A stretch of DNA of 64,000 nucleotides. Source: Rubrobacter tropicus. GTDB taxonomy: Bacteria; Actinomycetota; Rubrobacteria; Rubrobacterales; Rubrobacteraceae. The stretch covers positions 3,038,001-3,102,000 of the forward strand of contig NZ_CP045119.1 of the NCBI RefSeq assembly GCF_011492945.1, given 5' to 3'. A program made the translations under genes and the position numbers. The notes below the pieces were generated by a model. The model was given only the letters and a program-made list of their open reading frames with translations, had not been told where the DNA came from and did no database searches. Positions 1 through 64,000 of the stretch are shown one piece after another; the first letter of the stretch is position 1; each line of letters starts with the position of its first letter.

Positions 1-22
1 CAACGAAAATAAGGCGACGCAT
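1..22 (-). CDS. 5' end of a gene running off the left edge
   Basis: Only seven codons are visible, reading M-R-R-L-I-F-V. An ATG at 22-20 is preceded by a strong Shine-Dalgarno run (GGGAGGGGG on the minus strand, about 25-33). The basic then hydrophobic start would suit a signal peptide or membrane anchor, but that is a guess from seven residues. The direct repeat at 114-131 lies in its upstream region. Product unknown. Confidence 0.45.
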
Positions 23-113
23 GTTCCCCCTCCCAAGTTCTCACGGGCGTCAGCGCGCATTGTAACCCCCCCACGACACAAAAGCGACGTTTTGGGAAAC
101 TTTCTTTGAGAAC

Positions 114-131
114 CGTTACGTAGGCGTTTAG
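114..131 (-). promoter_or_regulatory. CGTTACG-type direct repeat, copy 1
   Basis: CGTTACG at 114-120 is followed after four bases by the related heptamer CGTTTAG at 125-131, an 11-base period. It lies about 92 bases upstream of the minus-strand start at 22. The same heptamer pair recurs at 20195-20213, 32804-32822 and 35548-35566, always in the same orientation relative to a minus-strand gene. It may be a regulator binding site; this is the weakest of the four copies. Confidence 0.4.
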
Positions 132-259
132 TTTCGTTCAAGAGGCAGGACGGGACAAACCTCGTCACAGTATCTGGAGCGCATGGGCGGATCACAACCG
201 CCGGTACGGAACGCCGCTAAGCATCGGTACCCCAAAAGCCACTTTCGGCCCGCCACCGC

Positions 260-287
260 TTGACGCCCCACCGGCCACTGCTAATAT
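260..287 (+). promoter_or_regulatory. Promoter, probably giving a leaderless mRNA
   Basis: TTGACG at 260-265 and TAATAT at 282-287 form a -35/-10 pair with a 16-base spacer. The GTG start of the next gene lies at 294, seven bases after the -10 box, so transcription should begin at or beside the start codon. No Shine-Dalgarno sequence precedes the GTG. Confidence 0.6.
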
Positions 288-293
288 CTGACT

Positions 294-1190
294 GTGGTCA
301 GAGACATCGCCAGCGACGACGTGGCGCTTATCCGCCGCTTCAACCGGACCGTGACCGAACGGATCGGCGCGCTCGAGGAGTCGTTTTTGGGGCGTGATCG
401 CCCGCTCGGGGCCTCGCGTTTGCTGTGGGAGATCGGGGACAACGGCGCGGACCTGCACGAACTGCGCGACCGGCTCGGGCTCGACTCGGGTTACGCCAGC
501 CGCCTCGTGAGACGGCTGGAGAACGAGGGCCTCGTCGTCGTCGAGGTAGATCCTGCCGACGGGCGGCGGAGACGGCTCCGCCGGACCGCCGCGGGGCTCA
601 CGGAGGTCCAAGAGCTCGACCGTCTCTCCGACCTGGCCGCCGCCGCGTTCTTCGACGGGGTGCCGACCGGCCACCGTGGGCGGCTGCTGGCGGCCATCGC
701 CGAGGTCGAACGGTCGCTGCGGGCGACGCTGGTGGGCATCGGCGTCGAAGACCCCCGCCACCCCGACGTCGTGCGCTGCTTCACCCGCTACGCGAACGAG
801 CTCGATGCCAGGTTTTCCGGGGGCTTCGATGCCGGTAAGAGCATCTCGGCCGACCCGGAGGAGCTGACCCCACCTGCCGGCTACTGCGTGGTGGCCCGGC
901 TGCGGGGTCGGGCTATCGGATGCGGCGCGTTAAAGCTTCACGGCGCGGAGCCCGCCGAACTCAAGAGGATGTGGGTCGATCCGGATTCGCGCGGGCTCGG
1001 CGTCGGTCGACGCCTGCTAGAAAGCCTGGAGGCGCTGGCTCGCGAGAACGGAGCGAGGGTATTGCACCTGGAGACCAACAGTGCCCTCGGAGAGGCGATC
1101 GAGTTGTACCGCAGAGCCGGGTTCGTGGAGGTTGCCCCGTTTAACGACGAGCCCCACGCCCACCACTGGTTCGAGAAGGCGCTGTCCTAA
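294..1190 (+). CDS. MarR-type regulator fused to GNAT acetyltransferase
   Basis: The 298-residue protein has two parts. Residues 1 to about 150 form a MarR-type winged helix, with a recognition-helix region around SGYASRLVRRLENEGLV and a basic wing at DGRRRRLRRT. Residues from about 160 to the end form a GNAT acetyltransferase with the acetyl-CoA motif RGLGVGRRLLE near residue 230. This MarR-GNAT fusion is a recognised architecture; the substrate and ligand cannot be read from sequence. GTG 294 is chosen because it lies seven bases after a good -10 box, giving a leaderless transcript. The gene stands alone, with heptad repeats straight after its TAA stop. Confidence 0.88.
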   Translation: MVRDIASDDVALIRRFNRTVTERIGALEESFLGRDRPLGASRLLWEIGDNGADLHELRDRLGLDSGYASRLVRRLENEGLVVVEVDPADGRRRRLRRTAAGLTEVQELDRLSDLAAAAFFDGVPTGHRGRLLAAIAEVERSLRATLVGIGVEDPRHPDVVRCFTRYANELDARFSGGFDAGKSISADPEELTPPAGYCVVARLRGRAIGCGALKLHGAEPAELKRMWVDPDSRGLGVGRRLLESLEALARENGARVLHLETNSALGEAIELYRRAGFVEVAPFNDEPHAHHWFEKALS

Positions 1191-1275
1191 AGCGGTCAGC
1201 GATCAGGCCGCTCCGGCTTCGCCTCCGCTCTCAGCTATCAGCTCTACTGCTCCTGGCTGAGAGCTGACGGCTAAG
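1191..1275. repeat. TCAGCNN/NNGCTGA heptad repeats
   Basis: Just after the stop codon are TCAGC units, then an element reading CGCTCCGGCTTCGCCTCCGC, more TCAGC units, and finally GCTGA units in the opposite orientation. The central element recurs (on either strand) near 10405, 12865 and 45085. No gene is seen from 1191 to 1410. Confidence 0.65.
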
Positions 1276-1410
1276 CCACGGCTGGTTCCCGAACCGGCGT
1301 GCCAAGCCTCGTTAGTCGGCTTATGCGTCCCGGACTTTATGGCGCGGTTCGGGCGGGACGCCTCTGGAGGGCGCCCCGTCCAAGAAGGAAGGTTCCCGCC
1401 GGTCTTACCG

Positions 1411-2919
1411 TCAGGCGCCGCTCTCCGTCGGACGTTTCACGGCCTCGGCGGTCCCGGGCTCCGAGAGGAAGCGGGCGATCTCCACCTTGTTCTCGGTGAA
1501 GAACCTCACCCCGTCCTTGCCCGTGGCGTGCAGATCCCCGTAGAACGAGTCCTTTATCCCGTTGAACGGGAAGAACGCCATCGGCGCCGCGACCCCTACG
1601 TTCACCCCCAGCATCCCCGCCTCGACGTTCTCGCGCCAGTAGCGCACCGCCGCCCCGTTCTCCGTGTAGATCGAGCAGGCGTTGCCGAACGGCGAGCCGT
1701 TCGTGAAATCCACCGCCTCCTTTAGGCTCCCCACCCTCACCACCGAGAGGACGGGGCCGAAGATCTCCTCCCGGGCCACCCGCATCTCGCCGGTGACCTC
1801 GTCCAGGATGGTCGGGCCGAAGAAGAAGCCCTCCTCCCTGGGCGGCTCGCGGCCGTCGAGGACGACCGATGCCCCCTCCTCCTCGGCGGAGTCCACGTAG
1901 GAGCGGACCTTGTCTCTGTGGGAGTCGCGGATCACGGGGGTAAGCTCGGAGCCCTCCTCGTAGCCGGGCCCCACCTTCATCGCCGCGGCGGCCTCCCGGA
2001 TCCTGCCGACCACCTCGTCCGCCACATCGCCGACGGCCACCAGCACGCTCCCGGCCAGGCACCGCTCGCCTGCATTGCCGTAGGCGCTGGAGACTATGTT
2101 CGGCACGGCCTTCTCGAGAACGGCGTCTGGCATCACGATCATGGAGTTCTTGGCGCCGGCCAGCGCCTGAACCCGCTTTCCGTGGGCGGCGCCGTGGCGG
2201 TAGACGTGCTCGGCGACGGGCTGGCTTCCCACGAAGGAGACGGCCTCGATACCCGGGTGCTCCAGGATGCCGTTCACCGCGTCGCGGGCGCCGTTGACGA
2301 TATTGAAGACGCCCTCGGGCAGGCCGGCTTCGGCGAGCAGCTCGCCGAGCCTGATGGCCGACAGCGGCGTCCTTTCGGAGGGCTTGAGGATGTAGGCGTT
2401 GCCAGCCGCTATCGCCACGGGGAGCGTCCACAGCGGGACCATGCAAGGGAAGTTGAAGGGCGTGATCGCGGCGACCACCCCGAGCGGGAACCGGTGGGAG
2501 ACGTTGTCTATGCCCCTCGCCACGTCCCTGACGGACTCTCCCATAAGCAGGCTAGGCATCCCGCAGGCGAACTCGACGACCTCTATGCCCCGGCGGACCT
2601 CGCCTCCGGCGTCCTTGGCGTCCTTGCCGTTCTCAAGGGTCACGAGGTCCCGCAACTCCTCGAAGTGCTCCTCCAGCAGCATCTTGTAGCGGAAGAAGAC
2701 GCGGGCCCTTTCGATGACGGGCGTGGAAGACCAGCCGGGGAAGGCCGCCTTGGCCGCCTCGACGGCCCGGTCCACGTCCTCTTTCGTAGATAGGGGGGTC
2801 TCTCCGATGACCTTGCCCGTGGCCGGGTCGTAGACGGGTTCGGTCTCGCGGCCGTTACCGTTTTCCCAGGAACCCCCGATCAGGTTCCGCACCTCGTAGC
2901 TTTTCTCGGATATTTGCAC
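1411..2919 (-). CDS. mmsA: CoA-acylating methylmalonate-semialdehyde dehydrogenase
   Basis: A 502-residue aldehyde dehydrogenase that should oxidise methylmalonate or malonate semialdehyde with CoA and NAD+ to propionyl- or acetyl-CoA in the cytoplasm, in valine or inositol breakdown. The catalytic cysteine lies in GERCLAG near residue 284, and SFVGSQPVA is the nucleotide-binding turn. The stretch ALAGAKNSMIVMPD replaces the usual ELGGK glutamate of hydrolytic aldehyde dehydrogenases, a hallmark of the CoA-dependent MmsA/IolA branch. GTG 2919 follows AGGAGG. It lies 35 bases downstream of a phasin-like gene on the same strand, so the two are probably co-transcribed. IolA is the alternative name; no other inositol genes are present. 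Confidence 0.93.
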   Translation of the reverse strand: MQISEKSYEVRNLIGGSWENGNGRETEPVYDPATGKVIGETPLSTKEDVDRAVEAAKAAFPGWSSTPVIERARVFFRYKMLLEEHFEELRDLVTLENGKDAKDAGGEVRRGIEVVEFACGMPSLLMGESVRDVARGIDNVSHRFPLGVVAAITPFNFPCMVPLWTLPVAIAAGNAYILKPSERTPLSAIRLGELLAEAGLPEGVFNIVNGARDAVNGILEHPGIEAVSFVGSQPVAEHVYRHGAAHGKRVQALAGAKNSMIVMPDAVLEKAVPNIVSSAYGNAGERCLAGSVLVAVGDVADEVVGRIREAAAAMKVGPGYEEGSELTPVIRDSHRDKVRSYVDSAEEEGASVVLDGREPPREEGFFFGPTILDEVTGEMRVAREEIFGPVLSVVRVGSLKEAVDFTNGSPFGNACSIYTENGAAVRYWRENVEAGMLGVNVGVAAPMAFFPFNGIKDSFYGDLHATGKDGVRFFTENKVEIARFLSEPGTAEAVKRPTESGA

Positions 2920-2954
2920 CGCGCCTCCTTTACCTGGACTGGACGCCTCGCCGG

Positions 2955-3497
2955 CTACTCGCCGCCCTTGCGGAACGTCTCAAGGTTCTTCTGGTAGAGG
3001 GCGAACGGGGCGCTCATGAGGCTCGCGTAGCTCTCGGTCGCCTCCGTAAGCATCTTCTGGAAGGCCTCCATCTGCTGCTGGGAGCCCTCGACCATCCCGC
3101 GGGCGATGGCCTGGTTGCTCTCCACCTGGCTGCGGAGCTCCCCCGTCACCTTCTCGAAGAAGCCCTGCGTGAGCTCCGTGTTCTTTTCCTGGAGCGTGGT
3201 CACCTTCTCCACCACCTCTTTGTACGACTCCATGCTCTCGGCCAGCGCTTTGTTGGTGCGCGCCTGGGCCTCCAGGGACTCGTCCACCACCTTGACGTAG
3301 GACTCCATCGCGCGGGTGAGCGCCTGGTTCGTCTCGGCCTGGCTCTGCAAGAGCCCCGTGAGGCTCTCGACCCAGTCCTGGGCGAGCCCGACGTTCCTCT
3401 GCTGGGCCTCCACCGCGCTCTGCACCACCGTCCGGTACGACTCCCCGAAAGCACCCGCCAGTTCCCCGGCCGCCCCTTGCTTGTCTTTCTCGGACAC
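2955..3497 (-). CDS. Phasin-like amphipathic helical protein
   Basis: A 180-residue soluble protein that appears almost wholly alpha-helical, rich in Gln, Glu and Ala, with repeated internal units such as SQAETNQALTRAMESY and SQVESNQAIARGMVEG. This looks like phasin or PHA-granule-associated proteins, but short coiled coils score alike and no catalytic motif is visible. GTG 3497 follows GGAGGAAGG. It lies directly upstream of mmsA. If the phasin reading is right, the pair would link acyl-CoA metabolism with storage granules; that is inference. Confidence 0.65.
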   Translation of the reverse strand: MSEKDKQGAAGELAGAFGESYRTVVQSAVEAQQRNVGLAQDWVESLTGLLQSQAETNQALTRAMESYVKVVDESLEAQARTNKALAESMESYKEVVEKVTTLQEKNTELTQGFFEKVTGELRSQVESNQAIARGMVEGSQQQMEAFQKMLTEATESYASLMSAPFALYQKNLETFRKGGE

Positions 3498-3643
3498 GCC
3501 TTCCTCCTTCTCGCCGTTCTATGCTCGCATTCTAAAGCAAATGGAGTACCGGCTTCTCGGCTCTCCGCGCCCGGCGGTCGTTTGTAGTGGGGTCTGGGCG
3601 GGCAATTACGGGTGCGGTGCATTCGTCTATGGAAGGATATTTC

Positions 3644-4603
3644 ATGCGAGCGATGGTTACGCCACGTTTTGGTGGTCCCGAGCTTTTCGAGGAGAGGGAA
3701 GTGGAGAGGCCGCAGGCCGGGCCCGGGGAGGTTCTGGTCAGGGTGGCCGTGGCGGGGACCAACCCGGTGGACGCAAAGCTCAGGGCGGACGGGTCTTTCG
3801 CGGGGATCGAGCCCCCTGTGGTGCTCGGCTCGGACGTCTCCGGGGTCGTCGAGGAGGTCGGTCCGGGCGTCCGGGACCTGGCGTCCGGGGACGAGGTCTA
3901 TTACACGCCGGAGATCTTCGGCCCCGGCTCCAACGGCGGATACGCCGAGTACCACCTCGCCGGGGCTGACATCGTGGCGAAGAAGCCGGGGGCAATCTCC
4001 CACGCGGAGGCTGCGGCGGTCCCGCTCGCCGGGGGCACCGCCTACGAGGCGCTCGTGAGGAGGCTCGCCGTGCGGGTCGGGGAGACCGTCCTCATCCACG
4101 GCGGGGCCGGGGGCGTGGGCTCCTTCGCCGTTCAGATCGCCCGCTCGGCCGGCGCCCGCGTCATCGCCACCGCCGGCCCTGACAACCAGGAGGTCCTGAA
4201 AGAGCTCGGCGCGCACGTCCCCGTCGACTACACCCGGGGCAACGTGGCCGAGACCGCCCTCGAGGAGACGGGCGGGGCCGGCGTGGACGCCGTCCTCGAT
4301 TGCGTCGGCGGCGGGACGGTCGTCGAGAGCATCCCGGCGACGAAGCCCTTCGGGCGGCTGGCGACCATCCTCGGGGCGCAGGGCGACCTGACGCCGCTCT
4401 ACGTGAACAACCAGACCCTCCACGGCGTCCTGCTCATGCGCGAGCGGGCGCGGCTGGACGAGTTGTCGCTGATGCTGGAGCGGGGTCAGATCAAACCGCT
4501 CGTGGACGACGTGCTCGACCTGAACCGGGTCGGCGAGGCCCACGAAAGGCTGGACTCCGGCCACGGCCGCGGCAAGGTGGTGCTGCGCGTCTCCGGCGAC
4601 TAG
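3644..4603 (+). CDS. NADP-dependent zinc-free quinone oxidoreductase/alcohol dehydrogenase-like protein
   Basis: A medium-chain reductase of about 319 residues, expected to reduce quinones or enones with NADPH. It has the GroES-like N-terminal part (GTNPVDAKLRADG, VLGSDVSGVVEEVG) and a Rossmann domain with HGGAGGVGSFAVQIARSAGA. The zinc ligands of true alcohol dehydrogenases are not evident, which places it with the QOR/zeta-crystallin branch. ATG 3644 is preferred over in-frame starts at 3587 and 3629 because GGAAGGA lies seven bases upstream. It is divergent from the phasin-mmsA pair and followed by a 12-base-stem hairpin. Confidence 0.88.
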   Translation: MRAMVTPRFGGPELFEEREVERPQAGPGEVLVRVAVAGTNPVDAKLRADGSFAGIEPPVVLGSDVSGVVEEVGPGVRDLASGDEVYYTPEIFGPGSNGGYAEYHLAGADIVAKKPGAISHAEAAAVPLAGGTAYEALVRRLAVRVGETVLIHGGAGGVGSFAVQIARSAGARVIATAGPDNQEVLKELGAHVPVDYTRGNVAETALEETGGAGVDAVLDCVGGGTVVESIPATKPFGRLATILGAQGDLTPLYVNNQTLHGVLLMRERARLDELSLMLERGQIKPLVDDVLDLNRVGEAHERLDSGHGRGKVVLRVSGD

Positions 4604-4610
4604 GCTGGAT

Positions 4611-4651
4611 CGCGGCCTCCAGCTCTCGGGGTTTTTTGGCTGGAGGCCGCG
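4611..4651 (+). terminator. Long-loop hairpin after the quinone oxidoreductase gene
   Basis: Perfect 12-base arms CGCGGCCTCCAG (4611-4622) and CTGGAGGCCGCG (4640-4651) enclose a 17-base loop containing six Ts. It starts eight bases after the stop at 4603. The T run is in the loop rather than after the stem, so the mode of termination is uncertain. Confidence 0.55.
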
Positions 4652-4753
4652 AGAACCCCGTGAACGTGGCAGACGCGCCGTGGCATCCGCGAAGTAATGC
4701 GGCCGAAGCGGAATACGTTCGCCGCGGCGGTGCGATGCGAGGGGTGTTGGTCG

Positions 4754-4782
4754 TTGCAGGGGTACGTGAGGGCGACTAACAT
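4754..4782 (+). promoter_or_regulatory. egtB promoter, probably leaderless
   Basis: TTGCAG (4754-4759) and TAACAT (4777-4782) are separated by 17 bases. The egtB ATG at 4790 is eight bases past the -10 box and has no Shine-Dalgarno sequence, so the transcript should start at or next to the ATG. Confidence 0.6.
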
Positions 4783-4789
4783 CAAGATC

Positions 4790-6097
4790 ATGGATACCAA
4801 GCGCGCGGTACAGAAGGAAATGCTCGCCCGTCGACTGGAGGAGGCGAGGGGCCGGACCCGGTTCCTGCTCGGGACCGTCTCGGACGAGGACCTGGCGGTC
4901 CAGCACGACCCCATAATGAGCCCCCTGATCTGGGACTACGGACACATCGGCAACTACGAGGAGCTCTGGCTGCTTGAGAAGGCCTTCGGCAGGGGCCTCT
5001 CGGACAGAGACCTCTACGACATGTACGACGCCTCGCTGCACCCGCGCGAGGAACGCCCCTCCCTGAACCTCCTCGACCGCGCCGACGCCGGCCTGTACCT
5101 CGACGCCGTCCGCGGGGCCGCGCTCGATGCGCTCGAAGAAGCCGACCTCGAAGGCGAAGACCCGCTCCTCAGGGACGGCTTCGTCTACAACATGATCCTT
5201 CAACACGAGTACCAGCACAACGAGACCATGCTCCAGACCCTACAGCTCTCGGGCAGCCGCTACCGGCCGGACGAACCGGCGAAGCTCCCCGCCGGCGATC
5301 CGGCGGCGGAGGGTGAGATGGTCCGCGTCCCCGGCGGCCCGTTCGTCATGGGCACAGACGACCGGGCGCTGGCCCTGGACAACGAGCGCGGCGCCCACGA
5401 GGTAGACGTCCCCGGCTTTCACCTGGACAAGACCCCCGTGACCAACCGCGCCTACCTGGAATTCGTCGAAGACGGCGGTTACGAAAACGAGAACCTCTGG
5501 GACCCCAAGGGATGGGCCTGGGTTCAGTCGGAGGGCATCACCGCGCCGAAGCACTGGTACCAGCCGGATCCCCATTCCTGGTGGACGGTGTGCTTCGGCT
5601 TTGACGAGCCGCTGCGGATGGACGCCCCGGTCGTTCACGTCTCCTGGTTCGAGGCCGACGCGTACGCCCGGTGGGCGGGCAAGCGCCTCCCGACGGAGGC
5701 GGAATGGGAGAAAGCGGCCTCCTGGGACCCCGAGACGGGTACCGGGAGGCCGTTCCCGTGGGGCCACGAACCCTGGTCCCCGAACAAGGCCAACCTCGAC
5801 CAGCTCGCCCTCCGCCCGGCCCCCGTCGGCTCCCACCCCGCGGGCGCCAGCCCCTGCGGCGCTTTGGGCATGATAGGCGACGTCTGGGAGTGGACCGCGA
5901 GCGAGTTCTCCCCGTACCCAAACTTCCAGAGCTTCCCCTACAAGGAATACTCCGAGATCTTCTTCGACGACGGCTACAAGATCCTCCGCGGCGGCTCCTG
6001 GGCCACCCGCCCCGGCGCCGTCCGCAACACCTTCAGAAACTGGGACTTCCCGATTCGCCGACAGCTCTTTGTAGGATTTCGCTGTGCGAAATCCTAG
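4790..6097 (+). CDS. egtB: Ergothioneine biosynthesis sulfoxide synthase EgtB
   Basis: This non-heme iron enzyme joins gamma-glutamylcysteine or cysteine to trimethylhistidine with O2, giving the sulfoxide precursor of ergothioneine. The N-terminal DinB-like domain carries the expected three iron ligands: His52 in DYGHIGN, and His139 and His143 in LQHEYQHNE. The C-terminal half is a formylglycine-generating-enzyme-like fold with GEMVRVPGGPFVMG, SWFEADAYARWAGKRLPTE and a final ILRGGSWATRPG. At 435 residues it has the normal EgtB length. ATG 4790 is chosen over an upstream in-frame ATG because it fits the leaderless promoter. The last codons form one arm of a hairpin. Confidence 0.95.
   Translation: MDTKRAVQKEMLARRLEEARGRTRFLLGTVSDEDLAVQHDPIMSPLIWDYGHIGNYEELWLLEKAFGRGLSDRDLYDMYDASLHPREERPSLNLLDRADAGLYLDAVRGAALDALEEADLEGEDPLLRDGFVYNMILQHEYQHNETMLQTLQLSGSRYRPDEPAKLPAGDPAAEGEMVRVPGGPFVMGTDDRALALDNERGAHEVDVPGFHLDKTPVTNRAYLEFVEDGGYENENLWDPKGWAWVQSEGITAPKHWYQPDPHSWWTVCFGFDEPLRMDAPVVHVSWFEADAYARWAGKRLPTEAEWEKAASWDPETGTGRPFPWGHEPWSPNKANLDQLALRPAPVGSHPAGASPCGALGMIGDVWEWTASEFSPYPNFQSFPYKEYSEIFFDDGYKILRGGSWATRPGAVRNTFRNWDFPIRRQLFVGFRCAKS
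6073..6095 (+). terminator. Triloop hairpin ending at the egtB stop codon
   Basis: Perfect arms AGGATTTCGC (6073-6082) and GCGAAATCCT (6086-6095) flank the loop TGT. The right arm shares its final T with the TAG stop of egtB, so the stem is formed by the last coding bases. Similar three-base-loop hairpins sit at the ends of other genes here (8242, 10452, 46229, 52349). Confidence 0.55.
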
Positions 6098-6258
6098 CTA
6101 TCAGCCGTCAGCTTTCAGCGATCAGCCTCAGGCCCTCGGTTCGCCACCCCGCGCGTCGACCGTAGCGCTTCGGGTAGATCGGAAATCCTCTCGTCGTCCC
6201 GCGACCATAGCGCGGACCGTAGGGAAGCCGAAGGCTGACCGCTGAAAGCTGAAAGCTA
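6096..6258. repeat. Inverted pair of heptad arrays between egtB and egtC
   Basis: Tandem TCAGCNN units begin at the egtB stop (about 6099-6130). About 100 bases of unique sequence follow, then an array in the opposite orientation (GCTGANN, about 6233-6258) ends three bases before the egtC ATG. The two arrays could pair as an imperfect inverted repeat. Confidence 0.7.
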
Positions 6259-6260
6259 AA

Positions 6261-7055
6261 ATGTGCCGCCTCGTCGCCTACCTGGGCGAAGCCGAGACCA
6301 CCCTTTCTTCCCTGGTGCTCGAGCCCGAGCACTCCCTGCTGGTGCAGAGCTACGCGCCGCGGGAGATGATGAGCGGGGTGGTGAACGCGGACGGGTTCGG
6401 GGTGGGCTGGTACGCGCCGTGGAGCGGGGAGGAGCCGGCCGTGTACCGTTCGGGGGCGCCGCTTTGGGCGGACAGGAGCTTCGCGGGGATGGCGGCGAAG
6501 ATCCGGTCTTCGGCCGTCTTCGCGGCCGTCCGGAGCGCGACGCCGGGGCTGCCGGCGGAGGAGAGCGGGGTGCCGCCGTTTTCCTCCGGGGCTTTCGCCT
6601 TCATGCACAACGGCGCCATCGAGGGTTTCAGGCGCGGGCCCATGCGGCTGTTGCGCGACTCTTTAAGCGACGAGACCTACGCGGGCCTGCTCGGGGTGGC
6701 AGACTCGGAGACGGTCTTCGCCGTCGCCCTGGACGTGCTCGGGGAGGGCGCGGGCCTCGCGGAGGCCCTGGAGGAGACCGTCCGGCGCGTCTCGGGCGTT
6801 TGCGAGAAGCTCGGGAGGCGCGCGACCCTCAACTTCGCCCTGACGGACGGGCGGGGGATGGCGTTCAGCCGGCACTCGACCGAAGGCCCGGGCAACTCGC
6901 TGTACGTGCTGGAAGACGGGGCCGGTTTCCCCGGCGGGGTGGTCTTCGCCTCCGAGCGCCTCGACGGGGACGCCCGCTGGCGCGAGGTCCCGGACCGTCA
7001 CCTGATCGAGGTGGACGGGGAACGCGGGGTAAGGCTGCGACCGCTGGTGTCCTGA
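6261..7055 (+). CDS. egtC: Ergothioneine biosynthesis glutamine amidotransferase EgtC
   Basis: A 264-residue class II glutamine amidotransferase that removes glutamate from the gamma-glutamyl sulfoxide intermediate made by EgtB. The nucleophile is Cys2 in MCRLVAYLG, exposed after Met removal. NADGFGVGWYAP and AFMHNGAIEGF are the typical Ntn-fold glutaminase motifs. It lies between egtB and egtD, which makes the assignment firm. The start is fixed by the essential Cys2; upstream bases are heptad repeats without a clear ribosome site, so expression may depend on read-through from egtB. Confidence 0.93.
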   Translation: MCRLVAYLGEAETTLSSLVLEPEHSLLVQSYAPREMMSGVVNADGFGVGWYAPWSGEEPAVYRSGAPLWADRSFAGMAAKIRSSAVFAAVRSATPGLPAEESGVPPFSSGAFAFMHNGAIEGFRRGPMRLLRDSLSDETYAGLLGVADSETVFAVALDVLGEGAGLAEALEETVRRVSGVCEKLGRRATLNFALTDGRGMAFSRHSTEGPGNSLYVLEDGAGFPGGVVFASERLDGDARWREVPDRHLIEVDGERGVRLRPLVS

Positions 7056-7077
7056 AGACGAAAACGAAAGGGAATGC

Positions 7078-8079
7078 GTGATGCGAGAAGGTACCGTGGA
7101 GGTGATCTCGCTCGATAAGGGCGGGGAGGACGCCGGGCAGATGGCCCGCGACGTGGGCTCCGGCCTGTCGACGACCCCGAAGGACCTCTCTCCGTGGCCC
7201 AAGTACTTCTACGACGCCGAGGGCTCGCGGCTCTTCGAGGAGATCACGGCGCAGCCCGAGTACTACCAGACGGGGGCGGAGCTCTCGATCCTCAAGAGCC
7301 GCTCGGAGGAGATCCTCGCCCGCACCCGCTGCCGGGAGCTCGTCGAGCTCGGCTCCGGTTCGGCGAGCAAGACCCGCGCCCTGATAGACGCCATGATCGA
7401 CGCGAACGGCGCGGACGGCCCGCCTCCCCGCTACGTGCCCCTGGACGTGAGCGAGAGCGCGCTCAGGGAGAGCGGCGAAAGGCTAGTCGCGGAGTACCCG
7501 GGGCTCGAGATCCAGGGCTTCGTCGGGGACTTCGACCTCTCCCTGGGGCGCCTGCTCGGGCGGCCGTCGGACCGGAACCGCCTCGTCGCCTTTCTCGGCG
7601 GCACCGTCGGCAACTTCACGCCACAGAAGCGGCGGAAGTTCCTCGGCGCCTTGCGGGCCGGGCTGCGCGAGGGGGACCGGGCCCTGATCGGGCTGGACCT
7701 CGTCAAGGACGCCCGGACGCTCGAGGCCGCCTACAACGACGCCGCCGGCGTGACCGCCCGGTTCAACAGGAACATGATCCGGGTCATCAACAACCGCCTC
7801 GGCGCCGGCCTCGACCCCGACCTCTTCTCCCACCGCGCCGTCTACGACGCCGATCTGGAACGCATCGAGATGTGGCTCTACTCGGAGGCCGAGCAGAAGG
7901 TCCAGACCCCGGACCTCGAAGCCCGATTCGAGGGCGGGGAGGGCGTCCGTACCGAGATCAGCGCGAAGTTCACCCCGGAATCCGCCGCCCGAACCTTCGA
8001 GCAATCCGGCCTGGAGCTACTGGACATCTACACCGACGACAGAGACCTCTTCGCCCTGGCACTCGGCGGTCCGGCGTAG
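7078..8079 (+). CDS. egtD: L-histidine N(alpha)-methyltransferase EgtD
   Basis: A 333-residue SAM-dependent enzyme that trimethylates histidine to hercynine, the first step of ergothioneine synthesis. SKYFYD-type features appear as WPKYFYDAEGSRLFEEITAQ near residue 40, with the SAM-binding VELGSGSASKTRALIDAM near residue 88 and FLGGTVGNF further on. The start is GTG 7078 or ATG 7081; they differ by one residue. It follows egtC by 22 bases, so the pair is an operon. No egtA (glutamate-cysteine ligase) or egtE is present nearby. Confidence 0.95.
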   Translation: MMREGTVEVISLDKGGEDAGQMARDVGSGLSTTPKDLSPWPKYFYDAEGSRLFEEITAQPEYYQTGAELSILKSRSEEILARTRCRELVELGSGSASKTRALIDAMIDANGADGPPPRYVPLDVSESALRESGERLVAEYPGLEIQGFVGDFDLSLGRLLGRPSDRNRLVAFLGGTVGNFTPQKRRKFLGALRAGLREGDRALIGLDLVKDARTLEAAYNDAAGVTARFNRNMIRVINNRLGAGLDPDLFSHRAVYDADLERIEMWLYSEAEQKVQTPDLEARFEGGEGVRTEISAKFTPESAARTFEQSGLELLDIYTDDRDLFALALGGPA

Positions 8080-8087
8080 AAAGGCTT

Positions 8088-8240
8088 TCAGCCATCAGCT
8101 GTCAGCTGGTCGTCTTGACCCGAAGCGTCTGTTCGGAGGAGGTTCTTTAGAATCGGATCTCCATGCGAAAGCGTCGCCACGGCCCAACAAACCATCTCTC
8201 TGGCGAAAAGCCCTGCTGGCTGAAAGCTGACCGCTGACAG
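8088..8240. repeat. Inverted pair of heptad arrays after egtD
   Basis: TCAGCNN units (8091-8110) and GCTGANN units (8217-8239) flank about 105 bases with no recognisable gene. The layout and spacing match the egtB-egtC gap. Confidence 0.65.
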
Positions 8241-8241
8241 C

Positions 8242-8262
8242 GCGGCTTGCGGAGCAAGCCGC
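8242..8262 (-). terminator. Triloop hairpin at the stop of the SRPBCC-like gene
   Basis: GCGGCTTGC (8242-8250), loop GGA, GCAAGCCGC (8254-8262). Read on the minus strand it starts at the last base of the TAG stop of the gene at 8262-8768 and runs into heptad repeats. It probably ends transcription of that gene. Confidence 0.6.
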
Positions 8263-8768
8263 TACAGCGCCGACTCCATCCAGCGCGGGAACCTGGACCA
8301 GAAGACCCGCTGCCCGAGATCCCAAACCCGCACGAACGGGCGGCGCACGAGGGCGTCGAGGCGCAGGGTAACTACCGTCCCCCCTCCCCCCTCCTCGGCC
8401 CAGAACTGGAGCCGGGTCGGGCGCGCGAGGCGCGGGCTGAGGGCGTAGGAGCCGTAGAAGTATTTGAGGTCCCTGTAGGCGGGCTCGTCTCCGGGCCCGC
8501 GCACCCGCCCGATGACGCCTGCCGCGTTCAGGAACGGGCCGTGGTGGGCGTTGAGCACGCCGGGCTCGAAGCCGCCGTCCACGAACTCGACCCCGAAGGG
8601 CCACACCTGACCTTCGACGAACGTCGCCGGGTCGTTCAGCCAGGCCCAGACGGGGCCGATGGAATGATCCACGACGAACGTTTTCCGGTAAGCGTGCTCC
8701 ACGAAGCCCTCTGGGGCGCCCGTGGGCACCGCGACGTTCTCAGGCCCGATCTCCGGGTCAAACCTCAT
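8262..8768 (-). CDS. SRPBCC-like protein of unknown function
   Basis: A 168-residue protein starting MRFDPEIGPENVAVPTGAPE. The middle part (FVVDHSIGPVWAWLNDPATF) and the later strands (LQFWAEEGGGGTVVTLRLDAL) suggest a START/SRPBCC ligand-binding fold, as in polyketide-cyclase-like proteins; no catalytic residue can be named. ATG 8768 is used because it overlaps the stop of the upstream gene as ATGA, implying translational coupling. A much longer in-frame extension upstream is out of frame with that gene and unlikely. Confidence 0.7.
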   Translation of the reverse strand: MRFDPEIGPENVAVPTGAPEGFVEHAYRKTFVVDHSIGPVWAWLNDPATFVEGQVWPFGVEFVDGGFEPGVLNAHHGPFLNAAGVIGRVRGPGDEPAYRDLKYFYGSYALSPRLARPTRLQFWAEEGGGGTVVTLRLDALVRRPFVRVWDLGQRVFWSRFPRWMESAL

Positions 8769-9094
8769 AAGACCTTCACCTTCGCGGCCATGTCCGTAAC
8801 CCCACCGTACCCGTTCTTCTCGTAGAGATCTTTGGCCGGGATTCCGAGCCCCGTAAAAAGGAAGACGCTCCCGACGCCCACCTCCCGCAAACGGTCCTCC
8901 AGGCGCGTGGGTGGTCTGCCGCCGACGACACACACGGAGCCCTCGAAACCCGGGGAGCGGTAGATCTTCACCAGCCTCTCCCGGGCCGTTCGCGTGCCCC
9001 ACGGCTCCGAGGCGAACACCGAAGCGTACGGCGCGTCGCATCCGTCCAAGAAATCCTCACGGAAAAACCCGATCTCCTCAGGCGTCATGCCCAC
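8765..9094 (-). CDS. Small unknown protein coupled to the SRPBCC-like gene
   Basis: A protein of 107-109 residues (start ATG 9088 or GTG 9094), beginning MTPEEIGFFREDFLDGCDAPYASVF. The section GFEGSVCVVGGRPPTRLEDRLREVGVGSVFLFTG looks like an alpha/beta segment, but I do not recognise the family. It shares an ATGA overlap with the following gene, so the products may work together. Confidence 0.65.
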   Translation of the reverse strand: MGMTPEEIGFFREDFLDGCDAPYASVFASEPWGTRTARERLVKIYRSPGFEGSVCVVGGRPPTRLEDRLREVGVGSVFLFTGLGIPAKDLYEKNGYGGVTDMAAKVKVL

Positions 9095-9131
9095 AGACTA
9101 CAGGATGGACCGCTGATGCGGCGCGCCGATA

Positions 9132-10228
9132 CTAGAACGCATACCGCACCCGACAATAAGGCATCTTCTCCGAAAGGAGCGCGCGGAACTCCCGCAACAG
9201 GCCCCGCTTGAGGTTCCGCTCGTAGCGCAAGACGCGACTGCCGCTCGCCTGCGAGATCTTGTGCTCCTGGACGTCCGGCCGCCACAGGATCTTCTCGCCC
9301 TCCGGGTGCTAGCCCAGGTTGACCTCGTGAAGTTCCCCAGTGTGCGTGAGGAATATGACCTCGGCCGCCAACTGCGTCTTCGCCGCCGGGGAGAGCGCGG
9401 CGTCGAGCATCCCGAAAAGCTCGGCGTAATCGTCGAGCCAGCCGTCCTTGAAGATCACGGGCCCGAAGTTCACGTTCACCTCGTAACCCGCCTCCACGAA
9501 GTCGTTTATGGCCGAGATGCGCCGCCCGACCGGCGAGGTCCGAACGTCCACGAGCTTCGCGGTCTCCGGCGGCATCAGCGAGAACCTCAGGCGCGTCTTG
9601 CGCTGCGGATCGTAGTCCAGCAGCTCCCGATTCACGAACTTGGTCGCGAACGTCGCCTTCGCGTTGGGAAGCTCGCGAAAGAGGCCAACCGCATCCCTGA
9701 CGTTGTCCGAGACGGCGGCGTCGACCGAGAGGTCGCTGTTGGTCCCGAGCTCGTAGACCCAGAGGCCCTCATCGGCCTGCGTCCCCTCGAACTTGAAGCC
9801 CTGCTTCGCCGCGTGCCGCTCGACGGCGCCCAGGATCTCCCCGCTGTTCACGAAGGTCGTTATGGGGTTGGCGTAGCCCTTCCGGCGGCCTACGTAACAA
9901 TAGCTGCAGGCCATCGCGCAGCCGTTTGCCTGCGACGGGGCTATAAAGTCCGCGCTGCGATAGAAGGAACGGATACCGAGCCCCTTCTTGACGCCCAGCA
10001 CGAGCACGCTCTTCTTGTTCCGGGTCCAGTCGCCGACGCCGCCGGCGTCCCCGTGGAGCGCGGGTATGTTCCAGTGCGAGGGCACCTCCACCCGTTCGGC
10101 ATCGGGGAAGCGGGCCAGGATCTCGCCCCCCGCGCGTAGTCGGCGACGTTCGGCTCGTGGTAGATCTTCTCCACCCCCAACAGCCCGTTCGCGACCCTAG
10201 ACGCCCCGCTCTTCGCCGTATCTCTCAC
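9132..10228 (-). pseudogene. Spore-photolyase-like radical SAM protein, broken by one frameshift and one nonsense codon
   Basis: Joining three pieces gives a protein of the spore photoproduct lyase-like radical SAM family. The N-terminal piece (GTG 10228, MRDTAKSGASRVANGLLGVE) runs to a C6 run at 10126-10131 (plus strand), where one missing base moves the frame. The central piece has the Fe-S motif CAMACSYC (CX3CX2C). It ends at an in-frame TAG at 9311-9309 after HEVNLG. Beyond that TAG the same frame continues for about 58 residues (HPEGEKILWRPDVQEHK) to a family-typical RVRYAF end at 9132. A TGG-to-TAG change would explain the stop. Real decay or sequence error are both possible; the function in a non-spore lineage is unknown. 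Confidence 0.75.
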
Positions 10229-10506
10229 ACAAGAGTTCTACGGCAACCCGCAGCACCAGACAGTAACCCGTAACACCCGAAAGCCCCCACCGCATTGGCG
10301 ACGGGGGCCCGTAGACTCACGAACTGCTTGAAGGCTATAGCGGTTTGCAAAGAGGTTGGGCCTCTTCGCAGGGCTCTCAGCCTTCAGCAAGGGCAAAAAG
10401 CTGATGGCTGAGAGCGGAGGCGAAGCCGCAGCGGGCTGACAAGCTGACCGCGCGGATCGCGGGGGCGATGCCCCCGCGATCCGCTTTAAGACCTGATGCT
10501 TGAAAC
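10229..10506. repeat. Intergenic region with heptad repeats
   Basis: No gene is seen. TCAGC units at about 10376-10390 are followed by GCTGA units at about 10400-10450. Between them is a copy of the GGAGGCGAAGCCG element also seen near 1225, 12865 and 45085. The repeats abut the long hairpin at 10452-10484. Confidence 0.6.
10452..10484 (-). terminator. 15-base-stem triloop hairpin downstream of the cupin gene
   Basis: GCGGATCGCGGGGGC (10452-10466), loop GAT, GCCCCCGCGATCCGC (10470-10484): a perfect 15-base stem with a three-base loop, 22 bases after the cupin stop. It is the strongest member of the triloop hairpin set. Confidence 0.65.
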
Positions 10507-10848
10507 CTACTCGTCGCGTCCGTGGACTTCGGCGGGCGGGCTCGTCGCCTCGACGGCGGTGAAGCTCTCCAGGATGTTGTAGGTGTGGGAGGCGCCCTTC
10601 GGGACGAGCCAGGAGTCGCCGGGCTCCAGCAGAACCATCTGGCCTTCGAGGTGCAGTTCGGCGCGGCCGGAGATCACGTACCCGACGGTCTCGTAGTCGC
10701 GGCTGGCCTCGGGCTTGGGATCCGAGGGCTCCTCGCCGTCCCACAGGCGCATCGAGACGGACTTGCCGTCGGCGAGGTACTTCTGGCCCATTCCGCCTTT
10801 GGGCGAGGTCTTCGAGCTTACTTTCTTGACGCTCTTGTCTGCGGTCAT
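10507..10848 (-). CDS. Cupin-domain protein
   Basis: A 113-residue single-domain cupin starting MTADKSVKKVSSKTSPKG. The core has YETVGYVISGRAELHLEGQ (cupin motif 1 region) and LEPGDSWLVPKGASHTYNI (motif 2 region). Motif 1 lacks the usual HxH pair, so metal binding may be weak or absent. ATG 10848 is 55 bases downstream of the Fur gene on the same strand, so the two may share a transcript. A role in redox or metal response is inferred from this neighbour only. Confidence 0.82.
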   Translation of the reverse strand: MTADKSVKKVSSKTSPKGGMGQKYLADGKSVSMRLWDGEEPSDPKPEASRDYETVGYVISGRAELHLEGQMVLLEPGDSWLVPKGASHTYNILESFTAVEATSPPAEVHGRDE

Positions 10849-10903
10849 GATCCTCCGATAATCTCGAATGGTGTCTGCCGACTTTACCTCTCCGGCGTCC
10901 TGG

Positions 10904-11341
10904 CTAAACGCCGGAACCGGCGGCTGTCGAGCACGGGGGGCAGAGGCCGCGCAGGAGCACGGTCTTGCTTTCCACGACGAACTTCTCCGTGGCGGAGATC
11001 CTGATACCGTCGACGCCCTCGACGGGCACGTCGTAGAGCCGGTCGCAGCCCCGGCAGCGGAAATGGTGGTGGTCGGGGTCGGGGTTCGGGTCGTAGAGTA
11101 CAGCGCCCCGGCTCTCGACGGCCTGGAGCATCCCGGCCTCCACGAAAGCCGCGAGCGTGTTGTAGACGGTGGCCCGCGAGAGCTCCGGCAGCCCGCGCCT
11201 CGCCCTGGCGAACACCTCGTCGGCGGCCAGGTGCCCGTCCTCACCGCTCCCGAAGGCCGACCACACGGCGCGGCGCTGCGGGGTGACCCGTAGCCCGGCC
11301 TCCCGCATCTTCGCCTCCGCGTGTCCGTCTTCTCGTATCAT
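10904..11341 (-). CDS. Fur-family transcriptional regulator (Fur/PerR type)
   Basis: A 145-residue Fur-superfamily repressor. The winged helix includes LRVTPQRRAVWSAF and the recognition region LSRATVYNTLAAFVEAGML. The metal-binding HHHFRCRGCDRLYDVP and the later CPPC pair supply the regulatory His cluster and the structural zinc cysteines (CxxC twice). PerR, Fur or Zur cannot be told apart by sequence alone; the adjacent Mn catalase favours a peroxide or Mn/Fe role. An imperfect palindrome at 11363-11376 lies just upstream. Confidence 0.9.
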   Translation of the reverse strand: MIREDGHAEAKMREAGLRVTPQRRAVWSAFGSGEDGHLAADEVFARARRGLPELSRATVYNTLAAFVEAGMLQAVESRGAVLYDPNPDPDHHHFRCRGCDRLYDVPVEGVDGIRISATEKFVVESKTVLLRGLCPPCSTAAGSGV

Positions 11342-11362
11342 GGCCCTTCCGGGAAAAGTACT

Positions 11363-11376
11363 TTAAACGCGCTTAA
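11363..11376 (-). promoter_or_regulatory. Candidate operator upstream of the Fur-family gene
   Basis: TTAAACGCGCTTAA is an inverted repeat with one mismatched pair in seven, about 22 bases upstream of the start at 11341. It would suit autoregulation. It differs from the TTAG-N-CTAA boxes in the metal genes. Confidence 0.35.
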
Positions 11377-11444
11377 CTTGCACATTGGTACGCATCCGGT
11401 CCGGTGCCGGATGTTCGGGTCTGGCCGCGTGCCCCTGTACGCGA

Positions 11445-11477
11445 AGGCCGGCGCGGGAGTATCTCCCGCGCCGGCCT
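11445..11477 (-). terminator. Terminator hairpin downstream of Mn catalase
   Basis: Perfect 15-base arms AGGCCGGCGCGGGAG (11445-11459) and CTCCCGCGCCGGCCT (11463-11477) with loop TAT. It begins 27 bases after the catalase stop and separates it from the Fur promoter. Confidence 0.7.
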
Positions 11478-11503
11478 CCGGCCGATCGGTTGTTCCCGGG
11501 GTA

Positions 11504-12382
11504 TTAGAGGCGCTTGGCGATCTCCGCGATGTCCTCCTCGTTGACGCCGGGGGCGTACAGCGGCGGGGCCGGGGTGAGGTCCGGCACCGGACCGCCCTCG
11601 GGGATGTCGTCGACGACCTCCCGCGGCTCGCCCGTGTCCACCTGCATCCCGTTCCAGATCTCCCCAAGCTCGTTGTAGTCTTTGGGGCTGAACTTGTAGA
11701 GGAAGCGGTGGTAGCCCTTGTCCATGAACTTTTTGGCGTGCGGGAAGTTGTCGCTCCGGATCTCCGGCACGGGCAAGAGCTTGGTGATGTCTGCGCCCGA
11801 GAGGTCGGAGAGCGCCTTGGCGTAGGCCTCCTGGTGGACGCCGCCGCGCACGATGAGGTAGCCGATCATCTCGCGGGCCACGGGGTTCTGGGTCGCCTCG
11901 TAGACCCGGATCTTACCCATCCTGGCGCCGGACTCGAGGAAGAAGTTGTGCAACAGGTCGAGCTTCAGGTTGCCCGAGTTGAAGACGTTCTCGCCCGTCC
12001 AGGCCTTACCCGCAGCCCCGCCCGGTATGGTGCCGAGCCCGAAGTTCAGGAAGTGGTCGGGGTTACCCGTCATGCCGCTGAAGTTGAGGGGCGGCGCGAC
12101 GCCGTCGGTCGAGGCCTCGGTCTGGTCGAGCAGCAGGTTGATGGTGTTGGCGACGAGCTCGATGTGGCCCATCTCCTCGGCGGCGATGTTGGCGACGAGG
12201 TCGTAGTAGGGGCGGATCTTGCTCTTGCCCCTCATGTTGAAAGACTGGTACGTGTAGTTCATGAGCGTGCTCATCTCACCGAACTTGCCGCCCATGAGCT
12301 CCTGCACGATACCGGCCGATTCCGGATCCGCCTGCTCCGGCTTCGGCAACTCTATCTGCAACTTGTCGATGCGTAGAAACAT
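11504..12382 (-). CDS. Manganese catalase
   Basis: A 292-residue dimanganese catalase that breaks down H2O2 to water and oxygen. It has the ferritin-like four-helix core with metal ligands in MGGKFGEMSTLMNYTYQSF, NIAAEEMGHIELVANTIN and the later VRGGVHQEAYAKAL. Length and order match the KatN/manganese catalase family. The ATG follows AGGAGGAAG. A near-perfect palindrome, TTAGAAAGTGTCTAA, lies upstream at 12433-12447, so metal- or peroxide-responsive control is likely. Neighbouring genes encode a Fur regulator and a cupin. Confidence 0.95.
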   Translation of the reverse strand: MFLRIDKLQIELPKPEQADPESAGIVQELMGGKFGEMSTLMNYTYQSFNMRGKSKIRPYYDLVANIAAEEMGHIELVANTINLLLDQTEASTDGVAPPLNFSGMTGNPDHFLNFGLGTIPGGAAGKAWTGENVFNSGNLKLDLLHNFFLESGARMGKIRVYEATQNPVAREMIGYLIVRGGVHQEAYAKALSDLSGADITKLLPVPEIRSDNFPHAKKFMDKGYHRFLYKFSPKDYNELGEIWNGMQVDTGEPREVVDDIPEGGPVPDLTPAPPLYAPGVNEEDIAEIAKRL

Positions 12383-12432
12383 CTTCCTCCTGTTCTGCGC
12401 TCCTCTTGCTGACGCCCCCCATCTTGCCCAGA

Positions 12433-12447
12433 TTAGAAAGTGTCTAA
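12433..12447 (-). promoter_or_regulatory. Candidate metal-regulator box before Mn catalase
   Basis: TTAGAAAGTGTCTAA has half-sites matching at six of seven positions around a central base (TTAG-N7-CTAA). It overlaps a possible -10 hexamer (TCTAAT on the minus strand). The ends match the two boxes between the multicopper oxidase and DtxR genes (48509, 48524). DtxR/MntR or Fur/PerR could bind. Confidence 0.5.
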
Positions 12448-12903
12448 ACAGATACAGAATCTAATAACGTTCAACGGTCAGCGGTCAGTTTTCAGCTTTC
12501 GGTTTCTGTACGGTCGGAGCGTCACGACGGCGCAAACCCTCACCCGGCAAAGCCTGCCCGGGAAGAAGCGAGGAGGGAACGAACTAAAGCGGTTTGCACA
12601 AGGATGGAGCCCGTTGTGAACAGGCGACGTGTTGCGGAGGTTTTGAGGTTCTCAGGTTTTCAGGTAATCGCTGAAGCCTGAAACCTGAAGCCTTTACAAT
12701 CGGGATCCGCCTTTCCGCAAGCCGCTGTAGGGGTGGGTCACGAAGCCCCGGGCAAGCCTCACCCCCCACCCCTAAAAGCCTTGGAACCGCAAAACCTTCC
12801 GAACTTCCAGGTTCATCTCTTATGCAAGCCGCTCTAAGGCCCGGAGACGACTAGCTAAAAGCTGAGAGCGAAGGCGAAGCCGGAGCGCGCTGATAGCTGA
12901 CAG
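12448..12903. repeat. 456-base intergenic region with repeats
   Basis: No gene is seen. It holds TCAGC heptads (about 12480-12500), a related TCAGGTT/CCTGAAA inverted pair (about 12652-12690), a GGGGTGGG/CCCACCCC hairpin (about 12730-12773), and GCTGA heptads with the GGCGAAGCCGGAGC element (about 12855-12903) ending at the pckA stop. Confidence 0.55.
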
Positions 12904-14505
<1,602 letters not shown>

Positions 14506-14690
14506 ATCTTCCCCTTCGCAAGCTCCGATTCAGCGCGGCGAACGGGCGCCGCGACGCACGCCGGATTCTAACAAAGCCCCCTTTCCCGCGCCGCCGCAGA
14601 AGGTGCAGTCAACGGACCGTTTTCGTGAGCGGGGGCCGGGGTAGGTATGATGTGATCGTCTACAGGAAGATTCTTTCCGGGAGGTAAGTG

Positions 14691-16556
14691 GTGACGCAGC
14701 AGATAGATCAGAGGACAGCCGGCTCGGAGGAATGGCGCGCGCTGGCCCAGCAGTTGCGCGCTGACAGCATCCGTTCGAGCACCGGCGCGGGCTCGGGCCA
14801 CCCGACCTCGTCGATGTCGGCGGCCGACCTCATGAGCGTGCTGATGAGCAAGTACCTGCGCTACGATTTCGATGAACCGGAGAACCCGGGCAACGACCAC
14901 CTGATCTTCTCCAAGGGCCACGCCTCCCCCCTCCTCTACTCCATGTACAAGGCCGCCGGCGCCATCACGGACGAGGAACTCATGACCTTTCGCGAGTTCG
15001 GCAGCCGCCTCCAGGGCCACCCGACCCCCGTTCTCCCCTGGGTGGACGTGGCAACCGGCTCCCTGGGCCAGGGCCTCCCCATTGGCATCGGCGTGGCGCT
15101 CGCCGGCAAGTACCTCGACGAGGAGCCCTACCGCGTGTGGGTACTCTGTGGCGACTCGGAGATGGCGGAGGGCTCGATGTGGGAGGCCTTCCAGCACGCC
15201 TCCTTCTACAAGCTGGACAACCTCGTCGCCATCCTCGACATGAACCGCCTCGGCCAGACCCGCGAGACCATGGACGGCTGGAACGGCGACCATTACGCCA
15301 GCCGCGCCCGCGCCTTCGGCTGGCACGCCATCGAAGTCGACGGCCACGACCCCGAGGCCATAGACAACGCCTACTCCGAAGCCCTCGGCAACGACGGCCC
15401 GACCCTCATCGTCGCGAAGACGAAGAAGGGCTACGGCGTCTCCTTTCTCGAGGACGTCGACGGCATGCACGGCAAGCCGGTAACGCCGGACCGGGAAGAG
15501 GCGGCCCTCGAAGAGCTCGGCGGCACCAACGACCTGCGCGTCGACGTCCACAAGCCCGATGGCACGGCCTCCACGGGCGGCGGCTCGACCGGCGAGGCCG
15601 ATCTTCCGACGTGGGAACTCGGCGACGAGGAGGCGACCCGGGGCGCCTACGGGGCCGCCCTCAAGGCCGTCGGCGGGGCCAGGGACGACGTGGTGGCCCT
15701 CGACGGCGAAGTCAGCAACTCCACCCACTCGCAGGAGTTCGCAGAGGAGTACCCGGAAAGGTACTTCGAGATGTTCATAGCCGAGCAGCAGATGGTCGCC
15801 GCGGCGGTAGGGATGAGCGTTCGCCGCTACGTGCCCTTCGCCTCCTCCTTCGCGGCCTTCTTCTCCCGGGCCTACGACTTTATCCGGATGGCCGCCATAA
15901 GCGGCGCCGACCTCAGGCTCTCGGGCTCCCACGCCGGCGTCTCCATCGGCGAGGACGGTCCTTCGCAGATGGCCCTCGAAGACATAGCCATGATGCGGGC
16001 CGTCCACGGCTCGACCGTCCTGCAGCCCTCCGACGCGAACCAGACGGCGAAGCTCGTCGCCCAGATGGCCGACACCAGCGGCATAAGCTTCATGCGGACC
16101 CTCCGCCCGAAGACGCCCGTGATCTACTCAGCCGAGGAGGACTTCCCGATCGGCGGCAGCAAGACGATCGCCTCATCCGATGACGACGAGGTCACGATCA
16201 TAGGCTCCGGCATCACCGTCCACGAGGCGATAAAGGCCGCGGACGCCCTGGCGGGCGAGAACATCTCCGTGCGCATCGTCGACTGCTACTCCATAAAGCC
16301 GATAGACGCAGCAGGAATCCAGGCCGCCGTCCGCGCGACGGGCAACAGGGTCGTCGTGGCCGAGGACCACTGGCCCGAGGGCGGCGTCGGCGAGGCCGTC
16401 CTCTCGGCCCTGGCCGAAGACGGCGGCGAGCCCGTCGAGTTCAGGCACCTGGCCGTCACCAAGATGCCCGGCTCGGGCAAGTCCGAGGAGCTTCTGAGTT
16501 CTCACGGCATCGACGCCGAGCACATAGCCCGGGCGGTGCGCGAACTGGTGGGGTAG
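14691..16556 (+). CDS. tkt: Transketolase
   Basis: A single-chain thiamine-diphosphate enzyme of about 621 residues for the pentose phosphate pathway. TGAGSGHPTSSMSAADLM opens the pyrophosphate domain, and CGDSEMAEGSMWEA with LDMNRLGQT gives the Mg-TPP motif (GDSE...N). The middle domain has VALDGEVSNSTHSQEFAEEYP and the phosphosugar-site region SGSHAGVSIGEDGPSQMALED. It is somewhat shorter than the 660-residue E. coli type, close to archaeal and vertebrate-like forms. GTG 14691 is favoured over GTG 14688 because GGGAGG lies six bases before it. A good intrinsic terminator follows. Confidence 0.93.
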   Translation: MTQQIDQRTAGSEEWRALAQQLRADSIRSSTGAGSGHPTSSMSAADLMSVLMSKYLRYDFDEPENPGNDHLIFSKGHASPLLYSMYKAAGAITDEELMTFREFGSRLQGHPTPVLPWVDVATGSLGQGLPIGIGVALAGKYLDEEPYRVWVLCGDSEMAEGSMWEAFQHASFYKLDNLVAILDMNRLGQTRETMDGWNGDHYASRARAFGWHAIEVDGHDPEAIDNAYSEALGNDGPTLIVAKTKKGYGVSFLEDVDGMHGKPVTPDREEAALEELGGTNDLRVDVHKPDGTASTGGGSTGEADLPTWELGDEEATRGAYGAALKAVGGARDDVVALDGEVSNSTHSQEFAEEYPERYFEMFIAEQQMVAAAVGMSVRRYVPFASSFAAFFSRAYDFIRMAAISGADLRLSGSHAGVSIGEDGPSQMALEDIAMMRAVHGSTVLQPSDANQTAKLVAQMADTSGISFMRTLRPKTPVIYSAEEDFPIGGSKTIASSDDDEVTIIGSGITVHEAIKAADALAGENISVRIVDCYSIKPIDAAGIQAAVRATGNRVVVAEDHWPEGGVGEAVLSALAEDGGEPVEFRHLAVTKMPGSGKSEELLSSHGIDAEHIARAVRELVG

Positions 16557-16785
16557 CTTTCAGCTTTTAGCTGTCAGTGGTCAGCCTTTGGGGAGGGGCC
16601 CGGTGAGATCCACCGGGCCCCTTTCCTGATCCTGGCAAAGCGTGTCCTCTCTCTACAACGTCGTGGCGTTACGAGGTTCTTGAACTTGCCTGCGCCGTTG
16701 CGTTGACTCCCGGGCGGCAGCATAATGCCGCGAGGACAGGCGGCTGAAAGCTGAAGGCTGAGAGCTGACAGCTCCAGGAGTTGCA
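16557..16785. repeat. Heptad arrays flanking the tkt terminator
   Basis: TCAGC-type units begin right at the tkt stop (16556-16586). GCTGA-type units (about 16742-16772) end shortly before the ATG at 16786. In between are the terminator and about 115 bases without a gene. Confidence 0.6.
16595..16625 (+). terminator. Intrinsic terminator of tkt
   Basis: GGGGCCCGGTG (16595-16605), loop AGATC, CACCGGGCCCC (16611-16621), then TTTCC. A perfect 11-base stem with a short T tract. Confidence 0.8.
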
Positions 16786-19707
16786 ATGGCCCGGACGACG
16801 ATTACGTTGCTCGGCGCGCCGCGCGTGGAGCACGATGGTTTGCCGGTCGAGGTGGACACGCGCAAGGCGACGGCGCTCGTGGCCTACCTGGCCGTCTCGG
16901 GGCGACGCCACACGCGCGACGCGCTGGCGGGCCTGCTCTGGCCCGAGTACAACCAGGCCCGCTCCCGCGCCGCCCTGCGCCGGACCCTATCATCGCTGAA
17001 AGGCGCCAGGTCGGAGGGCTGGCTGCTCGTGGACAGGGAGGGCGTGGACCTCGCTCGCGACGGCATCCTGGTGGACGTGGACCGCTTCCGCGGTCTGCTG
17101 TCCGGGTGCCGGGACCACGGCCACCCGGATTCGGAAGTCTGCCCGGAATGCCTGCCGTTGTTGGGGGAGGCGGTGGCGCTGCACCGGGACGACTTCATGG
17201 CCGGTTTCGGCCTGCGTGATAGCGTGGCCTTCGACGACTGGCAATTCTTCCAGGCCGAGAGCCTGCGGCGCGAGCTGGCCGGCGCGCTGGAGAGGCTCGC
17301 GCGCGGTCTCGCGGCCAGGGAGGAGTGGGAGTCGGCCATCTCCCACGCCAGGCGCTGGCTGGCCCTGGATCCCCTCCACGAACCGGCGCACCGGCTGCTT
17401 CTCGAGCTCTATGCGTGGTCGGGCCAGCGGGCCGCGGCCCTGCGACAGTACAGGGAATGCGTGAAAGTTCTCGGCAAAGAGTTGGGCGTCGCGCCGCTCG
17501 AAGAGACCACCCTGCTCTACCGGGCAGTTCAGGAGAACGATTTGCCGGCACCGCCGGTCCTTTCAGAGCCGGGCCGGGCAAGCTCGCGGGAGAAGCAGGC
17601 TCCGTCCCCCGTCGAGATTAAGGCCGCCGCCTCCCCCCCGGATAACCCGCTCGTCGGCCGAGACCGGGAGTGGGACGCGTTGATCCGATCTTACGGGGAG
17701 ATCGAGCGGGGGGGCCGGCTCGTGATGCTCGAAGGGGAAGCCGGCATCGGCAAGACCCGGCTCTCCGGGGAATTCACGGCCCACGTCGAAGGAGAGGGCG
17801 CGTCCGTCGTCGCGGCGCGTTGCTACCCGGGAGAGACGAACTTCGCCTACGGGCCGTTCGTGGAAGCCCTCTGCGCCGCGCTCGGACGGGAGGGTACGGG
17901 GCGATTGAAAGGTCTGGCGGAGGGGCCGTTGGGCGAGGCGGCGCGTCTGATGCCGGACCTTGCCGGGCTGCTGCCGGAGGCGCGGCCCCTTCCGCCGCTC
18001 GACACGCCGGGGGCCAGGAGCCGCTTCTACGAGGGGGTGATCCAGGTACTGCTCGCGGTACTCGGCGGCCCTTCCCCTGGCGTCCTGTTTCTCGACGACG
18101 TGCACTGGGCCGACGAGGCCTCCCTCGGCCTGCTCACCTACCTGGTGCGCCGGCTCGAAGACAGGCCGCTCCTCGTGCTCGTAACCTGGCGCCCGGAGGA
18201 GGTACCCGAACATCACCTGCGCGGGCTTCTCGCCGAAGCGAGGAGGTCGGGCGTGGGGACGACCCTGACCCTTGGGAGGCTGGACCCCGCCTCCGTCCGG
18301 GAGCTCGTCGCGCGCAGGCTGGGGGACGCCGCGGAAGACATGGGACAGTTGGTGTCGCGCCTCGGCGGGGAGACAGAGGGCCTGCCGCTCTTCCTGGCCG
18401 AGTACCTGACGAGCGTGGCGGAGGGCGAGCTGCGCGCAGGCGACGCTGCTTGGGCGATGCCGGGCGGGGTTCAGGACCTGCTCGAGGGCCGCCTGAGGAC
18501 GGTCGGCGAGACGGCCGCGCAGGTGCTCGCCGCGGCCGCCGTCGTCGGGCGGTCGTTCGACTTCGACACGGTGCGGGAGGCGAGCGGGCGGGGCGAAGAA
18601 GAGACCCTCGCGTCCCTCGAAGAGCTGGTATCGCGGGGCCTGATCCGGGAAAAAAGAGACGCCCCCTCCGACGGCCCGACCTACGACTTCGACCACGACA
18701 AGCTCAGGACGCTGGTCTACGAGGGGACCGGCCTGGCCCGCAGGCGCCTCCTCCACCGCCGCGCCGCCGCGGCGCTGGCCGGGCCAGCCAAAAGACGTGA
18801 ACCCGGACCCCTCGCAGACCAGATAGCCCGCCACCACCGGCTCGCCGGCCAGGACGCCGAAGCGGCCGCGTACCACAGGCTCGCGGGAGACCACGCGCGC
18901 GGCCTGTACGCCAACGGCGAGGCACTGGCCCACTACGAGGAGGCGCTCGCCCTCGGCTACCCCGACGCGGCCGCGTTGCACGAGGTCGTGGGAGACCTCA
19001 GGACCCGTCGCGGCGAATACGGCGCGGCGCTCGAAGCCTACGAGCTTGCCGCGGCGTCCAGCGAGACCGGGGACACGGCCGGTCTGGAGCACAAGATCGG
19101 CGCCGTCCACGCCCGGAGGGGGGACCGGGATCTCGCCCGCAGCCACTACGAATCCGCCCTGGAATCCCTCACGAAAGCGGACACCGGAACCCCGGGCAAG
19201 CTCGCCCGGCTCTACGCCGACCTGAGCCTGCTCTCCCACCAGCAGGACGAGCCGGAGAGGGCAACGAGGTTCGCCCACCAGGCGCTCGAGCTGGCCCAAG
19301 AAGCCGGGGACGCGCGGGCCCGCGCCCAGGCCCACAACATGCTCGGCATCCTGGCCGGCGACGGGGAAGCGGCCCTCCGGCACCTCGGGGAGAGCCTGGA
19401 CCTCGCGGAGGCGCTCGGTGACCCGGAGTCCGAGGTGGCGGCCCTCAACAACCTGGCCCTCGCCCTGGGAGCCAGGGGGGAGATCGGGGAGGCGTTAGAG
19501 ACGGCCGGGACCGCCCTGGAGCTGTGCGTCAGGCTCGGGGACAGGCACAGAGAGGCGGCGCTCCGCAACAACCTCGCCGACCTGCTACACGCTGCGGGCC
19601 GCGAAGAAGAGTCCATGGCGCAACTCAAACAGGCCGTCGAGATCTTCGTCGAGGTCGGCGAAGGAGACGGGCTGCAGCCCGAGATCTGGAAGCTCGTCGA
19701 ATGGTAG
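16786..19707 (+). CDS. Large SARP-family regulator with ATPase and TPR domains
   Basis: A 973-residue regulator. Residues 1-250 form a SARP-like winged helix plus bacterial transcriptional activator (BTAD) domain (TRKATALVAYLAVSGRRHTR, RSRAALRRTLSSLKGA). Next is a STAND/AAA-type ATPase with Walker A GEAGIGKTRLSGEF near residue 318 and Walker B VLFLDDVHWADEA near residue 433. The last 300 residues are TPR-like helical repeats (HYEEALALGY, LEAYELAAASS, ALELAQEAGD). Such proteins bind direct heptamer repeats and use ATP as a switch. Targets are not evident, but a triple CGTTACG-like repeat lies 0.5 kb away before the next gene. ATG 16786 is preceded by AGGAG. Confidence 0.9.
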   Translation: MARTTITLLGAPRVEHDGLPVEVDTRKATALVAYLAVSGRRHTRDALAGLLWPEYNQARSRAALRRTLSSLKGARSEGWLLVDREGVDLARDGILVDVDRFRGLLSGCRDHGHPDSEVCPECLPLLGEAVALHRDDFMAGFGLRDSVAFDDWQFFQAESLRRELAGALERLARGLAAREEWESAISHARRWLALDPLHEPAHRLLLELYAWSGQRAAALRQYRECVKVLGKELGVAPLEETTLLYRAVQENDLPAPPVLSEPGRASSREKQAPSPVEIKAAASPPDNPLVGRDREWDALIRSYGEIERGGRLVMLEGEAGIGKTRLSGEFTAHVEGEGASVVAARCYPGETNFAYGPFVEALCAALGREGTGRLKGLAEGPLGEAARLMPDLAGLLPEARPLPPLDTPGARSRFYEGVIQVLLAVLGGPSPGVLFLDDVHWADEASLGLLTYLVRRLEDRPLLVLVTWRPEEVPEHHLRGLLAEARRSGVGTTLTLGRLDPASVRELVARRLGDAAEDMGQLVSRLGGETEGLPLFLAEYLTSVAEGELRAGDAAWAMPGGVQDLLEGRLRTVGETAAQVLAAAAVVGRSFDFDTVREASGRGEEETLASLEELVSRGLIREKRDAPSDGPTYDFDHDKLRTLVYEGTGLARRRLLHRRAAAALAGPAKRREPGPLADQIARHHRLAGQDAEAAAYHRLAGDHARGLYANGEALAHYEEALALGYPDAAALHEVVGDLRTRRGEYGAALEAYELAAASSETGDTAGLEHKIGAVHARRGDRDLARSHYESALESLTKADTGTPGKLARLYADLSLLSHQQDEPERATRFAHQALELAQEAGDARARAQAHNMLGILAGDGEAALRHLGESLDLAEALGDPESEVAALNNLALALGARGEIGEALETAGTALELCVRLGDRHREAALRNNLADLLHAAGREEESMAQLKQAVEIFVEVGEGDGLQPEIWKLVEW

Positions 19708-19752
19708 CGGACCAGCCATCGGCTTTTTTGCTCTTGCTGAGGGCTGACCGCT

Positions 19753-20133
19753 CTAAAACCCGTGATCGGAGTTAAAGACCTGGTGCTCGCGCGTCACGGC
19801 GGCGGCCCCGTTGGTAGACCTGGCCCGGGTACCGGCGGCTTCGGGGCGGAGGGGCTCGAACTCGGCCAGGACGTAGCGGGCGCGGGCGTCGCCATACTCG
19901 ATTACCGTGGGACCGCCGGGGCGGGCCCCGGCGAAGAGCCCGACCATGCCGACGAAGAGAAGCGTCAGGGCGAGCAGGATCACACCGGACCCGACGGCCT
20001 GGTAACCGGTATGGGCCGCCTCGCCCAGCCCGGGGACGTAGATCGTCAGGTTCAACAGGTCTGAGAACGTCATGAACATCCCGCCAACGACGGCCGCCAA
20101 CCCCGCCCACCGCATCGTCCCCAGACCCTTCAT
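19753..20133 (-). CDS. Small membrane protein of unknown function
   Basis: A 126-residue protein with two or three hydrophobic segments: MRWAGLAAVVGGMFMTFSDL, YQAVGSGVILLALTLLFVGM and the adjoining VGLFAGA. The polar C-terminal tail has no motif I recognise. It is convergent with the SARP gene. Its upstream region holds three CGTTACG-like heptamers, so it may be controlled by the same factor as the sensor-like operon. Composition supports a real gene, but no family can be named. Confidence 0.6.
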   Translation of the reverse strand: MKGLGTMRWAGLAAVVGGMFMTFSDLLNLTIYVPGLGEAAHTGYQAVGSGVILLALTLLFVGMVGLFAGARPGGPTVIEYGDARARYVLAEFEPLRPEAAGTRARSTNGAAAVTREHQVFNSDHGF

Positions 20134-20183
20134 CCTCTCTCTCTTCCCTGATCGCCGTCTGCACCCCCACCCTACCCCGCAAC

Positions 20184-20213
20184 CGCTACGAGCCCGTTAC
20201 GAAAGGCGTTACG
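20184..20213 (-). promoter_or_regulatory. Triple CGTTACG-type direct repeat
   Basis: CGCTACG (20184-20190), CGTTACG (20195-20201) and CGTTACG (20207-20213) repeat at 11- and 12-base intervals, on one face of the helix. The set lies 51-80 bases upstream of the minus-strand start at 20133. Period and heptamer size resemble SARP or OmpR/PhoB-type sites. Confidence 0.55.
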
Positions 20214-20277
20214 CAGGCGCCGGCGCACGTATCTTTTCCTTATCCCGTCAACGAACAGGGCCAGATAAACCGAAAAG

Positions 20278-20312
20278 CCAAGAGCTGAAAGCTGACGGCT
20301 GATAGCTGACAG
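20278..20312 (-). repeat. Heptad array after the flavin oxidoreductase gene
   Basis: Four or more GCTGANN units (TCAGC in the minus sense) begin at the stop codon of the gene at 20313-21776. Confidence 0.7.
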
Positions 20313-21776
20313 CTATCCCGCGCTGTGCTCCCACTCCGCCGCGCCCGGATGTCCGAAGTCTCGGCCTTCTGGCGAGGCATGGTCGAGTTCGCGGACGATC
20401 CGGCGGGCGGCGAGGCCGACTATGGACGTGAAGGTCGGGTAGGCGAGCTCCAGGTCGGCGAGCTGCTCGACCGGCATGCCGGCGCGCATCGCCGCCGCCG
20501 CGAGCTGGACGACCTCGACGGCCTGCTCCCCCACGATGTGCGCGCCGAGGACCCGGCGCGTGGAGCGGGAGACGACGAGCTTGCAGGAGCCTTCCGGGAG
20601 GCCGTCGATGACGCCCCGGTCGAGGTCCGCGTAGGGCACGACCGCGACGGCGCAGCCCGCCTCTCCGAACTCCTCGCGAGCCCGGTCCTCTGTTAGCCCA
20701 ACGCCGGCGTACTCCGGGTCGGTGAAACCGCCGTGCGGCACTATGGCGTGCCTGTAACCGCGGTCGGAGCCGAGGGCCGCGTTCTCGGCGGCCAGCGCCC
20801 CCTCGTACGTTGCGCTCTGGACCAGCATCATGCGTCCCGTGACGTCCCCGGCCGCGAAGACGTGCGGGGCGCTCGTCCTGAGCGCGTCGTCAACCGGCAC
20901 GTAGCCGCGCTCCGCCCGCACGCCCGCGGCGTCCAGGTTCAATGCCTGCACGTTGCCGGGCCAGCCCACGGCGAGCACGACCGCTTCGGTATCCAGTTCA
21001 CGGCCTTCATCCCCCTGTCGGTAGAAGAGACGAAGGTTCCCGCCCGCTTTCTCGATGCGTTCGATCCCGCCGATGCCGGTCAGGACCTCGATCCCACGCC
21101 GCCCGAACGCCTCCGCCACCCCGCGAGATACGGCCTCGTCTTCCCCGCCAAGGATACGCGGCGCGACGTCGAGCAGCCGCACCCGGGCTCCGAACGCCGC
21201 GAAGACCGAGGCGAGCTGGCAGCCGGTCGCCGCCGCGCCGACCACGGCCACGGAAGAAGGCAGGCCCTTCATCGTCCAGACGTCGCTGTGGGTCAGGGCG
21301 TGCTCGCCACCGGGGAACCCTATCCTGCGCGCGCGGCCGCCGGCGCAGAGGACGAACTTCTCTCCCCGCAGCTCTTGCGCGCCGTCCAGCGCGAGCGTGT
21401 GCGGGTCCGAGAACCGGGCCTCGCCCGCGCGTTCGAAGACGCGAACGCCGGCCGACTCCAGGCGGGCCTTGATCTGCTTTTTCTCCTGGACCTCGTAGAC
21501 GATGCGTTGGGTGCGGTTCAAGAGCCTGGCGAAATCCACGCGCGGCGCTTCGCCGATCAGGCCGTAGTCGGCGAACTGTTCGGCGTCGCGCGCGAGGCGG
21601 GCCGCGTGGGCCAGCACGCGGGTAGGCACGCAACCGTCGTTGGTGCAGGTGCCGCCCAGGTTCCCGCGCTCGACCAGGGCCACGGAAGAACCCAGCTCCC
21701 TGGCCCGGAGGGCGGCGGTGACGCCCGCCGGGCCACCCCCGATCACGACCACCCCGTAGCCGTCGCCCGGCGTCAT
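20313..21776 (-). CDS. FAD-dependent pyridine nucleotide-disulfide oxidoreductase
   Basis: A 487-residue flavoenzyme of the dihydrolipoamide/mercuric reductase group. The N-terminal FAD motif is VVVIGGGPAGVTAALRARE, followed by the redox cysteines in GGTCTNDGCVPTR. An NAD(P) Rossmann motif (VAVVGAAATGCQLASVFAAFG) and the second FAD motif (VFAAGDVTGRMML) follow. The C-terminal HxHPT base motif of dihydrolipoamide dehydrogenase is replaced by LAYPTFTS, so it is not an ordinary disulfide reductase. It overlaps the P450 gene by ATGA and may supply electrons to it, though a ferredoxin or FMN partner is not visible. ATG 21776 is fixed by this overlap. Confidence 0.88.
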   Translation of the reverse strand: MTPGDGYGVVVIGGGPAGVTAALRARELGSSVALVERGNLGGTCTNDGCVPTRVLAHAARLARDAEQFADYGLIGEAPRVDFARLLNRTQRIVYEVQEKKQIKARLESAGVRVFERAGEARFSDPHTLALDGAQELRGEKFVLCAGGRARRIGFPGGEHALTHSDVWTMKGLPSSVAVVGAAATGCQLASVFAAFGARVRLLDVAPRILGGEDEAVSRGVAEAFGRRGIEVLTGIGGIERIEKAGGNLRLFYRQGDEGRELDTEAVVLAVGWPGNVQALNLDAAGVRAERGYVPVDDALRTSAPHVFAAGDVTGRMMLVQSATYEGALAAENAALGSDRGYRHAIVPHGGFTDPEYAGVGLTEDRAREEFGEAGCAVAVVPYADLDRGVIDGLPEGSCKLVVSRSTRRVLGAHIVGEQAVEVVQLAAAAMRAGMPVEQLADLELAYPTFTSIVGLAARRIVRELDHASPEGRDFGHPGAAEWEHSAG

Positions 21777-23152
21777 GCGGCCTCGACGGTCATCGGCAGG
21801 CCGCCCCGCGGCCTGAGCGTGGCGAGCGCCTGGGCCTCGACGGGTCTGCCGGGTATGGGCCGCAGCCGGCAACGCCCGAGGATGGTCGCTAGCACCAGCT
21901 GGGCTTCGACGAGGGCCATGCTCTGCCCGATGCACTGGCGCGGTCCGCCGCCGAACGGGAAATAGGCGAAGCGCGGGCGTTTGTCGTGCCGTCCCGGTGC
22001 GAAACGCTCGGGGTCGAACTCGTCTGGGCGATCCCAGTAGTCCGGGTGGCGGTGGAGGACGTAGGGGCTGAGCGTCACGAAGGATTTGGCCGGGATACGG
22101 TGGCCGAGGATATCGTCTTCGGCGATGGCCTGGCGGTTCGTGATCCAGGCCGGCGGGTAGAGCCTCAGGGTCTCGTCCACCACCATCTTCGTGTACGCGA
22201 GTTTCGGCAGATCCTCCAGGGCCGGCACCCTGCGGTCCGCGCCGAGAGCTTCGTACAGCTCGGCGCGCAAGCGCTCTTCTGCTTCGGGGTTCGCCGCGAG
22301 CAGGTAGAAGGTCCACGAGAGCGCGTTGGCCGTCGTTTCGTGGCCGGCGAGGAAGAGGGTTATGACCTCGTCGCGCAGCTGCTTGTCGTTCATGGCCTCG
22401 CCCGTCTCCTCGTCGCGCGTCCCCATCAGGAGGGCGAGCAGGTCTTCCTCGTCCCCGCCGCCCCGGCGGCGCTCGGCGATGATCGAGTACACGGCCCGGT
22501 CCACGGTGCGCAGCGCGGCCCGGAAGCGCCTGTTGCGCGGGGTGGGCACGCGGTGCGGCGGGTAGAAGGGCACCTCGAAGCGGTAGCCCGTGTCCTCGAC
22601 CAGCGTGCTTATGGCCCGGCCTATGACCTCGGGCTCCTCACCGACGTGGGCGTGGAAGAGGGCGCCGGTCACCACGTCGAGCGTGAGCCGCGCCATCTCC
22701 GCCTGAACGTCGAGCGGCTTGCCCGTCCCGAGCGCGGGCCGCCAGCGCTCCAGCATGGCGAGGGTCTCTCCGGTCATCAGCCCGCCGAAAGAGGCCACGC
22801 TCTTGCGGTGGAAGACCGGCTGGATGAGGCGCCGCTGCCTGAGCCACAGCGCGCCCTCGCTGGTGAGCAGGCCCTCCCCCACCACCGGCTTGAAAAAGTT
22901 CAAGGTAAGTGCGCCTTTGCCGTAGTTGCGGTTGTTCTCCTGCAAGACGCGCCGGACGCCTTCGGGGTGGTTGATCTGGTACCAGGTCAGGTGGGCCGTG
23001 CGGTAGCGGGCAACGTCGCCGTAGCGCGTCAGGCTTTGGACAAAGCCGAGCTTGTCGCGCTGGAAGTCGCGCATGCTGCCCAGGATCGGGTTCCCCCGCG
23101 GTCCCGGCGTCCGGCCGGCGTATCCCCTGCCGTTGCTGATCGTCGCGCTCAT
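21773..23152 (-). CDS. Cytochrome P450
   Basis: A 459-residue soluble P450 monooxygenase. The heme loop FPFGGGPRQCIGQSMALVEA holds the axial Cys, LFLAGHETTANALSWTFYLL is the I-helix oxygen-activation motif, and DETLRLYPPAW carries the ExxR. Overall it resembles the CYP102-like/CYP4-like bacterial group that acts on fatty acids, terpenes or carotenoids; the substrate is unknown. It overlaps both neighbours by four bases: a sensor-like membrane protein upstream and the flavin oxidoreductase downstream. ATG 23152 is chosen for the overlap and a normal N-terminus. Confidence 0.95.
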   Translation of the reverse strand: MSATISNGRGYAGRTPGPRGNPILGSMRDFQRDKLGFVQSLTRYGDVARYRTAHLTWYQINHPEGVRRVLQENNRNYGKGALTLNFFKPVVGEGLLTSEGALWLRQRRLIQPVFHRKSVASFGGLMTGETLAMLERWRPALGTGKPLDVQAEMARLTLDVVTGALFHAHVGEEPEVIGRAISTLVEDTGYRFEVPFYPPHRVPTPRNRRFRAALRTVDRAVYSIIAERRRGGGDEEDLLALLMGTRDEETGEAMNDKQLRDEVITLFLAGHETTANALSWTFYLLAANPEAEERLRAELYEALGADRRVPALEDLPKLAYTKMVVDETLRLYPPAWITNRQAIAEDDILGHRIPAKSFVTLSPYVLHRHPDYWDRPDEFDPERFAPGRHDKRPRFAYFPFGGGPRQCIGQSMALVEAQLVLATILGRCRLRPIPGRPVEAQALATLRPRGGLPMTVEAA

Positions 23153-24444
23153 GGTCCTCCAGTCCGAGGGCCCCGGCCCGGCGCCGTCGGGTCGAAGCCC
23201 TCTGCTGGCCCGCCCGTTCTCGCCGTGCGTCCGTACTGTGGGCCGCCCTCTCGTGGCGCGAGGGTGGGTTCGCGCAGCCACAGGGAGACGAAGGCGGGCT
23301 GCATCGTCTCCCTGACCACCCCGGCGAGGTCGTCGCCCAAAGAGTCGAGGTCGGTCTCTTCGCGCAACCTCGCCGAGAGGGACTCCAGGATTCTCCCGGC
23401 GTCGTACTTCTTGCGGTAGAAGGCGCGGTCTATGAGGTTCTGGATGCCCCGGCGCAGGGGGCTGAACATGGCCGCGATGGCGAGCGTCGAGGCCACCACC
23501 GCGAGCGACGACTCCTGTCCGGTCGTGGCGCGAAGGGCGTACTGCAGGACGACCACGCCCCCGAAGTACAGCGCGGCCAGCGTCACGGTCAGGACGGCGT
23601 AGACGAGGGTGCGGTTGATGATCCTGTCTATGTCGTAGAGCCGGTATCTTAGGACGGCGATGCCCACCGCGACGGGGAGACCCAAGGGCGGGACGGTCCA
23701 AAGCAGCGTATCGGGCGGCACGAGCCCCGCGAGGGCGAGCGAGAACCAGAACACGAACAGGAAGACCATCACGGCGACCGCGTAGGCGAACCACTTTATC
23801 TGCTGGCGCTCCTCGTCCCTCGATCGGCGAAAACGCACGACCACCGCCGACCCGCCCACCAGGAGCGTCAGCGGCAGCACGAGGTACAGGACCTCCTTGA
23901 GTAAGCTCATGATCGGGAGGTCCAACCCAAGCGGGTTGGGCACGAACGCCAGGCGCACGTCGTCCGACGCCGGCGAGAGCCAGACGACGACCGTGAAGTA
24001 CAGGGCGAAGACGACGGCCCCCCACAGGGCCGGGCGCCAGCGCGGGGACGGCAGCCTCCCGGTGGGGAACAGCAAGAGCAAGAACAAGACGACGATCAGC
24101 CACCCCATACCGCGCATCCACCCGCCGAACCACCCGACCCACGCCCCTGCGGGGAGCGTGCCGGGGGCGGTGATCAGGGCGTAGACGGCGTACTCCAGCG
24201 CCAGTTCTCCCAGAATCCAGCAAAGGGCCCCGAGGCAGAAGATCCACCCGATGGGGTTCTCGGGCCGGCGCGAGGCCACGAGCGCCCCGACCGAGGAGAA
24301 CGCGAAGATCACGAGCACCATAAGGCCCGTGTTGCGCGCCGAAGACGGCTCGCTGAGCGAGGCCATAGAGAGCGTGGGCGCCGCGGAAAGCACGGTCAGG
24401 GCCCAAAGCCCCCACGCCGTCCGCCCGGCCATACGTCCGCTCAT
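23149..24444 (-). CDS. Kinase-less ComP-like membrane sensor protein, paralogue 1
   Basis: A 431-residue protein with about ten hydrophobic segments and a short cytoplasmic tail. Family landmarks are RRPENPIGWIF, LFPTGRLPSPRW, RDEERQQIKWFAYA, VLRYRLYDIDRIINRTLVYA, FYRKKYDAGRIL and VVRETMQPAFVSLWLR. The same order occurs in the membrane and linker parts of ComP/LiaS-like histidine kinases, but the protein ends where the dimerisation and ATPase domains should begin. No enzymatic motif is present. It is coupled by ATGA to the P450 and to paralogue 2. A sensory or scaffold role is inference. Confidence 0.8.
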   Translation of the reverse strand: MSGRMAGRTAWGLWALTVLSAAPTLSMASLSEPSSARNTGLMVLVIFAFSSVGALVASRRPENPIGWIFCLGALCWILGELALEYAVYALITAPGTLPAGAWVGWFGGWMRGMGWLIVVLFLLLLFPTGRLPSPRWRPALWGAVVFALYFTVVVWLSPASDDVRLAFVPNPLGLDLPIMSLLKEVLYLVLPLTLLVGGSAVVVRFRRSRDEERQQIKWFAYAVAVMVFLFVFWFSLALAGLVPPDTLLWTVPPLGLPVAVGIAVLRYRLYDIDRIINRTLVYAVLTVTLAALYFGGVVVLQYALRATTGQESSLAVVASTLAIAAMFSPLRRGIQNLIDRAFYRKKYDAGRILESLSARLREETDLDSLGDDLAGVVRETMQPAFVSLWLREPTLAPREGGPQYGRTARTGGPAEGFDPTAPGRGPRTGGP

Positions 24445-25682
24445 TCCCGAGCCTCTTCGGCGGCGCCGCGCCCCCCGGCCGAGGGTCTCAGCCAGAGGAA
24501 GGCGCGCTCGGGCTGCACCGTCTCGCGCACGACCTCGAGCAACTCGGGCGCCAGCCGGTCCAGGTCGGTCTCGTCGCGCAGCACCGCGGAGAACGCCTGG
24601 AGGGTCTTCTCAGCGTCGTACTTTTTGCGGTAGAAGCGGCGGTCTATAAAGCTTTGCACCCGCCTACGGAGCGGTCCGAAGAGCGCGGCGATCAGGAGCG
24701 TCGAGGCGACGACCGCGAGCTGGTTGCCTTCTCCCGTCAACGGCGAGAGCAGCCTCTGCAACCCCACCACGCTCCCGAAGTAGACGGCCGCCAGGGAAGC
24801 GGTAAGGGTCCCGTAGACGAGGGTCCGGTTTATGACGAGGTCTATGTCGTAGAGGCGGTAGCGCAGCACCGCTATCCCGATGGCCGTGGGCAGGCCGATG
24901 AGCAGCCATCCGAGCACCAGTCCGCCGACGATACCAGGCAAGAAATCCGCGAACGGGAAGGCAAGAACGGGCGCGGTGGCGAACAAGAACCACTTCATCT
25001 GCTGGCGTTCGACACCGCCTGAACGACGTACGCGTACAACCACGGCCGCGACCGCCCCGACACACCCGACGGCGAGGGGAACGCCCAGCGCGCCGATAAC
25101 GAGCGGCATATCCTCGACGTGGGCCAGGCCCTCGATCCCGATGGGGTTTTCGATTCGGTAGTCGATGTCCTGGCCGGTCAACGTGTCGACGAACATTCCG
25201 AGAACGATTATGACCAGGGCTCCGGCGCCCGAGATCACCGCGACCGGCAGCCAGCGGCGGGAGGGCAGGCGCCCGTCGGGGAAGTAGAGGGGCAGGTAGA
25301 TGAAGGCGAGCATTATGAACAAGAACCAGTACCAGCCGTTTACCCACGCGCCGAAGACGGCGAGCGGGTCGGGCCGACCGGTGGTGGTCATCACGTAGGC
25401 CGCGTACGTCTCGAGCGCCGAGGCAGGGACCACCAGCGAGGTCACGCTCAAGATCCAGCCGATAAGGTTTCCGGGCCGCCGGGCGACCAGCAGGGCGCCC
25501 ACTACCGCGAACATCCCGAACCCGACGATCATGATCGCATCTTCCACCGGGTTTCCGCCGCCCGGGCCGATGCGGCGGTCCAGCCAACGGTTCACGGCGA
25601 TGCCCGCGACGTAGAGGACGAGCACCATCCCCGCCGCCAGCCGCGCCAGAAGCACCCTTCGTCCTGACGGGGCCGCGCTCAC
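24441..25682 (-). CDS. Kinase-less ComP-like membrane sensor protein, paralogue 2
   Basis: A 413-residue paralogue of its neighbours, with RRPGNLIGWILSV, YFPDGRLPSRRWLPVAV, VERQQMKWFLFA, VLRYRLYDIDLVINRTLVYG, FYRRKK-type signature as FYRKKYDAEKTLQAFS and VVRETVQPERAFLWLR. GTG 25682 overlaps the upstream stop as GTGA; the long open frame upstream of it is antisense-like noise over the next gene. The tail after LWLR is only about 15 residues, so no kinase domain can be present. Confidence 0.8.
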   Translation of the reverse strand: MSAAPSGRRVLLARLAAGMVLVLYVAGIAVNRWLDRRIGPGGGNPVEDAIMIVGFGMFAVVGALLVARRPGNLIGWILSVTSLVVPASALETYAAYVMTTTGRPDPLAVFGAWVNGWYWFLFIMLAFIYLPLYFPDGRLPSRRWLPVAVISGAGALVIIVLGMFVDTLTGQDIDYRIENPIGIEGLAHVEDMPLVIGALGVPLAVGCVGAVAAVVVRVRRSGGVERQQMKWFLFATAPVLAFPFADFLPGIVGGLVLGWLLIGLPTAIGIAVLRYRLYDIDLVINRTLVYGTLTASLAAVYFGSVVGLQRLLSPLTGEGNQLAVVASTLLIAALFGPLRRRVQSFIDRRFYRKKYDAEKTLQAFSAVLRDETDLDRLAPELLEVVRETVQPERAFLWLRPSAGGRGAAEEARE

Positions 25683-26950
25683 GGCCCGCCCCCCGGCTCC
25701 CGCCGCCACAGGCCCGCGTGCTCGGGCTGCATCGTCTCCCTGACCACCGAGACGAGGTCCTCGCTCAAGGCGTCGAGGTCGGTCTCGTCGCGCAGCCTCG
25801 CGGAGAACGCCTCGACGGTCCTGGCCGCGTCGTACTTTTTGCGGTAGAACCGGCGATCTATGAAGGCCTGGATGCGCCGCCGCAAGGGGTTGAACATGGC
25901 CGCGATCGCCAGCGTGGAGACGACTACCGCCAGCTGAGATCCGCCCCCGGTCAGCACGCGAAAGGCGTACTGCAAGGAGACCACGCCGCCGAGGTAGACG
26001 GCCGCCAGGGAAGCGGTTAGCGGACCGTAGACGAGGGCGCGGTTGATAACGAGGTCCATGTCGTAGAGGCGGTACCTGAGGATCGCGACGCCCACGGCCA
26101 CCGGCAGGCTCACGAACCCGACCATGCTGAGCACGAAGCTGCTCCCATCCAACCACCGCGCGCCGGTCGCGTCCGAGACGGCGGCGGTCAGGACGGCGCC
26201 GCCGAGCAAGACCACGGTGACGAAGGCGAACAATTTCATCTGCTGGCGCTCGACCCCTCGCGAGCGGCGGAAGCGCACCACCACGGACGCGACCGACCCG
26301 ATGCCCGCGACGAGAAAAAGGCCGTTGAGCACGCCGAATATCTTGAGGTCCTCGGCCCTGCCAAGGCCCTCGATCCCTACCGGGTTCTCGATCCCGTAAC
26401 CGGGAGCCTCGTTTACGGGAATGGTCTCCACGAGCGCGTTCAGGAGGACGTTGCCCGCGGTCGTGACCCCCGCGAGCACGGCGACCGGGAGCCAGCGGCG
26501 GGAGAGCAGGCGCCCGTCTGGGAAGAGCATGGGGAGGTAGATCAGGCCCAAAGCGAGCATCAAATACCAGAACCAGTTGAAGGTCCACGCGCCGAGGACG
26601 GCGAGCCAGTCGGGCCGTCCGTAGGTGACCATCACGTACGTGGCGTACGCGCCGCCGGCGAGAAAGATCGCCAGCATGAGCGCGACAACGGCCAGGATCC
26701 AACCGATAGGGTTCGTCGGCCGCTTCGCCACCAACACGGCGCCGACCACGGCGAAGGCGCCGAACCCGATGTCGAACGCCACGGTCTCCACGTTCTCTGC
26801 CGGGTTCTCGCTCCAGAACCCGGCGCTGCTGGTGAGCAGGCCGTACGCGCAGATGCCCGCAACGTACAGGGGAACGGTCAGCCACGCCACCACCCTCGCC
26901 AAGGGCGGGGTGCGTCCCGTCTCGGCGGAGGGGTGGGCCTCAGTGCTCAT
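25679..26950 (-). CDS. Kinase-less ComP-like membrane sensor protein, paralogue 3
   Basis: A 423-residue multi-pass protein with the full family signature: KRPTNPIGWILAV, LFPDGRLLSRRWLPVAV, GVERQQMKLFAFV, ILRYRLYDMDLVINRALVYG, FYRKKYDAARTVEAFS and VVRETMQPEHAGLWRR. It is closest in motif wording to paralogue 2, which suggests a local tandem duplication. ATG 26950 overlaps the end of the small remnant gene as ATGA, and its own end overlaps paralogue 2 as GTGA. Confidence 0.8.
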   Translation of the reverse strand: MSTEAHPSAETGRTPPLARVVAWLTVPLYVAGICAYGLLTSSAGFWSENPAENVETVAFDIGFGAFAVVGAVLVAKRPTNPIGWILAVVALMLAIFLAGGAYATYVMVTYGRPDWLAVLGAWTFNWFWYLMLALGLIYLPMLFPDGRLLSRRWLPVAVLAGVTTAGNVLLNALVETIPVNEAPGYGIENPVGIEGLGRAEDLKIFGVLNGLFLVAGIGSVASVVVRFRRSRGVERQQMKLFAFVTVVLLGGAVLTAAVSDATGARWLDGSSFVLSMVGFVSLPVAVGVAILRYRLYDMDLVINRALVYGPLTASLAAVYLGGVVSLQYAFRVLTGGGSQLAVVVSTLAIAAMFNPLRRRIQAFIDRRFYRKKYDAARTVEAFSARLRDETDLDALSEDLVSVVRETMQPEHAGLWRREPGGGP

Positions 26951-27234
26951 CTCGCCTTCTCGCGCCCTGCGTCCACCGGTTCAAGCATCCACAGCGAGAC
27001 GTGGGACGGTCGCATCGTCTTCCGCGCGACCTCTGTCAGATCGCCGGACAGATCATCGAAGAAATTCCCGAACAACCCCGAGCCCCCGACGACCGAAGAC
27101 AAGCCGGTAAGAACGCCGGCGGCGAACGTGGCCGCGGGGTGACCGCCGAGAGCACGGGCAAATGCCGCGGAAGGCCGGCCGCCCGCCGGAGAGCCTGAAT
27201 CGTCCCGTTTCCCGACTTTCGTCGCGGCCTTCAT
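26947..27234 (-). CDS. Short relic of the sensor-like family
   Basis: A 95-residue protein. The last 35 residues (DLTEVARKTMRPSHVSLWML) match the conserved C-terminal tail of the neighbouring membrane proteins, while the 10-helix membrane part is absent. One weakly hydrophobic stretch (ATFAAGVLTGLSSVVGGSG) remains. It is read as a truncated sixth paralogue or a tail-only product. It starts seven bases after the CrtI-like gene and overlaps paralogue 3 by ATGA, so it is still translated in line with the operon. Confidence 0.6.
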   Translation of the reverse strand: MKAATKVGKRDDSGSPAGGRPSAAFARALGGHPAATFAAGVLTGLSSVVGGSGLFGNFFDDLSGDLTEVARKTMRPSHVSLWMLEPVDAGREKAR

Positions 27235-27241
27235 ACTGCCC

Positions 27242-28666
27242 TTACGTCTTCAGGTAGCGCAGGGCCGAGCGGGCGGCCATGAAGCCGCACAGCCCGTGCA
27301 CGGCGCCACCCGGCGGTGTCGAGGACGAGCAGATGTAGAGTCCGTTCGCCGGGGTCGAGTAAGGGTTGGCGCGCAACGCCGGCCTTCCGAACAGTTGCCG
27401 GACGTCCATGTAGCCGCCGTTTATGTCCCCCCCGACGAGGTTGGCGTTCCACCCTTCGAGGTCGGCCGGGCCCCAGGCGTTGCGGGCAAGGACGCGGTTC
27501 CCGAAACCCGGGGCGAAGCGCTCTATCTGGGCCTCTATCCTCTGCGTCATGTCGAAGGTCGAGCCGTTTGGTACGTGGCAGTAGGCCCATGCGGTGTGCT
27601 TGCCCTCGGGCGCGCGGGTATCGTCGAAGAGGCTCTGCTGGGCGAGAAGGACGAAAGGCCTCTCGGGGTGCTCACCGTGCGAGACGGCGGCCTCGCCGGC
27701 CGAGATGTCCTCAAGCGTCCCGCCGAGGTGGACGGTGCCTGCCCGCAGGCATTCTTCGGCGCTCCACGGGATCGGCCCGTCGAGCGCGAGGTCCACCTTG
27801 AAGACGCCCGGGCCGTAGCGGTAGCGCTTGAGGGCATCCCTGTATCTTTCGGTGAAGTGAACGCCCGCGATATCGAGGAGCTGGCGCGGCGTGACGTCGA
27901 AGAGGACCGTCCGGGTTCTCGGGACTTCATCCACCGAGCGGACCCTGACGCCGGTGAAGATCTCACCCCCTAAAGACAGCAGGTAGGAGGCGAGGGCGTC
28001 GGCTATGCTCTGCGAGCCCCCCTTCGGCAAGGGCCATCCGAAGGCGTGCCCCAAAGTTCCGAGCACGATCCCGAAGAGGGCGCTCGGCCGTTTCTCCATC
28101 GGCAGGAACGAATGGGCCGCGTTGCCCGCGAAGAGCCCGCGGGCCCTCTCCCCTCGAAGACAGCCTCCGCGAGCCCCTGGCCGAACCCAGCGAGCGCAAC
28201 CCGGCGGACGCCAGGGCGAGCGGGTGACGGGGAAGGCTCGTCGATCCGGAGAGCGTGGCCTGTATCCGCCGGGCGTCGTCGGCCAGGGGGTCATCAGGTT
28301 CCGGTAGGCCCCGGCGTCGGACCCGAGCGTGGCGGCGGTCATCTCCGTCGAGCGTTCGAGGGTGGCGGCGGTCCCGTCGTCGAAGGGGTGGGCGAGCGGG
28401 GCGGGGGGGTGGATCCACTCCAGGCCGTGCTCTTCGAGGGGGAGCGTGGAGAAGAACGGCGAGGCGTAGCCGAGGGGGTGGATGGCCGAGCCGAGGTCGT
28501 GGACGAAGCCTGGGAGCGTGATCTCGTCCGAGCGGGTCCCGCCCCCGATCCTGTCCTCGGCCTCGAGCACGGCCACGGAACGGCCGCGCCGGGCGAGCTC
28601 CACGGCGGCGGCGAGGCCGTTCGGCCCCGCGCCGACGACGACCGCGTCGTAGGTGCTCCCGCTCAT
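27242..28666 (-). pseudogene. CrtI-like NAD(P)/FAD-dependent oxidoreductase with three apparent frameshifts
   Basis: The N-terminus (YDAVVVGAGPNGLAAAVELA, then LEAEDRIGGGTRSDEI) and C-terminus (TPPGGAVHGLCGFMAARSAL) are those of the phytoene-desaturase/PYROXD2-like oxidoreductases. In the middle, the frame must change three times to keep a family-like sequence: at C/G runs 28286-28290, 28174-28177 and 28150-28153 (plus strand), each repaired by adding one base. The repaired text reads LADDARRIQATLSG, then ARGLAEAVFEG, then ERARGLFAGNAAHSF. The net shift is three bases, so the reading frame stays open throughout. Substrate unknown; carotenoid is one possibility. It heads the operon with the sensor-like proteins and P450. 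Confidence 0.72.
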
Positions 28667-28712
28667 GGCCCACATTCTATCCGTGCCCGGCCTCTCCCCG
28701 CCGCCGATCCGT

Positions 28713-29486
28713 TCACCTCCGCGATCTGGCGCGGCGCCAGCGCAGGGGGGCTGCCATCGTGTAGATCATCGACCGGGCCCCCGCGTTGTGCCAGAGGTTC
28801 CGTATCTCCGACCACTGGACCTTCGGGTCGACGCAGGTCTTCTCGAGGCTCACGGGCTCGTTCACGCCGAAGTGGGCCGAGAGCGACTTCAGGACATGTG
28901 TCCAGATACGCTCCTGCTCCGTGGCGCCGACCACGCGGAAGCCGATCTCGTAGATTGGATCGTTGGCGCGGGCCAGGGACTGCACCTGGGCCACCGTCGT
29001 GCCGTCCTCGTCGGCGTAGGCCGAGAAGGTATTCCAGCCCGACTCGGGGTGGCCTTCCGGGGTCATGACCGTGAAGGACTCGTCGTCGGCGTAGATCACA
29101 CGCACCCCCGTGTGGACGGGCATGCCGCCGACGGACGCGCTTATAAATAGCACCTCGCCAGGAGCCACACCAGCCATCGAGGGGTAGAACCGGCTGTTGG
29201 GCGGCTGGAGCTCGGGGAAGCGCTCCTTCCACACCCGCACGACCTCCTCAGGCGTGGAGGCGACGCCGGCCAGGCGGACCCTGTAGGTCTTCTGCCAGAG
29301 CTGGCCGAAGCCCTGCAGCGCGCCGACCTCCCGACGCCCCTGGACGTTCACGTTAGAGGCCCCTTCCGGCACGGCGGAGACCTCCAGCTTGTCGACCCTC
29401 TTCGCCCAGAAAGCCGCGTCGCGCGGTTCCGGTGGGGGTTGACGCTCCTGGCCCTGCTCTTCGCTTTGTGGGGTTCGATCGGTCAT
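28713..29486 (-). CDS. Unknown protein, SRPBCC/DUF1990-like, paralogue A
   Basis: A 257-residue protein (MTDRTPQSEEQGQERQPPPE) with an N-terminal low-complexity stretch. Then come the shared blocks LQGFGQLWQKTYRVRL, VMTPEGHPESGWNTFSAY, GTTVAQVQSLARANDPIYE and a C-terminal helix WHNAGARSMIYTMAAPLRW. The block order suggests an SRPBCC or DUF1990-like beta fold; the match is by eye only. ATG 29486 overlaps the stop of paralogue B (ATGA). It lies 46 bases before the CrtI-like gene on the same strand. Confidence 0.7.
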   Translation of the reverse strand: MTDRTPQSEEQGQERQPPPEPRDAAFWAKRVDKLEVSAVPEGASNVNVQGRREVGALQGFGQLWQKTYRVRLAGVASTPEEVVRVWKERFPELQPPNSRFYPSMAGVAPGEVLFISASVGGMPVHTGVRVIYADDESFTVMTPEGHPESGWNTFSAYADEDGTTVAQVQSLARANDPIYEIGFRVVGATEQERIWTHVLKSLSAHFGVNEPVSLEKTCVDPKVQWSEIRNLWHNAGARSMIYTMAAPLRWRRARSRR

Positions 29487-30232
29487 CGGGTTCCTCCCTT
29501 CGTCTGGTCCTGGGTTCTCGGAGTCCTGCTCGTGCCCGTGGCCCGACGCTTTATCCAGCGCAGCGGGGCGGCCGCGGCGTGCAGCGCCGAGATGAGGAGG
29601 GCGTTGTGGCGGACGTTCGTGTAGCGCCGCCACTGGCGCTTCGGGTCCACGCAGATTATGCGGGTCTCGACCCGGCCTTCGGCCCCGAAGTGGACCGCTA
29701 CTCTTCCGAGGGTCCTTTGCCAGGTCGTGTCCTCTAACTTGTGCAATCCCAGGGGCATCATGAGCTCGTAGATCGGATCGTTGGCCCGGATGAGGAGCTG
29801 GGCCTGGGCAACCGTCGTGCCGTCCCCGTCGGGGTAGGAGCTGAAGGTGATCCAACCAGAGAAAGGGTGTCCCTCGGGGGTCATGTAGGTGAAAGACTCG
29901 GCGTCGGCGTAGAGGACGACGACGCCGCTCAGGCCGCCTAGCAGCGCCACGGCACCCGGCACGAGGCCGCCGTCCGGCACCCGAAAGCCCTCGCCGAAGC
30001 CGGAGATCTCCGGGAACCTCTCCTTGAGGGTCTCGACCACCTCGGCCGGCGGGACCGGGACGCCCTCCAGGCGGGTCTTGTAGGTCTTCTGCCACATCTT
30101 GCCGAAGCCCTGCAGCGGCCCGACCATCCGGCGGCCCTCGACGTTCGGCGCGGTCCCCGACGTTTCGGGGACCCGGATCGTCTCGCTGTACCGCGCCCAG
30201 TGGGCCGCGTCGCGGGGCCGTTGCTCCGTCAT
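29483..30232 (-). CDS. Unknown protein, SRPBCC/DUF1990-like, paralogue B
   Basis: A 249-residue paralogue of the next gene, with LQGFGKMWQKTYKTRLEG, YMTPEGHPFSGWITFSSY, GTTVAQAQLLIRANDPIYEL and a closing VRHNALLISALHAAAAPLRW. ATG 30232 is used because GGGAGGAG lies seven bases upstream; an in-frame ATG at 30253 lacks one. The leader GACCGAAGGGAGGAGC recurs almost exactly before the STAS gene at 30657, hinting at duplication of translation signals inside the operon. Function unknown. Confidence 0.7.
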   Translation of the reverse strand: MTEQRPRDAAHWARYSETIRVPETSGTAPNVEGRRMVGPLQGFGKMWQKTYKTRLEGVPVPPAEVVETLKERFPEISGFGEGFRVPDGGLVPGAVALLGGLSGVVVLYADAESFTYMTPEGHPFSGWITFSSYPDGDGTTVAQAQLLIRANDPIYELMMPLGLHKLEDTTWQRTLGRVAVHFGAEGRVETRIICVDPKRQWRRYTNVRHNALLISALHAAAAPLRWIKRRATGTSRTPRTQDQTKGGTR

Positions 30233-30300
30233 CTCGCTCCTCCCTTCGGTCATCGCCGGCTGGTCGGCCTGTCAGCTTTCCCGATTCGCTGACCGGCTTT

Positions 30301-30657
30301 TCATACGTTCGTGGCTTCGACGGCTTCCTCTTCCGTCTCGTGGATGCCTATGGCGTCGTCGAGGCGTGTGATCTGGAAGATGCTTCTGTAGTGTTCGCTG
30401 AGGCCGTAGGTCAGGAGACGCTGCTTCTCGCGGTTGACGCGGATGAGGAGCGTGACCAGGAGGCCTATGCCCGAACTGTTCATGTACTCGAGGCCCTCGA
30501 AGTTCAGGATGATCGCGCGGACCCTCCCGTCGCTCGCCTGGTTGTAGGCGTCCATGAGAACACCCTCGGCGAAAGCGGTAAGCTCGCCCTTGATGTCGAT
30601 GATGCTCGCGTTGTCATCGACCCTGCGAACGTCCATCGTGACCTGTGCCTGGGGCAT
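30301..30657 (-). CDS. STAS-domain anti-sigma factor antagonist
   Basis: A 118-residue SpoIIAA/RsbV-like protein. The phosphorylatable serine lies in EYMNSSGIGLLVTLL, after IIDIKGELTAFAEGVL. In the usual partner switch the dephosphorylated form binds the RsbW-type kinase and frees its partner. ATG 30657 is chosen because GGGAGGAG precedes it closely; a longer open frame upstream lacks a ribosome site and runs into repeats. It is separated from the second STAS gene by heptad repeats. Confidence 0.9.
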   Translation of the reverse strand: MPQAQVTMDVRRVDDNASIIDIKGELTAFAEGVLMDAYNQASDGRVRAIILNFEGLEYMNSSGIGLLVTLLIRVNREKQRLLTYGLSEHYRSIFQITRLDDAIGIHETEEEAVEATNV

Positions 30658-30683
30658 TTGCTCCTCCCTTCGGTCGTCGCGGC

Positions 30684-30790
30684 TTTCAGCCATCAGCTTT
30701 CAGCCGTCGGCTTTTTCATTGGGTTGGTTACTCTGGACCGTCAGCTTTCGGCTTCCTGGTTCTGGCTGATAGCTGACTGCTGGTGGCTAA
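30684..30790 (-). repeat. Heptad repeats between the two STAS genes
   Basis: TCAGCNN units at 30685-30710 and GCTGA units at 30765-30790 surround a short spacer. The second set lies inside the 3' end of the gene at 30741-31133, so its last residues (SHQQSAISQNQEAES) are encoded by repeat. Confidence 0.65.
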
Positions 30791-31133
30791 AAGCTCCAAT
30801 CGCGCTCTCTTCGTCAGGGAAGACGCCCATAAAGTCCGAGAGGCGGGTTATGTTGAAGATCTCGACGTAGTGTTCGCTCAGGCCGTATGCCGACAGGGCG
30901 CGCTTCGCTGCGCGCGCGCTGGCGAGCAGGCCGACGATCAGGGCGATACCCGTGGAGTTGATGTAGTCCACCTCTTCGAAGTTCAGGAAGATGGCGCCGG
31001 GGTTATCCTTCTCGGCTTCCGCGTATGCGGCGTCCAGGGTCTCCTGGGCGAAGCCGTCGATCTCGCCCCGCAGGTCGAGCACGGCCCCCCGGGGTTCCCG
31101 GCGCACCTCGGCCTCAAAGTGCTTTACGGCCAT
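30741..31133 (-). CDS. STAS-domain protein with repeat-derived C-terminus
   Basis: A 130-residue STAS protein with VLDLRGEIDGFAQETLD and the serine motif VDYINSTGIALIVGLLAS (a threonine follows the serine). It resembles RsbV/SpoIIAA. The final 16 residues are encoded by heptad repeats and are probably a recent extension past the original stop. Its start overlaps the upstream ATPase gene by 20 bases, so both are made together. Confidence 0.88.
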   Translation of the reverse strand: MAVKHFEAEVRREPRGAVLDLRGEIDGFAQETLDAAYAEAEKDNPGAIFLNFEEVDYINSTGIALIVGLLASARAAKRALSAYGLSEHYVEIFNITRLSDFMGVFPDEESAIGAFSHQQSAISQNQEAES

Positions 31134-31593
31134 CTCTCTCCTCCTCTCGCGCGTTCAGGTGCAGGACCAGCTCCACCGTGTGGTGGCGCTCGTCGCCGGT
31201 CACCTTCATCTCGTCGACCATGCTCTTGATGAGGAAGAGCCCCCAACCCCGCGGCGTCTGCGCGCCTTCGAGCTTCGCTCCGAGGTCGGGGGTCTGGGGG
31301 TCGAAGGCGGCGGGGCCGGCCCCCTCGTCCGTGATCCTGACGCAGAGCTCGGCGTCGGTGGCCGAGACTTCTATGAGGACGGGGGCCTCTTCCCTGTAGC
31401 GGTTGCCGTGCTCCATCGCGTTCATGGTCGCCTCGGCGACGGCTGTCTTGAGCCGCTCCAGGGTCCTGTCCGGCAGGCCGAGCCCCTCGACGGTGCCGGC
31501 GACCTCCTCCATCGCCCGGCGCTCGTTGCCGGGCTCGCTCGGCACGCTCAGCTCGGCGAGCGTCCGGCGGGCGCCGTTTCTGGGTGCGGTCAC
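31114..31593 (-). CDS. RsbW/SpoIIAB-like anti-sigma serine kinase
   Basis: A 159-residue HATPase_c_2 protein. The N box is AVAEATMNAMEHGN, the G1 box ITDEGAGPAAFDP, and RGWGLFLIKSMVDEM the G2 region. It should phosphorylate STAS partners and hold a sigma factor or another target. ATG 31593 overlaps the phosphatase stop as ATGA. No sigma factor is encoded in this operon, so the target lies elsewhere or is not a sigma factor. Confidence 0.9.
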   Translation of the reverse strand: MTAPRNGARRTLAELSVPSEPGNERRAMEEVAGTVEGLGLPDRTLERLKTAVAEATMNAMEHGNRYREEAPVLIEVSATDAELCVRITDEGAGPAAFDPQTPDLGAKLEGAQTPRGWGLFLIKSMVDEMKVTGDERHHTVELVLHLNAREEERDGRKAL

Positions 31594-32759
31594 GACTCCT
31601 CCGGTCTGTCCAGGGTCACGAGCGTAATGTCGTCTTCCTGCTCCCAGCCCTCGCCGGTAAAGCGTGCAAGCTCCGAAAGAAGGAAGCTTATGAGGGAGGA
31701 GCCGCCCGAGCGGTGGGCGCCGACGAGACCCTGCAGGCGCGGGAAGCCAAACATCTCGCGCCGGCGGTCGTGGGCCTCGACGAGCCCGTCGCTGTAGAAC
31801 AGGACGCTCTCGCCCCTGCCCAGCAACATCTCCTTCTCCTCGTAGCCCATCCCGGGCATCAGGCCGAGCGGCATCCCCCTCGCCCTCAGCTCCTCGGCCC
31901 CCTCCCCGCGCCCGGCACGGCGCCTGTAGGGCAGGTCGTGGCCCGCGTTGGCGTAGACGACGCGCCCGGACTCCGGGTCGAGGATCGCGTACAGGCAGGT
32001 GACGAACATGTTTGGCGGTATGTCCTGGACCAGCACGTCGTTCACGCGCTGGAGGACCTGCCCGGGGGAGAGCAGTCGCTGGGCGGCGGCGCGGAGCATC
32101 GTGCGCGTCGTGGCCATCACCAGTGCCGCCGGGACGCCCTTGTCCGTCACGTCGCCTACGACGAGGCCGAGGCGGCCGTCCTCGAGCGTCAGGAAGTCGT
32201 AGAAGTCGCCGCCGACCTCGCGGGCCGGCTGGTAGTAGGCGGCCACCTCGTAGCCGGGGAGTTCCGGCAGGGCTTTTGGCAGCAGGGTCTGTTGGATCAG
32301 GCGGGCGACCTTGAGCTCCTGCTCGATGCGCTCGCGCTCTTTTGCCTCCTGCTGCTGCTGGCGGACGAGCTGGGCGACCCTCACAGCGGGGGCTGTCTGG
32401 GTCGCGAGATCCGAGAGCAGCTTCCGGTCGTCGGCCGAGTACTCCTGCTGGGAGAGCCGCGGGCCGAGGTTCAGCAGCCCTATTAGCTCCCCCTGGCTCA
32501 CGAGCGGCACCAGCAGCTTGACGCCGGCCTCCCTCATCTCCGCGAGCGCCGGGGAGTCGAGGTCGAGCTTGTCTACCTCGACCACCCCCGAGACGCCGGC
32601 GAGGTAGGCCAGGATCGGGTCGTTCGGCGCGATATCCAGCTCCGGCGCGGCCTGCCGCGGCGCCTCCGCGACGGCGTCCGTCTCCCCGGACGCCCCGCGC
32701 CCGTCGCGCCTGAAAAGGTCCCGCCAGAACCCCGTCTTGTTCGTCGTCTGTACCGTCAT
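31590..32759 (-). CDS. GAF-SpoIIE/PP2C serine phosphatase
   Basis: A 389-residue phosphatase. Residues about 45-135 look like a GAF sensor (NDPILAYLAGVSGVVEVDKL to SDLATQTAPAVRVAQL), followed by a coiled stretch (QQQQEAKERERIEQELKVA). The PP2C/SpoIIE domain has AREVGGDFYDFLTLEDGR, VVGDVTDKGVPAALVMA and YANAGHDLPYRRR, with the expected metal aspartates. It should dephosphorylate the STAS proteins in response to a GAF-bound signal. AAGGAGG precedes the ATG, and a CGTTACG pair lies 45-63 bases upstream. Confidence 0.92.
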   Translation of the reverse strand: MTVQTTNKTGFWRDLFRRDGRGASGETDAVAEAPRQAAPELDIAPNDPILAYLAGVSGVVEVDKLDLDSPALAEMREAGVKLLVPLVSQGELIGLLNLGPRLSQQEYSADDRKLLSDLATQTAPAVRVAQLVRQQQQEAKERERIEQELKVARLIQQTLLPKALPELPGYEVAAYYQPAREVGGDFYDFLTLEDGRLGLVVGDVTDKGVPAALVMATTRTMLRAAAQRLLSPGQVLQRVNDVLVQDIPPNMFVTCLYAILDPESGRVVYANAGHDLPYRRRAGRGEGAEELRARGMPLGLMPGMGYEEKEMLLGRGESVLFYSDGLVEAHDRRREMFGFPRLQGLVGAHRSGGSSLISFLLSELARFTGEGWEQEDDITLVTLDRPEES

Positions 32760-32803
32760 CTCGCCTCCTTGTCCGGCATCTTAAAGGCCGACCGTCTCCC
32801 CAC

Positions 32804-32822
32804 CGTTACGAGAAGCGTTACG
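32804..32822 (-). promoter_or_regulatory. CGTTACG direct repeat before the phosphatase gene
   Basis: CGTTACG at 32804-32810 and 32816-32822, a 12-base period, 45-63 bases upstream of the phosphatase start at 32759. This is the best-placed copy for activation of the partner-switch operon. Confidence 0.6.
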
Positions 32823-32852
32823 GGTCCCCTCCCCCGTGATTTTTTCCGCATC

Positions 32853-34076
32853 TCACCTCTCCTCTCCCCGGCCCCGGGCCATCGGACGCAGCCACAGGCG
32901 GGCGTGCGCCGGTCGCATCGTCTCCTGGACCACCCCGACGAGGTCTTCGCCGAGCCTCTCCAGGTCGGTCTCCTCGCGCAGCCTGGCGCCGAAGCTCTCA
33001 AGAGTCTTCCGCGCGTCGTACTTTTTCCGGTAGAACAGGCCGTCTATGAAGGCCTGGATACCCCGCTTCAAGGGGCTGAACAGCGCGGCGATGGCGAGGG
33101 TGGAGGCCACGACAACCACCTGCGAGCTTCCCCCGGTCAGCGCGCGAAGCGCGTACTGCAGGGTGGCCACGCTCCCGAAGTAGACCAGCGCCAGCGACGC
33201 GGTCAGGGCTCCGTAGACGAGGGTGCGGTTTATAAGGGCGTCCACGTCGTAGAGCCGGTGGCGCAGGATCGCGACCCCGATCGATGCGTAGAGGCAGAGC
33301 AGGGGCAGAACCTCGACCACGGCGTCCCACGCACCGGGCGGATCGTAGAAGAACTGGGTGAGATACAGGAGCACGAGCACCACGGCGGCGTAGGCGAACC
33401 ATTTGATCTGCTGCCGCTCGACCCCGCCCGCGCGCCGGAACCTGAAGATTAGGGAGAGCGCCGCCGCAGGAATGGCGGCGAGGACTACGAGAGCTCCACC
33501 GTGGCCGAGGATGGCGATGACTCGCCCGGCGACGCCCCCGACGCCGAGCGGGTTCTCGATCGGCACGAAGCCGCTCCTGCCCGGGATGAAAGGGCCGGCG
33601 ATCAGGGCCAGGCCCCCGAGCACGAGAACGGTCCACACCAGGAACCTCCACCGCGGCGACGGCGTCCGTCCCGAGGGGAACAGCACCATCAGGAGCGGGG
33701 TCAGGATCAGCCACACCATCCACCCGACCCCCGCGACCGCGGTCCCCATCGTCCTGGGAAACGGCAACGCTCCGGGTTGGGCCACCAGCGCGTAGGCCGC
33801 GTAGGCCTGCGCGAACAGCAGGAGCGACAGCGCCCACCCGAGCGAGATCCACAACCACCCGTACGGGTTTCTCGGGCGGCGCGTGGCGACGAAACACCCG
33901 AGGACGGAGGCCCCGATGACCGCGGCACAGGAGATGACCTGTCCCCGCCAGGAGATCCAACCCGCCGGCAAAGGCGTACTCCAGCCGAGAGACACGAGGG
34001 CCATGGCCGATGCCGGCAGGATCAGGGCGAGCCCGAAAGACACCCACGCCAGCCTGCTCAGGGCTCGATCCGTCAC
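32853..34076 (-). CDS. Kinase-less ComP-like membrane sensor protein, paralogue 4
   Basis: A 407-residue multi-pass protein with the family blocks RRPRNPYGWLWI, LFPSGRTPSPRWRF, GVERQQIKWFAYA, ILRHRLYDVDALINRTLVYG, FYRKKYDARKTLESFGARL and VVQETMRPAHARLWLR, ending about 10 residues later. Wording is closest to paralogue 1. It overlaps paralogue 5 by ATGA and lies 93 bases before the phosphatase, so it may belong to the same transcriptional unit or lie just before its promoter. Confidence 0.8.
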   Translation of the reverse strand: MTDRALSRLAWVSFGLALILPASAMALVSLGWSTPLPAGWISWRGQVISCAAVIGASVLGCFVATRRPRNPYGWLWISLGWALSLLLFAQAYAAYALVAQPGALPFPRTMGTAVAGVGWMVWLILTPLLMVLFPSGRTPSPRWRFLVWTVLVLGGLALIAGPFIPGRSGFVPIENPLGVGGVAGRVIAILGHGGALVVLAAIPAAALSLIFRFRRAGGVERQQIKWFAYAAVVLVLLYLTQFFYDPPGAWDAVVEVLPLLCLYASIGVAILRHRLYDVDALINRTLVYGALTASLALVYFGSVATLQYALRALTGGSSQVVVVASTLAIAALFSPLKRGIQAFIDGLFYRKKYDARKTLESFGARLREETDLERLGEDLVGVVQETMRPAHARLWLRPMARGRGEER

Positions 34077-35362
34077 CCGTCACCACCTCTTCCCTCACGC
34101 CCGTCCGGGGCCGGCGCCAGCCAGAGGGAGACGCGCTCGGGCTGGACCGTCTCCCGTACGACGCCGGCCAGGCCCCCGGCCAGCGCCTCAAGCTCCGTCT
34201 CACCCTTCAGCCTCGTCGAAAACGCCTCCAGCGTCTTGGCCGCGTCGTACTTTTTGCGGTAGAAGCGCCTGTCTATGAGAGCCTGGATGCGGCGCCGCAA
34301 CGGCCCGAAAAGGGCGGCGATGACCAGCGTGGAGGCGACGATGGCGAACTGCGACTCCCCGCCGCCAAGGGCACGAAACAGGTACTGGAGCAAGACCGCG
34401 CTGCCGACGTAGACGGTCACAAGCGTGCCCGTCAACGCCGCGTAGACGAGGGTGCGGTTGATGATCAGGTCTATGTCGTAGAGCCGGTACCTGAGGATGG
34501 CGATCCCGGCGGCGATGGGTATCGAGGGCACGACGAGCACACCCAGCGTATTGGTGACGGCTTCGAAGGACGGATTCGAGTCGGGTATGCCTTCTATCAG
34601 GAACGTCCAGAACAGCGTGATGGCGGCGGCGTAGGCGAACCACTTGATCTGCTGCCGCTCGACCCCGCCCGCGCGCCGGAAGCGGACGAATAGAGAGGCC
34701 ACAGCGGCCAGCCCGGCGACGAGCATCATCGGAAACGCGACGTATTCTACGAGAACGTCGAGGGCCCGCTCCGGGCCCCCCTCCTCGCCCGTCGGGGGCG
34801 TCAGCAACGCCGGGCCCCTCTCGGGCCAGAGAATGACCGCGGCAAGCGCGGCGATCACGGCCACGGAGGCGCCGCCGATCCAACCCGCCCACCACCAGCG
34901 GCGCGACGGCGGGCGGCCGTCGGGGAACAGCAGGGGCAGGAACACGAGGACCAGGCCGAGACCAGGGGCCCAGGTCCAGTTGCCGACCCAGGACATCGGC
35001 GCCCCGAAGGGAACCGAACCGGGCCGCGTGAGGAGCGCGTAGGTGGCGTACTCGTACCCGAAGTTCGCCAACCCCTGAAAGAGGCCGACGGCGCAGAAGA
35101 TCCAACCTATAGCGTTCCCGGGCCGGTGCGAGACGATAAGCGCCCCGACGACGGAGAAGGCCGCGGTCAGAACCGCCACGGTGAGTATGCCCTCCTGGAC
35201 GAGGATCTCGTCCAGGGTGCGCCCGTTGAGGACGGCCAGGATAAGGCTCCCTGAGGCGAAGCCAACGCATAGCAGGCAGACGGACAGGGCCAGCCCCGAG
35301 GAGGCGCGTGTACCCGCCCTGCGCCGTCCGCCCCCCACCCGTTCTCCCGGCTGCCGGTCCAA
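34073..35362 (-). CDS. Kinase-less ComP-like membrane sensor protein, paralogue 5
   Basis: A 429-residue paralogue with about ten membrane segments and the blocks HRPGNAIGWIFCAVG, LFPDGRPPSRRWW, GVERQQIKWFAYAAA, ILRYRLYDIDLIINRTLVYA, FYRKKYDAAKTLEAFS and VVRETVQPERVSLWL. TTG 35362 is the first start in frame; a later start near residue 20 is possible because no clear ribosome site is seen. It is the first gene of the block; the CGTTACG pair lies 186-204 bases upstream. Confidence 0.78.
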   Translation of the reverse strand: MDRQPGERVGGGRRRAGTRASSGLALSVCLLCVGFASGSLILAVLNGRTLDEILVQEGILTVAVLTAAFSVVGALIVSHRPGNAIGWIFCAVGLFQGLANFGYEYATYALLTRPGSVPFGAPMSWVGNWTWAPGLGLVLVFLPLLFPDGRPPSRRWWWAGWIGGASVAVIAALAAVILWPERGPALLTPPTGEEGGPERALDVLVEYVAFPMMLVAGLAAVASLFVRFRRAGGVERQQIKWFAYAAAITLFWTFLIEGIPDSNPSFEAVTNTLGVLVVPSIPIAAGIAILRYRLYDIDLIINRTLVYAALTGTLVTVYVGSAVLLQYLFRALGGGESQFAIVASTLVIAALFGPLRRRIQALIDRRFYRKKYDAAKTLEAFSTRLKGETELEALAGGLAGVVRETVQPERVSLWLAPAPDGREGRGGDG

Positions 35363-35651
35363 ACGCTAGCTCCTTCTTGGATCTCCCGACGATCGTTCCG
35401 TAGCCCGGCCCAGTAAACGATCACACCGGGCCACGCCCGCCGCATCGCCCAAATGGGCTACCTTTGCCCGACCCGGCGCCGTTTGCCTTCGGGTTTGCCT
35501 TCGGGACGCCGTCACACCCGCAGCATAAGGTCGCCCCGTCTCCGAACCGTTACGGGGAACGTTACGGTTCCGTCGATCCATAAAGCCACTTCAGAAAGAC
35601 CGCCTTCGGTGCTACCCTTTGCCGGATCACACAGGAAACGGGGCGAGACTC
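35363..35651. other. Intergenic region between divergent genes
   Basis: A 289-base gap between the divergently read sensor-like gene and the fumarase. I see no coding region and no heptad repeats. Its one recognisable feature is the CGTTACG pair at 35548-35566. Confidence 0.5.
35548..35566 (-). promoter_or_regulatory. CGTTACG direct repeat before the sensor-like operon
   Basis: CGTTACG at 35548-35554 and 35560-35566 with a 12-base period. Orientation matches the other copies relative to minus-strand genes. It could instead act on the fumarase gene, whose start is 86 bases to the right. Confidence 0.5.
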
Positions 35652-36494
35652 TTGCGCGAGATAGAAGCAGCCACGGTGACGAAAGCGGTGCGCGACCTCT
35701 GCATCGAGGCGAACACCGAACTGCCCGAAAGCCACCTGAAGGCCCTCCGCCGCGCGCACGAAGCGGAAGAGTCACCCCTCGGGCGCGAGGTCATAGAACG
35801 GCTCCTCCAGAACGCCGAGGTCGCCAAGGAGAGGTGCGTCGCCTTCTGCCAGGACACCGGCTACGCGGTCTTCTTCGTCGAGGCGGGAGACAGAGTACGG
35901 GTAAAGGACGGCACCCTCGGCGGGGCCATAGACGAGGGCGTCAGGCGGGGCTACAAGGAGGGCTACCTCAGGAAATCAATAGTACGCAGCCCCATAGACC
36001 GAACCAACACCGGCGACAACACCCCGGCGGTCGTCTACCACGAACCCGTACCGGGAGACAGGCTCAAGCTGACCATGCTCGTCAAGGGGGCAGGCTGCGA
36101 CAACATGAGCGCCCTGAAGATGCTGACCCCCGCAGACGGCGTCGAGGCCATGAAGGATTTCGTGGTCGAGACCATCGAGAAGGCGGGCCCGAACGCGAGC
36201 CCTCCCGTCACGGTAGGCGTGGGCATAGGCGGGCCCTTCGAGAAGGCGGCCCTGCTCGCCAAGAAGGCGCTGACCCGTCCGTCGGGCGAGCCGAACCCGG
36301 ACCCGGAGCTGGCGGAACTCGAAGAAGAGTTGCTCGACAGGATCAACGCCACGGGCATAGGCCCGGCCGGCTACGGCGGCACCCAGACGGCCCTCGCCGT
36401 CCACGTCGAGAGCTTCCCCACCCACATCGCCGCCTTCCCCGTAGCCGTCAACCTGGACTGCCACTCCCACCGCACCGCCTCCGTCCAGCTATGA
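35652..36494 (+). CDS. Class I fumarate hydratase, alpha subunit
   Basis: A protein of about 280 residues forming the N-terminal half of an oxygen-sensitive 4Fe-4S fumarase (or the related L(+)-tartrate dehydratase). CQDTGYAVFFVE, VKGAGCDNMSALKML and NLDCHSHRTASVQL hold the three cluster cysteines in family position. TTG 35652 gives the normal start REIEAATVTKAV; an upstream TTG at 35619 would add 11 unrelated residues. It overlaps the beta gene by ATGA. Confidence 0.9.
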   Translation: MREIEAATVTKAVRDLCIEANTELPESHLKALRRAHEAEESPLGREVIERLLQNAEVAKERCVAFCQDTGYAVFFVEAGDRVRVKDGTLGGAIDEGVRRGYKEGYLRKSIVRSPIDRTNTGDNTPAVVYHEPVPGDRLKLTMLVKGAGCDNMSALKMLTPADGVEAMKDFVVETIEKAGPNASPPVTVGVGIGGPFEKAALLAKKALTRPSGEPNPDPELAELEEELLDRINATGIGPAGYGGTQTALAVHVESFPTHIAAFPVAVNLDCHSHRTASVQL

Positions 36495-37060
36495 GCAAAG
36501 AACCTATCCACATCCGGACCCCGCTGACGAGGGAGACCAACGAGTCCCTCCAGACCGGCGACGTCGTCCTGCTCTCCGGCGTCCTGTTCACGGCCCGCGA
36601 CGCGGCCCACGCGAGAATAAAAAAAGCCATCGAGAACGACGAACCACTGCCTTTCGACCCCGAAGGCCAGGTCGTCTACTTCACAGGCCCGGCGCCGGCG
36701 AGGCCCGGGCACGCGCTCGGACCGGCGGGGCCGACGACGGCCTCCAGGATGGACCCTTACTCCCCGCTCCTGATCGAGCGCGGGCTGAAGGGCATGGTCG
36801 GCAAGGGCCTCCGCTCCGAAGCGGTCCTGTCCTCCATGCGGGAGCACGGCTGCCTGTACTTCGGGGCCGTCGAAGGCACGGCGGCGCTCCTGGCAGACCG
36901 GGTGAAGGAGGCCGAGGTCGTCGCCTACGAGGACCTGGGGGCCGAGGCGGTCAGGCGGCTCGTGGTGGAAGACTTTCCCGTGGTCGTGGTCAACGACCTG
37001 CGCGGTGGGGATCTGTACCGGGAGGGCAGGGAGCGGTGGCGCAGGCGTAGGGCCAGGTAA
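36491..37060 (+). CDS. Class I fumarate hydratase, beta subunit
   Basis: A 189-residue protein forming the C-terminal half of the split class I hydratase. LQTGDVVLLSGVLFTARDAAH opens the domain, FTGPAPARPGHALGPAGPTT carries the substrate-binding loop, and MVGKG with a late VVNDLRGGDLY closes it. The split alpha/beta arrangement is common in actinobacteria and archaea. Fumarase is favoured over tartrate dehydratase because no tartrate genes are nearby, but the families are close. Confidence 0.9.
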   Translation: MSKEPIHIRTPLTRETNESLQTGDVVLLSGVLFTARDAAHARIKKAIENDEPLPFDPEGQVVYFTGPAPARPGHALGPAGPTTASRMDPYSPLLIERGLKGMVGKGLRSEAVLSSMREHGCLYFGAVEGTAALLADRVKEAEVVAYEDLGAEAVRRLVVEDFPVVVVNDLRGGDLYREGRERWRRRRAR

Positions 37061-37177
37061 CAGCCGGGGTTTCCGTTAGGCCCCCGGGGAACACCGCGGG
37101 CCATAATCGTTCACGGACATGCATCGGATGGTGCATACTGAAGTCGTCCTGCGCGGGAAGTTGGTGGGTAAAGCGAG

Positions 37178-37804
37178 ATGGGCAGTCTGCTCGCCGAACT
37201 TGCGAGATGGGTTATGGACGTCGTCCACTCTTTCGGGCACGTCGGCGTGTTCGTGGTGGTCTTGATGGGAAGCCTATACCTGCCCGTTCCGACGGAGTTG
37301 ACCCTCCCGCTCTTCGGGTTCCTGGTGGGGCAGGGACGTCTCACGTTCGTTCCCGTGGTGCTGACGGCGACGGCGGCCAGGGTGTGCGCCGCGCTGGTCT
37401 TCTACTCTTTAGGGCTCCGAATCGGCGAGGCGCGCCTGCGGCGTCTGATCGGGCGGGCCGAGCGGACCAAGCTCGTGTTCGGGTCCGACCTCGACAAGGC
37501 GAGCGCGGCCTTCCAGCGCCACGGCGGAGCGGCGATCCTGATCGGCCACCTCATCCCCGGCGTGGGCGCCCTGATCTCGGTGCCCGCCGGCCTGAAGCGC
37601 ATGCCCGTCCGGTGGCGATTCCTCGCCTTCACCCTGATCGGGTGCACCCTCTGGACCGCGACGCTGGTCGGCCTCGGCTGGACGCTCGGCAAGCGGTGGA
37701 GGGTGGTGGAAGTCTACGCCTCTTTCGTCGGGCTGGCGTTGCTGGCCGCCCTCGTCCTCGGGGTCCTGTGGTTTTTGTGGCGGCGGTGGAGGCTGCGGGG
37801 ATGA
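37178..37804 (+). CDS. DedA-family membrane protein
   Basis: A 208-residue integral membrane protein of the DedA/SNARE-associated (VTT) family, involved in membrane lipid flipping and proton-linked stress resistance. MGSLYLPVPTELTLPLFGF holds the entry-helix acidic residue, and RHGGAAILIGHLIPGVGALI matches the re-entrant loop. The usual second arginine after PG is glycine here (IPGVGA rather than IPGxR), an atypical feature. It is 23 bases upstream of a YihY-family gene on the same strand. Confidence 0.85.
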   Translation: MGSLLAELARWVMDVVHSFGHVGVFVVVLMGSLYLPVPTELTLPLFGFLVGQGRLTFVPVVLTATAARVCAALVFYSLGLRIGEARLRRLIGRAERTKLVFGSDLDKASAAFQRHGGAAILIGHLIPGVGALISVPAGLKRMPVRWRFLAFTLIGCTLWTATLVGLGWTLGKRWRVVEVYASFVGLALLAALVLGVLWFLWRRWRLRG

Positions 37805-37826
37805 GCGGCGACGGGCCGGCGGCCCC

Positions 37827-38717
37827 GTGGCGGCCGTGAGGGGCTTCCTATCGGATTTGAGGGACATCGTCGGGCCCGGCTTTCTGGCGCGGGTGCTCAT
37901 CAAGGTGCGGGAGAACGACCTGCTGGGGCTCGCCGGACAGTTGACGTACTTCTTCCTGCTCTCCTTCTTCCCGTTCCTCATCTTCCTGGTGGCGCTCGCC
38001 GGGATCGTGCTCGACGACCCCGAGGCGGCGGTGAGGCGCCTGATCGGCGAGTCCGCGGGCTTCCTGCCCCGGGAGGCCGCCGAGCTTATCATCGCCTACC
38101 TGGACAGGACCCTGCGCGGCACGGGCTCCGGCGTCCTCGTCTTCGGCATCGTCACGACGCTCTGGATGGGCTCCGCGGCCTCGATCTCCATCACAAAGGC
38201 CGCCAATCGCGCCTACGGCCTCGCCGAAACGCGTCCCTTCTGGAAGCTGCGCGGCACCTCCATCCTGCTGGCTTTGGGTTTCACGCTCCTGATGGCGACG
38301 CTCTCGCTCGTCGCCTTCGGGGTGGAGACGTTCGTAAGGGCGCTCGGAGGGTCCTCGGGGTCCCTCCTGTCCGTCTGGGGCATCGCGCGCTGGGTAGTCG
38401 CCTTCGCGGTCGTAACCACCGCCCTGAGCGTCCTCTACTACCTGGCCCCCGACGCCCGCGTGCCCTTCAAGTGGATCACGCCCGGCGGGTTCGCCGCGAC
38501 GGTCCTCATGTTCGCCGCGAGCGCGGCGCTTAGCTTCTACGCCTCGAGGCTCGGCAACTACGACCGGATCTACGGCCAACTGGGGGCGGTCATAGTCTTC
38601 ATGCTCTGGCTCTACGCCATGGGCCTCATGGTGCTCGTCGGCGTCGAAATCAACGCCGTCCTCGCCCGCCGGGCCGAAGAGAAGAAAGGCGTCGAGCTGG
38701 TCCACAAAGAAGATTGA
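37827..38717 (+). CDS. YihY/BrkB-family membrane protein
   Basis: A 296-residue protein with about six membrane helices, for example GLAGQLTYFFLLSFFPFLIF, FGIVTTLWMGSAASISI and VIVFMLWLYAMGLMVLVGVE. These match the YihY/UPF0761 family, whose molecular role is not settled. GTG 37827 is the first start; GTG 37836 is an equal candidate. It probably forms an operon with the DedA gene and is convergent with the photolyase gene. Confidence 0.87.
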   Translation: MAAVRGFLSDLRDIVGPGFLARVLIKVRENDLLGLAGQLTYFFLLSFFPFLIFLVALAGIVLDDPEAAVRRLIGESAGFLPREAAELIIAYLDRTLRGTGSGVLVFGIVTTLWMGSAASISITKAANRAYGLAETRPFWKLRGTSILLALGFTLLMATLSLVAFGVETFVRALGGSSGSLLSVWGIARWVVAFAVVTTALSVLYYLAPDARVPFKWITPGGFAATVLMFAASAALSFYASRLGNYDRIYGQLGAVIVFMLWLYAMGLMVLVGVEINAVLARRAEEKKGVELVHKED

Positions 38718-38739
38718 AGGAGCGGGGTGGATCGGGGAC

Positions 38740-40134
38740 TTACGCCGGTCCTTCGGCCCGGTCTTGCTCGACCAGGCGCCGCACCTTCTCGACGTACTGG
38801 TCCGGCTTCGCTTTGCGCTCCAGGCCCCCACTCGACATGTAGCGGACCTTGCCGTAGACCTCGCGCTCGGTCCAGCCGCGGTCGTGCTGGCCGAAGACCC
38901 AGGCAACGTTGGCGAAGGAGTTGGGGTCGCGGCCGTCGAGGAAGTACTTGTTGTTGAGATACAGGGTGGTCCTGTAGGCGTGCTCGGGTGTGTTGGACCA
39001 CTCCAGGATCTTCTTCCCCCAGTACATGCGCATGTAGTTGTGCATGTACCCCGTGTGGACCATCTCCTTCATGGCCGCGTTCCAGTACTCGTCGTGCGTC
39101 TCGGCGTTCTCTAGCTGCTTCGCCGTGTAGCTGTGCTCCCTATTGTCCTTCTTGTGGTTTTCGAGCGTCTCTTTCGCCCAGCCGGGCAGGTTCGCGTACG
39201 AGTCGTAGTCGTCGTTGTAGAAGACGAAGTTGAACGTCAGCTCGCGGCGCACGATGAGCTCTTCGAGGAACGAGTCGGTGTTCTTGCCGCCGCTCGCGTT
39301 CTTGGCCTCCAACGCCAGCCAGATCGGGGAGATGTGCCCGAAGTGCAGGTACTTGCTCATGTGCGAGACGTAATCGGTCTGGGGCTGGTTGCGGTTGGCG
39401 TCGTAGTCGGGGAGGCTCTTCTTCAAGAAGCGGCGGAAGATCTTCTTCGCCTCGGAGTTCCCGCCCCTGTAGAGGTGGCTCAGACGGCTCGCGTCCCGGT
39501 CCAGGTCCATCCCGTCCAAAATCCCGTCGATGTCCGACAGGTCGAGCCCGTCCTCTTGCATGTTGGAGGACTGCTTTTGGACCTTCGTGGGGTTCAGTTC
39601 CACGAGAAAGTCGTCCAGGTACTCGTGAATCTTGGGCCTCAAGGTCCGCGCGGCGTGCTCCTGCTTGCCCGAGGCCAGCTCGACGGGCACGACCACGTCC
39701 GTCTCGACCTGCACGAGGGGGCACCCCGCCTCCCCCGCCGCCCTCTCGCGCCACCTCTTCTGGGGGCGCATGTAGCCGCGGTCGGTGACGATGAGGGAGG
39801 CGTTTTCCCCTGCCTCCAGGGCCACTTCGTCGGGAGATCCCTTGCGGACCACGAACTTTATGCCGCGCCTGCCCAACGCCTCTTCCACGTCGGCGAGCCC
39901 CTCCAGCATGAAGGCGTAGTGCCTGAGGTTCGCCTCTGGATAGTCGTCGGTCAGGCCGAACACCACGAGCAGGCGCTGGTCCAGGTCGTTGGCCCGCTGC
40001 ACCGCGTACTCGAGGGCGTGGTTGTGGTCGGCCCGCTGGGAAGACTGCATCCAGTACAGGACGTAATCCCCGTCCCGCGCTGCCTCTTCGTTCAGGTTCT
40101 GAATTCGCTCTTCCCGGACCTGACTCGTCGCCAA
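38740..40134 (-). CDS. Class II CPD photolyase
   Basis: A 464-residue DNA photolyase that repairs cyclobutane pyrimidine dimers using FADH- and light. The N-terminal antenna-binding domain starts YVLYWMQSSQRADHNHALE, a class II hallmark. The C-terminal FAD domain has MKEMVHTGYMHNYMRMYWGK, ILEWSNTPEHAYRTTLYLNN and FANVAWVFGQHDRGWTER. Class I proteins lack this wording. It fits the radiation-tolerant setting with catalase, MsrB and ergothioneine genes. Confidence 0.95.
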   Translation of the reverse strand: MATSQVREERIQNLNEEAARDGDYVLYWMQSSQRADHNHALEYAVQRANDLDQRLLVVFGLTDDYPEANLRHYAFMLEGLADVEEALGRRGIKFVVRKGSPDEVALEAGENASLIVTDRGYMRPQKRWRERAAGEAGCPLVQVETDVVVPVELASGKQEHAARTLRPKIHEYLDDFLVELNPTKVQKQSSNMQEDGLDLSDIDGILDGMDLDRDASRLSHLYRGGNSEAKKIFRRFLKKSLPDYDANRNQPQTDYVSHMSKYLHFGHISPIWLALEAKNASGGKNTDSFLEELIVRRELTFNFVFYNDDYDSYANLPGWAKETLENHKKDNREHSYTAKQLENAETHDEYWNAAMKEMVHTGYMHNYMRMYWGKKILEWSNTPEHAYRTTLYLNNKYFLDGRDPNSFANVAWVFGQHDRGWTEREVYGKVRYMSSGGLERKAKPDQYVEKVRRLVEQDRAEGPA

Positions 40135-40284
40135 GGCTGCACCCCCCGATCTCTACCGCTCGTCCCCACGAGGATAGAGAAGACCCCCGAAGCCGACCGG
40201 ATGAGAAATTACTGTTTGGCAACCCGAGAGACCGGCGCAAAGGACAACGCCCGCCGCGGGAAGCGACGGACGCCCGAGAAGCCG

Positions 40285-40312
40285 AAAGCTGATAGCTTAC
40301 GGCTGATAGCCC
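40285..40312 (-). repeat. Heptad array after msrB
   Basis: GCTGA-type units (TCAGC in the minus sense) occupy the bases just beyond the msrB stop at 40319. Confidence 0.6.
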
Positions 40313-40318
40313 AAAAAG

Positions 40319-40735
40319 CTACTTCTGGCCGGTCTCCGGGTCGAAGCGGAGGGCGGCGGAGTTTATGCAGTAGCGCAGGCCCGTCGGCTGCGGCCCGTCC
40401 TCGAAGACGTGGCCCTGGTGGGCGCCGCAGGTGGCGCAATGCACCTCGGTCCGGCGCATGAAGAGCATGCGGTCCTCCTCGGTCTCGACGTTGTCCGCGT
40501 CCACGGGCTCCCAGAAGCTCGGCCAGCCGGTCCCGGAGTCGTACTTGCTCTCAGAGGAGAAGAGGGGCGTCCCGCACGCGACGCAGCGGTAGATGCCCTC
40601 CTCCTTGTTGTCGTTGTACTCCCCACTGAACGGGCGCTCAGTCCCCTTCATGCGGGTGACCCTGTACTGCTCCGAGGTCAGCTCGTCCTGCCACTCTTCT
40701 TCGGTCTTTTGGATCTTTTTCGTAGAATCTGTCAT
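40319..40735 (-). CDS. msrB: Peptide-methionine (R)-S-oxide reductase
   Basis: A 138-residue MsrB that repairs oxidised methionine in proteins using thioredoxin. Two zinc CxxC pairs are visible (CVACG and CATCG), the substrate motif is [10 protein letters not shown], and the catalytic Cys lies in [12 protein letters not shown]. Length and motif order are standard. The start is [15 protein letters not shown]. Heptad repeats lie on both sides. Confidence 0.96.
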
Positions 40736-40774
40736 GGACAGATTCTAGCACGCTCCGGCCTTCGGCCTCCGCTC

Positions 40775-40885
40775 GTCAGCGCGGCGCTGCGCGCCTTTCA
40801 GCACGCTCCCTGCGGTCGCTCTCAGCTTGTCAGCCAGAAAGCTGAAGTGCTGACAGGCTGAAATGCTGACAGGCTGACTTTTCGC
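40775..40885. repeat. Heptad repeats between msrB and doxX
   Basis: TCAGC units at 40775-40835 and GCTGA units at 40840-40876 run up to the DoxX stop. The GCTGACAGGCTGA unit appears twice. Confidence 0.65.
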
Positions 40886-41341
40886 TCACGCCCTGTCCGA
40901 AGCGGGCCCGTCTAGGCCGAGGATGCGGTCTATGGAGATGGGTCCGGGGCCCGCGAAGAGGATTACGAGGAAACCGGCGATAAGGGCCAGGTCGAGCTCG
41001 TACCCGACGCCGGGCTGGTCGGCCGGCGCGATGAGCCCCACGTCCAGCTTGACCAGCAGGATCGCGACGGTGAGGTTGATCGTCAGGAGCAGGGCGGCCA
41101 GGCGGGAGAAGAGCCCGAGGATGAGCAGGATGCCCCCGACGAGCTCCACGAACGTCACGACGTAGGCCATTAGCGTCGGCGCGGGTACGCCGAGTTGCTG
41201 GAGGAATGCACCGAAGTTCGCCGGCCCTCCCACGAGCTTCTGGAAGCCGTGGACGGCCATGATGGTGCCCACGATTATTCGCACGACGAGCGGGGCCAAA
41301 CCCGCGAGCCCCGCGAAGGGCGACAACGCCAGCGTTCTCAT
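40886..41341 (-). CDS. DoxX-family membrane protein
   Basis: A 151-residue protein with four hydrophobic segments: LVVRIIVGTIMAVHGFQKLV, MAYVVTFVELVGGILLILGL, AALLLTINLTVAILLVKLDV and LALIAGFLVILFAGPGPISI. These match the DoxX/SURF4-like family. Some members are terminal-oxidase or redox-sulfur membrane subunits; the role here is unknown. It is a monocistronic gene with repeats after its stop. Confidence 0.88.
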   Translation of the reverse strand: MRTLALSPFAGLAGLAPLVVRIIVGTIMAVHGFQKLVGGPANFGAFLQQLGVPAPTLMAYVVTFVELVGGILLILGLFSRLAALLLTINLTVAILLVKLDVGLIAPADQPGVGYELDLALIAGFLVILFAGPGPISIDRILGLDGPASDRA

Positions 41342-41547
41342 CCAGTCCTCCCCTTCAGTAGTGTTCCGGGCACGCCTCCGCGGCTGAACCCCTCTGCCCC
41401 TTCTTACGCGAAGGAGGCTGGATCGGATGTTTCGGAGCGGCGGAGCCGGGTAGTTATGTTCGGCAAGCCCGGCGGCCCACAGAGTGAAAAATCTTTGTAA
41501 TTTCCCCCTCCTAAGCCGTCGGGTTTTTAGCTTTCAGCCGTCAGCTC
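41342..41547. repeat. Intergenic region with heptads
   Basis: TCAGC units at about 41528-41550 abut the macrodomain gene stop at 41548. Nothing else is recognised. Confidence 0.5.
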
Positions 41548-42078
41548 TCAGCTTCTCGTGGCGAGGGCCCGTTCGTGGGCTTCGAGGTCTTTCTGTCCGA
41601 AGAGGACGAAGCGGATCAGGCGCACGTTGCGGAGATCTCCCGCTTCGTCCCGGACGGTACGAAGGGCGACCTCGGCGGCTTCTTCGACGGGGTATCCGAA
41701 GATGCCGGTAGAGATGGCGGGAAAGGCGACCGAGGCGGCACCGTTCTCGTCGGCGAGGGCGAGGGAGTTGCGGTAGCAGGCGGCCAGAAGCTCTTCCTCG
41801 GGGCGGTCCTGGCCGTAGACGGGGCCCAGAGCGTGGATCACGAACCCGTTCGGCAGGCCGTGACCGCCCGTGATGACGGCCTCGCCGGGGCGTATCGGGC
41901 CGAGCGGGCGCGCCTCGGCGGCGAGCCCCGGCCCGGCGGCGCGGTGGATGGCGCCGGCCACGCCTCCCCCGGTCTCCAGGCGGGCGTTGGCCGCGTTGAC
42001 CACGGCGTCGACGTCGGGCTGCTCCGTTATATCCCCGAGCACGCATTCGACGGTCACGGAACCGAACTTCCGCTTCAT
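41548..42078 (-). CDS. Macrodomain protein (ADP-ribose / O-acetyl-ADP-ribose hydrolase type)
   Basis: A 176-residue macrodomain. VECVLGDITEQPDVDAVVNA binds the adenine end, ANARLETGGGVAGAIHRAAG is the catalytic MacroD-type loop, and AFPAISTGIFGYPVEEAAEV the diphosphate loop. It should remove acetyl from O-acetyl-ADP-ribose or ADP-ribose from proteins. It overlaps nagA by ATGA, a firm sign of co-expression with a second deacetylase. Confidence 0.94.
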   Translation of the reverse strand: MKRKFGSVTVECVLGDITEQPDVDAVVNAANARLETGGGVAGAIHRAAGPGLAAEARPLGPIRPGEAVITGGHGLPNGFVIHALGPVYGQDRPEEELLAACYRNSLALADENGAASVAFPAISTGIFGYPVEEAAEVALRTVRDEAGDLRNVRLIRFVLFGQKDLEAHERALATRS

Positions 42079-43232
42079 GCGCGCGCCCTGGAGTAAGCGA
42101 GACGGCCGCCGCGCCAGACGGCCTCGACGGAGAGGTCGGGGGCGAGCACGGTCACGTCTGCGTCGTAGCCGGGGACGAGGCGGCCCTTGCGGCGGCCCTC
42201 GCCGAGGAGCCTCGCGGGTGAGGTCGAGGCCATGCGGGCCGCCTCGGGGATCGTGCAGCCTGTGAAGGCGAGGATGTTGCGGAAGGCCTCCTCCATCGTA
42301 AGTACGCTGCCGGCTATGGCGCCGCTGCCGAGCTTCGGGACGCCGCCGTTGGAGTAGACGGTGCGGGTAGCGAGGCGGTATTCGCCAGCAGGGGCGCCGG
42401 CGGCGGCGATGGCGTCCGTCACCAGGTGGAGCCGGTCGGGGCCCAGCATGCGGAAGGCGAGGCCCACCATCTCCGGGTGGACGTGGTGACCGTCGGCGAT
42501 GATGCCGCAGGAGACCCTCGGGTGGGCGAAGGCCGCTCCCGGCAGGCCGGGTTCGCGGTGGTGCATCGGGCTCGACGCGTTGAAGAGGTGGGTGACGCCG
42601 CCGACCCTCCCGTCGAAAGCGCCGTAGGCAAGTTCGAAGCGGGCGTCCGAATGGCCGGCGGAGACTACCGCCCCGCGCCCGGCGGCCTGGTCGATCAGAT
42701 CTACCGCCCCCCGAAGTTCGGGGGCGAGCGTGACCATCCGGACGGGCCCGAGGTCGAGCAGCCGGGCGAGCAGGGCCGGGTCGGGCGGCACGACGTGGGC
42801 GGCGGCGTGTGCGCCCCTCTTCTGCAGGTTCAAAAACGGTCCTTCGAGGTGAACGCCGAGCACCTCCGCGCCCCCGTCGGAACCGCCCGTGTCCCGCCCG
42901 ATGGCCGGCAACGCCTCCTCGTAAAGGGCCTCGGGGGAGGAGATCACGGTCGGCAGGTAGGCTGTGGTCCCGGTAGAGAGCAGGGCCCGGGAGAGCTCGG
43001 CGAGGCGCGTAGGCTCCGAGGCGACGTCCACGCCGAAGGCCCCGTTCACCTGGAGGTCCACGAAGCCGGGCAGGATCAGGGCGTCCGGGTACTCGTACAC
43101 CTCGTCGGCGTCTTCGGCGAGGGTCCCCTCCCGGTCCACGTCCGCTACGGCCCCGTCGCCGAAGAGCACGGTGCCCTCGGGCCAGACCTCGTAGTCCGTC
43201 ACCACCGGCCCCCGCAACGCGACGAGCGTCAT
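42075..43232 (-). CDS. nagA: N-acetylglucosamine-6-phosphate deacetylase
   Basis: A 385-residue amidohydrolase that deacetylates GlcNAc-6-phosphate in amino-sugar recycling. VLGVHLEGPFLNLQKRGAH has the metal-binding His-Glu, GHSDARFELAYGAFD and THLFNASSPMHHREPGLPGA hold the metal-site histidines, and LVTDAIAAAG the catalytic Asp. ATG 43232 follows GGGAGAGA; an upstream in-frame start is unlikely. It comes 13 bases after the MFS gene and is coupled to the macrodomain gene. Confidence 0.93.
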   Translation of the reverse strand: MTLVALRGPVVTDYEVWPEGTVLFGDGAVADVDREGTLAEDADEVYEYPDALILPGFVDLQVNGAFGVDVASEPTRLAELSRALLSTGTTAYLPTVISSPEALYEEALPAIGRDTGGSDGGAEVLGVHLEGPFLNLQKRGAHAAAHVVPPDPALLARLLDLGPVRMVTLAPELRGAVDLIDQAAGRGAVVSAGHSDARFELAYGAFDGRVGGVTHLFNASSPMHHREPGLPGAAFAHPRVSCGIIADGHHVHPEMVGLAFRMLGPDRLHLVTDAIAAAGAPAGEYRLATRTVYSNGGVPKLGSGAIAGSVLTMEEAFRNILAFTGCTIPEAARMASTSPARLLGEGRRKGRLVPGYDADVTVLAPDLSVEAVWRGGRLAYSRARA

Positions 43233-43245
43233 CTCTCTCTCCCTT

Positions 43246-44579
43246 TCATCTCCCCACATCTTCAGTCCCAGCGCCCCGCGAATCAAGTGGAGCCCTCACG
43301 GCGCGTCCCGGACGCGCGTCCGGGACGCGCCAGAGAAAGTAGATGCCGCCGACCATGATCAGGGCGAGGGCCCCTATCGAGACCCTGTACGCGACGGCCC
43401 TCCCCGAACACGAAGAGCAGGGCCGACGTGAGCGCCGGCCCGAAGACCGCCGAGACTTTTCCGGCGAGCGAGAAGAGCCCGAAGAATTCCCGAGCTTCTC
43501 CGGGGCGAGAGCGCCACGAGCATCACGCGCCCCACGGTCCACATCCCGCCGAGCGCAACACCCACCACGGGCCCGGCCAGAAAGAGCATCCAGGCCCCGA
43601 GCGCCCCCGCGGCAAGCACGATGGCTACCAACCACAACACAAGCACCACCAGCAGCGTCTTTTTCGGCCCGTTCCTGTCGCACAGGAACCCGAAGACGGC
43701 CGAGCCGACCACGGCGAAGACCGTCGAGAAGAGCAAGAGGCGCGTCACCTGCGCGGTGTCCATCCCGAAGACCACCCGCCCGTAGAGCGCCATGTTTGCT
43801 ATGGCGGTGTTGGCCGCGTCGGTGTAAAGGACGGTCGCGACGATGAACGTGCCCACCCCCGCGTAGGCGCGCAGGTTCCTCAAAGTCCCGACCACGTCCC
43901 TGTATGCCGCGCCGATGGAGACCGGCCGCCTGGCCCGCACGGCCGGGTCGGGCACGAGAAAGAAGGCCGGCAGGCTGAACGCGAGGTACAGGAAGGCGGT
44001 GGGAAGGAAGGCGTTCGAGTTCGCGCCTCTCCCGGTCTCCAGCCAGCCGCCGAAGACCCCGAGCGCCCGGCTCAGGGCCTCGCCGTTCTCGACGAAGAAC
44101 GTCAGCACGACGAGGGCGAGGATGGTGCCGACGTACCCCGCCGCCGTCCCGTAGCCGCTGATACGCCCCTCCCCCCTTCCGGCGGAGACCGCGGGCAACA
44201 GCGCGTTGTAGAAGACGAGCGCCGACTGGTACGCAACGTCCGCCGCCACGAAGACCGCGATCCCGACGACCACCCCTCCCGCCACGTCCAGCGCCGCCGT
44301 AAACGCCACGGCGGCCACGGTCAGCGCGGCGAGGTAAGGCACCCTTCGTTGCCTGAAGTCGGCGACGGCCCCGAGCACCGGCGCCGAAAGGACCACCAGA
44401 AGGGCCGATACGGCCGTCGCGGCGTTGACCAGGCCCGCCGCGGAGAGAAAGGCCCCGCTTCCTACCCTCTCCTCAACCCAGAGCGGGAAGAATAGGGTGA
44501 GCACGGTGACGGAGAAGATGGTGTTGGCGAAGTCGTAGAGCACCCACGCCCACACCGCGGTTTTGGAGGCTACGAGCAT
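43246..44579 (-). pseudogene. UMF1/Atg22-type MFS transporter with three apparent frameshifts near the C-terminus
   Basis: The first 360 residues (MLVASKTAVWAWVLYDFANT, GAVADFRQRRVPYLAALTVA, FLCDRNGPKKTLLVVLVLWL) fit the UMF1-type major facilitator group. After MLVALSP the frame is lost. Adding one base at each of three G/C runs (plus strand 43502-43505, 43489-43491, 43402-43405) restores PPEKLGEFFGLFSLAGKVSA, FGPALTSALLFVFGG and then AVAYRVSIGALALIMVGGIY to the stop at 43246. Its place before nagA suggests a sugar or cell-wall fragment substrate, which is inference. Confidence 0.75.
43300..43331. terminator. 32-base perfect palindrome at the end of the MFS gene
   Basis: GGCGCGTCCCGGACGC (43300-43315) is followed at once by its exact reverse complement (43316-43331). 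It lies inside the last codons of the MFS gene and upstream of nagA, so it may attenuate read-through. There is no T run. Confidence 0.45.
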
Positions 44580-44778
44580 CGGGCTTCAGGTTTCAGGTAT
44601 CTTCGCACTCCACCTCTCCCCGATGACCGTTCCGCGGTGGCAGTATAGAGGTGTCGGACGCTCCCCGACGCCGCGCCCGTACCGCCGCGACTCGTCCAGG
44701 TCCTTGTGCGTGCTTGTTACTCATCGTAAGATCCGCGACTCCGGCCCAAAAGAGATGGCGGCCGGGTCCGGTCTCACC

Positions 44779-44933
44779 GGGCGGGCTCGGGGCCGGTGGG
44801 CGCTACCTGCCTGGTGGCTGGTTGCACTCGCAGCTCGGCGGGGTTCCCGTGGGGCACGTTCGCGGTGAACGCTCTGGGCTCCTTGCCGATCGGTCTGGTC
44901 TTCGGCCTCGCCCAGCGCGGCGCCCTCCCCCGC
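44779..44933 (+). pseudogene. Remnant of a crcB-like fluoride channel gene
   Basis: About 50 codons on the plus strand read GGLGAGGRYLPGGWLHSQLG, then after a one-base shift at the GGGG run 44851-44854 continue TFAVNALGSLPIGLVFGLAQ. This is the N-terminal helix pattern of CrcB/Fluc channels (GGxxGAxxRYL ... GTFxxNxxGSFxxG). The rest of the roughly 125-residue protein is missing and heptad repeats begin right after. It is read as a truncated relic with no clear start codon. Confidence 0.55.
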
Positions 44934-44935
44934 TT

Positions 44936-45130
44936 CAGCATTTCAGCCTGTCAGCCAGGTCGTCTGTGAGCGATACGTTCTCCGGCAACCCAAACGCTGC
45001 GTCACGCGCTGCCCGGTAGGGCCGCGAGCGGCAGGAAGCTGACTGGCTGAGAGCGAGGACTGCGAAGCAGTCCGATGCGTGCTGAAAGCGGAGGCGAAGC
45101 CGGAGCGGGCCGACGAGCCGCGAAGCGGCG
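44936..45130. repeat. Heptads and triloop hairpin between crcB relic and ZIP gene
   Basis: TCAGC units (44936-44962) and several GCTGA units (45035-45115) are mixed with the hairpin GGACTGC-gaa-GCAGTCC (45056-45072) and a copy of GGAGGCGAAGCCGGAGC (about 45090). The region from 44580 to 44778 shows no feature. Confidence 0.6.
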
Positions 45131-45132
45131 GG

Positions 45133-45951
45133 CTATCCCAGCGCGACGTCGAGGGTCATCATGACGGCGAAGCCGACCATCAGGGACATGGCGGCGATGT
45201 CGGGGCTGCCGCGTTTGGCCTCGGGGATCAGCTCCTCGGCGACCACGAAGATCATGGCCCCGGCGGCGAAGGCGAGGGCGTAGGGCAAAACGGGCTGGGC
45301 CAGGAGCACGACCGAGGCCCCGATAACCGCGGCCACGGGTTCGACCACGCCCGAGAGCTGCCCGTAGAAGAAGCTTTTGCCCCGGCTCATCCCCTCGCGC
45401 CTGAGGGGCATGGAGACCGCGGTGCCCTCCGGAAAATTCTGCAGCCCGATGCCGATGGCGAGCGCTATGGCTCCCCCAGGGTGGCGCCCGGCACGCCCTG
45501 CGTGAGGCCCAGCCCCACCGCCCGAAGCTCACCCCACGGCCAGCCCCTCCGGGATGTTGTGGAGCGTTATCGCCGAGACGAGCAACACGCTCCGCCGCCA
45601 ACTGGTGTGAGGACCCTCGGCCTCGGAGATCTTCATCCCAGGATGCAGGTGCGGCAGGGCCTTGTCCAGGAGCCGAAGGAAGACTCCACCGGCGAGGAAC
45701 CCGATGATCGGCGGCACCCACACGGGCAGGGCCCCCCCCTCGGAGAGGTCTATGGCCGGCGCCAGTAGCGACCAGAAGCTGGCCGCGATCATGACGCCCG
45801 CCGCGAACCCGAGCATCGCATCCAACAACTTACGCGGTACTTTCTTCGTCCCGAAAACGAGCGCCGCACCCGCCGCCGTCATCCCCCACGTGAACAGGGT
45901 GGCCAGCAACGCCTGCAATACGGGCGGCAGATCCGCGAACACGCCCATCAC
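45133..45951 (-). pseudogene. ZIP-family metal transporter (ZupT/GufA-like) with three apparent frameshifts
   Basis: The first 140 residues ([55 protein letters not shown]) carry the TM4 metal motif HNIPEG. A TGA then follows. Adding one base at each of the C runs 45532-45535, 45521-45523 and 45473-45477 (plus strand) joins it to [20 protein letters not shown], a second motif [19 protein letters not shown] and the last 90 residues ([20 protein letters not shown]). The sum is three bases, so both ends share a frame. Total length about 270 residues, normal for ZupT. Zn, Fe or Mn substrate. Confidence 0.78.
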
Positions 45952-46050
45952 GGGCCACCCCCCGTCCCGGCGCGACCGGACGGAACGTTCTCGATCCTAT
46001 GTGTCGAATTGCTGTCGCTGTAATCGGCCGTCATATCCCCCAGGAAGTTG

Positions 46051-46067
46051 TTTAGTTCCACTTAAAA
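46051..46067 (-). promoter_or_regulatory. Weak TTAG/CTTAA box before the ZIP gene
   Basis: TTTAGTTCCACTTAAAA, about 100 bases upstream of the start at 45951, partly resembles the TTAG-N-CTAA boxes at 12433 and 48509. A 12-base palindrome, AAACCCGGGTTT, lies at 46086-46097. Support is weak. Confidence 0.3.
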
Positions 46068-46104
46068 CGAAACTCTACCCGGACTAAACCCGGGTTTCAA
46101 TATA

Positions 46105-46250
46105 GCACGGCGCCTTCGGCGCCTCTCAGCACGCTGCGCCCTTCGGGCTACGCTTTCAGCACGCTCCCTCCGGTCGCTCTCAGCCGGTCAGCAAAACTTT
46201 TGCTGACCGGCTGAAACGCTGACAGGCTGCGGTTCGCGAAGCGAACCGCA
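46105..46250 (-). repeat. Heptads with two hairpins at the end of the ZIP-like gene
   Basis: TCAGC/GCTGA units surround a 15-base perfect stem (AGCCGGTCAGCAAAA at 46182-46196, centre C, right arm to 46212) and the triloop hairpin GCGGTTCGC-gaa-GCGAACCGC (46229-46249). The triloop stem ends one base from the stop at 46251, so it is probably the terminator of that gene. Confidence 0.6.
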
Positions 46251-47438
46251 TCAGACGCTGACGAGAAGGGCGGTCGCGTACATGATCGCGACGCCCGCCG
46301 TGAGCCCGCCGAGGTTGGACGCCGAGAGCGCCGGCTTCCTGGACCTCTCGGAGTCTTTGAGAAGGAGCCGCGAGACTTCGTAGATGACCTGGAGTATGGC
46401 GCCGGCGCCGACGGCCAGGAACAGGGCCGCGGCCAGCGGCGAGTAGGCGAAGCCGGCGATCCAAGTCCCGAGGATGGCGGGCCCGCCGCCGAGCAACGCC
46501 AGCCCGATAAAGTGCGACAGGGAAGGCCTCTCCTTGAGGATCGGCGCGGCGATCCCGATCCCCTCGGTGATGTTGTGCAGCGTGAAGCCGATGACGAGGA
46601 AGGTGCCGAGGGCAACCTCGCCCAGCGCGAAAGCCGCCCCAATAGCCAATCCCTCGCCGAGGTTGTGCAGCCCGATCCCGCCCGCTATCCGGTAGGAGGT
46701 CGAGAGCCGGCTGCTCTCCCCGCCCCCGCGGCGGAAGAGCCGGCCGGAGCCGAGGAGCCCGAGAAGGGTGAGTGCCGTTACGGAGAGCACCATCGGGACC
46801 CCCGAGAAGAAACCGGGGAGGGTCCCGGCTGTCTCCACGGCGTCGAGCAGGGTGTCGAGCACCAGCCAGAACAGGAGCCCCACGGTAAGCGCGAGCACGA
46901 AGTTCATCCCCGACGATCCGAGCCGCCGCAGGAACGGGTACCACAGGAGGCCGAGGGAGACCGGAACGACGCCGACGTAGAAGCCGATCAGCGCGTAGCG
47001 CCAGAACGCGTCGCCCGTGAGGCCCGGCGTCAGGACCGCCAGCGGGACCTCCGCCTCGAAGGTGGTGCCGGTGGCGGAGATCATGCCTATCCCGTAGGCC
47101 TCGCCTTCGACCCACGTGTACGGGATGGTTATCTCGGCCGAACCGCGCGGCGGCACGGTGTTGCCTGGCGTCATCTCGAAGTCCCACAACGCCTCGTTGA
47201 CCGTTACCTGCTCTACCGTGACCGGGTCGGGGCCGCCGTTGGTGACGTGGACCACGATCTCGTTCTCCGTCGGCAGGGCGACCCGCGTGGCGGTCAGGTC
47301 CTCGACGGGCGGCACGTCCTCGCGCCCGATGCCGGCGCCGTTTAGCGTGATCAGGGCGAGCAGCACGCCGAGGCCCAACAGCGGCAACAACCCGAGCAAC
47401 ACCCAGACCGGCCCGCGCCCTTTGTTTGTCTTCCCCAC
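46251..47438 (-). CDS. ZIP-like metal permease with extracytoplasmic N-terminal domain
   Basis: A 395-residue protein. A single membrane anchor (VLLGLLPLLGLGVLLALITL) is followed by a beta-rich outer domain of about 110 residues (ENEIVVHVTNGGPDPVTVEQ). A ZIP domain with eight helices follows. The two ZIP metal motifs are IGLHNLGEGLAIGAAFALG and GFTLHNITEGIGIAAPILKE. GTG 47438 follows GAGGAG, which overlaps the stop region of the multicopper oxidase gene only three bases away. The close linkage suggests the oxidase and permease act on the same metal at the outer face of the membrane. Confidence 0.85.
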   Translation of the reverse strand: MGKTNKGRGPVWVLLGLLPLLGLGVLLALITLNGAGIGREDVPPVEDLTATRVALPTENEIVVHVTNGGPDPVTVEQVTVNEALWDFEMTPGNTVPPRGSAEITIPYTWVEGEAYGIGMISATGTTFEAEVPLAVLTPGLTGDAFWRYALIGFYVGVVPVSLGLLWYPFLRRLGSSGMNFVLALTVGLLFWLVLDTLLDAVETAGTLPGFFSGVPMVLSVTALTLLGLLGSGRLFRRGGGESSRLSTSYRIAGGIGLHNLGEGLAIGAAFALGEVALGTFLVIGFTLHNITEGIGIAAPILKERPSLSHFIGLALLGGGPAILGTWIAGFAYSPLAAALFLAVGAGAILQVIYEVSRLLLKDSERSRKPALSASNLGGLTAGVAIMYATALLVSV

Positions 47439-47441
47439 CGT

Positions 47442-48467
47442 CTACTCCTCAACCTCGAAGAGGCCCATCCAGCCGAGCTCGGCGAACTCGCTGACGTGGG
47501 CGTGGAACATGAACCGTCCGGGGAAGCCGTAGCGGAGTTCCATGATCCCGCGCTCCCCCTGCGCCAACATCTTGGTGTCCGTGAACTCAGACGGCTCCAG
47601 CTTCGTGCCCGTCGGATAGTAGTCGAAGAAGTTGGCGTGGGTGTGGAAGCTGTTTATAAAGTCGAACTCGAGCGCGTTGACCACGTAGATCCTGACGAGC
47701 TCGTCTTTTTTTATCTTTACGGGATGCTTCTGGTGGTGGAACGCGACGGTGTTGACCGCGTAAACCTCGTTGGCGCCGTCGAAGTTGGTGTCGAAGCCGT
47801 TTAGCACCATCACCATCTCGTCTGCCTCGGGACGCCCCTCTTTCGGATCTATGATGAAAGCACCGTACAACCCCTTCTCGATGTGCTTCTTGAGCGGCAT
47901 GGTGTGGCAGTGGTAGAGGTGGCAGCCAAAGGGCTCGGCGTCGAACTCGTAGACGAACTCCTGCCCGGGGCCGACCATCTCGAACACCCCGTCCATGTTG
48001 GCCGGATGGAAGCCGTGGAAGTGGATGGTGTGCGGGTGGGCCCCCCGGTTCTTGAAGACGACCCGCAGGCGGTCCCCCTCCGTGGCCCTGAGCGTCGGCC
48101 CCGGAACCTGCCCGTTGTAGGCCCAGGCCGGGTACATCACGCCCGGGGCGACCTCTATATCGACCTCCTCGGCCGAGATCTCCCACTCCCTGACGGTCCT
48201 ACCGCCCTCGCGGCGCTCCTGGCCGTAGTCGAAGTGGCGCAGGAACTTCATGGGATCGAACCTCGAAAGATCCACGTCCCCCGCCGTCCCGTTGCCGCCG
48301 TGGGACATCCCCGTCATTTCCGACCCCATCGCGTGCCCGGAGTGGTCCTGGCCCAGAGCCCGGCCAGCGTGCGCCCCCAGCAACCCGCCAGAGACACCCA
48401 CAGCCCCCGCGACACCCGCGGCCCTCAGAAAGTCACGCCTCGAAACCGCGCCCTCTACCCTTCTCAT
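47442..48467 (-). CDS. Two-domain multicopper oxidase, Tat-exported
   Basis: A 341-residue secreted enzyme. A Tat signal (SRRDFLRAAGVAGAVGVSGG) and a Met/His-rich linker (HSGHAMGSEMTGMSHGG) precede two cupredoxin domains. Domain 1 has HTIHFHGFHPANMDG and CHLYHCHTMPLKKH, giving type 1 Cys-His-Met and trinuclear histidines. Domain 2 has NSFHTHANFFDYYP and RFMFHAHVSEF but no Cys, so only domain 1 keeps a type 1 copper, like the type C two-domain oxidases. Likely activity is metal (Fe/Mn) or phenol oxidation; the following ZIP gene favours a metal. Two TTAG-N6-CTAA boxes precede it. Confidence 0.9.
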   Translation of the reverse strand: MRRVEGAVSRRDFLRAAGVAGAVGVSGGLLGAHAGRALGQDHSGHAMGSEMTGMSHGGNGTAGDVDLSRFDPMKFLRHFDYGQERREGGRTVREWEISAEEVDIEVAPGVMYPAWAYNGQVPGPTLRATEGDRLRVVFKNRGAHPHTIHFHGFHPANMDGVFEMVGPGQEFVYEFDAEPFGCHLYHCHTMPLKKHIEKGLYGAFIIDPKEGRPEADEMVMVLNGFDTNFDGANEVYAVNTVAFHHQKHPVKIKKDELVRIYVVNALEFDFINSFHTHANFFDYYPTGTKLEPSEFTDTKMLAQGERGIMELRYGFPGRFMFHAHVSEFAELGWMGLFEVEE

Positions 48468-48508
48468 CCGCCCTGCCCTCGATCCCAGATCACGCCTGCA
48501 CAGAATTT

Positions 48509-48537
48509 TTAGTCTCGTCTAAATTAGCTGTGACTAA
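48509..48537. promoter_or_regulatory. Tandem TTAG-N6-CTAA boxes between multicopper oxidase and DtxR genes
   Basis: TTAGTCTCGTCTAA (48509-48522) and TTAGCTGTGACTAA (48524-48537) are separated by one base in the divergent promoter region. TTAG...CTAA ends are typical of DtxR/IdeR/MntR operators. The neighbouring DtxR-family gene makes autoregulation and control of the oxidase plausible. Confidence 0.6.
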
Positions 48538-48581
48538 TAATAAAATACGGGGATTCAAAACGCAAGGCTCGTGCTTTGGGA

Positions 48582-48587
48582 TAGAAT
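48582..48587 (+). promoter_or_regulatory. -10 box of the DtxR-family gene
   Basis: TAGAAT lies nine bases before the ATG at 48597, with no ribosome-binding sequence between them, again suggesting a leaderless transcript. No good -35 box is seen. Confidence 0.45.
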
Positions 48588-48596
48588 CACGTTTCG

Positions 48597-49292
48597 ATGA
48601 CTTATGGGGCCACCAAAACCTCCGTGCTCTCCGCGTCCGTTGGGGATTACCTCAAGGCCGTGTGGAGCCTTGGGGGTGCGGGGGCGGCTTCCACCAAGGA
48701 GATCTCGGTCCATCTTTCGGTTGCGCCGGCGTCTGTGACGAGCATGTTGGGCCGGTTGCAGGAGATGGGGTTGGTCAGGTACGAGCGGTATCGGGGGGCT
48801 TCGCTCACGGAGTTGGGGAGGGCCGAGGCGTTGCGGCTCGTCAGGCGGCACCGGCTGATCGAGACTTTTTTGTTGGAGCATCTCGGGTACGACTGGCAGG
48901 AGGTACACGAGGAGGCCGAAAGGCTGGAGCACGCCGTCTCGGACGGGTTCACGGAGAGGCTGGCTGAGCTTCTGGGGCATCCGGATCGGGACCCGCACGG
49001 CGACCCCATACCGACGCCCGAAGGCGCTTTGGCGGTGGACGATTCGTCCCCGTTGCGGGAGGCTGAGGCCGGGGGGTGGGTCCGCATCTACAAGGTCAGC
49101 GACGAGAGCACCGAGGCCCTAGACTACCTCGGGGAGCGCGGCCTCGTCCCCGGGCGTCTCCTGCACATTGAGGAGACGAGAGAGTTGGACGGCGTCGTGA
49201 CCGTCAGGGACGAGGACGGGGGGACGTACGCCTTGGGAGATTCGCTCGCGCGGTCCGTCTTCATCCGGCGCGAGCCCCGTTTGTCGGCCTGA
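48597..49292 (+). CDS. DtxR-family metal-dependent repressor
   Basis: A 231-residue regulator with three parts. Residues 1-65 are the winged helix (ASVGDYLKAVWSLG, APASVTSMLGRLQEMGLVRY). Residues 66-140 form the metal-binding dimerisation domain (RRHRLIETFLLEHLGYDWQE, HEEAERLEHAVSDGF). The C-terminus is an SH3-like/FeoA domain (WVRIYKVSDESTEALDYLGE). The presence of FeoA resembles IdeR/DtxR and longer MntR proteins. It is divergent from the multicopper oxidase, with two matching operators in between. Fe(II) or Mn(II) as co-repressor cannot be decided from sequence. Confidence 0.93.
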   Translation: MTYGATKTSVLSASVGDYLKAVWSLGGAGAASTKEISVHLSVAPASVTSMLGRLQEMGLVRYERYRGASLTELGRAEALRLVRRHRLIETFLLEHLGYDWQEVHEEAERLEHAVSDGFTERLAELLGHPDRDPHGDPIPTPEGALAVDDSSPLREAEAGGWVRIYKVSDESTEALDYLGERGLVPGRLLHIEETRELDGVVTVRDEDGGTYALGDSLARSVFIRREPRLSA

Positions 49293-49324
49293 CCTCGCCG
49301 CTTCTCACGCGCTGAACCCTGCCT

Positions 49325-50125
49325 CTACCGCCCGGGAGGCGGTTCCTGCTTACGCCTCCTCAAACCTTCCCACGAACCGTCCGCGAACCAGCCGCCGTCG
49401 ACCGAAAGAGTGTGGCCGTTGACGAAACCGCTCTGCGCGGGGTCTGCCAGGAACGCGACCGCGCGGGCCACGTCCTCGGGCGTGGCGAAGCGGGCCATGG
49501 GGACGCGGCCTTCGATGTCCGCGTCCGTGTAGCCGCCGCCGGCCTGATCCTCATCATCCATCTCCGTCTTTACCCATCCAGGACAGACCGCGTTCACGCG
49601 AACGCCCCGCCCGCCCCACTCGGAGGCGAGCGTTCGGGTCAGGCCGATGAGGCCGTGCTTGCTCGCGTTGTACGCCGCCCTGTCCCCCACGCCGAGCAGC
49701 CCGGCCACGGATGCGACATTTACGATGCGGCCGGAGCCTCGATCCAGCATCGCCTTTCCGAACTCGCGGCACGTCAGGAACGGGCCGGTCAGGTTCACGG
49801 CCAGGGTACGGTTCCAGTCCGCGAGCGTCGTCTCCTCTGCCGGGACGATGGTGCTGATGCCCGCGTTGTTTACCAGGACGTCGACTCGGCCAAACTCGTC
49901 CATCGTGGTCTCGACCATCCGCCCGACCGCCGCCTCGTCCGAGACGTCGCCGGGGATGGAGAGGGCATCGGCGCCGGCGAACCGGAGTTCGCTGACCGTT
50001 TCGTCCGGCGCGTTCAGGTCGTTGGCGGCAACCCGGTAGCCGCGTTCGGCTAGCTCGGAGCAGATCCTGCGTCCGATGCCGCGGGCTGCTCCGGTTACGA
50101 CGGCGACCGCTACTCTATGCTCCAA
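49325..50125 (-). CDS. Short-chain dehydrogenase/reductase
   Basis: A 266-residue classical SDR. AVVTGAARGIGRRICSELAE is the cofactor loop (TGxxxGIG), NNAGIS the stabilising motif, and YNASKHGLIG the catalytic YxxxK, with VNVASVAGLLG holding the Ser. Asp in ANDLNAP after beta-2 favours NAD(H). It resembles 3-oxoacyl-ACP reductase and sugar alcohol dehydrogenases; the substrate is unknown. The gene stands alone, downstream of the terminator of the wHTH operon. Confidence 0.92.
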   Translation of the reverse strand: MEHRVAVAVVTGAARGIGRRICSELAERGYRVAANDLNAPDETVSELRFAGADALSIPGDVSDEAAVGRMVETTMDEFGRVDVLVNNAGISTIVPAEETTLADWNRTLAVNLTGPFLTCREFGKAMLDRGSGRIVNVASVAGLLGVGDRAAYNASKHGLIGLTRTLASEWGGRGVRVNAVCPGWVKTEMDDEDQAGGGYTDADIEGRVPMARFATPEDVARAVAFLADPAQSGFVNGHTLSVDGGWFADGSWEGLRRRKQEPPPGR

Positions 50126-50167
50126 TAAACGCTCCTTCTACTTGACGGCCCGAACCTCGATTCGCGA

Positions 50168-50200
50168 AGGGAAGCAGAGGGCGACACATCCTGCTTCCCT
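50168..50200 (-). terminator. Terminator after the wHTH gene
   Basis: Perfect 10-base arms AGGGAAGCAG (50168-50177) and CTGCTTCCCT (50191-50200) with a 13-base loop, directly after the stop at 50204. Confidence 0.6.
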
Positions 50201-50203
50201 CCT

Positions 50204-50569
50204 CTATCGTCCTCCGTCCCGCGACCGAAAACCGTCGTCAGGTTTCGGCCCCTCATGCCACACCACCGCGCTTCCGCGCAGCTTCTCCAGCCTGGACCAG
50301 TGCTCGTCTATGGCGTTGCGGCCCTTCTTCGTCGCGGTGACGAACGTGTTTGGCGTCTTGCCGACGAACTGTTTGCGGATCTTGACCATCTCCGCGTTCT
50401 CCAGCTTGGAGAGGTGGCTAGAGAGGTTCCCCTTCGTCAGCCCGGTCAGGCGTTGCAAGAACAAGAAGTCCGCGCCGTTGGAGGCGGCGAGGGCCGTCAT
50501 GACGGCAAGGCGGGCGGGCTCGTGGATCAGGCGGTCCAGGCCCGCCAGTTCCTCAAACGGCTCCGGCAT
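50204..50569 (-). CDS. Winged-helix transcriptional regulator
   Basis: A 121-residue single-domain wHTH of the ArsR-like/HTH_34 type. Helix-turn-helix: EPARLAVMTALAASNGADFL, then LTGLTKGNLSSHLSKLENAE with recognition helix, and a basic wing (FVGKTPNTFVTATKKGRNAI). Such small regulators often control a co-transcribed membrane protein. It overlaps the preceding membrane protein gene by 17 bases. A perfect 15-base palindrome upstream of the operon is the likely operator. Confidence 0.88.
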   Translation of the reverse strand: MPEPFEELAGLDRLIHEPARLAVMTALAASNGADFLFLQRLTGLTKGNLSSHLSKLENAEMVKIRKQFVGKTPNTFVTATKKGRNAIDEHWSRLEKLRGSAVVWHEGPKPDDGFRSRDGGR

Positions 50570-51143
50570 CGGCCTCCTCCTTCGGTGCTCTCTTGAAGGT
50601 ACGGACCAACAGCAGGTGGTCGAGCAAGAGCCCGACCGAGACAGAGAGACCCAGTCCGATTATGAACAGTCCTGGCGCAACGGCTCCAAAGGCGGAGAGC
50701 AAGCCCGTAGCCACCGCGAGCGCCGCGATGATGGGCCAGTACGCCGTACTTCCGTGGCGTTTTTCGCGCGGCCAGAACGCGCCGAGCACGTAAGCGGCGC
50801 CCACGATTCCTCCGACGGCAAGCACGAGAGATCCATCCAACCACATTTGCACGGAATCCATCGCGAAGACCAGGGCGACGAGCGCGGCCCAGAACACGTA
50901 ATCCGTCGGACGCACTCGCGACCGCACGCGGCCGAACCTCCGCTCGTATAGACGACCCACTATCGACTCCGCGAAGAAAGCCGGGTAGATCACGACGACC
51001 GCCATAGCCATCGCCAGGAGATCTTTGTCGAGTTGGACGAGAAGGCCAAACGCCGTGACGCACAGGGCCAGCGGAAGACGCCGCAACCCCTGCAACCGCT
51101 CGTAGTTCTCCGTGACGAACCTGATCCTCCCCAAATCCTCCAC
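50553..51143 (-). CDS. Membrane protein co-encoded with a wHTH regulator
   Basis: A 196-residue protein with about five to six hydrophobic segments: LPLALCVTAFGLLVQLDKDL, LAMAMAVVVIYPAFFAESIV, DYVFWAALVALVFAMDSVQM, GSLVLAVGGIVGAAYVLGAF, YWPIIAALAVATGLLSAFGA and FIIGLGLSVSVGLLLDHLLL. No catalytic residue is evident. This matches the common actinobacterial pairing of a membrane protein with an HTH_34 regulator, of unknown function. Confidence 0.8.
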   Translation of the reverse strand: MEDLGRIRFVTENYERLQGLRRLPLALCVTAFGLLVQLDKDLLAMAMAVVVIYPAFFAESIVGRLYERRFGRVRSRVRPTDYVFWAALVALVFAMDSVQMWLDGSLVLAVGGIVGAAYVLGAFWPREKRHGSTAYWPIIAALAVATGLLSAFGAVAPGLFIIGLGLSVSVGLLLDHLLLVRTFKRAPKEEADAGAV

Positions 51144-51162
51144 CCCACTACCTCCAGCTTAA

Positions 51163-51177
51163 GTTTGTATTACAAAC
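51163..51177 (-). promoter_or_regulatory. Perfect 15-base palindrome upstream of the wHTH operon
   Basis: GTTTGTA (51163-51169), T, TACAAAC (51171-51177). It lies 20-34 bases upstream of the start at 51143. TTTGTATTACAAA-type symmetry fits a dimeric wHTH operator. Confidence 0.6.
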
Positions 51178-51283
51178 CTAGTTGCAATATAGACTGGTTG
51201 CCGGCACTTGTCAAGGAAGATGCGATAGCTGACGGCATCTCTTGCAGGCGACCCGCAAGAGGTTCGGGAGAGGGGGTGAGCAG

Positions 51284-52240
51284 TTACTGGTCGACGGGCG
51301 TCTTCGGTTTTTCCCCGGAGAGAACGGCGACGACGTTCTCGGCGGCGAGGACGGCCATCCCGTCGCGGGTCTCCCGGGAGCCGCTGCCGATGTGCGGGGC
51401 GAGCACGGCGTTTTCGAGTTCGAGTAGCTTCGGGTGGACCTTGGGTTCCTCTTCGTAGACGTCGAGGCCCGCGGCGAAGATGCGGCCTTCGGCGAGGGCG
51501 TCGGCCAGGGCTTCTTCGTCCACGACGGGGCCGCGGGAGGTGTTGACGAGTACGGCCGTGGGTTTCATCTTGCCGAGCTCTTCGGCGCCGATCAGGTGCC
51601 TGGTCTCGTCGGTCAGGGGGGTGTGGATGGAGACGAAGTCGGCTGTTTGGAGCAGCTCTTCGAGGTCCGTGTAGCGGGCGTCGAGCTCGTTTTCGGCGTC
51701 TTCTTTGCGGGAGCGGTTGTGGTAGATGATGTCCATGCCGAAGCCCTTGCCGCGACGGGCGACGGCCTGCCCGATGCGGCCCATGCCTACGATGCCGAGC
51801 TTCTTGCCCCACACGTCGACGCCGACGAAGAGCTTCGGCCCCCACCAGTGCCACTCGCCGGCGCGTAGGGTTCGTTCGGACTCGCCGAGGCGGCGGGCCG
51901 CGGCGAGGAGGAGCATAAAGGCCGTGTCGGCGGTCGTCTCGTCGAGGACGCCGGGGGTGTTGGTGACGGCTATGCCGCGCTCTTTGGCGGCGGCGACGTC
52001 TATGTTGTCGTAGCCGACAGCCATGTTGGCGATGACCTTGAGGCCTTCGCCTGCGGCGTCCATGAACTCGGCGTCGATCTTCTCCGTGACGTTGGAGAGG
52101 ACACCGGCGACTCCTTCAGCGGCTTCGAGCAGTTCTTCGCGTTCGGGAGGGGCTTCCGAGAGGACGGTCAGGTCGAAACCTTCGAGGGGGCGGAGCCCGG
52201 CGGCCGGGATCTCCCGCGTTACGAGAACTTTATCCGGCAC
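51284..52240 (-). CDS. D-2-hydroxyacid dehydrogenase (glyoxylate/hydroxypyruvate reductase type)
   Basis: A 318-residue NAD(P)-dependent dehydrogenase. LGIVGMGRIGQAVARRGKGF is the Rossmann motif, and the active-site residues are Arg in NTSRGPVVDEEAL, Glu in DVYEEEP and His in NAVLAPHIGSGS. HNRSRKEDAENEL after beta-2 has Arg and Ser, which favours NADPH. The wording is close to GyaR/GhrB glyoxylate reductases. It lies 129 bases downstream of the aconitase stop region, with a triloop hairpin and heptads between, so probably a separate unit. Confidence 0.92.
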   Translation of the reverse strand: MPDKVLVTREIPAAGLRPLEGFDLTVLSEAPPEREELLEAAEGVAGVLSNVTEKIDAEFMDAAGEGLKVIANMAVGYDNIDVAAAKERGIAVTNTPGVLDETTADTAFMLLLAAARRLGESERTLRAGEWHWWGPKLFVGVDVWGKKLGIVGMGRIGQAVARRGKGFGMDIIYHNRSRKEDAENELDARYTDLEELLQTADFVSIHTPLTDETRHLIGAEELGKMKPTAVLVNTSRGPVVDEEALADALAEGRIFAAGLDVYEEEPKVHPKLLELENAVLAPHIGSGSRETRDGMAVLAAENVVAVLSGEKPKTPVDQ

Positions 52241-52318
52241 AGGCTCTGTCCCTCCCTACTCCTGCAACGGCCTGCGGAAACGTCGCTTCCACGTCACGGC
52301 CGTCCAACAACCCCGAAA

Positions 52319-52368
52319 GCTGAACGCTGATGGCTGAAAGCCGACAGCGCGGTTCGCAAAGCGAACCG

Positions 52369-52369
<1 letters not shown>
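52319..52369 (-). terminator. Triloop hairpin plus heptads at the acnA stop
   Basis: GCGGTTCGC (52349-52357), loop AAA, GCGAACCGC (52361-52369). The C at 52369 is also the last base of the TAG stop of aconitase (52371-52369). On the minus strand the hairpin is followed by TCAGC-type heptads (52319-52345). Confidence 0.65.
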
Positions 52370-55278
<2,909 letters not shown>

Positions 55279-55357
55279 GTTATTCGACCCCTTCTCTGGA
55301 GGTTCCGCCCTACTTTGGGGTGATTATAGATGATCGGAGGGCGCGGTCCCGGCCCGC

Positions 55358-55762
55358 TCAGGCGAGGACGAGACCGTCGACGACCTCCGCCATCTTCTCG
55401 AAGTCCCGGTCGTCGTGGAGCAGCACCAGGTCGTGCTCGATGGCGACGCGGGCGATGAGGCAGTCTACGGCCGAACGGACGGTCACCCCCGCGCGATGAC
55501 AGTCGAAGTACATACGCGCGGCTTCCTGGTAGGTCCCGATGGGATACCGGGGATGATAGAAGGTCTGGGAGAACAGGTATTCCGTGAGATAGTCGAACTT
55601 CGCCGGAGAGGACGCTCCCTGCAACACTTCTTGAAAGATAACGCCGGTGATCCCGAACGGTCGACCACTCTCAGATATCTCTGCGAAACGCCGCGTGACA
55701 TCGTTTTCTTTGTCGCGCATGTAGCTTATCCATACCGAGGTATCTACGAGATACAGGGTCAG
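55358..55762 (-). CDS. PIN-domain ribonuclease toxin (VapC), probable CTG start
   Basis: A 134-residue PIN toxin that cuts RNA with Mg2+. The first acidic residue is in LYLVDTSVWISYM, the Glu in ITGVIFQEVLQG, and the later Asp in RSAVDCLIARVAIEHD and HDDRDFEKMAE. The first ATG in frame (55720) would remove LYLVDTSVW, which is essential for the fold. A CTG at 55762-55760 overlaps the antitoxin TGA as CTGA, just as ATGA and GTGA overlaps do elsewhere here, so I place the start there. Coupled to the antitoxin gene. Confidence 0.82.
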   Translation of the reverse strand: MTLYLVDTSVWISYMRDKENDVTRRFAEISESGRPFGITGVIFQEVLQGASSPAKFDYLTEYLFSQTFYHPRYPIGTYQEAARMYFDCHRAGVTVRSAVDCLIARVAIEHDLVLLHDDRDFEKMAEVVDGLVLA

Positions 55763-55959
55763 CGGCCTTCTCGAAGCGCCTTGTAGTCGTAGTCAGGGCG
55801 TATCAGGTTCTTCCCCCGCAACTCCCGAATATCCTTGCGCTTGTAGTTGTCTACGAACTCGCGCAAGGCCCGGTCCACCAACTCCCGCTTGGTCTTCGCG
55901 TCCGAGTGCCGGAACGCCTCCTCCACCAACTCGTCGTCGAGGACTATGTTCGTGCGCAT
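55759..55959 (-). CDS. VapB-type antitoxin
   Basis: A 66-residue antitoxin starting MRTNIVLDDELVEEAFRHSD. The N-terminal ribbon-helix-helix is RTNIVLDDELVEEAF, with TKRELVDRALREFVDNYKRK as second helix and a basic toxin-binding tail. ATG 55959 follows AGGAGG at nine bases; a longer frame upstream has no such site. Forms a type II pair with the downstream PIN toxin. The palindrome at 55964-55983 overlaps its ribosome site. Confidence 0.88.
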   Translation of the reverse strand: MRTNIVLDDELVEEAFRHSDAKTKRELVDRALREFVDNYKRKDIRELRGKNLIRPDYDYKALREGR

Positions 55960-55963
55960 GTTT

Positions 55964-55983
55964 ATACACCTCCTGATGTGTAT
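55964..55983 (-). promoter_or_regulatory. Operator palindrome of vapBC
   Basis: ATACAC (55964-55969) and GTGTAT (55978-55983), eight bases apart, overlap the Shine-Dalgarno sequence. RHH antitoxins commonly bind such sites with the toxin. Confidence 0.5.
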
Positions 55984-56020
55984 TGCGCTTCGCGTCTGGT
56001 GGATCGTCAAGCGGAGACGC

Positions 56021-57619
56021 TCAGCGAGGGACGAGTTCGTAGAGGAACCGGCCACCGCCGGCCGGCTCCGCCTCGAAGCCGGCCGCCCTGAAGCGTTCGT
56101 AGTCCACCCTGCCGTGATCGAGGACGTAGACGGACCCGCGAGCTGCTGCCTTTCGCGCCGCCTCGACGCCGGTGGTGTCGTCGGTTTCGTAGCGGTGGGC
56201 CGACTGCGCCGCGGTCAGGTCGTCGGGCCAGACGAGGTCGGTGCGGCGGTTCCAGGAGGTGCAAAAAGGATCGACGAGGGTCAGGTCCTGCCGACGTTCC
56301 TCGACGAGGACCATGTACCAGAGGGGGCTGCGGTGGTGCAGGATCGTCGCGTTCCGATCCGCGTTCCTGACCACCGCTTCGATGGCACGGCGTCCCTCGT
56401 AGGCGCCGCTCCTGTCCGCCCCGCCATAGGCGATCCAGGCGCCCAGTAGGGGCATGGCGAGGACGGCGGCGGAGAGCGCGACCGGCAGGAGCCTGGCGGG
56501 AAGGTCCGTCAGGTTCTCGAGCGGGCGAAACAGGAGGCCCAGGCCGGCGGAGGCGCAGACGGCGAGGACGAGGAGGCCGGGGATCAGGAACGCAGAGAAG
56601 TCCTCGATGCCGAGCCAGCGGTAGGCGAGACCGTGGAGGAATGAGCCGAAGAAGACCAGTCCGAGGAGGGCCGCCACGGCCCGGTCCCGGAACAAAAAGT
56701 ACAGCGCCCCGAACACCCCTAGCGCCAGGAAGGCCAGCGGGAACTGGACGAAGACCTCCCGCGAGAAAGAGGCGAGCTTCGCGGCCGGCCCCTCGAGGGC
56801 AAGCGCGGAGGGGACGCACTCCCTGCCGGCTTCGGAGGACTCCGCGAGGAAGCTTCCTCCCGTTACCAGCTCGAGGAAGCGGCCCGGGATGGAGGGATCG
56901 GCCTCGTTCAGGGGCGCGCCCATGGCGGCCCGTACCGGAAGGTAGACCAGGGGCAACAGGCCGAGCGCGAAAGCACCGAGGCCCCTCGGCAAGGCGCCCC
57001 CCCGCAGGAGGACGGTCCTGTCCGCCAGGGCCACGAAGAGGAGGCCGGCCGGGATCAGCATCGCGCTCGAAAGGTGGTGGGTGAGCGAGAGTCCCGCGAC
57101 GGACGCGGCGGCGAGCAAGACCCGGTCGTCCCGCCGCTCCCGCCACAGCAGCAGCAGGAAGAGGACGAGGGCCACGAAGAGGGCGTTCAGGGTGTAGACC
57201 TCGGCGATCACGGCCTGAGACCAGAACGCCCCCGAGAGCCCGAAGGCCAGAGCGCCCGCCGCCGACGCCACGACCCTGCGGCACAGCGCCAGGCACGCCG
57301 CGTAGACCGCGGACACCGCGAGTACGCCATACGCGGCCGAAGCGAGGTTGACCCTGTAGGCGACGTCCCCGAAGGGCAGGTAGGTGAAGAGGTGCGTCAG
57401 CATCATGTAGGTCGGGTAGCCGGTCGGGTGCCCGACGCCGAGCACCGGAACCGCGGCCTGCAGCATCGGGGAATCCAACGTGTAAGGCGTATCGTAAGGC
57501 AGCACCGTGGGCGCGAGCGAGACGACGTAGAAGACGCCCGCGACCAGCGCTACCGCCACACCCCAAACCACGGCCCATCTGGGGGGGATCTTCTCTCTGT
57601 CGGCGGAACCCGGTGCCAT
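56021..57619 (-). CDS. DUF2723 polytopic membrane protein (O-mannosyltransferase-like)
   Basis: A 532-residue protein with about twelve hydrophobic segments and a soluble C-terminal region of about 110 residues. The N-terminus has SLAPTVLPYDTPYTLDSPML and VLGVGHPTGYPTYMMLTHLF, the DUF2723 signature with the acidic residue of GT-C-type glycosyltransferases, and GFGLSGAFWSQ-type wording as FGLSGAFWSQAVIAEVYTLN. Sugar donor and acceptor are not evident. It lies upstream of, and points towards, vapBC and is divergent from the next gene. Confidence 0.85.
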   Translation of the reverse strand: MAPGSADREKIPPRWAVVWGVAVALVAGVFYVVSLAPTVLPYDTPYTLDSPMLQAAVPVLGVGHPTGYPTYMMLTHLFTYLPFGDVAYRVNLASAAYGVLAVSAVYAACLALCRRVVASAAGALAFGLSGAFWSQAVIAEVYTLNALFVALVLFLLLLWRERRDDRVLLAAASVAGLSLTHHLSSAMLIPAGLLFVALADRTVLLRGGALPRGLGAFALGLLPLVYLPVRAAMGAPLNEADPSIPGRFLELVTGGSFLAESSEAGRECVPSALALEGPAAKLASFSREVFVQFPLAFLALGVFGALYFLFRDRAVAALLGLVFFGSFLHGLAYRWLGIEDFSAFLIPGLLVLAVCASAGLGLLFRPLENLTDLPARLLPVALSAAVLAMPLLGAWIAYGGADRSGAYEGRRAIEAVVRNADRNATILHHRSPLWYMVLVEERRQDLTLVDPFCTSWNRRTDLVWPDDLTAAQSAHRYETDDTTGVEAARKAAARGSVYVLDHGRVDYERFRAAGFEAEPAGGGRFLYELVPR

Positions 57620-57725
57620 GGCGGGACCAGCATACTACGCCCGGATTTTCGGAAGGCCCGACCCTGAAAACCCACGCCATCGAAAACAAGCAGCCTCTAC
57701 TTCAATCCAGCCGAAAGCCGACGGC

Positions 57726-57731
57726 TATAAT
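57726..57731 (+). promoter_or_regulatory. Consensus -10 box (TATAAT) of a leaderless gene
   Basis: TATAAT at 57726-57731 ends six bases before the GTG at 57738. TTCAAT at 57701-57706 is a possible -35 with a long, 19-base spacer. No ribosome site precedes the GTG, so transcription probably begins at it. Confidence 0.55.
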
Positions 57732-57737
57732 CCCCCC

Positions 57738-58265
57738 GTGGCGAAGCGGGGGTACACGCGGGACACGATCCGGGGCGGGGCGAGCGACTGGGACGTCTCG
57801 CGCCCGTTTTCGAGCTACCTCCGCCTCCTATCGACGCTCCTCGTGCACCCGATCCGTTTCTTCGGGCTGCTCCCGAAGGTCCCCGACGTAAGGGCCCCGG
57901 CGCTCTTCCTCGCCTTCTCGGGCCTCCCGGCGGCGGTCGTCTGGTTCTTTTTCGCGGGGCTTTACCCGGCGCTCGTCGCGCTCGTCCTGCCGCTGCCGCT
58001 CTCCGTCCTGCTCGCCGGTCCGTATCATCTGGCGGCGTCCGGCGGACGATACGGGTTCGGGGTGACCTGGCGGGTGGTGGCCTATCCGCTCGGGTTCGCC
58101 CTGCCGTTCCTGGCCGTGCCCCTCGTCAGGTGGGCGGCGGTGGCGTGGGCCGCCGCGCTGCTAATGCCGCTCGGGGTGGTAAAGGCGCAAGAAGTGCCGG
58201 TCTGGCGGGCCGTCGTCTGCGCCCTCGTAGTAGCCCTCCTGGCCGTAGCAGCCTACCCGGCCTAG
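57738..58265 (+). CDS. Membrane protein of unknown function (Yip1-like topology)
   Basis: A 175-residue protein beginning MAKRGYTRDTIRGGASDWD after GTG 57738, with a soluble N-terminal part of about 55 residues and four to five hydrophobic segments: FLAFSGLPAAVVWFFFAGLY, PALVALVLPLPLSVLLAGPY, VAYPLGFALPFLAVPLVRWA, VVCALVVALLAVAAYPA. The arrangement recalls Yip1-domain proteins, but the match is weak. Longer in-frame starts to 57618 exist but would overlap repeats and have no support. Confidence 0.68.
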   Translation: MAKRGYTRDTIRGGASDWDVSRPFSSYLRLLSTLLVHPIRFFGLLPKVPDVRAPALFLAFSGLPAAVVWFFFAGLYPALVALVLPLPLSVLLAGPYHLAASGGRYGFGVTWRVVAYPLGFALPFLAVPLVRWAAVAWAAALLMPLGVVKAQEVPVWRAVVCALVVALLAVAAYPA

Positions 58266-58285
58266 CGCAGCCGGGTTCGCCCGCC

Positions 58286-58318
58286 TGGCTGAAAGCTGAA
58301 AGCTGACTGCTGATAGCT
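58286..58318 (-). repeat. Heptad array at the GNAT gene stop
   Basis: Four GCTGANN units (TCAGC in the minus sense) end at the TAG stop of the gene at 58317. Confidence 0.7.
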
Positions 58319-58793
58319 AAGTCTCCGGCGGGTTTTCGGCGTCCCCGACGAACTCCAGGGCGACGACGTCGGCCTCGACAAAGCCCAGGGACTTGTAGAA
58401 GTCGCGGGCCGCGACGTTTGCGTTGGTGGCGACGAGCTCTATGATGGAGGCGTCGTTCTCGGCGGCGACCTCTTGCGTCCGCGCCATCAGCAACTTTCCG
58501 ACGCCGTTCCGGCGATGTCCTTCGGAGACTACCAGCATCGGGACTTCGACGACGGCATCGCCGTGGGCGAGGTCGGGTTTGATCCAGAGGCTAACCACCC
58601 CCGCCACCTCGTCTTCGGCCTCAGCGACGAAGACCCGCGCCCGCGGCTCCTCGATGAGCTCCCCGAGTCGCGTCCGAACCGCGCTCTCGTCGGGTATCGC
58701 GTCCCCAACGGCCCCGGCGAGCTCGCGGGCCAGGGCGTGGATCTCCGCCGCGTCCTCCTCCGTCGCCTCTCTCAACTCGTACCCGGCTCCCAT
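58317..58793 (-). CDS. GNAT-family N-acetyltransferase
   Basis: A 158-residue acetyltransferase. VVEVPMLVVSEGHRRNGVGK covers the acetyl-CoA motif (RRNGVGKLLM), and FYKSLGFVEADVV is the C-terminal beta-bulge. The substrate is unknown. ATG 58793 follows GGGAGG; a longer frame upstream lacks a ribosome site. The TAG stop is the first base of a heptad array. Confidence 0.9.
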   Translation of the reverse strand: MGAGYELREATEEDAAEIHALARELAGAVGDAIPDESAVRTRLGELIEEPRARVFVAEAEDEVAGVVSLWIKPDLAHGDAVVEVPMLVVSEGHRRNGVGKLLMARTQEVAAENDASIIELVATNANVAARDFYKSLGFVEADVVALEFVGDAENPPET

Positions 58794-58928
58794 GCGCCTC
58801 CCGACCTCGTCGTGTGGGCGGTTACTTACCCCGCGCAGCCCTGCGGGGAACTGACGCTCCCCGGACCTGTCGAACGCGGCCGCAGCGGGCATACTGGTGG
58901 CGAGCGGTTCGCAAGCCGAACCGCGCTA

Positions 58929-58948
58929 ACAGCTTTCGGCCATCAGCG
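58929..58948 (+). repeat. Short heptad array before deoB
   Basis: AGCTTTCGGCCATCAGCG, two degenerate TCAGC units 39 bases before the deoB start, with an imperfect GCGGTTCGC/GAACCGC hairpin at about 58904-58922. Confidence 0.45.
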
Positions 58949-58986
58949 AGGGCGGTCGAGGACCGGCTGGTCTGCAAAGGAGGGAC

Positions 58987-60153
58987 ATGGGAAGAAGGGC
59001 GATAATCGTCGTTCTGGACGGACTCGGCGCGGGCAACGCGCCGGACGCCGCGGACTTCGGCGACGAGGGCGCGAATACGCTTGCCAACACCGCCAAGGCT
59101 GTCGGCGGCCTCGATGCCCCGAACCTGCAGGCCCTCGGCCTCGGCAACGTCGAGCCCATCGAGGGCATACCCCGGGCGCACCGTCCCCGGGCCTCGCACG
59201 GGCTCATGGTCGAGCTCTCGGCGGCGAAGGCGACGCTCGCCGGGCACTGGGAGATGATGGGGCTGGTGCTCGACGACCCGCTGCCGACCTACCCCGACGG
59301 TTTCCCCGAAGACGTACTCGCCAGGTTCGAGGACGAGACCGGGCGGGGGGTTATAGGGAACAGGCCGGCTTCGGGGACGGAGATCATAGAGGAGTTGGGG
59401 GCGGCGCAAGATAAGACGGGAGCCTGGATCCTGTACACCTCGGCCGACTCCGTCTTCCAGGTCGCCGCGAACACGGACATCATCCCCCTCGAAGAACTCT
59501 ACGATGCCTGCCGGAAGGCCCACAAGATGCTCATAGGCGAGGGAAAGATAATGGTCGAGCGCGTCATCGCCCGCCCTTTCCACGGGAGTTCCGGCTCCTA
59601 CGAGCGGGAGAACGAGAACCGCCACGACTACGGCATCACCCCGCCGTCCGAGACGTACATGGACCTCATAAAAAACGCGGGCCACGAGGTCGTCGCGGTC
59701 GGCAAGATCCGGGACATCTTCGACGGCAAGGGCATCACCGACCACCTGCCCGGCCAGCCCGACGACGATGCGAAAGTGAATGCCATCCTCGAATCCCTCG
59801 ACCGCATCGAGTCTGGCCTCGTCTTCGCCAACCTCGTAGACTTCGACGCCAAATACGGCCACCGCCGCGACCCGCGAGGCATGGCCGAAAACATAAAGCG
59901 CTTCGACGACCGCCTGCCCGGGCTGCTCGACGCGCTAACCGGCGAGGACCTTCTCATCATCACCGCCGACCACGGCAACGACCCCACTTTCAGGGGGACG
60001 GACCACACCCGCGAGCGGGTGCCGTTGCTCGTGGTCGGCGCCGGTGAGCCGCGCGACCTCGGGGTTCGGACCGGATTCTCAGATGTCGGGGCTTCCGTGG
60101 GCGCGTGGGTTGGGGTGGAGAAGCGCGGGCTTCCGGGAGAGAGCTTCGCGTAA
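58987..60153 (+). CDS. deoB: Phosphopentomutase
   Basis: A 388-residue alkaline-phosphatase-superfamily mutase interconverting (deoxy)ribose 1- and 5-phosphates in nucleoside salvage. VLDGLGAGNAPDAADFGDEG holds the first metal Asp, KATLAGHWEMMG the phosphothreonine region, and LLIITADHGNDPTFRGTDHT the last metal ligands. Length is normal. AAGGAGGGAC precedes the ATG. Convergent with the anti-sigma gene. Confidence 0.95.
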   Translation: MGRRAIIVVLDGLGAGNAPDAADFGDEGANTLANTAKAVGGLDAPNLQALGLGNVEPIEGIPRAHRPRASHGLMVELSAAKATLAGHWEMMGLVLDDPLPTYPDGFPEDVLARFEDETGRGVIGNRPASGTEIIEELGAAQDKTGAWILYTSADSVFQVAANTDIIPLEELYDACRKAHKMLIGEGKIMVERVIARPFHGSSGSYERENENRHDYGITPPSETYMDLIKNAGHEVVAVGKIRDIFDGKGITDHLPGQPDDDAKVNAILESLDRIESGLVFANLVDFDAKYGHRRDPRGMAENIKRFDDRLPGLLDALTGEDLLIITADHGNDPTFRGTDHTRERVPLLVVGAGEPRDLGVRTGFSDVGASVGAWVGVEKRGLPGESFA

Positions 60154-60180
60154 TCTGCAAGAAGCCCCGACAAAGATCTT

Positions 60181-61476
60181 CTAGCGTTCGGGTGCGTCGA
60201 ACTCGAAGATCCAGGGACCCTCGATCTGCTTTCCATCCTCGTCTTTCGCCTGCAGGGCCTTTTCGGATTGCGGGTACCCGAAGATCTCCGTCACCTTCAC
60301 CGTCGAGCGTCCCTCCACCGGATCTTCTATCGTGAGCGACCAGCAGTCGCCCTTGAGCGGATCGACCGGTAGGGGCTCTTCGACCTGGAACCCCGTCGGG
60401 GCCGTGCTCGGACGCCACCCGTAGTCGTCGTTCGGGGGCTCGAAGCAGACGACCGCCTGCGGCTTGCCGCCAGAGTTCAGCACACGCTCCAGGGTCAACG
60501 TAACTCCATTGACGGTCTCCTTCTGGCCGATCTCGATTACGGGGACGGATCGAACGGGTATCTCGAAATCGAACGTCAACGGTCCGATGGGTGGCCTTGG
60601 CTCTGACCGATAGCCCTTCTCCGCCTCGGCCATGGAGCTGGGCACCGCCATCTCCTCGAGAAAGACGTCGAAACGGAAGCTGTGTTTGTGCCCGGCGTTC
60701 AGCCCTTTCGGAACCTCAAAGACCGCCGTTTGAGCCTTCGGGGCTCTTAGCTCCTTCTGGCCTGCGCCAGGGCTGGCCACCATCGAGACGCCGTCGATAG
60801 AACCGAAGTACCTGCCGTCTTGGTCCGTGAGCTCGGAACGGCGGTCCGGCGCCGAGGGAACGTCCTCGTCTTCCTTGCTCACGAAGATAGGCTCTAGCGT
60901 GGCGGGGTTGCCGGCGTTGCGCCTGTCTTCTTCGAGGTCGCGCACGCTGAAACCAAGCACGACGAAGTCTGTGTCCGCATAGGCCCATTCCAGGGTGACG
61001 CTCGCACCGTCGCGTTTGACGGTTTGATTCACGTTCTCGGCAAGGGAGAGGTTCTCGTCGCCGGGCAACGCCTCCCGGAAGAGTTCGGTACTTACTCCCG
61101 TCGCTTGAAGGTCGTTCTCCTGATCCGGGCTTCCACGGCCTGCTTTCTCGGAGCCGGACTCGACGGTTCCTGGCAGTCCCCGCTGGTAGAACTCACTTGC
61201 CGGACCGACGGCGGCGTAGACGCCCACACCCAGAATCAACACGGAGACGGCCGCGAGCACCCAGCCGAGCGGCGTGTTCGGCACGAACTGCGGAATAAAG
61301 GAACGCCTGCGAGCATCCGCATCGGCCAGCGCCTGGCCTGCCGGCTCCGTAACGAGCCGCTCTCCTGTCACACGCTCCTTGACCGACGGCCACAGGTCCG
61401 TCGTGTCAGGAACTCCGGCCTCGGCGCAGCCGCGCAGGGCCTTTTCGAGTCTTTTTCTCTGGTTAGCCACGGTCAC
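60181..61476 (-). CDS. Transmembrane anti-sigma-like protein
   Basis: A 431-residue protein with a cytoplasmic N-terminus of about 70 residues (RKRLEKALRGCAEAG), one membrane helix (LGWVLAAVSVLILGVGVYAA) and a long extracytoplasmic region of beta-rich sequence (KRDGASVTLEWAYADTDFVV, PLTFDFEIPVRSVPVIEIGQ). The layout resembles DUF4179/DUF5643 proteins next to ECF sigma factors. The zinc HxxxCxxC motif is absent. It overlaps the sigma gene by 14 bases and is presumably its anti-sigma factor. Confidence 0.83.
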   Translation of the reverse strand: MTVANQRKRLEKALRGCAEAGVPDTTDLWPSVKERVTGERLVTEPAGQALADADARRRSFIPQFVPNTPLGWVLAAVSVLILGVGVYAAVGPASEFYQRGLPGTVESGSEKAGRGSPDQENDLQATGVSTELFREALPGDENLSLAENVNQTVKRDGASVTLEWAYADTDFVVLGFSVRDLEEDRRNAGNPATLEPIFVSKEDEDVPSAPDRRSELTDQDGRYFGSIDGVSMVASPGAGQKELRAPKAQTAVFEVPKGLNAGHKHSFRFDVFLEEMAVPSSMAEAEKGYRSEPRPPIGPLTFDFEIPVRSVPVIEIGQKETVNGVTLTLERVLNSGGKPQAVVCFEPPNDDYGWRPSTAPTGFQVEEPLPVDPLKGDCWSLTIEDPVEGRSTVKVTEIFGYPQSEKALQAKDEDGKQIEGPWIFEFDAPER

Positions 61477-62062
61477 CGCCTCCTTCCGTAGCGTCTTTCG
61501 ATAAGATCGGCTCCTCGCAGAACTGTGGGCGCAGGAGGTTCGAGAGCTTTCGCCTGGCCGCGTGCAGGCGCCACTTGATCGTTCCCGGCGGGGAGTTCTC
61601 GCTTCCGGCGATCTCGGCCTCGCTCATGCCGAGGTAGTAGCGCTGGACTATCGCGGCCCGCTGGGCCGGCGGGAGCTTCTCGAGGGCGGTCCAGACCCGT
61701 CGGCGCTCCTCGGATTCTTCGAGCAGTCTGTGCGGGCTCGTGCCGGGATCTTCCAGCACGACGTCGGGAGAGCCCCCCTCGTAGCGGACCGTCCTCTCCC
61801 GGCGGGAGGCGGCCTTGATGGCGCCGTTGACCACGATCTTTATGAACCACGGGCCGAAGGGGCGGCCCCCGTCGAAACCCTTGATCTTCTCGTACGACTT
61901 CACGAAGGCGCTTTGCACCACGTCTTCGGCGAGGGGGCGGTCGCGGCAGATCAGGTACGCCGCCCGCACGGCCCGCACCTGGTGCGCCCTCACGAGGTAT
62001 TCGAGCCCGCCGGGATCACCATCTTTGAGGCGCTCTATGGCTCTTCGCTCGTCCACTCTCAC
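61463..62062 (-). CDS. ECF-type RNA polymerase sigma factor
   Basis: A 199-residue sigma-70 family group 4 protein. Region 2: AYLICRDRPLAEDVVQSAFV and FGPWFIKIVVNGAIKAASRR; region 4: KLPPAQRAAIVQRYYLGMSE, AEIAGSENSPPGTIKWRLHA. GTG 62062 is the likely start. It heads a two-gene operon with the anti-sigma-like gene. No matching promoter box is recognised within the window. Confidence 0.92.
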   Translation of the reverse strand: MRVDERRAIERLKDGDPGGLEYLVRAHQVRAVRAAYLICRDRPLAEDVVQSAFVKSYEKIKGFDGGRPFGPWFIKIVVNGAIKAASRRERTVRYEGGSPDVVLEDPGTSPHRLLEESEERRRVWTALEKLPPAQRAAIVQRYYLGMSEAEIAGSENSPPGTIKWRLHAARRKLSNLLRPQFCEEPILSKDATEGGGDRG

Positions 62063-62166
62063 CTCACCGGTCGGCTTCCGTAGGACCCTCTACCTCTCTT
62101 ATCCTCCCGGGGACGAAAAGGTTTGGTTGGAGGCTTCGGTTTTTTGGGTATCGGGTTTTGGGGTGG

Positions 62167-63000
62167 TTATGCTTTCAGGTCGAAGTCGGCGAGGACGGGG
62201 TAGTGGTCGCTCGGGTAGAGGCCCGCCTCTTCGTCGGCGTCGCGTGGGATCTGGTGCGAGCGCACGGTTACGCGGTCGTCCGGGTCTTTGACGAGGATCC
62301 AATCGATGCGGCCGAAGGGCTTGTCCGTGTCGCTGGGCTTGAAACTAGAGCCCTTGAAGGCGTGGAAGGTGTAGGCATCTTTGCCGTCCTCGTTGCCGGC
62401 GGCGAGGAAGGTGTCGGTGAAGCCCTCGCCCATGAAGACCTCGTAGGGGGCGGAGCCCGGCTTGCAGTTGAAGTCTCCCGTGACGATGGTAGGCGGGTGG
62501 CCGTGGTTCGCCAGGGTCTCCTGGGTCTGGCCGACTATGAGGCGGTTGCCCTCGACGCGGGCGTGTTCGCTGAGGTGGTCGAGGTGGGTGTTGGCGTGGA
62601 GGAAGGCCACGCCCGTATCAAGGCAGCGCAGGACGGCCCAGTTGGCGGAGCGGACCACCTCGTTTCCCCAGCTCGCGGAGGACTCGTCGGGCGTGTCGCT
62701 CAGCCAGAAGCCGCCCGAGTCGAGCTCCTCGAACCTCTCGGCGTCGTAGAAGATGGCGGCGAACTCCTCCACCCGGTCCGTGCCGTAGGCTGGGCCCATG
62801 ATGCGTTCGTAGCCGGACAATTTCTCTTTGTAGACGGCGAGGTTCGGGGCGTGGACTTCCTGGAAGCCGATCACGCCCGGCCCGTACCGCTTTATGGTTT
62901 TTACGTTGAGGTCGGAGCGGCCTTCCCAGGCGTTGATCCCATCCCTGTGCGACGCCCCCCTCACGTTGAAGCTCATCACCCTAACGGGGCAACCGGCCAA
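62167..63000 (-). CDS. Endonuclease/exonuclease/phosphatase-family protein
   Basis: A 277-residue EEP-fold hydrolase. VMSFNVRGASHRDGINAWEG holds the Asn, GVIGFQEVHAPNLAVYKEKL the metal Glu, TIVTGDFNCKPGSAPYEVFM the Asp/Asn pair, and LYPSDHYPVLADFDL the final His. These residues fit DNA or phosphoester hydrolysis; the substrate is unknown. TTG 63000 follows AGGAGGG, the best ribosome site; in-frame ATG 62976 lacks one. Confidence 0.92.
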   Translation of the reverse strand: MAGCPVRVMSFNVRGASHRDGINAWEGRSDLNVKTIKRYGPGVIGFQEVHAPNLAVYKEKLSGYERIMGPAYGTDRVEEFAAIFYDAERFEELDSGGFWLSDTPDESSASWGNEVVRSANWAVLRCLDTGVAFLHANTHLDHLSEHARVEGNRLIVGQTQETLANHGHPPTIVTGDFNCKPGSAPYEVFMGEGFTDTFLAAGNEDGKDAYTFHAFKGSSFKPSDTDKPFGRIDWILVKDPDDRVTVRSHQIPRDADEEAGLYPSDHYPVLADFDLKA

Positions 63001-63078
63001 GATCCCTCCTCTCCGCGTTGCCGCGAATTCTAACCGGAGACGGCCCCCGAAACCTCCCCAGGGGAAGAAACGACCCGC

Positions 63079-63096
63079 GGGGGGTACATACCCCCC
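63079..63096 (+). promoter_or_regulatory. G8/C8-rich hairpin in the pfkA leader
   Basis: GGGGGGTA (63079-63086), CA, TACCCCCC (63089-63096) form a perfect 8-base stem 27 bases before the pfkA start. It could be an operator or a leader structure. Confidence 0.45.
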
Positions 63097-63122
63097 ACGG
63101 GACCAGGCGAGAGGAGGCGTTT

Positions 63123-64000
63123 TTGAGAGTCGCGGTTTTAACGAGCGGGGGCGTCGCCCCCGGGATGAACGCGGCGGTGCGGGCGGCGGCGCAGGCGGCG
63201 TTCGCGCGGGGCTGGGAGGCCGTGGTGGTCGAGGACGGGTACTACGGGCTCTTGGAGGGGAACTCAGGCCCATCGAACGCGAGGAACTCTGGGGCCTCGT
63301 CCAGCAGGGCGGCACGGCCCTCGGCACGGGCCGCTCCTCACAGTTCGAGGAGGAAGAGGAGGGCAAGGAGAAAGCCCTGGGGCGGCTCCGGGAAGCGGGC
63401 GTCGGGGGGATGGTCGTGATCGGGGGCGGCGGCAGCCTCTCGGGCGGCCTGGAACTCCACGAACGCGGCCTCCCGACCGTCGGCGTCCCGGCGACCATAG
63501 ACAACGACATCCCCGGCACGGAGCTCTCCGTCGGCGTGGACACCGCCCTGAACACCGCCGTCACCGTCATAGACCGAATAAAGGACACGGCCACCGCACA
63601 ACGCCGGGCGATGGTCGTAGAGGTGCTCGGCCGCGACTCCGGCTACCTCGCCGTCATGAGCGCCATAGCCGGCGGCGCCGACGCGACCATGGTCCCCGAG
63701 TTCGAGGCGAAGCCCCAGGAACTACTCGACCTGCTCAACGAGTCCTACGAGAAGGGAAAGCCCCGCTTCACGGTGGTGGTGGCGGAGGGCGCCTCGCCGA
63801 CCGCCGGGGAGTTCTGCGACTTCGTCAACGAGGCGGGCGGCGGCTACCAGGCCGACCTGACGACCCTCGGGCACATCCAGTCCGGCGGCACCCCGACGGC
63901 CTTCGACCGCATCCTCGCCGCCCGCCTCGGCGCCGCCGCCGTGGGCGCGTTGGCCGACGACGCATCCGGGGTCATGGTAGGGCTCTCGGGGGATGAGATC
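63123..64000 (+). pseudogene. pfkA: 6-phosphofructokinase, one apparent frameshift, cut by the right edge
   Basis: TTG 63123 follows AGAGGAGG. The protein starts LRVAVLTSGGVAPGMNAAVR. At the G run 63258-63261 one base seems missing: the frame is lost after YYGLLEG but resumes with LRPIEREELWGLVQQGGTAL when one base is added. The rest, VVIGGGGSLSGGLELHERGL, GVPATIDNDIPGTELS, EVLGRDSGYLAVMSAI and GHIQSGGTPTAFDRILAARL, is ordinary PfkA. The usual Asp of GGDAP and GGDGS is Val and Gly here, which departs from the standard ATP-type sites. The end lies beyond the window. Confidence 0.8.

Follow-up and report, generated by a model that had tools for sequence, protein, structure and literature searches.

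A conserved gene pair of a two-domain multicopper oxidase and a ZIP transporter with an outer domain, and its putative manganese-type control elements, in Rubrobacter tropicus and distant relatives

The window analyzed here is a 64,000-nucleotide stretch of the Rubrobacter tropicus genome (assembly GCF_011492945.1, contig NZ_CP045119.1, positions 3,038,001 to 3,102,000 of the forward strand). It carries a gene for a two-domain multicopper oxidase (MCO) followed by a gene for a ZIP-family transporter, with a regulator gene reading divergently from the pair and operator-like boxes between them (Table 1). The spacer between the MCO and ZIP reading frames is exactly 3 bases (47439-47441), and a GAGGAG lies 6 nt ahead of the GTG of ZIP. 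The initial annotation had described a Tat-exported oxidase, with type 1 copper in domain 1 only, placed three bases from a ZIP protein with an outer domain, and this description held up in the TIGR01409 and Cu-oxidase profile matches and in an AlphaFold2 model.

Table 1. Features of the oxidase-ZIP locus and its surroundings (window coordinates)
Feature	Position	Strand	Basis or remark
Two-domain multicopper oxidase, Tat-exported (predicted), 341 aa	47442..48467	-	ATG start; PDB relatives 3gdc, 7rab
Tat signal region of the oxidase, RR = residues 10-11	48354..48467	-	TIGR01409 above cut-off
Domain 1 HCH...H...GL motif: type 1 copper site (Cys187, His195, axial Leu200) and type 2/3 ligands	47868..47912	-	sequence
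Domain 2 copper ligands H275xH277 and H322xH324, without type 1 Cys	47496..47645	-	sequence
ZIP-family transporter with N-terminal anchor and outer domain, 395 aa	46251..47438	-	GTG start; sequence, model, fold
Extra N-terminal transmembrane helix of ZIP, residues 10-33	47340..47411	-	AlphaFold2 model
Outer beta-sandwich domain of ZIP, residues 45-131, FlaG/FlaF-like	47046..47306	-	AlphaFold2 model and fold matches
ZIP TM4 motif HNLGEG (H258, N259, E262), metal site M1 kept	46650..46667	-	profile alignment
ZIP TM5 motif HNITEG (H288, N289, E292)	46560..46577	-	profile alignment
ZIP Ala321 at the place of BbZIP M2 ligand Glu240	46476..46478	-	HMMER alignments
Divergent MntR/DtxR-family regulator (HTH, metal/dimer domain, FeoA/SH3 domain)	48597..49292	+	profile matches
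Operator-like box TTTAGTCTCGTCTAAA, sole exact TTTAG-N6-CTAAA site in the genome	48508..48523	.	genome motif scan
Second TTAG-N6-CTAA box, overlapping the first	48523..48538	.	motif scan
One-mismatch box copy upstream of the second ZIP gene	46051..46066	.	motif scan
Second ZIP gene, GufA/ZupT-like, without outer domain, frame broken by an in-frame TGA	45133..45951	-	reading frames, profile matches

The export signal of the oxidase scored 20.8 bits with TIGR01409 against a cut-off of 16.7, and 21.4 with Pfam TAT_signal, slightly below the cut-off of 22.7. Matches to Cu-oxidase_3 and Cu-oxidase_2 (86 and 82 bits against cut-offs of 21 and 20) gave two cupredoxin domains, and the type 1 Cys is confined to the first of them (H186-C187-H188, H195, axial L200). 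Judged by sequence, no type 1 or type 2/3 ligand is missing. Ten of the 11 tested His/Cys positions are invariant in a set of 20 MCO sequences, and the position of His154 is occupied by Asn in two haloarchaeal members of that set. Within the HCH...H...GL stretch, Cys and His are kept in all 20 sequences while the axial residue is Leu in 10 and Met in 10. The family is well separated: in 11 genomes reached through the loci described below, its members scored 543-586 bits and every other MCO at most 168, and the other MCOs of the R. tropicus genome are distant from the window oxidase (at best 43% over residues 92-224). Its nearest solved structures, which by sequence belong to the same family, are 3gdc (387 bits) and 7rab (383 bits), followed by one at 181 bits. 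We take 3gdc to be from Arthrobacter sp. FB24, and the MCO-ZIP pair is present on a plasmid of this strain, accompanied by a DtxR-family gene. Our literature search found no paper on 7RAB, and we know of no explanation so far for the gene context of either oxidase.

The ZIP protein is divergent enough that its Pfam Zip score of 31.5 bits missed the gathering score of 35.1. It matched BbZIP by sequence with an E-value of 3.7e-6, and its helical part matched BbZIP by fold with Z scores of 17-19 for most entries and 14.5 for one, showing the eight-helix ZIP fold. Based on the modeled fold, the BbZIP sequence match and the retained M1 site, we classed the protein as a divergent ZIP; it resembles BbZIP and the ZupT/GufA-type bacterial ZIPs in its fold and M1 site, and differs from BbZIP in its extra N-terminal helix and outer domain. 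Profile alignment to BbZIP places H258, N259, E262, H288, N289 and E292 at the TM4/TM5 metal-site positions, and the M2 ligands Asp208 and Glu240 of BbZIP are replaced by Asn and Ala. The latter residue, Ala321, does not vary among the 47 relatives, and a wider set of 20 sequences including the window protein has Ala in 18 and Val in 2. In place of the binuclear M1+M2 site, which is a feature of BbZIP and not common to all ZIPs, the protein thus has M1 kept and M2 lost.

The AlphaFold2 model of ZIP (pLDDT 88, input alignment of 47) consists of a helix at residues 10-33, strands at 48-131 and then the ZIP helices, so that the outer domain is well supported as a modeled unit. Its best fold matches are the archaellum stator proteins FlaG (Z 11.7, rmsd 1.4 over 86 residues) and FlaF (Z 11.2), and no closer match stood among the fold matches listed; a Cu(I) chaperone matched more weakly (Z 8.1). 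No His, Cys or Met in the outer domain is conserved among the 47 relatives. Since these residues are absent as conserved positions and FlaG and FlaF are the best fold matches, a docking role seems likelier than metal binding, and the earlier suggestion that the outer domain could receive metal from the oxidase is weakened.

Apart from the pair, the window holds the broken second ZIP gene, for which related open frames were found in loci L012 and L015. It also holds an inverted element, its ends marked by TCTCAGCCNGTCAGC, that recurs between genes at 40820-40863, 44941-45052 and 46178-46216; this element has 6 sites, compared with 0.09 in shuffles.

To see how far the pair extends, we examined the best 80 of 267 ZIP loci, chosen by ZIP similarity, from Rubrobacterales, Chloroflexota, Meiothermus, Bacillota and others. 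An MCO gene stands directly upstream of ZIP in all of these best 80 loci, with gaps of -29 to 175 nt (-4 in 15 of them, starts being those chosen by our script), and none of the 80 holds a natural MCO-ZIP fusion. Because this sample was chosen by ZIP similarity, we added genome samples that were not selected by the pair. The 39 genomes of the window's class contained 11 near-full-length ZIPs, all 11 adjoined by the MCO, plus 4 partial ZIP matches; the MCO was found at 12 places, 11 paired and 1 a partial match. Of 201 Chloroflexota genomes, 11 carried the MCO, and the same 11 carried the outer-domain ZIP next to it. A further 28 of these genomes yielded ordinary ZIP matches, with alignments starting at residue 145 or later, and lacked this MCO; across the Chloroflexota sample the outer domain of ZIP co-occurs with the oxidase. 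Among 299 Bacillota genomes, MCO and ZIP were found only in the centre genome, both together. The earlier proposal had called for a search of other genomes for the pair, and the best 80 loci, the 11 Chloroflexota genomes and plasmids including those of haloarchaea all yielded it. Adjacency by chance was considered and is ruled out by the 80 of 80 loci together with the Chloroflexota sample, which was drawn without regard to the pair and gave 11 of 11 genomes.

The plasmid survey covered 72,556 records and found MCO in 141 and ZIP in 135. For 31 of the 32 records listed for both, the two genes lie at most 240 bases apart, and the plasmid-borne pair occurs in Proteobacteria, Actinobacteria, Cyanobacteria and haloarchaea. 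The single exception is locus L122 on a Paroceanicella plasmid, where a transposon with genes for a Mu-type transposase, TniB and TniQ (7294-10599) separates oxidase and ZIP. On Bacillaceae plasmids a TatA gene lies just downstream of ZIP (L114, 6102-6278; L123, 6124-6351), as if supplying the export route of the oxidase.

We then turned to control of the pair, beginning with the window regulator, whose best NCBIfam model is Mn-dependent MntR, a match of 192 bits that missed the cut-off of 350. Iron-type DtxR proteins carry Met and Cys at the places of Asp8 and Glu99 of Bacillus subtilis MntR. Excerpts of one study give these two residues as metal ligands of B. subtilis MntR (PMC9861239), and the window regulator has Asp and Glu there. 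Between the regulator and the operon lies the one exact TTTAG-N6-CTAAA site of the 4.58 Mb genome. Seven further sites have one mismatch, including one before the second ZIP gene and one, on the other replicon, between a second MntR-type gene and MntH. With at most one mismatch the genome thus holds 8 sites compared with 21 for a reversed control pattern, so that the box is not enriched and only its placement is telling, not its number. The remaining five one-mismatch sites are not near metal transporters; sugar ABC genes flank one of them and, by eye, no metal genes were recognized around the other four. No sigma-70-like promoter was found at the box at 48508. The second MntR-type gene (L096, second replicon, C2:24500-27500) is a paralog of the window regulator that is divergent from MntH, with the one-mismatch box between them. 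Elsewhere in the genome, at G000:C1:3870062-3870269, another DtxR-family gene is present as two pieces that lie in different frames and may represent a broken copy.

Using the box as taken from the window alone, we scanned the 49 of 52 non-Bacillota loci with at least 150 nt upstream. Within 300 nt the box was present exactly in 24 of the 49 and with at most one mismatch in 32; at the latter stringency 40 of the 49 had it within 1 kb and 9 were without it. The box was 94 times as dense upstream as elsewhere in these loci, and shuffles yielded 0.02 loci. Of 46 boxes, 21 stand after a TTGACA-like -35 with a -10 at the usual spacing, as compared with 3.5% of random positions, and most of these 21 cover the spacer and the -10. 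This position bears on the earlier idea that the oxidase could serve detoxification; for manganese, this would mean oxidation of Mn(II) to an insoluble oxide outside the cell. Manganese-type control would suit that role and some MCOs are capable of oxidizing Mn(II), but the operon is shared with an importer and a box lying often over the promoter is consistent with repression by Mn. Control elements of the Mn(II)-dependent repressor type, often placed over the core promoter, would give expression in Mn shortage. We regard Mn detoxification as highly improbable, and as the main reading it was rejected because the boxes often overlie promoters.

The 28 Bacillota loci appear to use a different element. 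Neither exact nor near TTTAG-N6-CTAAA boxes rose above background there. According to excerpts of the same study, the B. subtilis MntR box is carried by the mntH promoter and Mn(II)-MntR represses Mn import (PMC9861239). With at most 3 mismatches this box was found in 13 of the 28 Bacillota loci, 41-fold denser than elsewhere, and 15 were without it at this stringency; none of 60 permuted motifs reached 13 loci. Boxes like those of Fur, Zur and PerR occurred in 1, 0 and 5 of the 28 Bacillota upstream regions, none above permuted motifs.

These counts speak to the comparison with yeast made in the initial annotation and to iron uptake like that of Fet3/Ftr1, in which the oxidase would act as a ferroxidase feeding the permease. 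A secreted MCO together with a membrane permease follows the same logic as Fet3/Ftr1 of yeast and some bacteria, and some ZIPs are iron transporters. However, the permease there is an Fe(III) permease of the Ftr1 type, whereas the window permease is a ZIP by profile and fold and stands beside Mn-type control elements; ZIPs are generally held to carry M2+ while the product of a ferroxidase is M3+, and a Fur box was found in 1 of 28 Bacillota loci, below permuted motifs, compared with 13 of 28 for the MntR box. The oxidase-permease parallel survives in part, as a unit with a ZIP in the permease role that is conserved far beyond the strain, and the link to yeast Fet3/Ftr1 is one of analogy. Iron uptake of this kind is distinctly unlikely as the function of the pair.

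A third arrangement was seen on plasmids of Rhizobiaceae, where the gene divergent from the pair is named mntR by NCBI. In all four rhizobial mntR regions the ATAGC-N4-GCTAT box occurs twice, with a single mismatch in one of the eight copies, and we take this sequence to be the E. coli-type MntR box; it is absent from the Roseobacter-type mntR regions of L120 and L122. Across 19 plasmid regions, 13 have a DtxR/MntR-family regulator directly beside the pair (one small gene away in L110) and 1 has a Fur-type regulator, and no DtxR/MntR-family regulator lies next to the pair in the remaining five (L109, L111, L114, L121 and L123). When 17 regulators were aligned, the Asp8 place held Asp in all 17, including two that are truncated within the DNA-binding domain. 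The Glu99 place held Glu in 14, Asp in 2 and Gln in 1. A second alignment of 14 regulators, in which those of the window and R. marinus are recounted, had Asp at the Asp8 place in 13 (Gly in L118) and, at the Glu99 place, Glu in 10 and Asp in 4. We further scanned ten regulators with curated models. For nine of them, the L096 paralog and eight near the pair, the MntR-Therm score exceeded that of iron DtxR, yet lay below the MntR-Therm cut-off; the tenth, the rhizobial mntR product of L107, was the only one of the ten to pass, with 236.8 against a proteobacterial MntR cut-off of 153. It is the ligand residues and the relatives, with MntR-Therm scores below cut-off, that suggest a manganese assignment for the regulators. 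Taken together, three separate regulatory lineages appear to place the MCO-ZIP pair under Mn-type control.

Neighboring genes add to this picture. MntH, above its curated cut-off, lies directly behind ZIP in L045 (in the order regulator-MCO-ZIP-MntH), beside mntR in L116 and, in the R. tropicus genome, behind the box with the second MntR. Weighing against a manganese function, genes of copper/zinc type also occur near the pair in many loci, with a P-type ATPase in 17, ArsR in 15 and CopC in 6 of the best 80 of 267 loci, and on rhizobial plasmids copper delivery genes adjoin it. The latter would fit copper uptake, in which the oxidase converts Cu(I) to Cu(II) and ZIP imports the divalent ion. 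This has already been proposed in print for MCO1 and the permease of ammonia-oxidizing archaea, where excerpts of the source describe a slight rise of both in Nitrososphaera viennensis under copper limitation (PMC7785015). The copper genes may equally serve the copper enzyme itself, and Mn-type regulators and boxes in three separate regulatory lineages, together with the MntH neighbors, argue against copper as the cargo; we consider copper uptake unlikely.

Third genes close behind ZIP vary by lineage and include Rieske proteins (L109, L113, L121), plastocyanin-like proteins (L118, L119) and YceI (10 of the best 80 of 267 loci). That they are often redox proteins would suit an oxidase acting as an electron sink for a small redox partner, or as a ligand oxidase freeing Mn from organic ligands. 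There is no constant partner and the pair often stands alone, and such a function is very unlikely in our estimate, with the electron-sink role kept open by the lineage-varying redox partners.

With three lineages under Mn-type control and a box position that fits repression, the reading that we prefer, and hold to be somewhat better than an even proposition, is that MCO and ZIP form one operon encoding an oxidase-permease module for Mn acquisition, repressed by a Mn(II)-loaded MntR-type regulator and switched on in Mn shortage. Here the regulator would sense Mn, and Mn(II)-MntR would bind the TTTAG-N6-CTAAA box and shut off transcription. When Mn is depleted, the ZIP importer with its single M1-type metal site would be made, the folded copper oxidase would be exported by Tat, and the beta domain of ZIP would probably anchor it on the outer side of the membrane. 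There the oxidase may use O2 to oxidize a reduced metal, most likely Fe(II) and possibly Cu(I), that would otherwise compete for ZIP, such that Mn(II), the presumed uptake substrate, could enter. The oxidase substrate is the most conjectural element of this scheme. We chose oxidation of a competitor because ZIP is expected to transport M2+, and a product made trivalent by the oxidase could not be handed on as such; even given the rest of the reading, this oxidation at the ZIP mouth is a tentative proposal, rather less likely than not.

In its MntR-type regulator, boxes and MntH neighbors, the system resembles the MntR-controlled Mn uptake through MntH of B. subtilis and E. coli, and unlike that uptake it includes an O2-using copper oxidase as part of the unit. 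The closest described parallel is MCO1 of ammonia-oxidizing archaea, the gene of which adjoins a ZIP/zinc-iron permease gene according to excerpts of two reports (PMC5767755, PMC7785015). MCO1 likewise has two domains and an axial leucine; in those excerpts it is described as restricted to Thaumarchaeota and discussed for copper or hydroxylamine without mention of Mn control, and we liken it to the window oxidase by description only. Our full-text literature search found no report of the MCO-ZIP pair across bacteria and haloarchaea or of a Mn-controlled MCO-ZIP operon. MCO-ZIP adjacency in ammonia-oxidizing archaea is already known, and the Mn-type regulation is the main new evidence. The full proposal, which taken as a whole is rather unlikely, is that of a third kind of oxidase-permease system that crosses domains, is often plasmid-borne and serves Mn: an oxidase exported in Mn shortage and docked on the outer domain of a one-site ZIP would oxidize competing Fe(II) or Cu(I), and the pore would not be the sole source of selectivity for Mn(II), which would come from O2 chemistry.

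Mn(II) is among the divalent ions that bind most weakly, and its uptake by cells amid stronger binders is an old question. If our reading is true, a conserved unit of an O2-using oxidase and a ZIP, with Mn-type control and shared by bacteria and haloarchaea, would open a chemical answer to Mn selectivity to direct testing. The oxidase family of 3gdc and 7rab, solved in structure yet unexplained, would also gain a function, and there would be a lead for the MCO1-permease pair of ammonia oxidizers, which is likewise unexplained. The MCO-ZIP pair under Mn-type switches suggests a little-studied way of collecting Mn with the aid of an oxygen-using enzyme.
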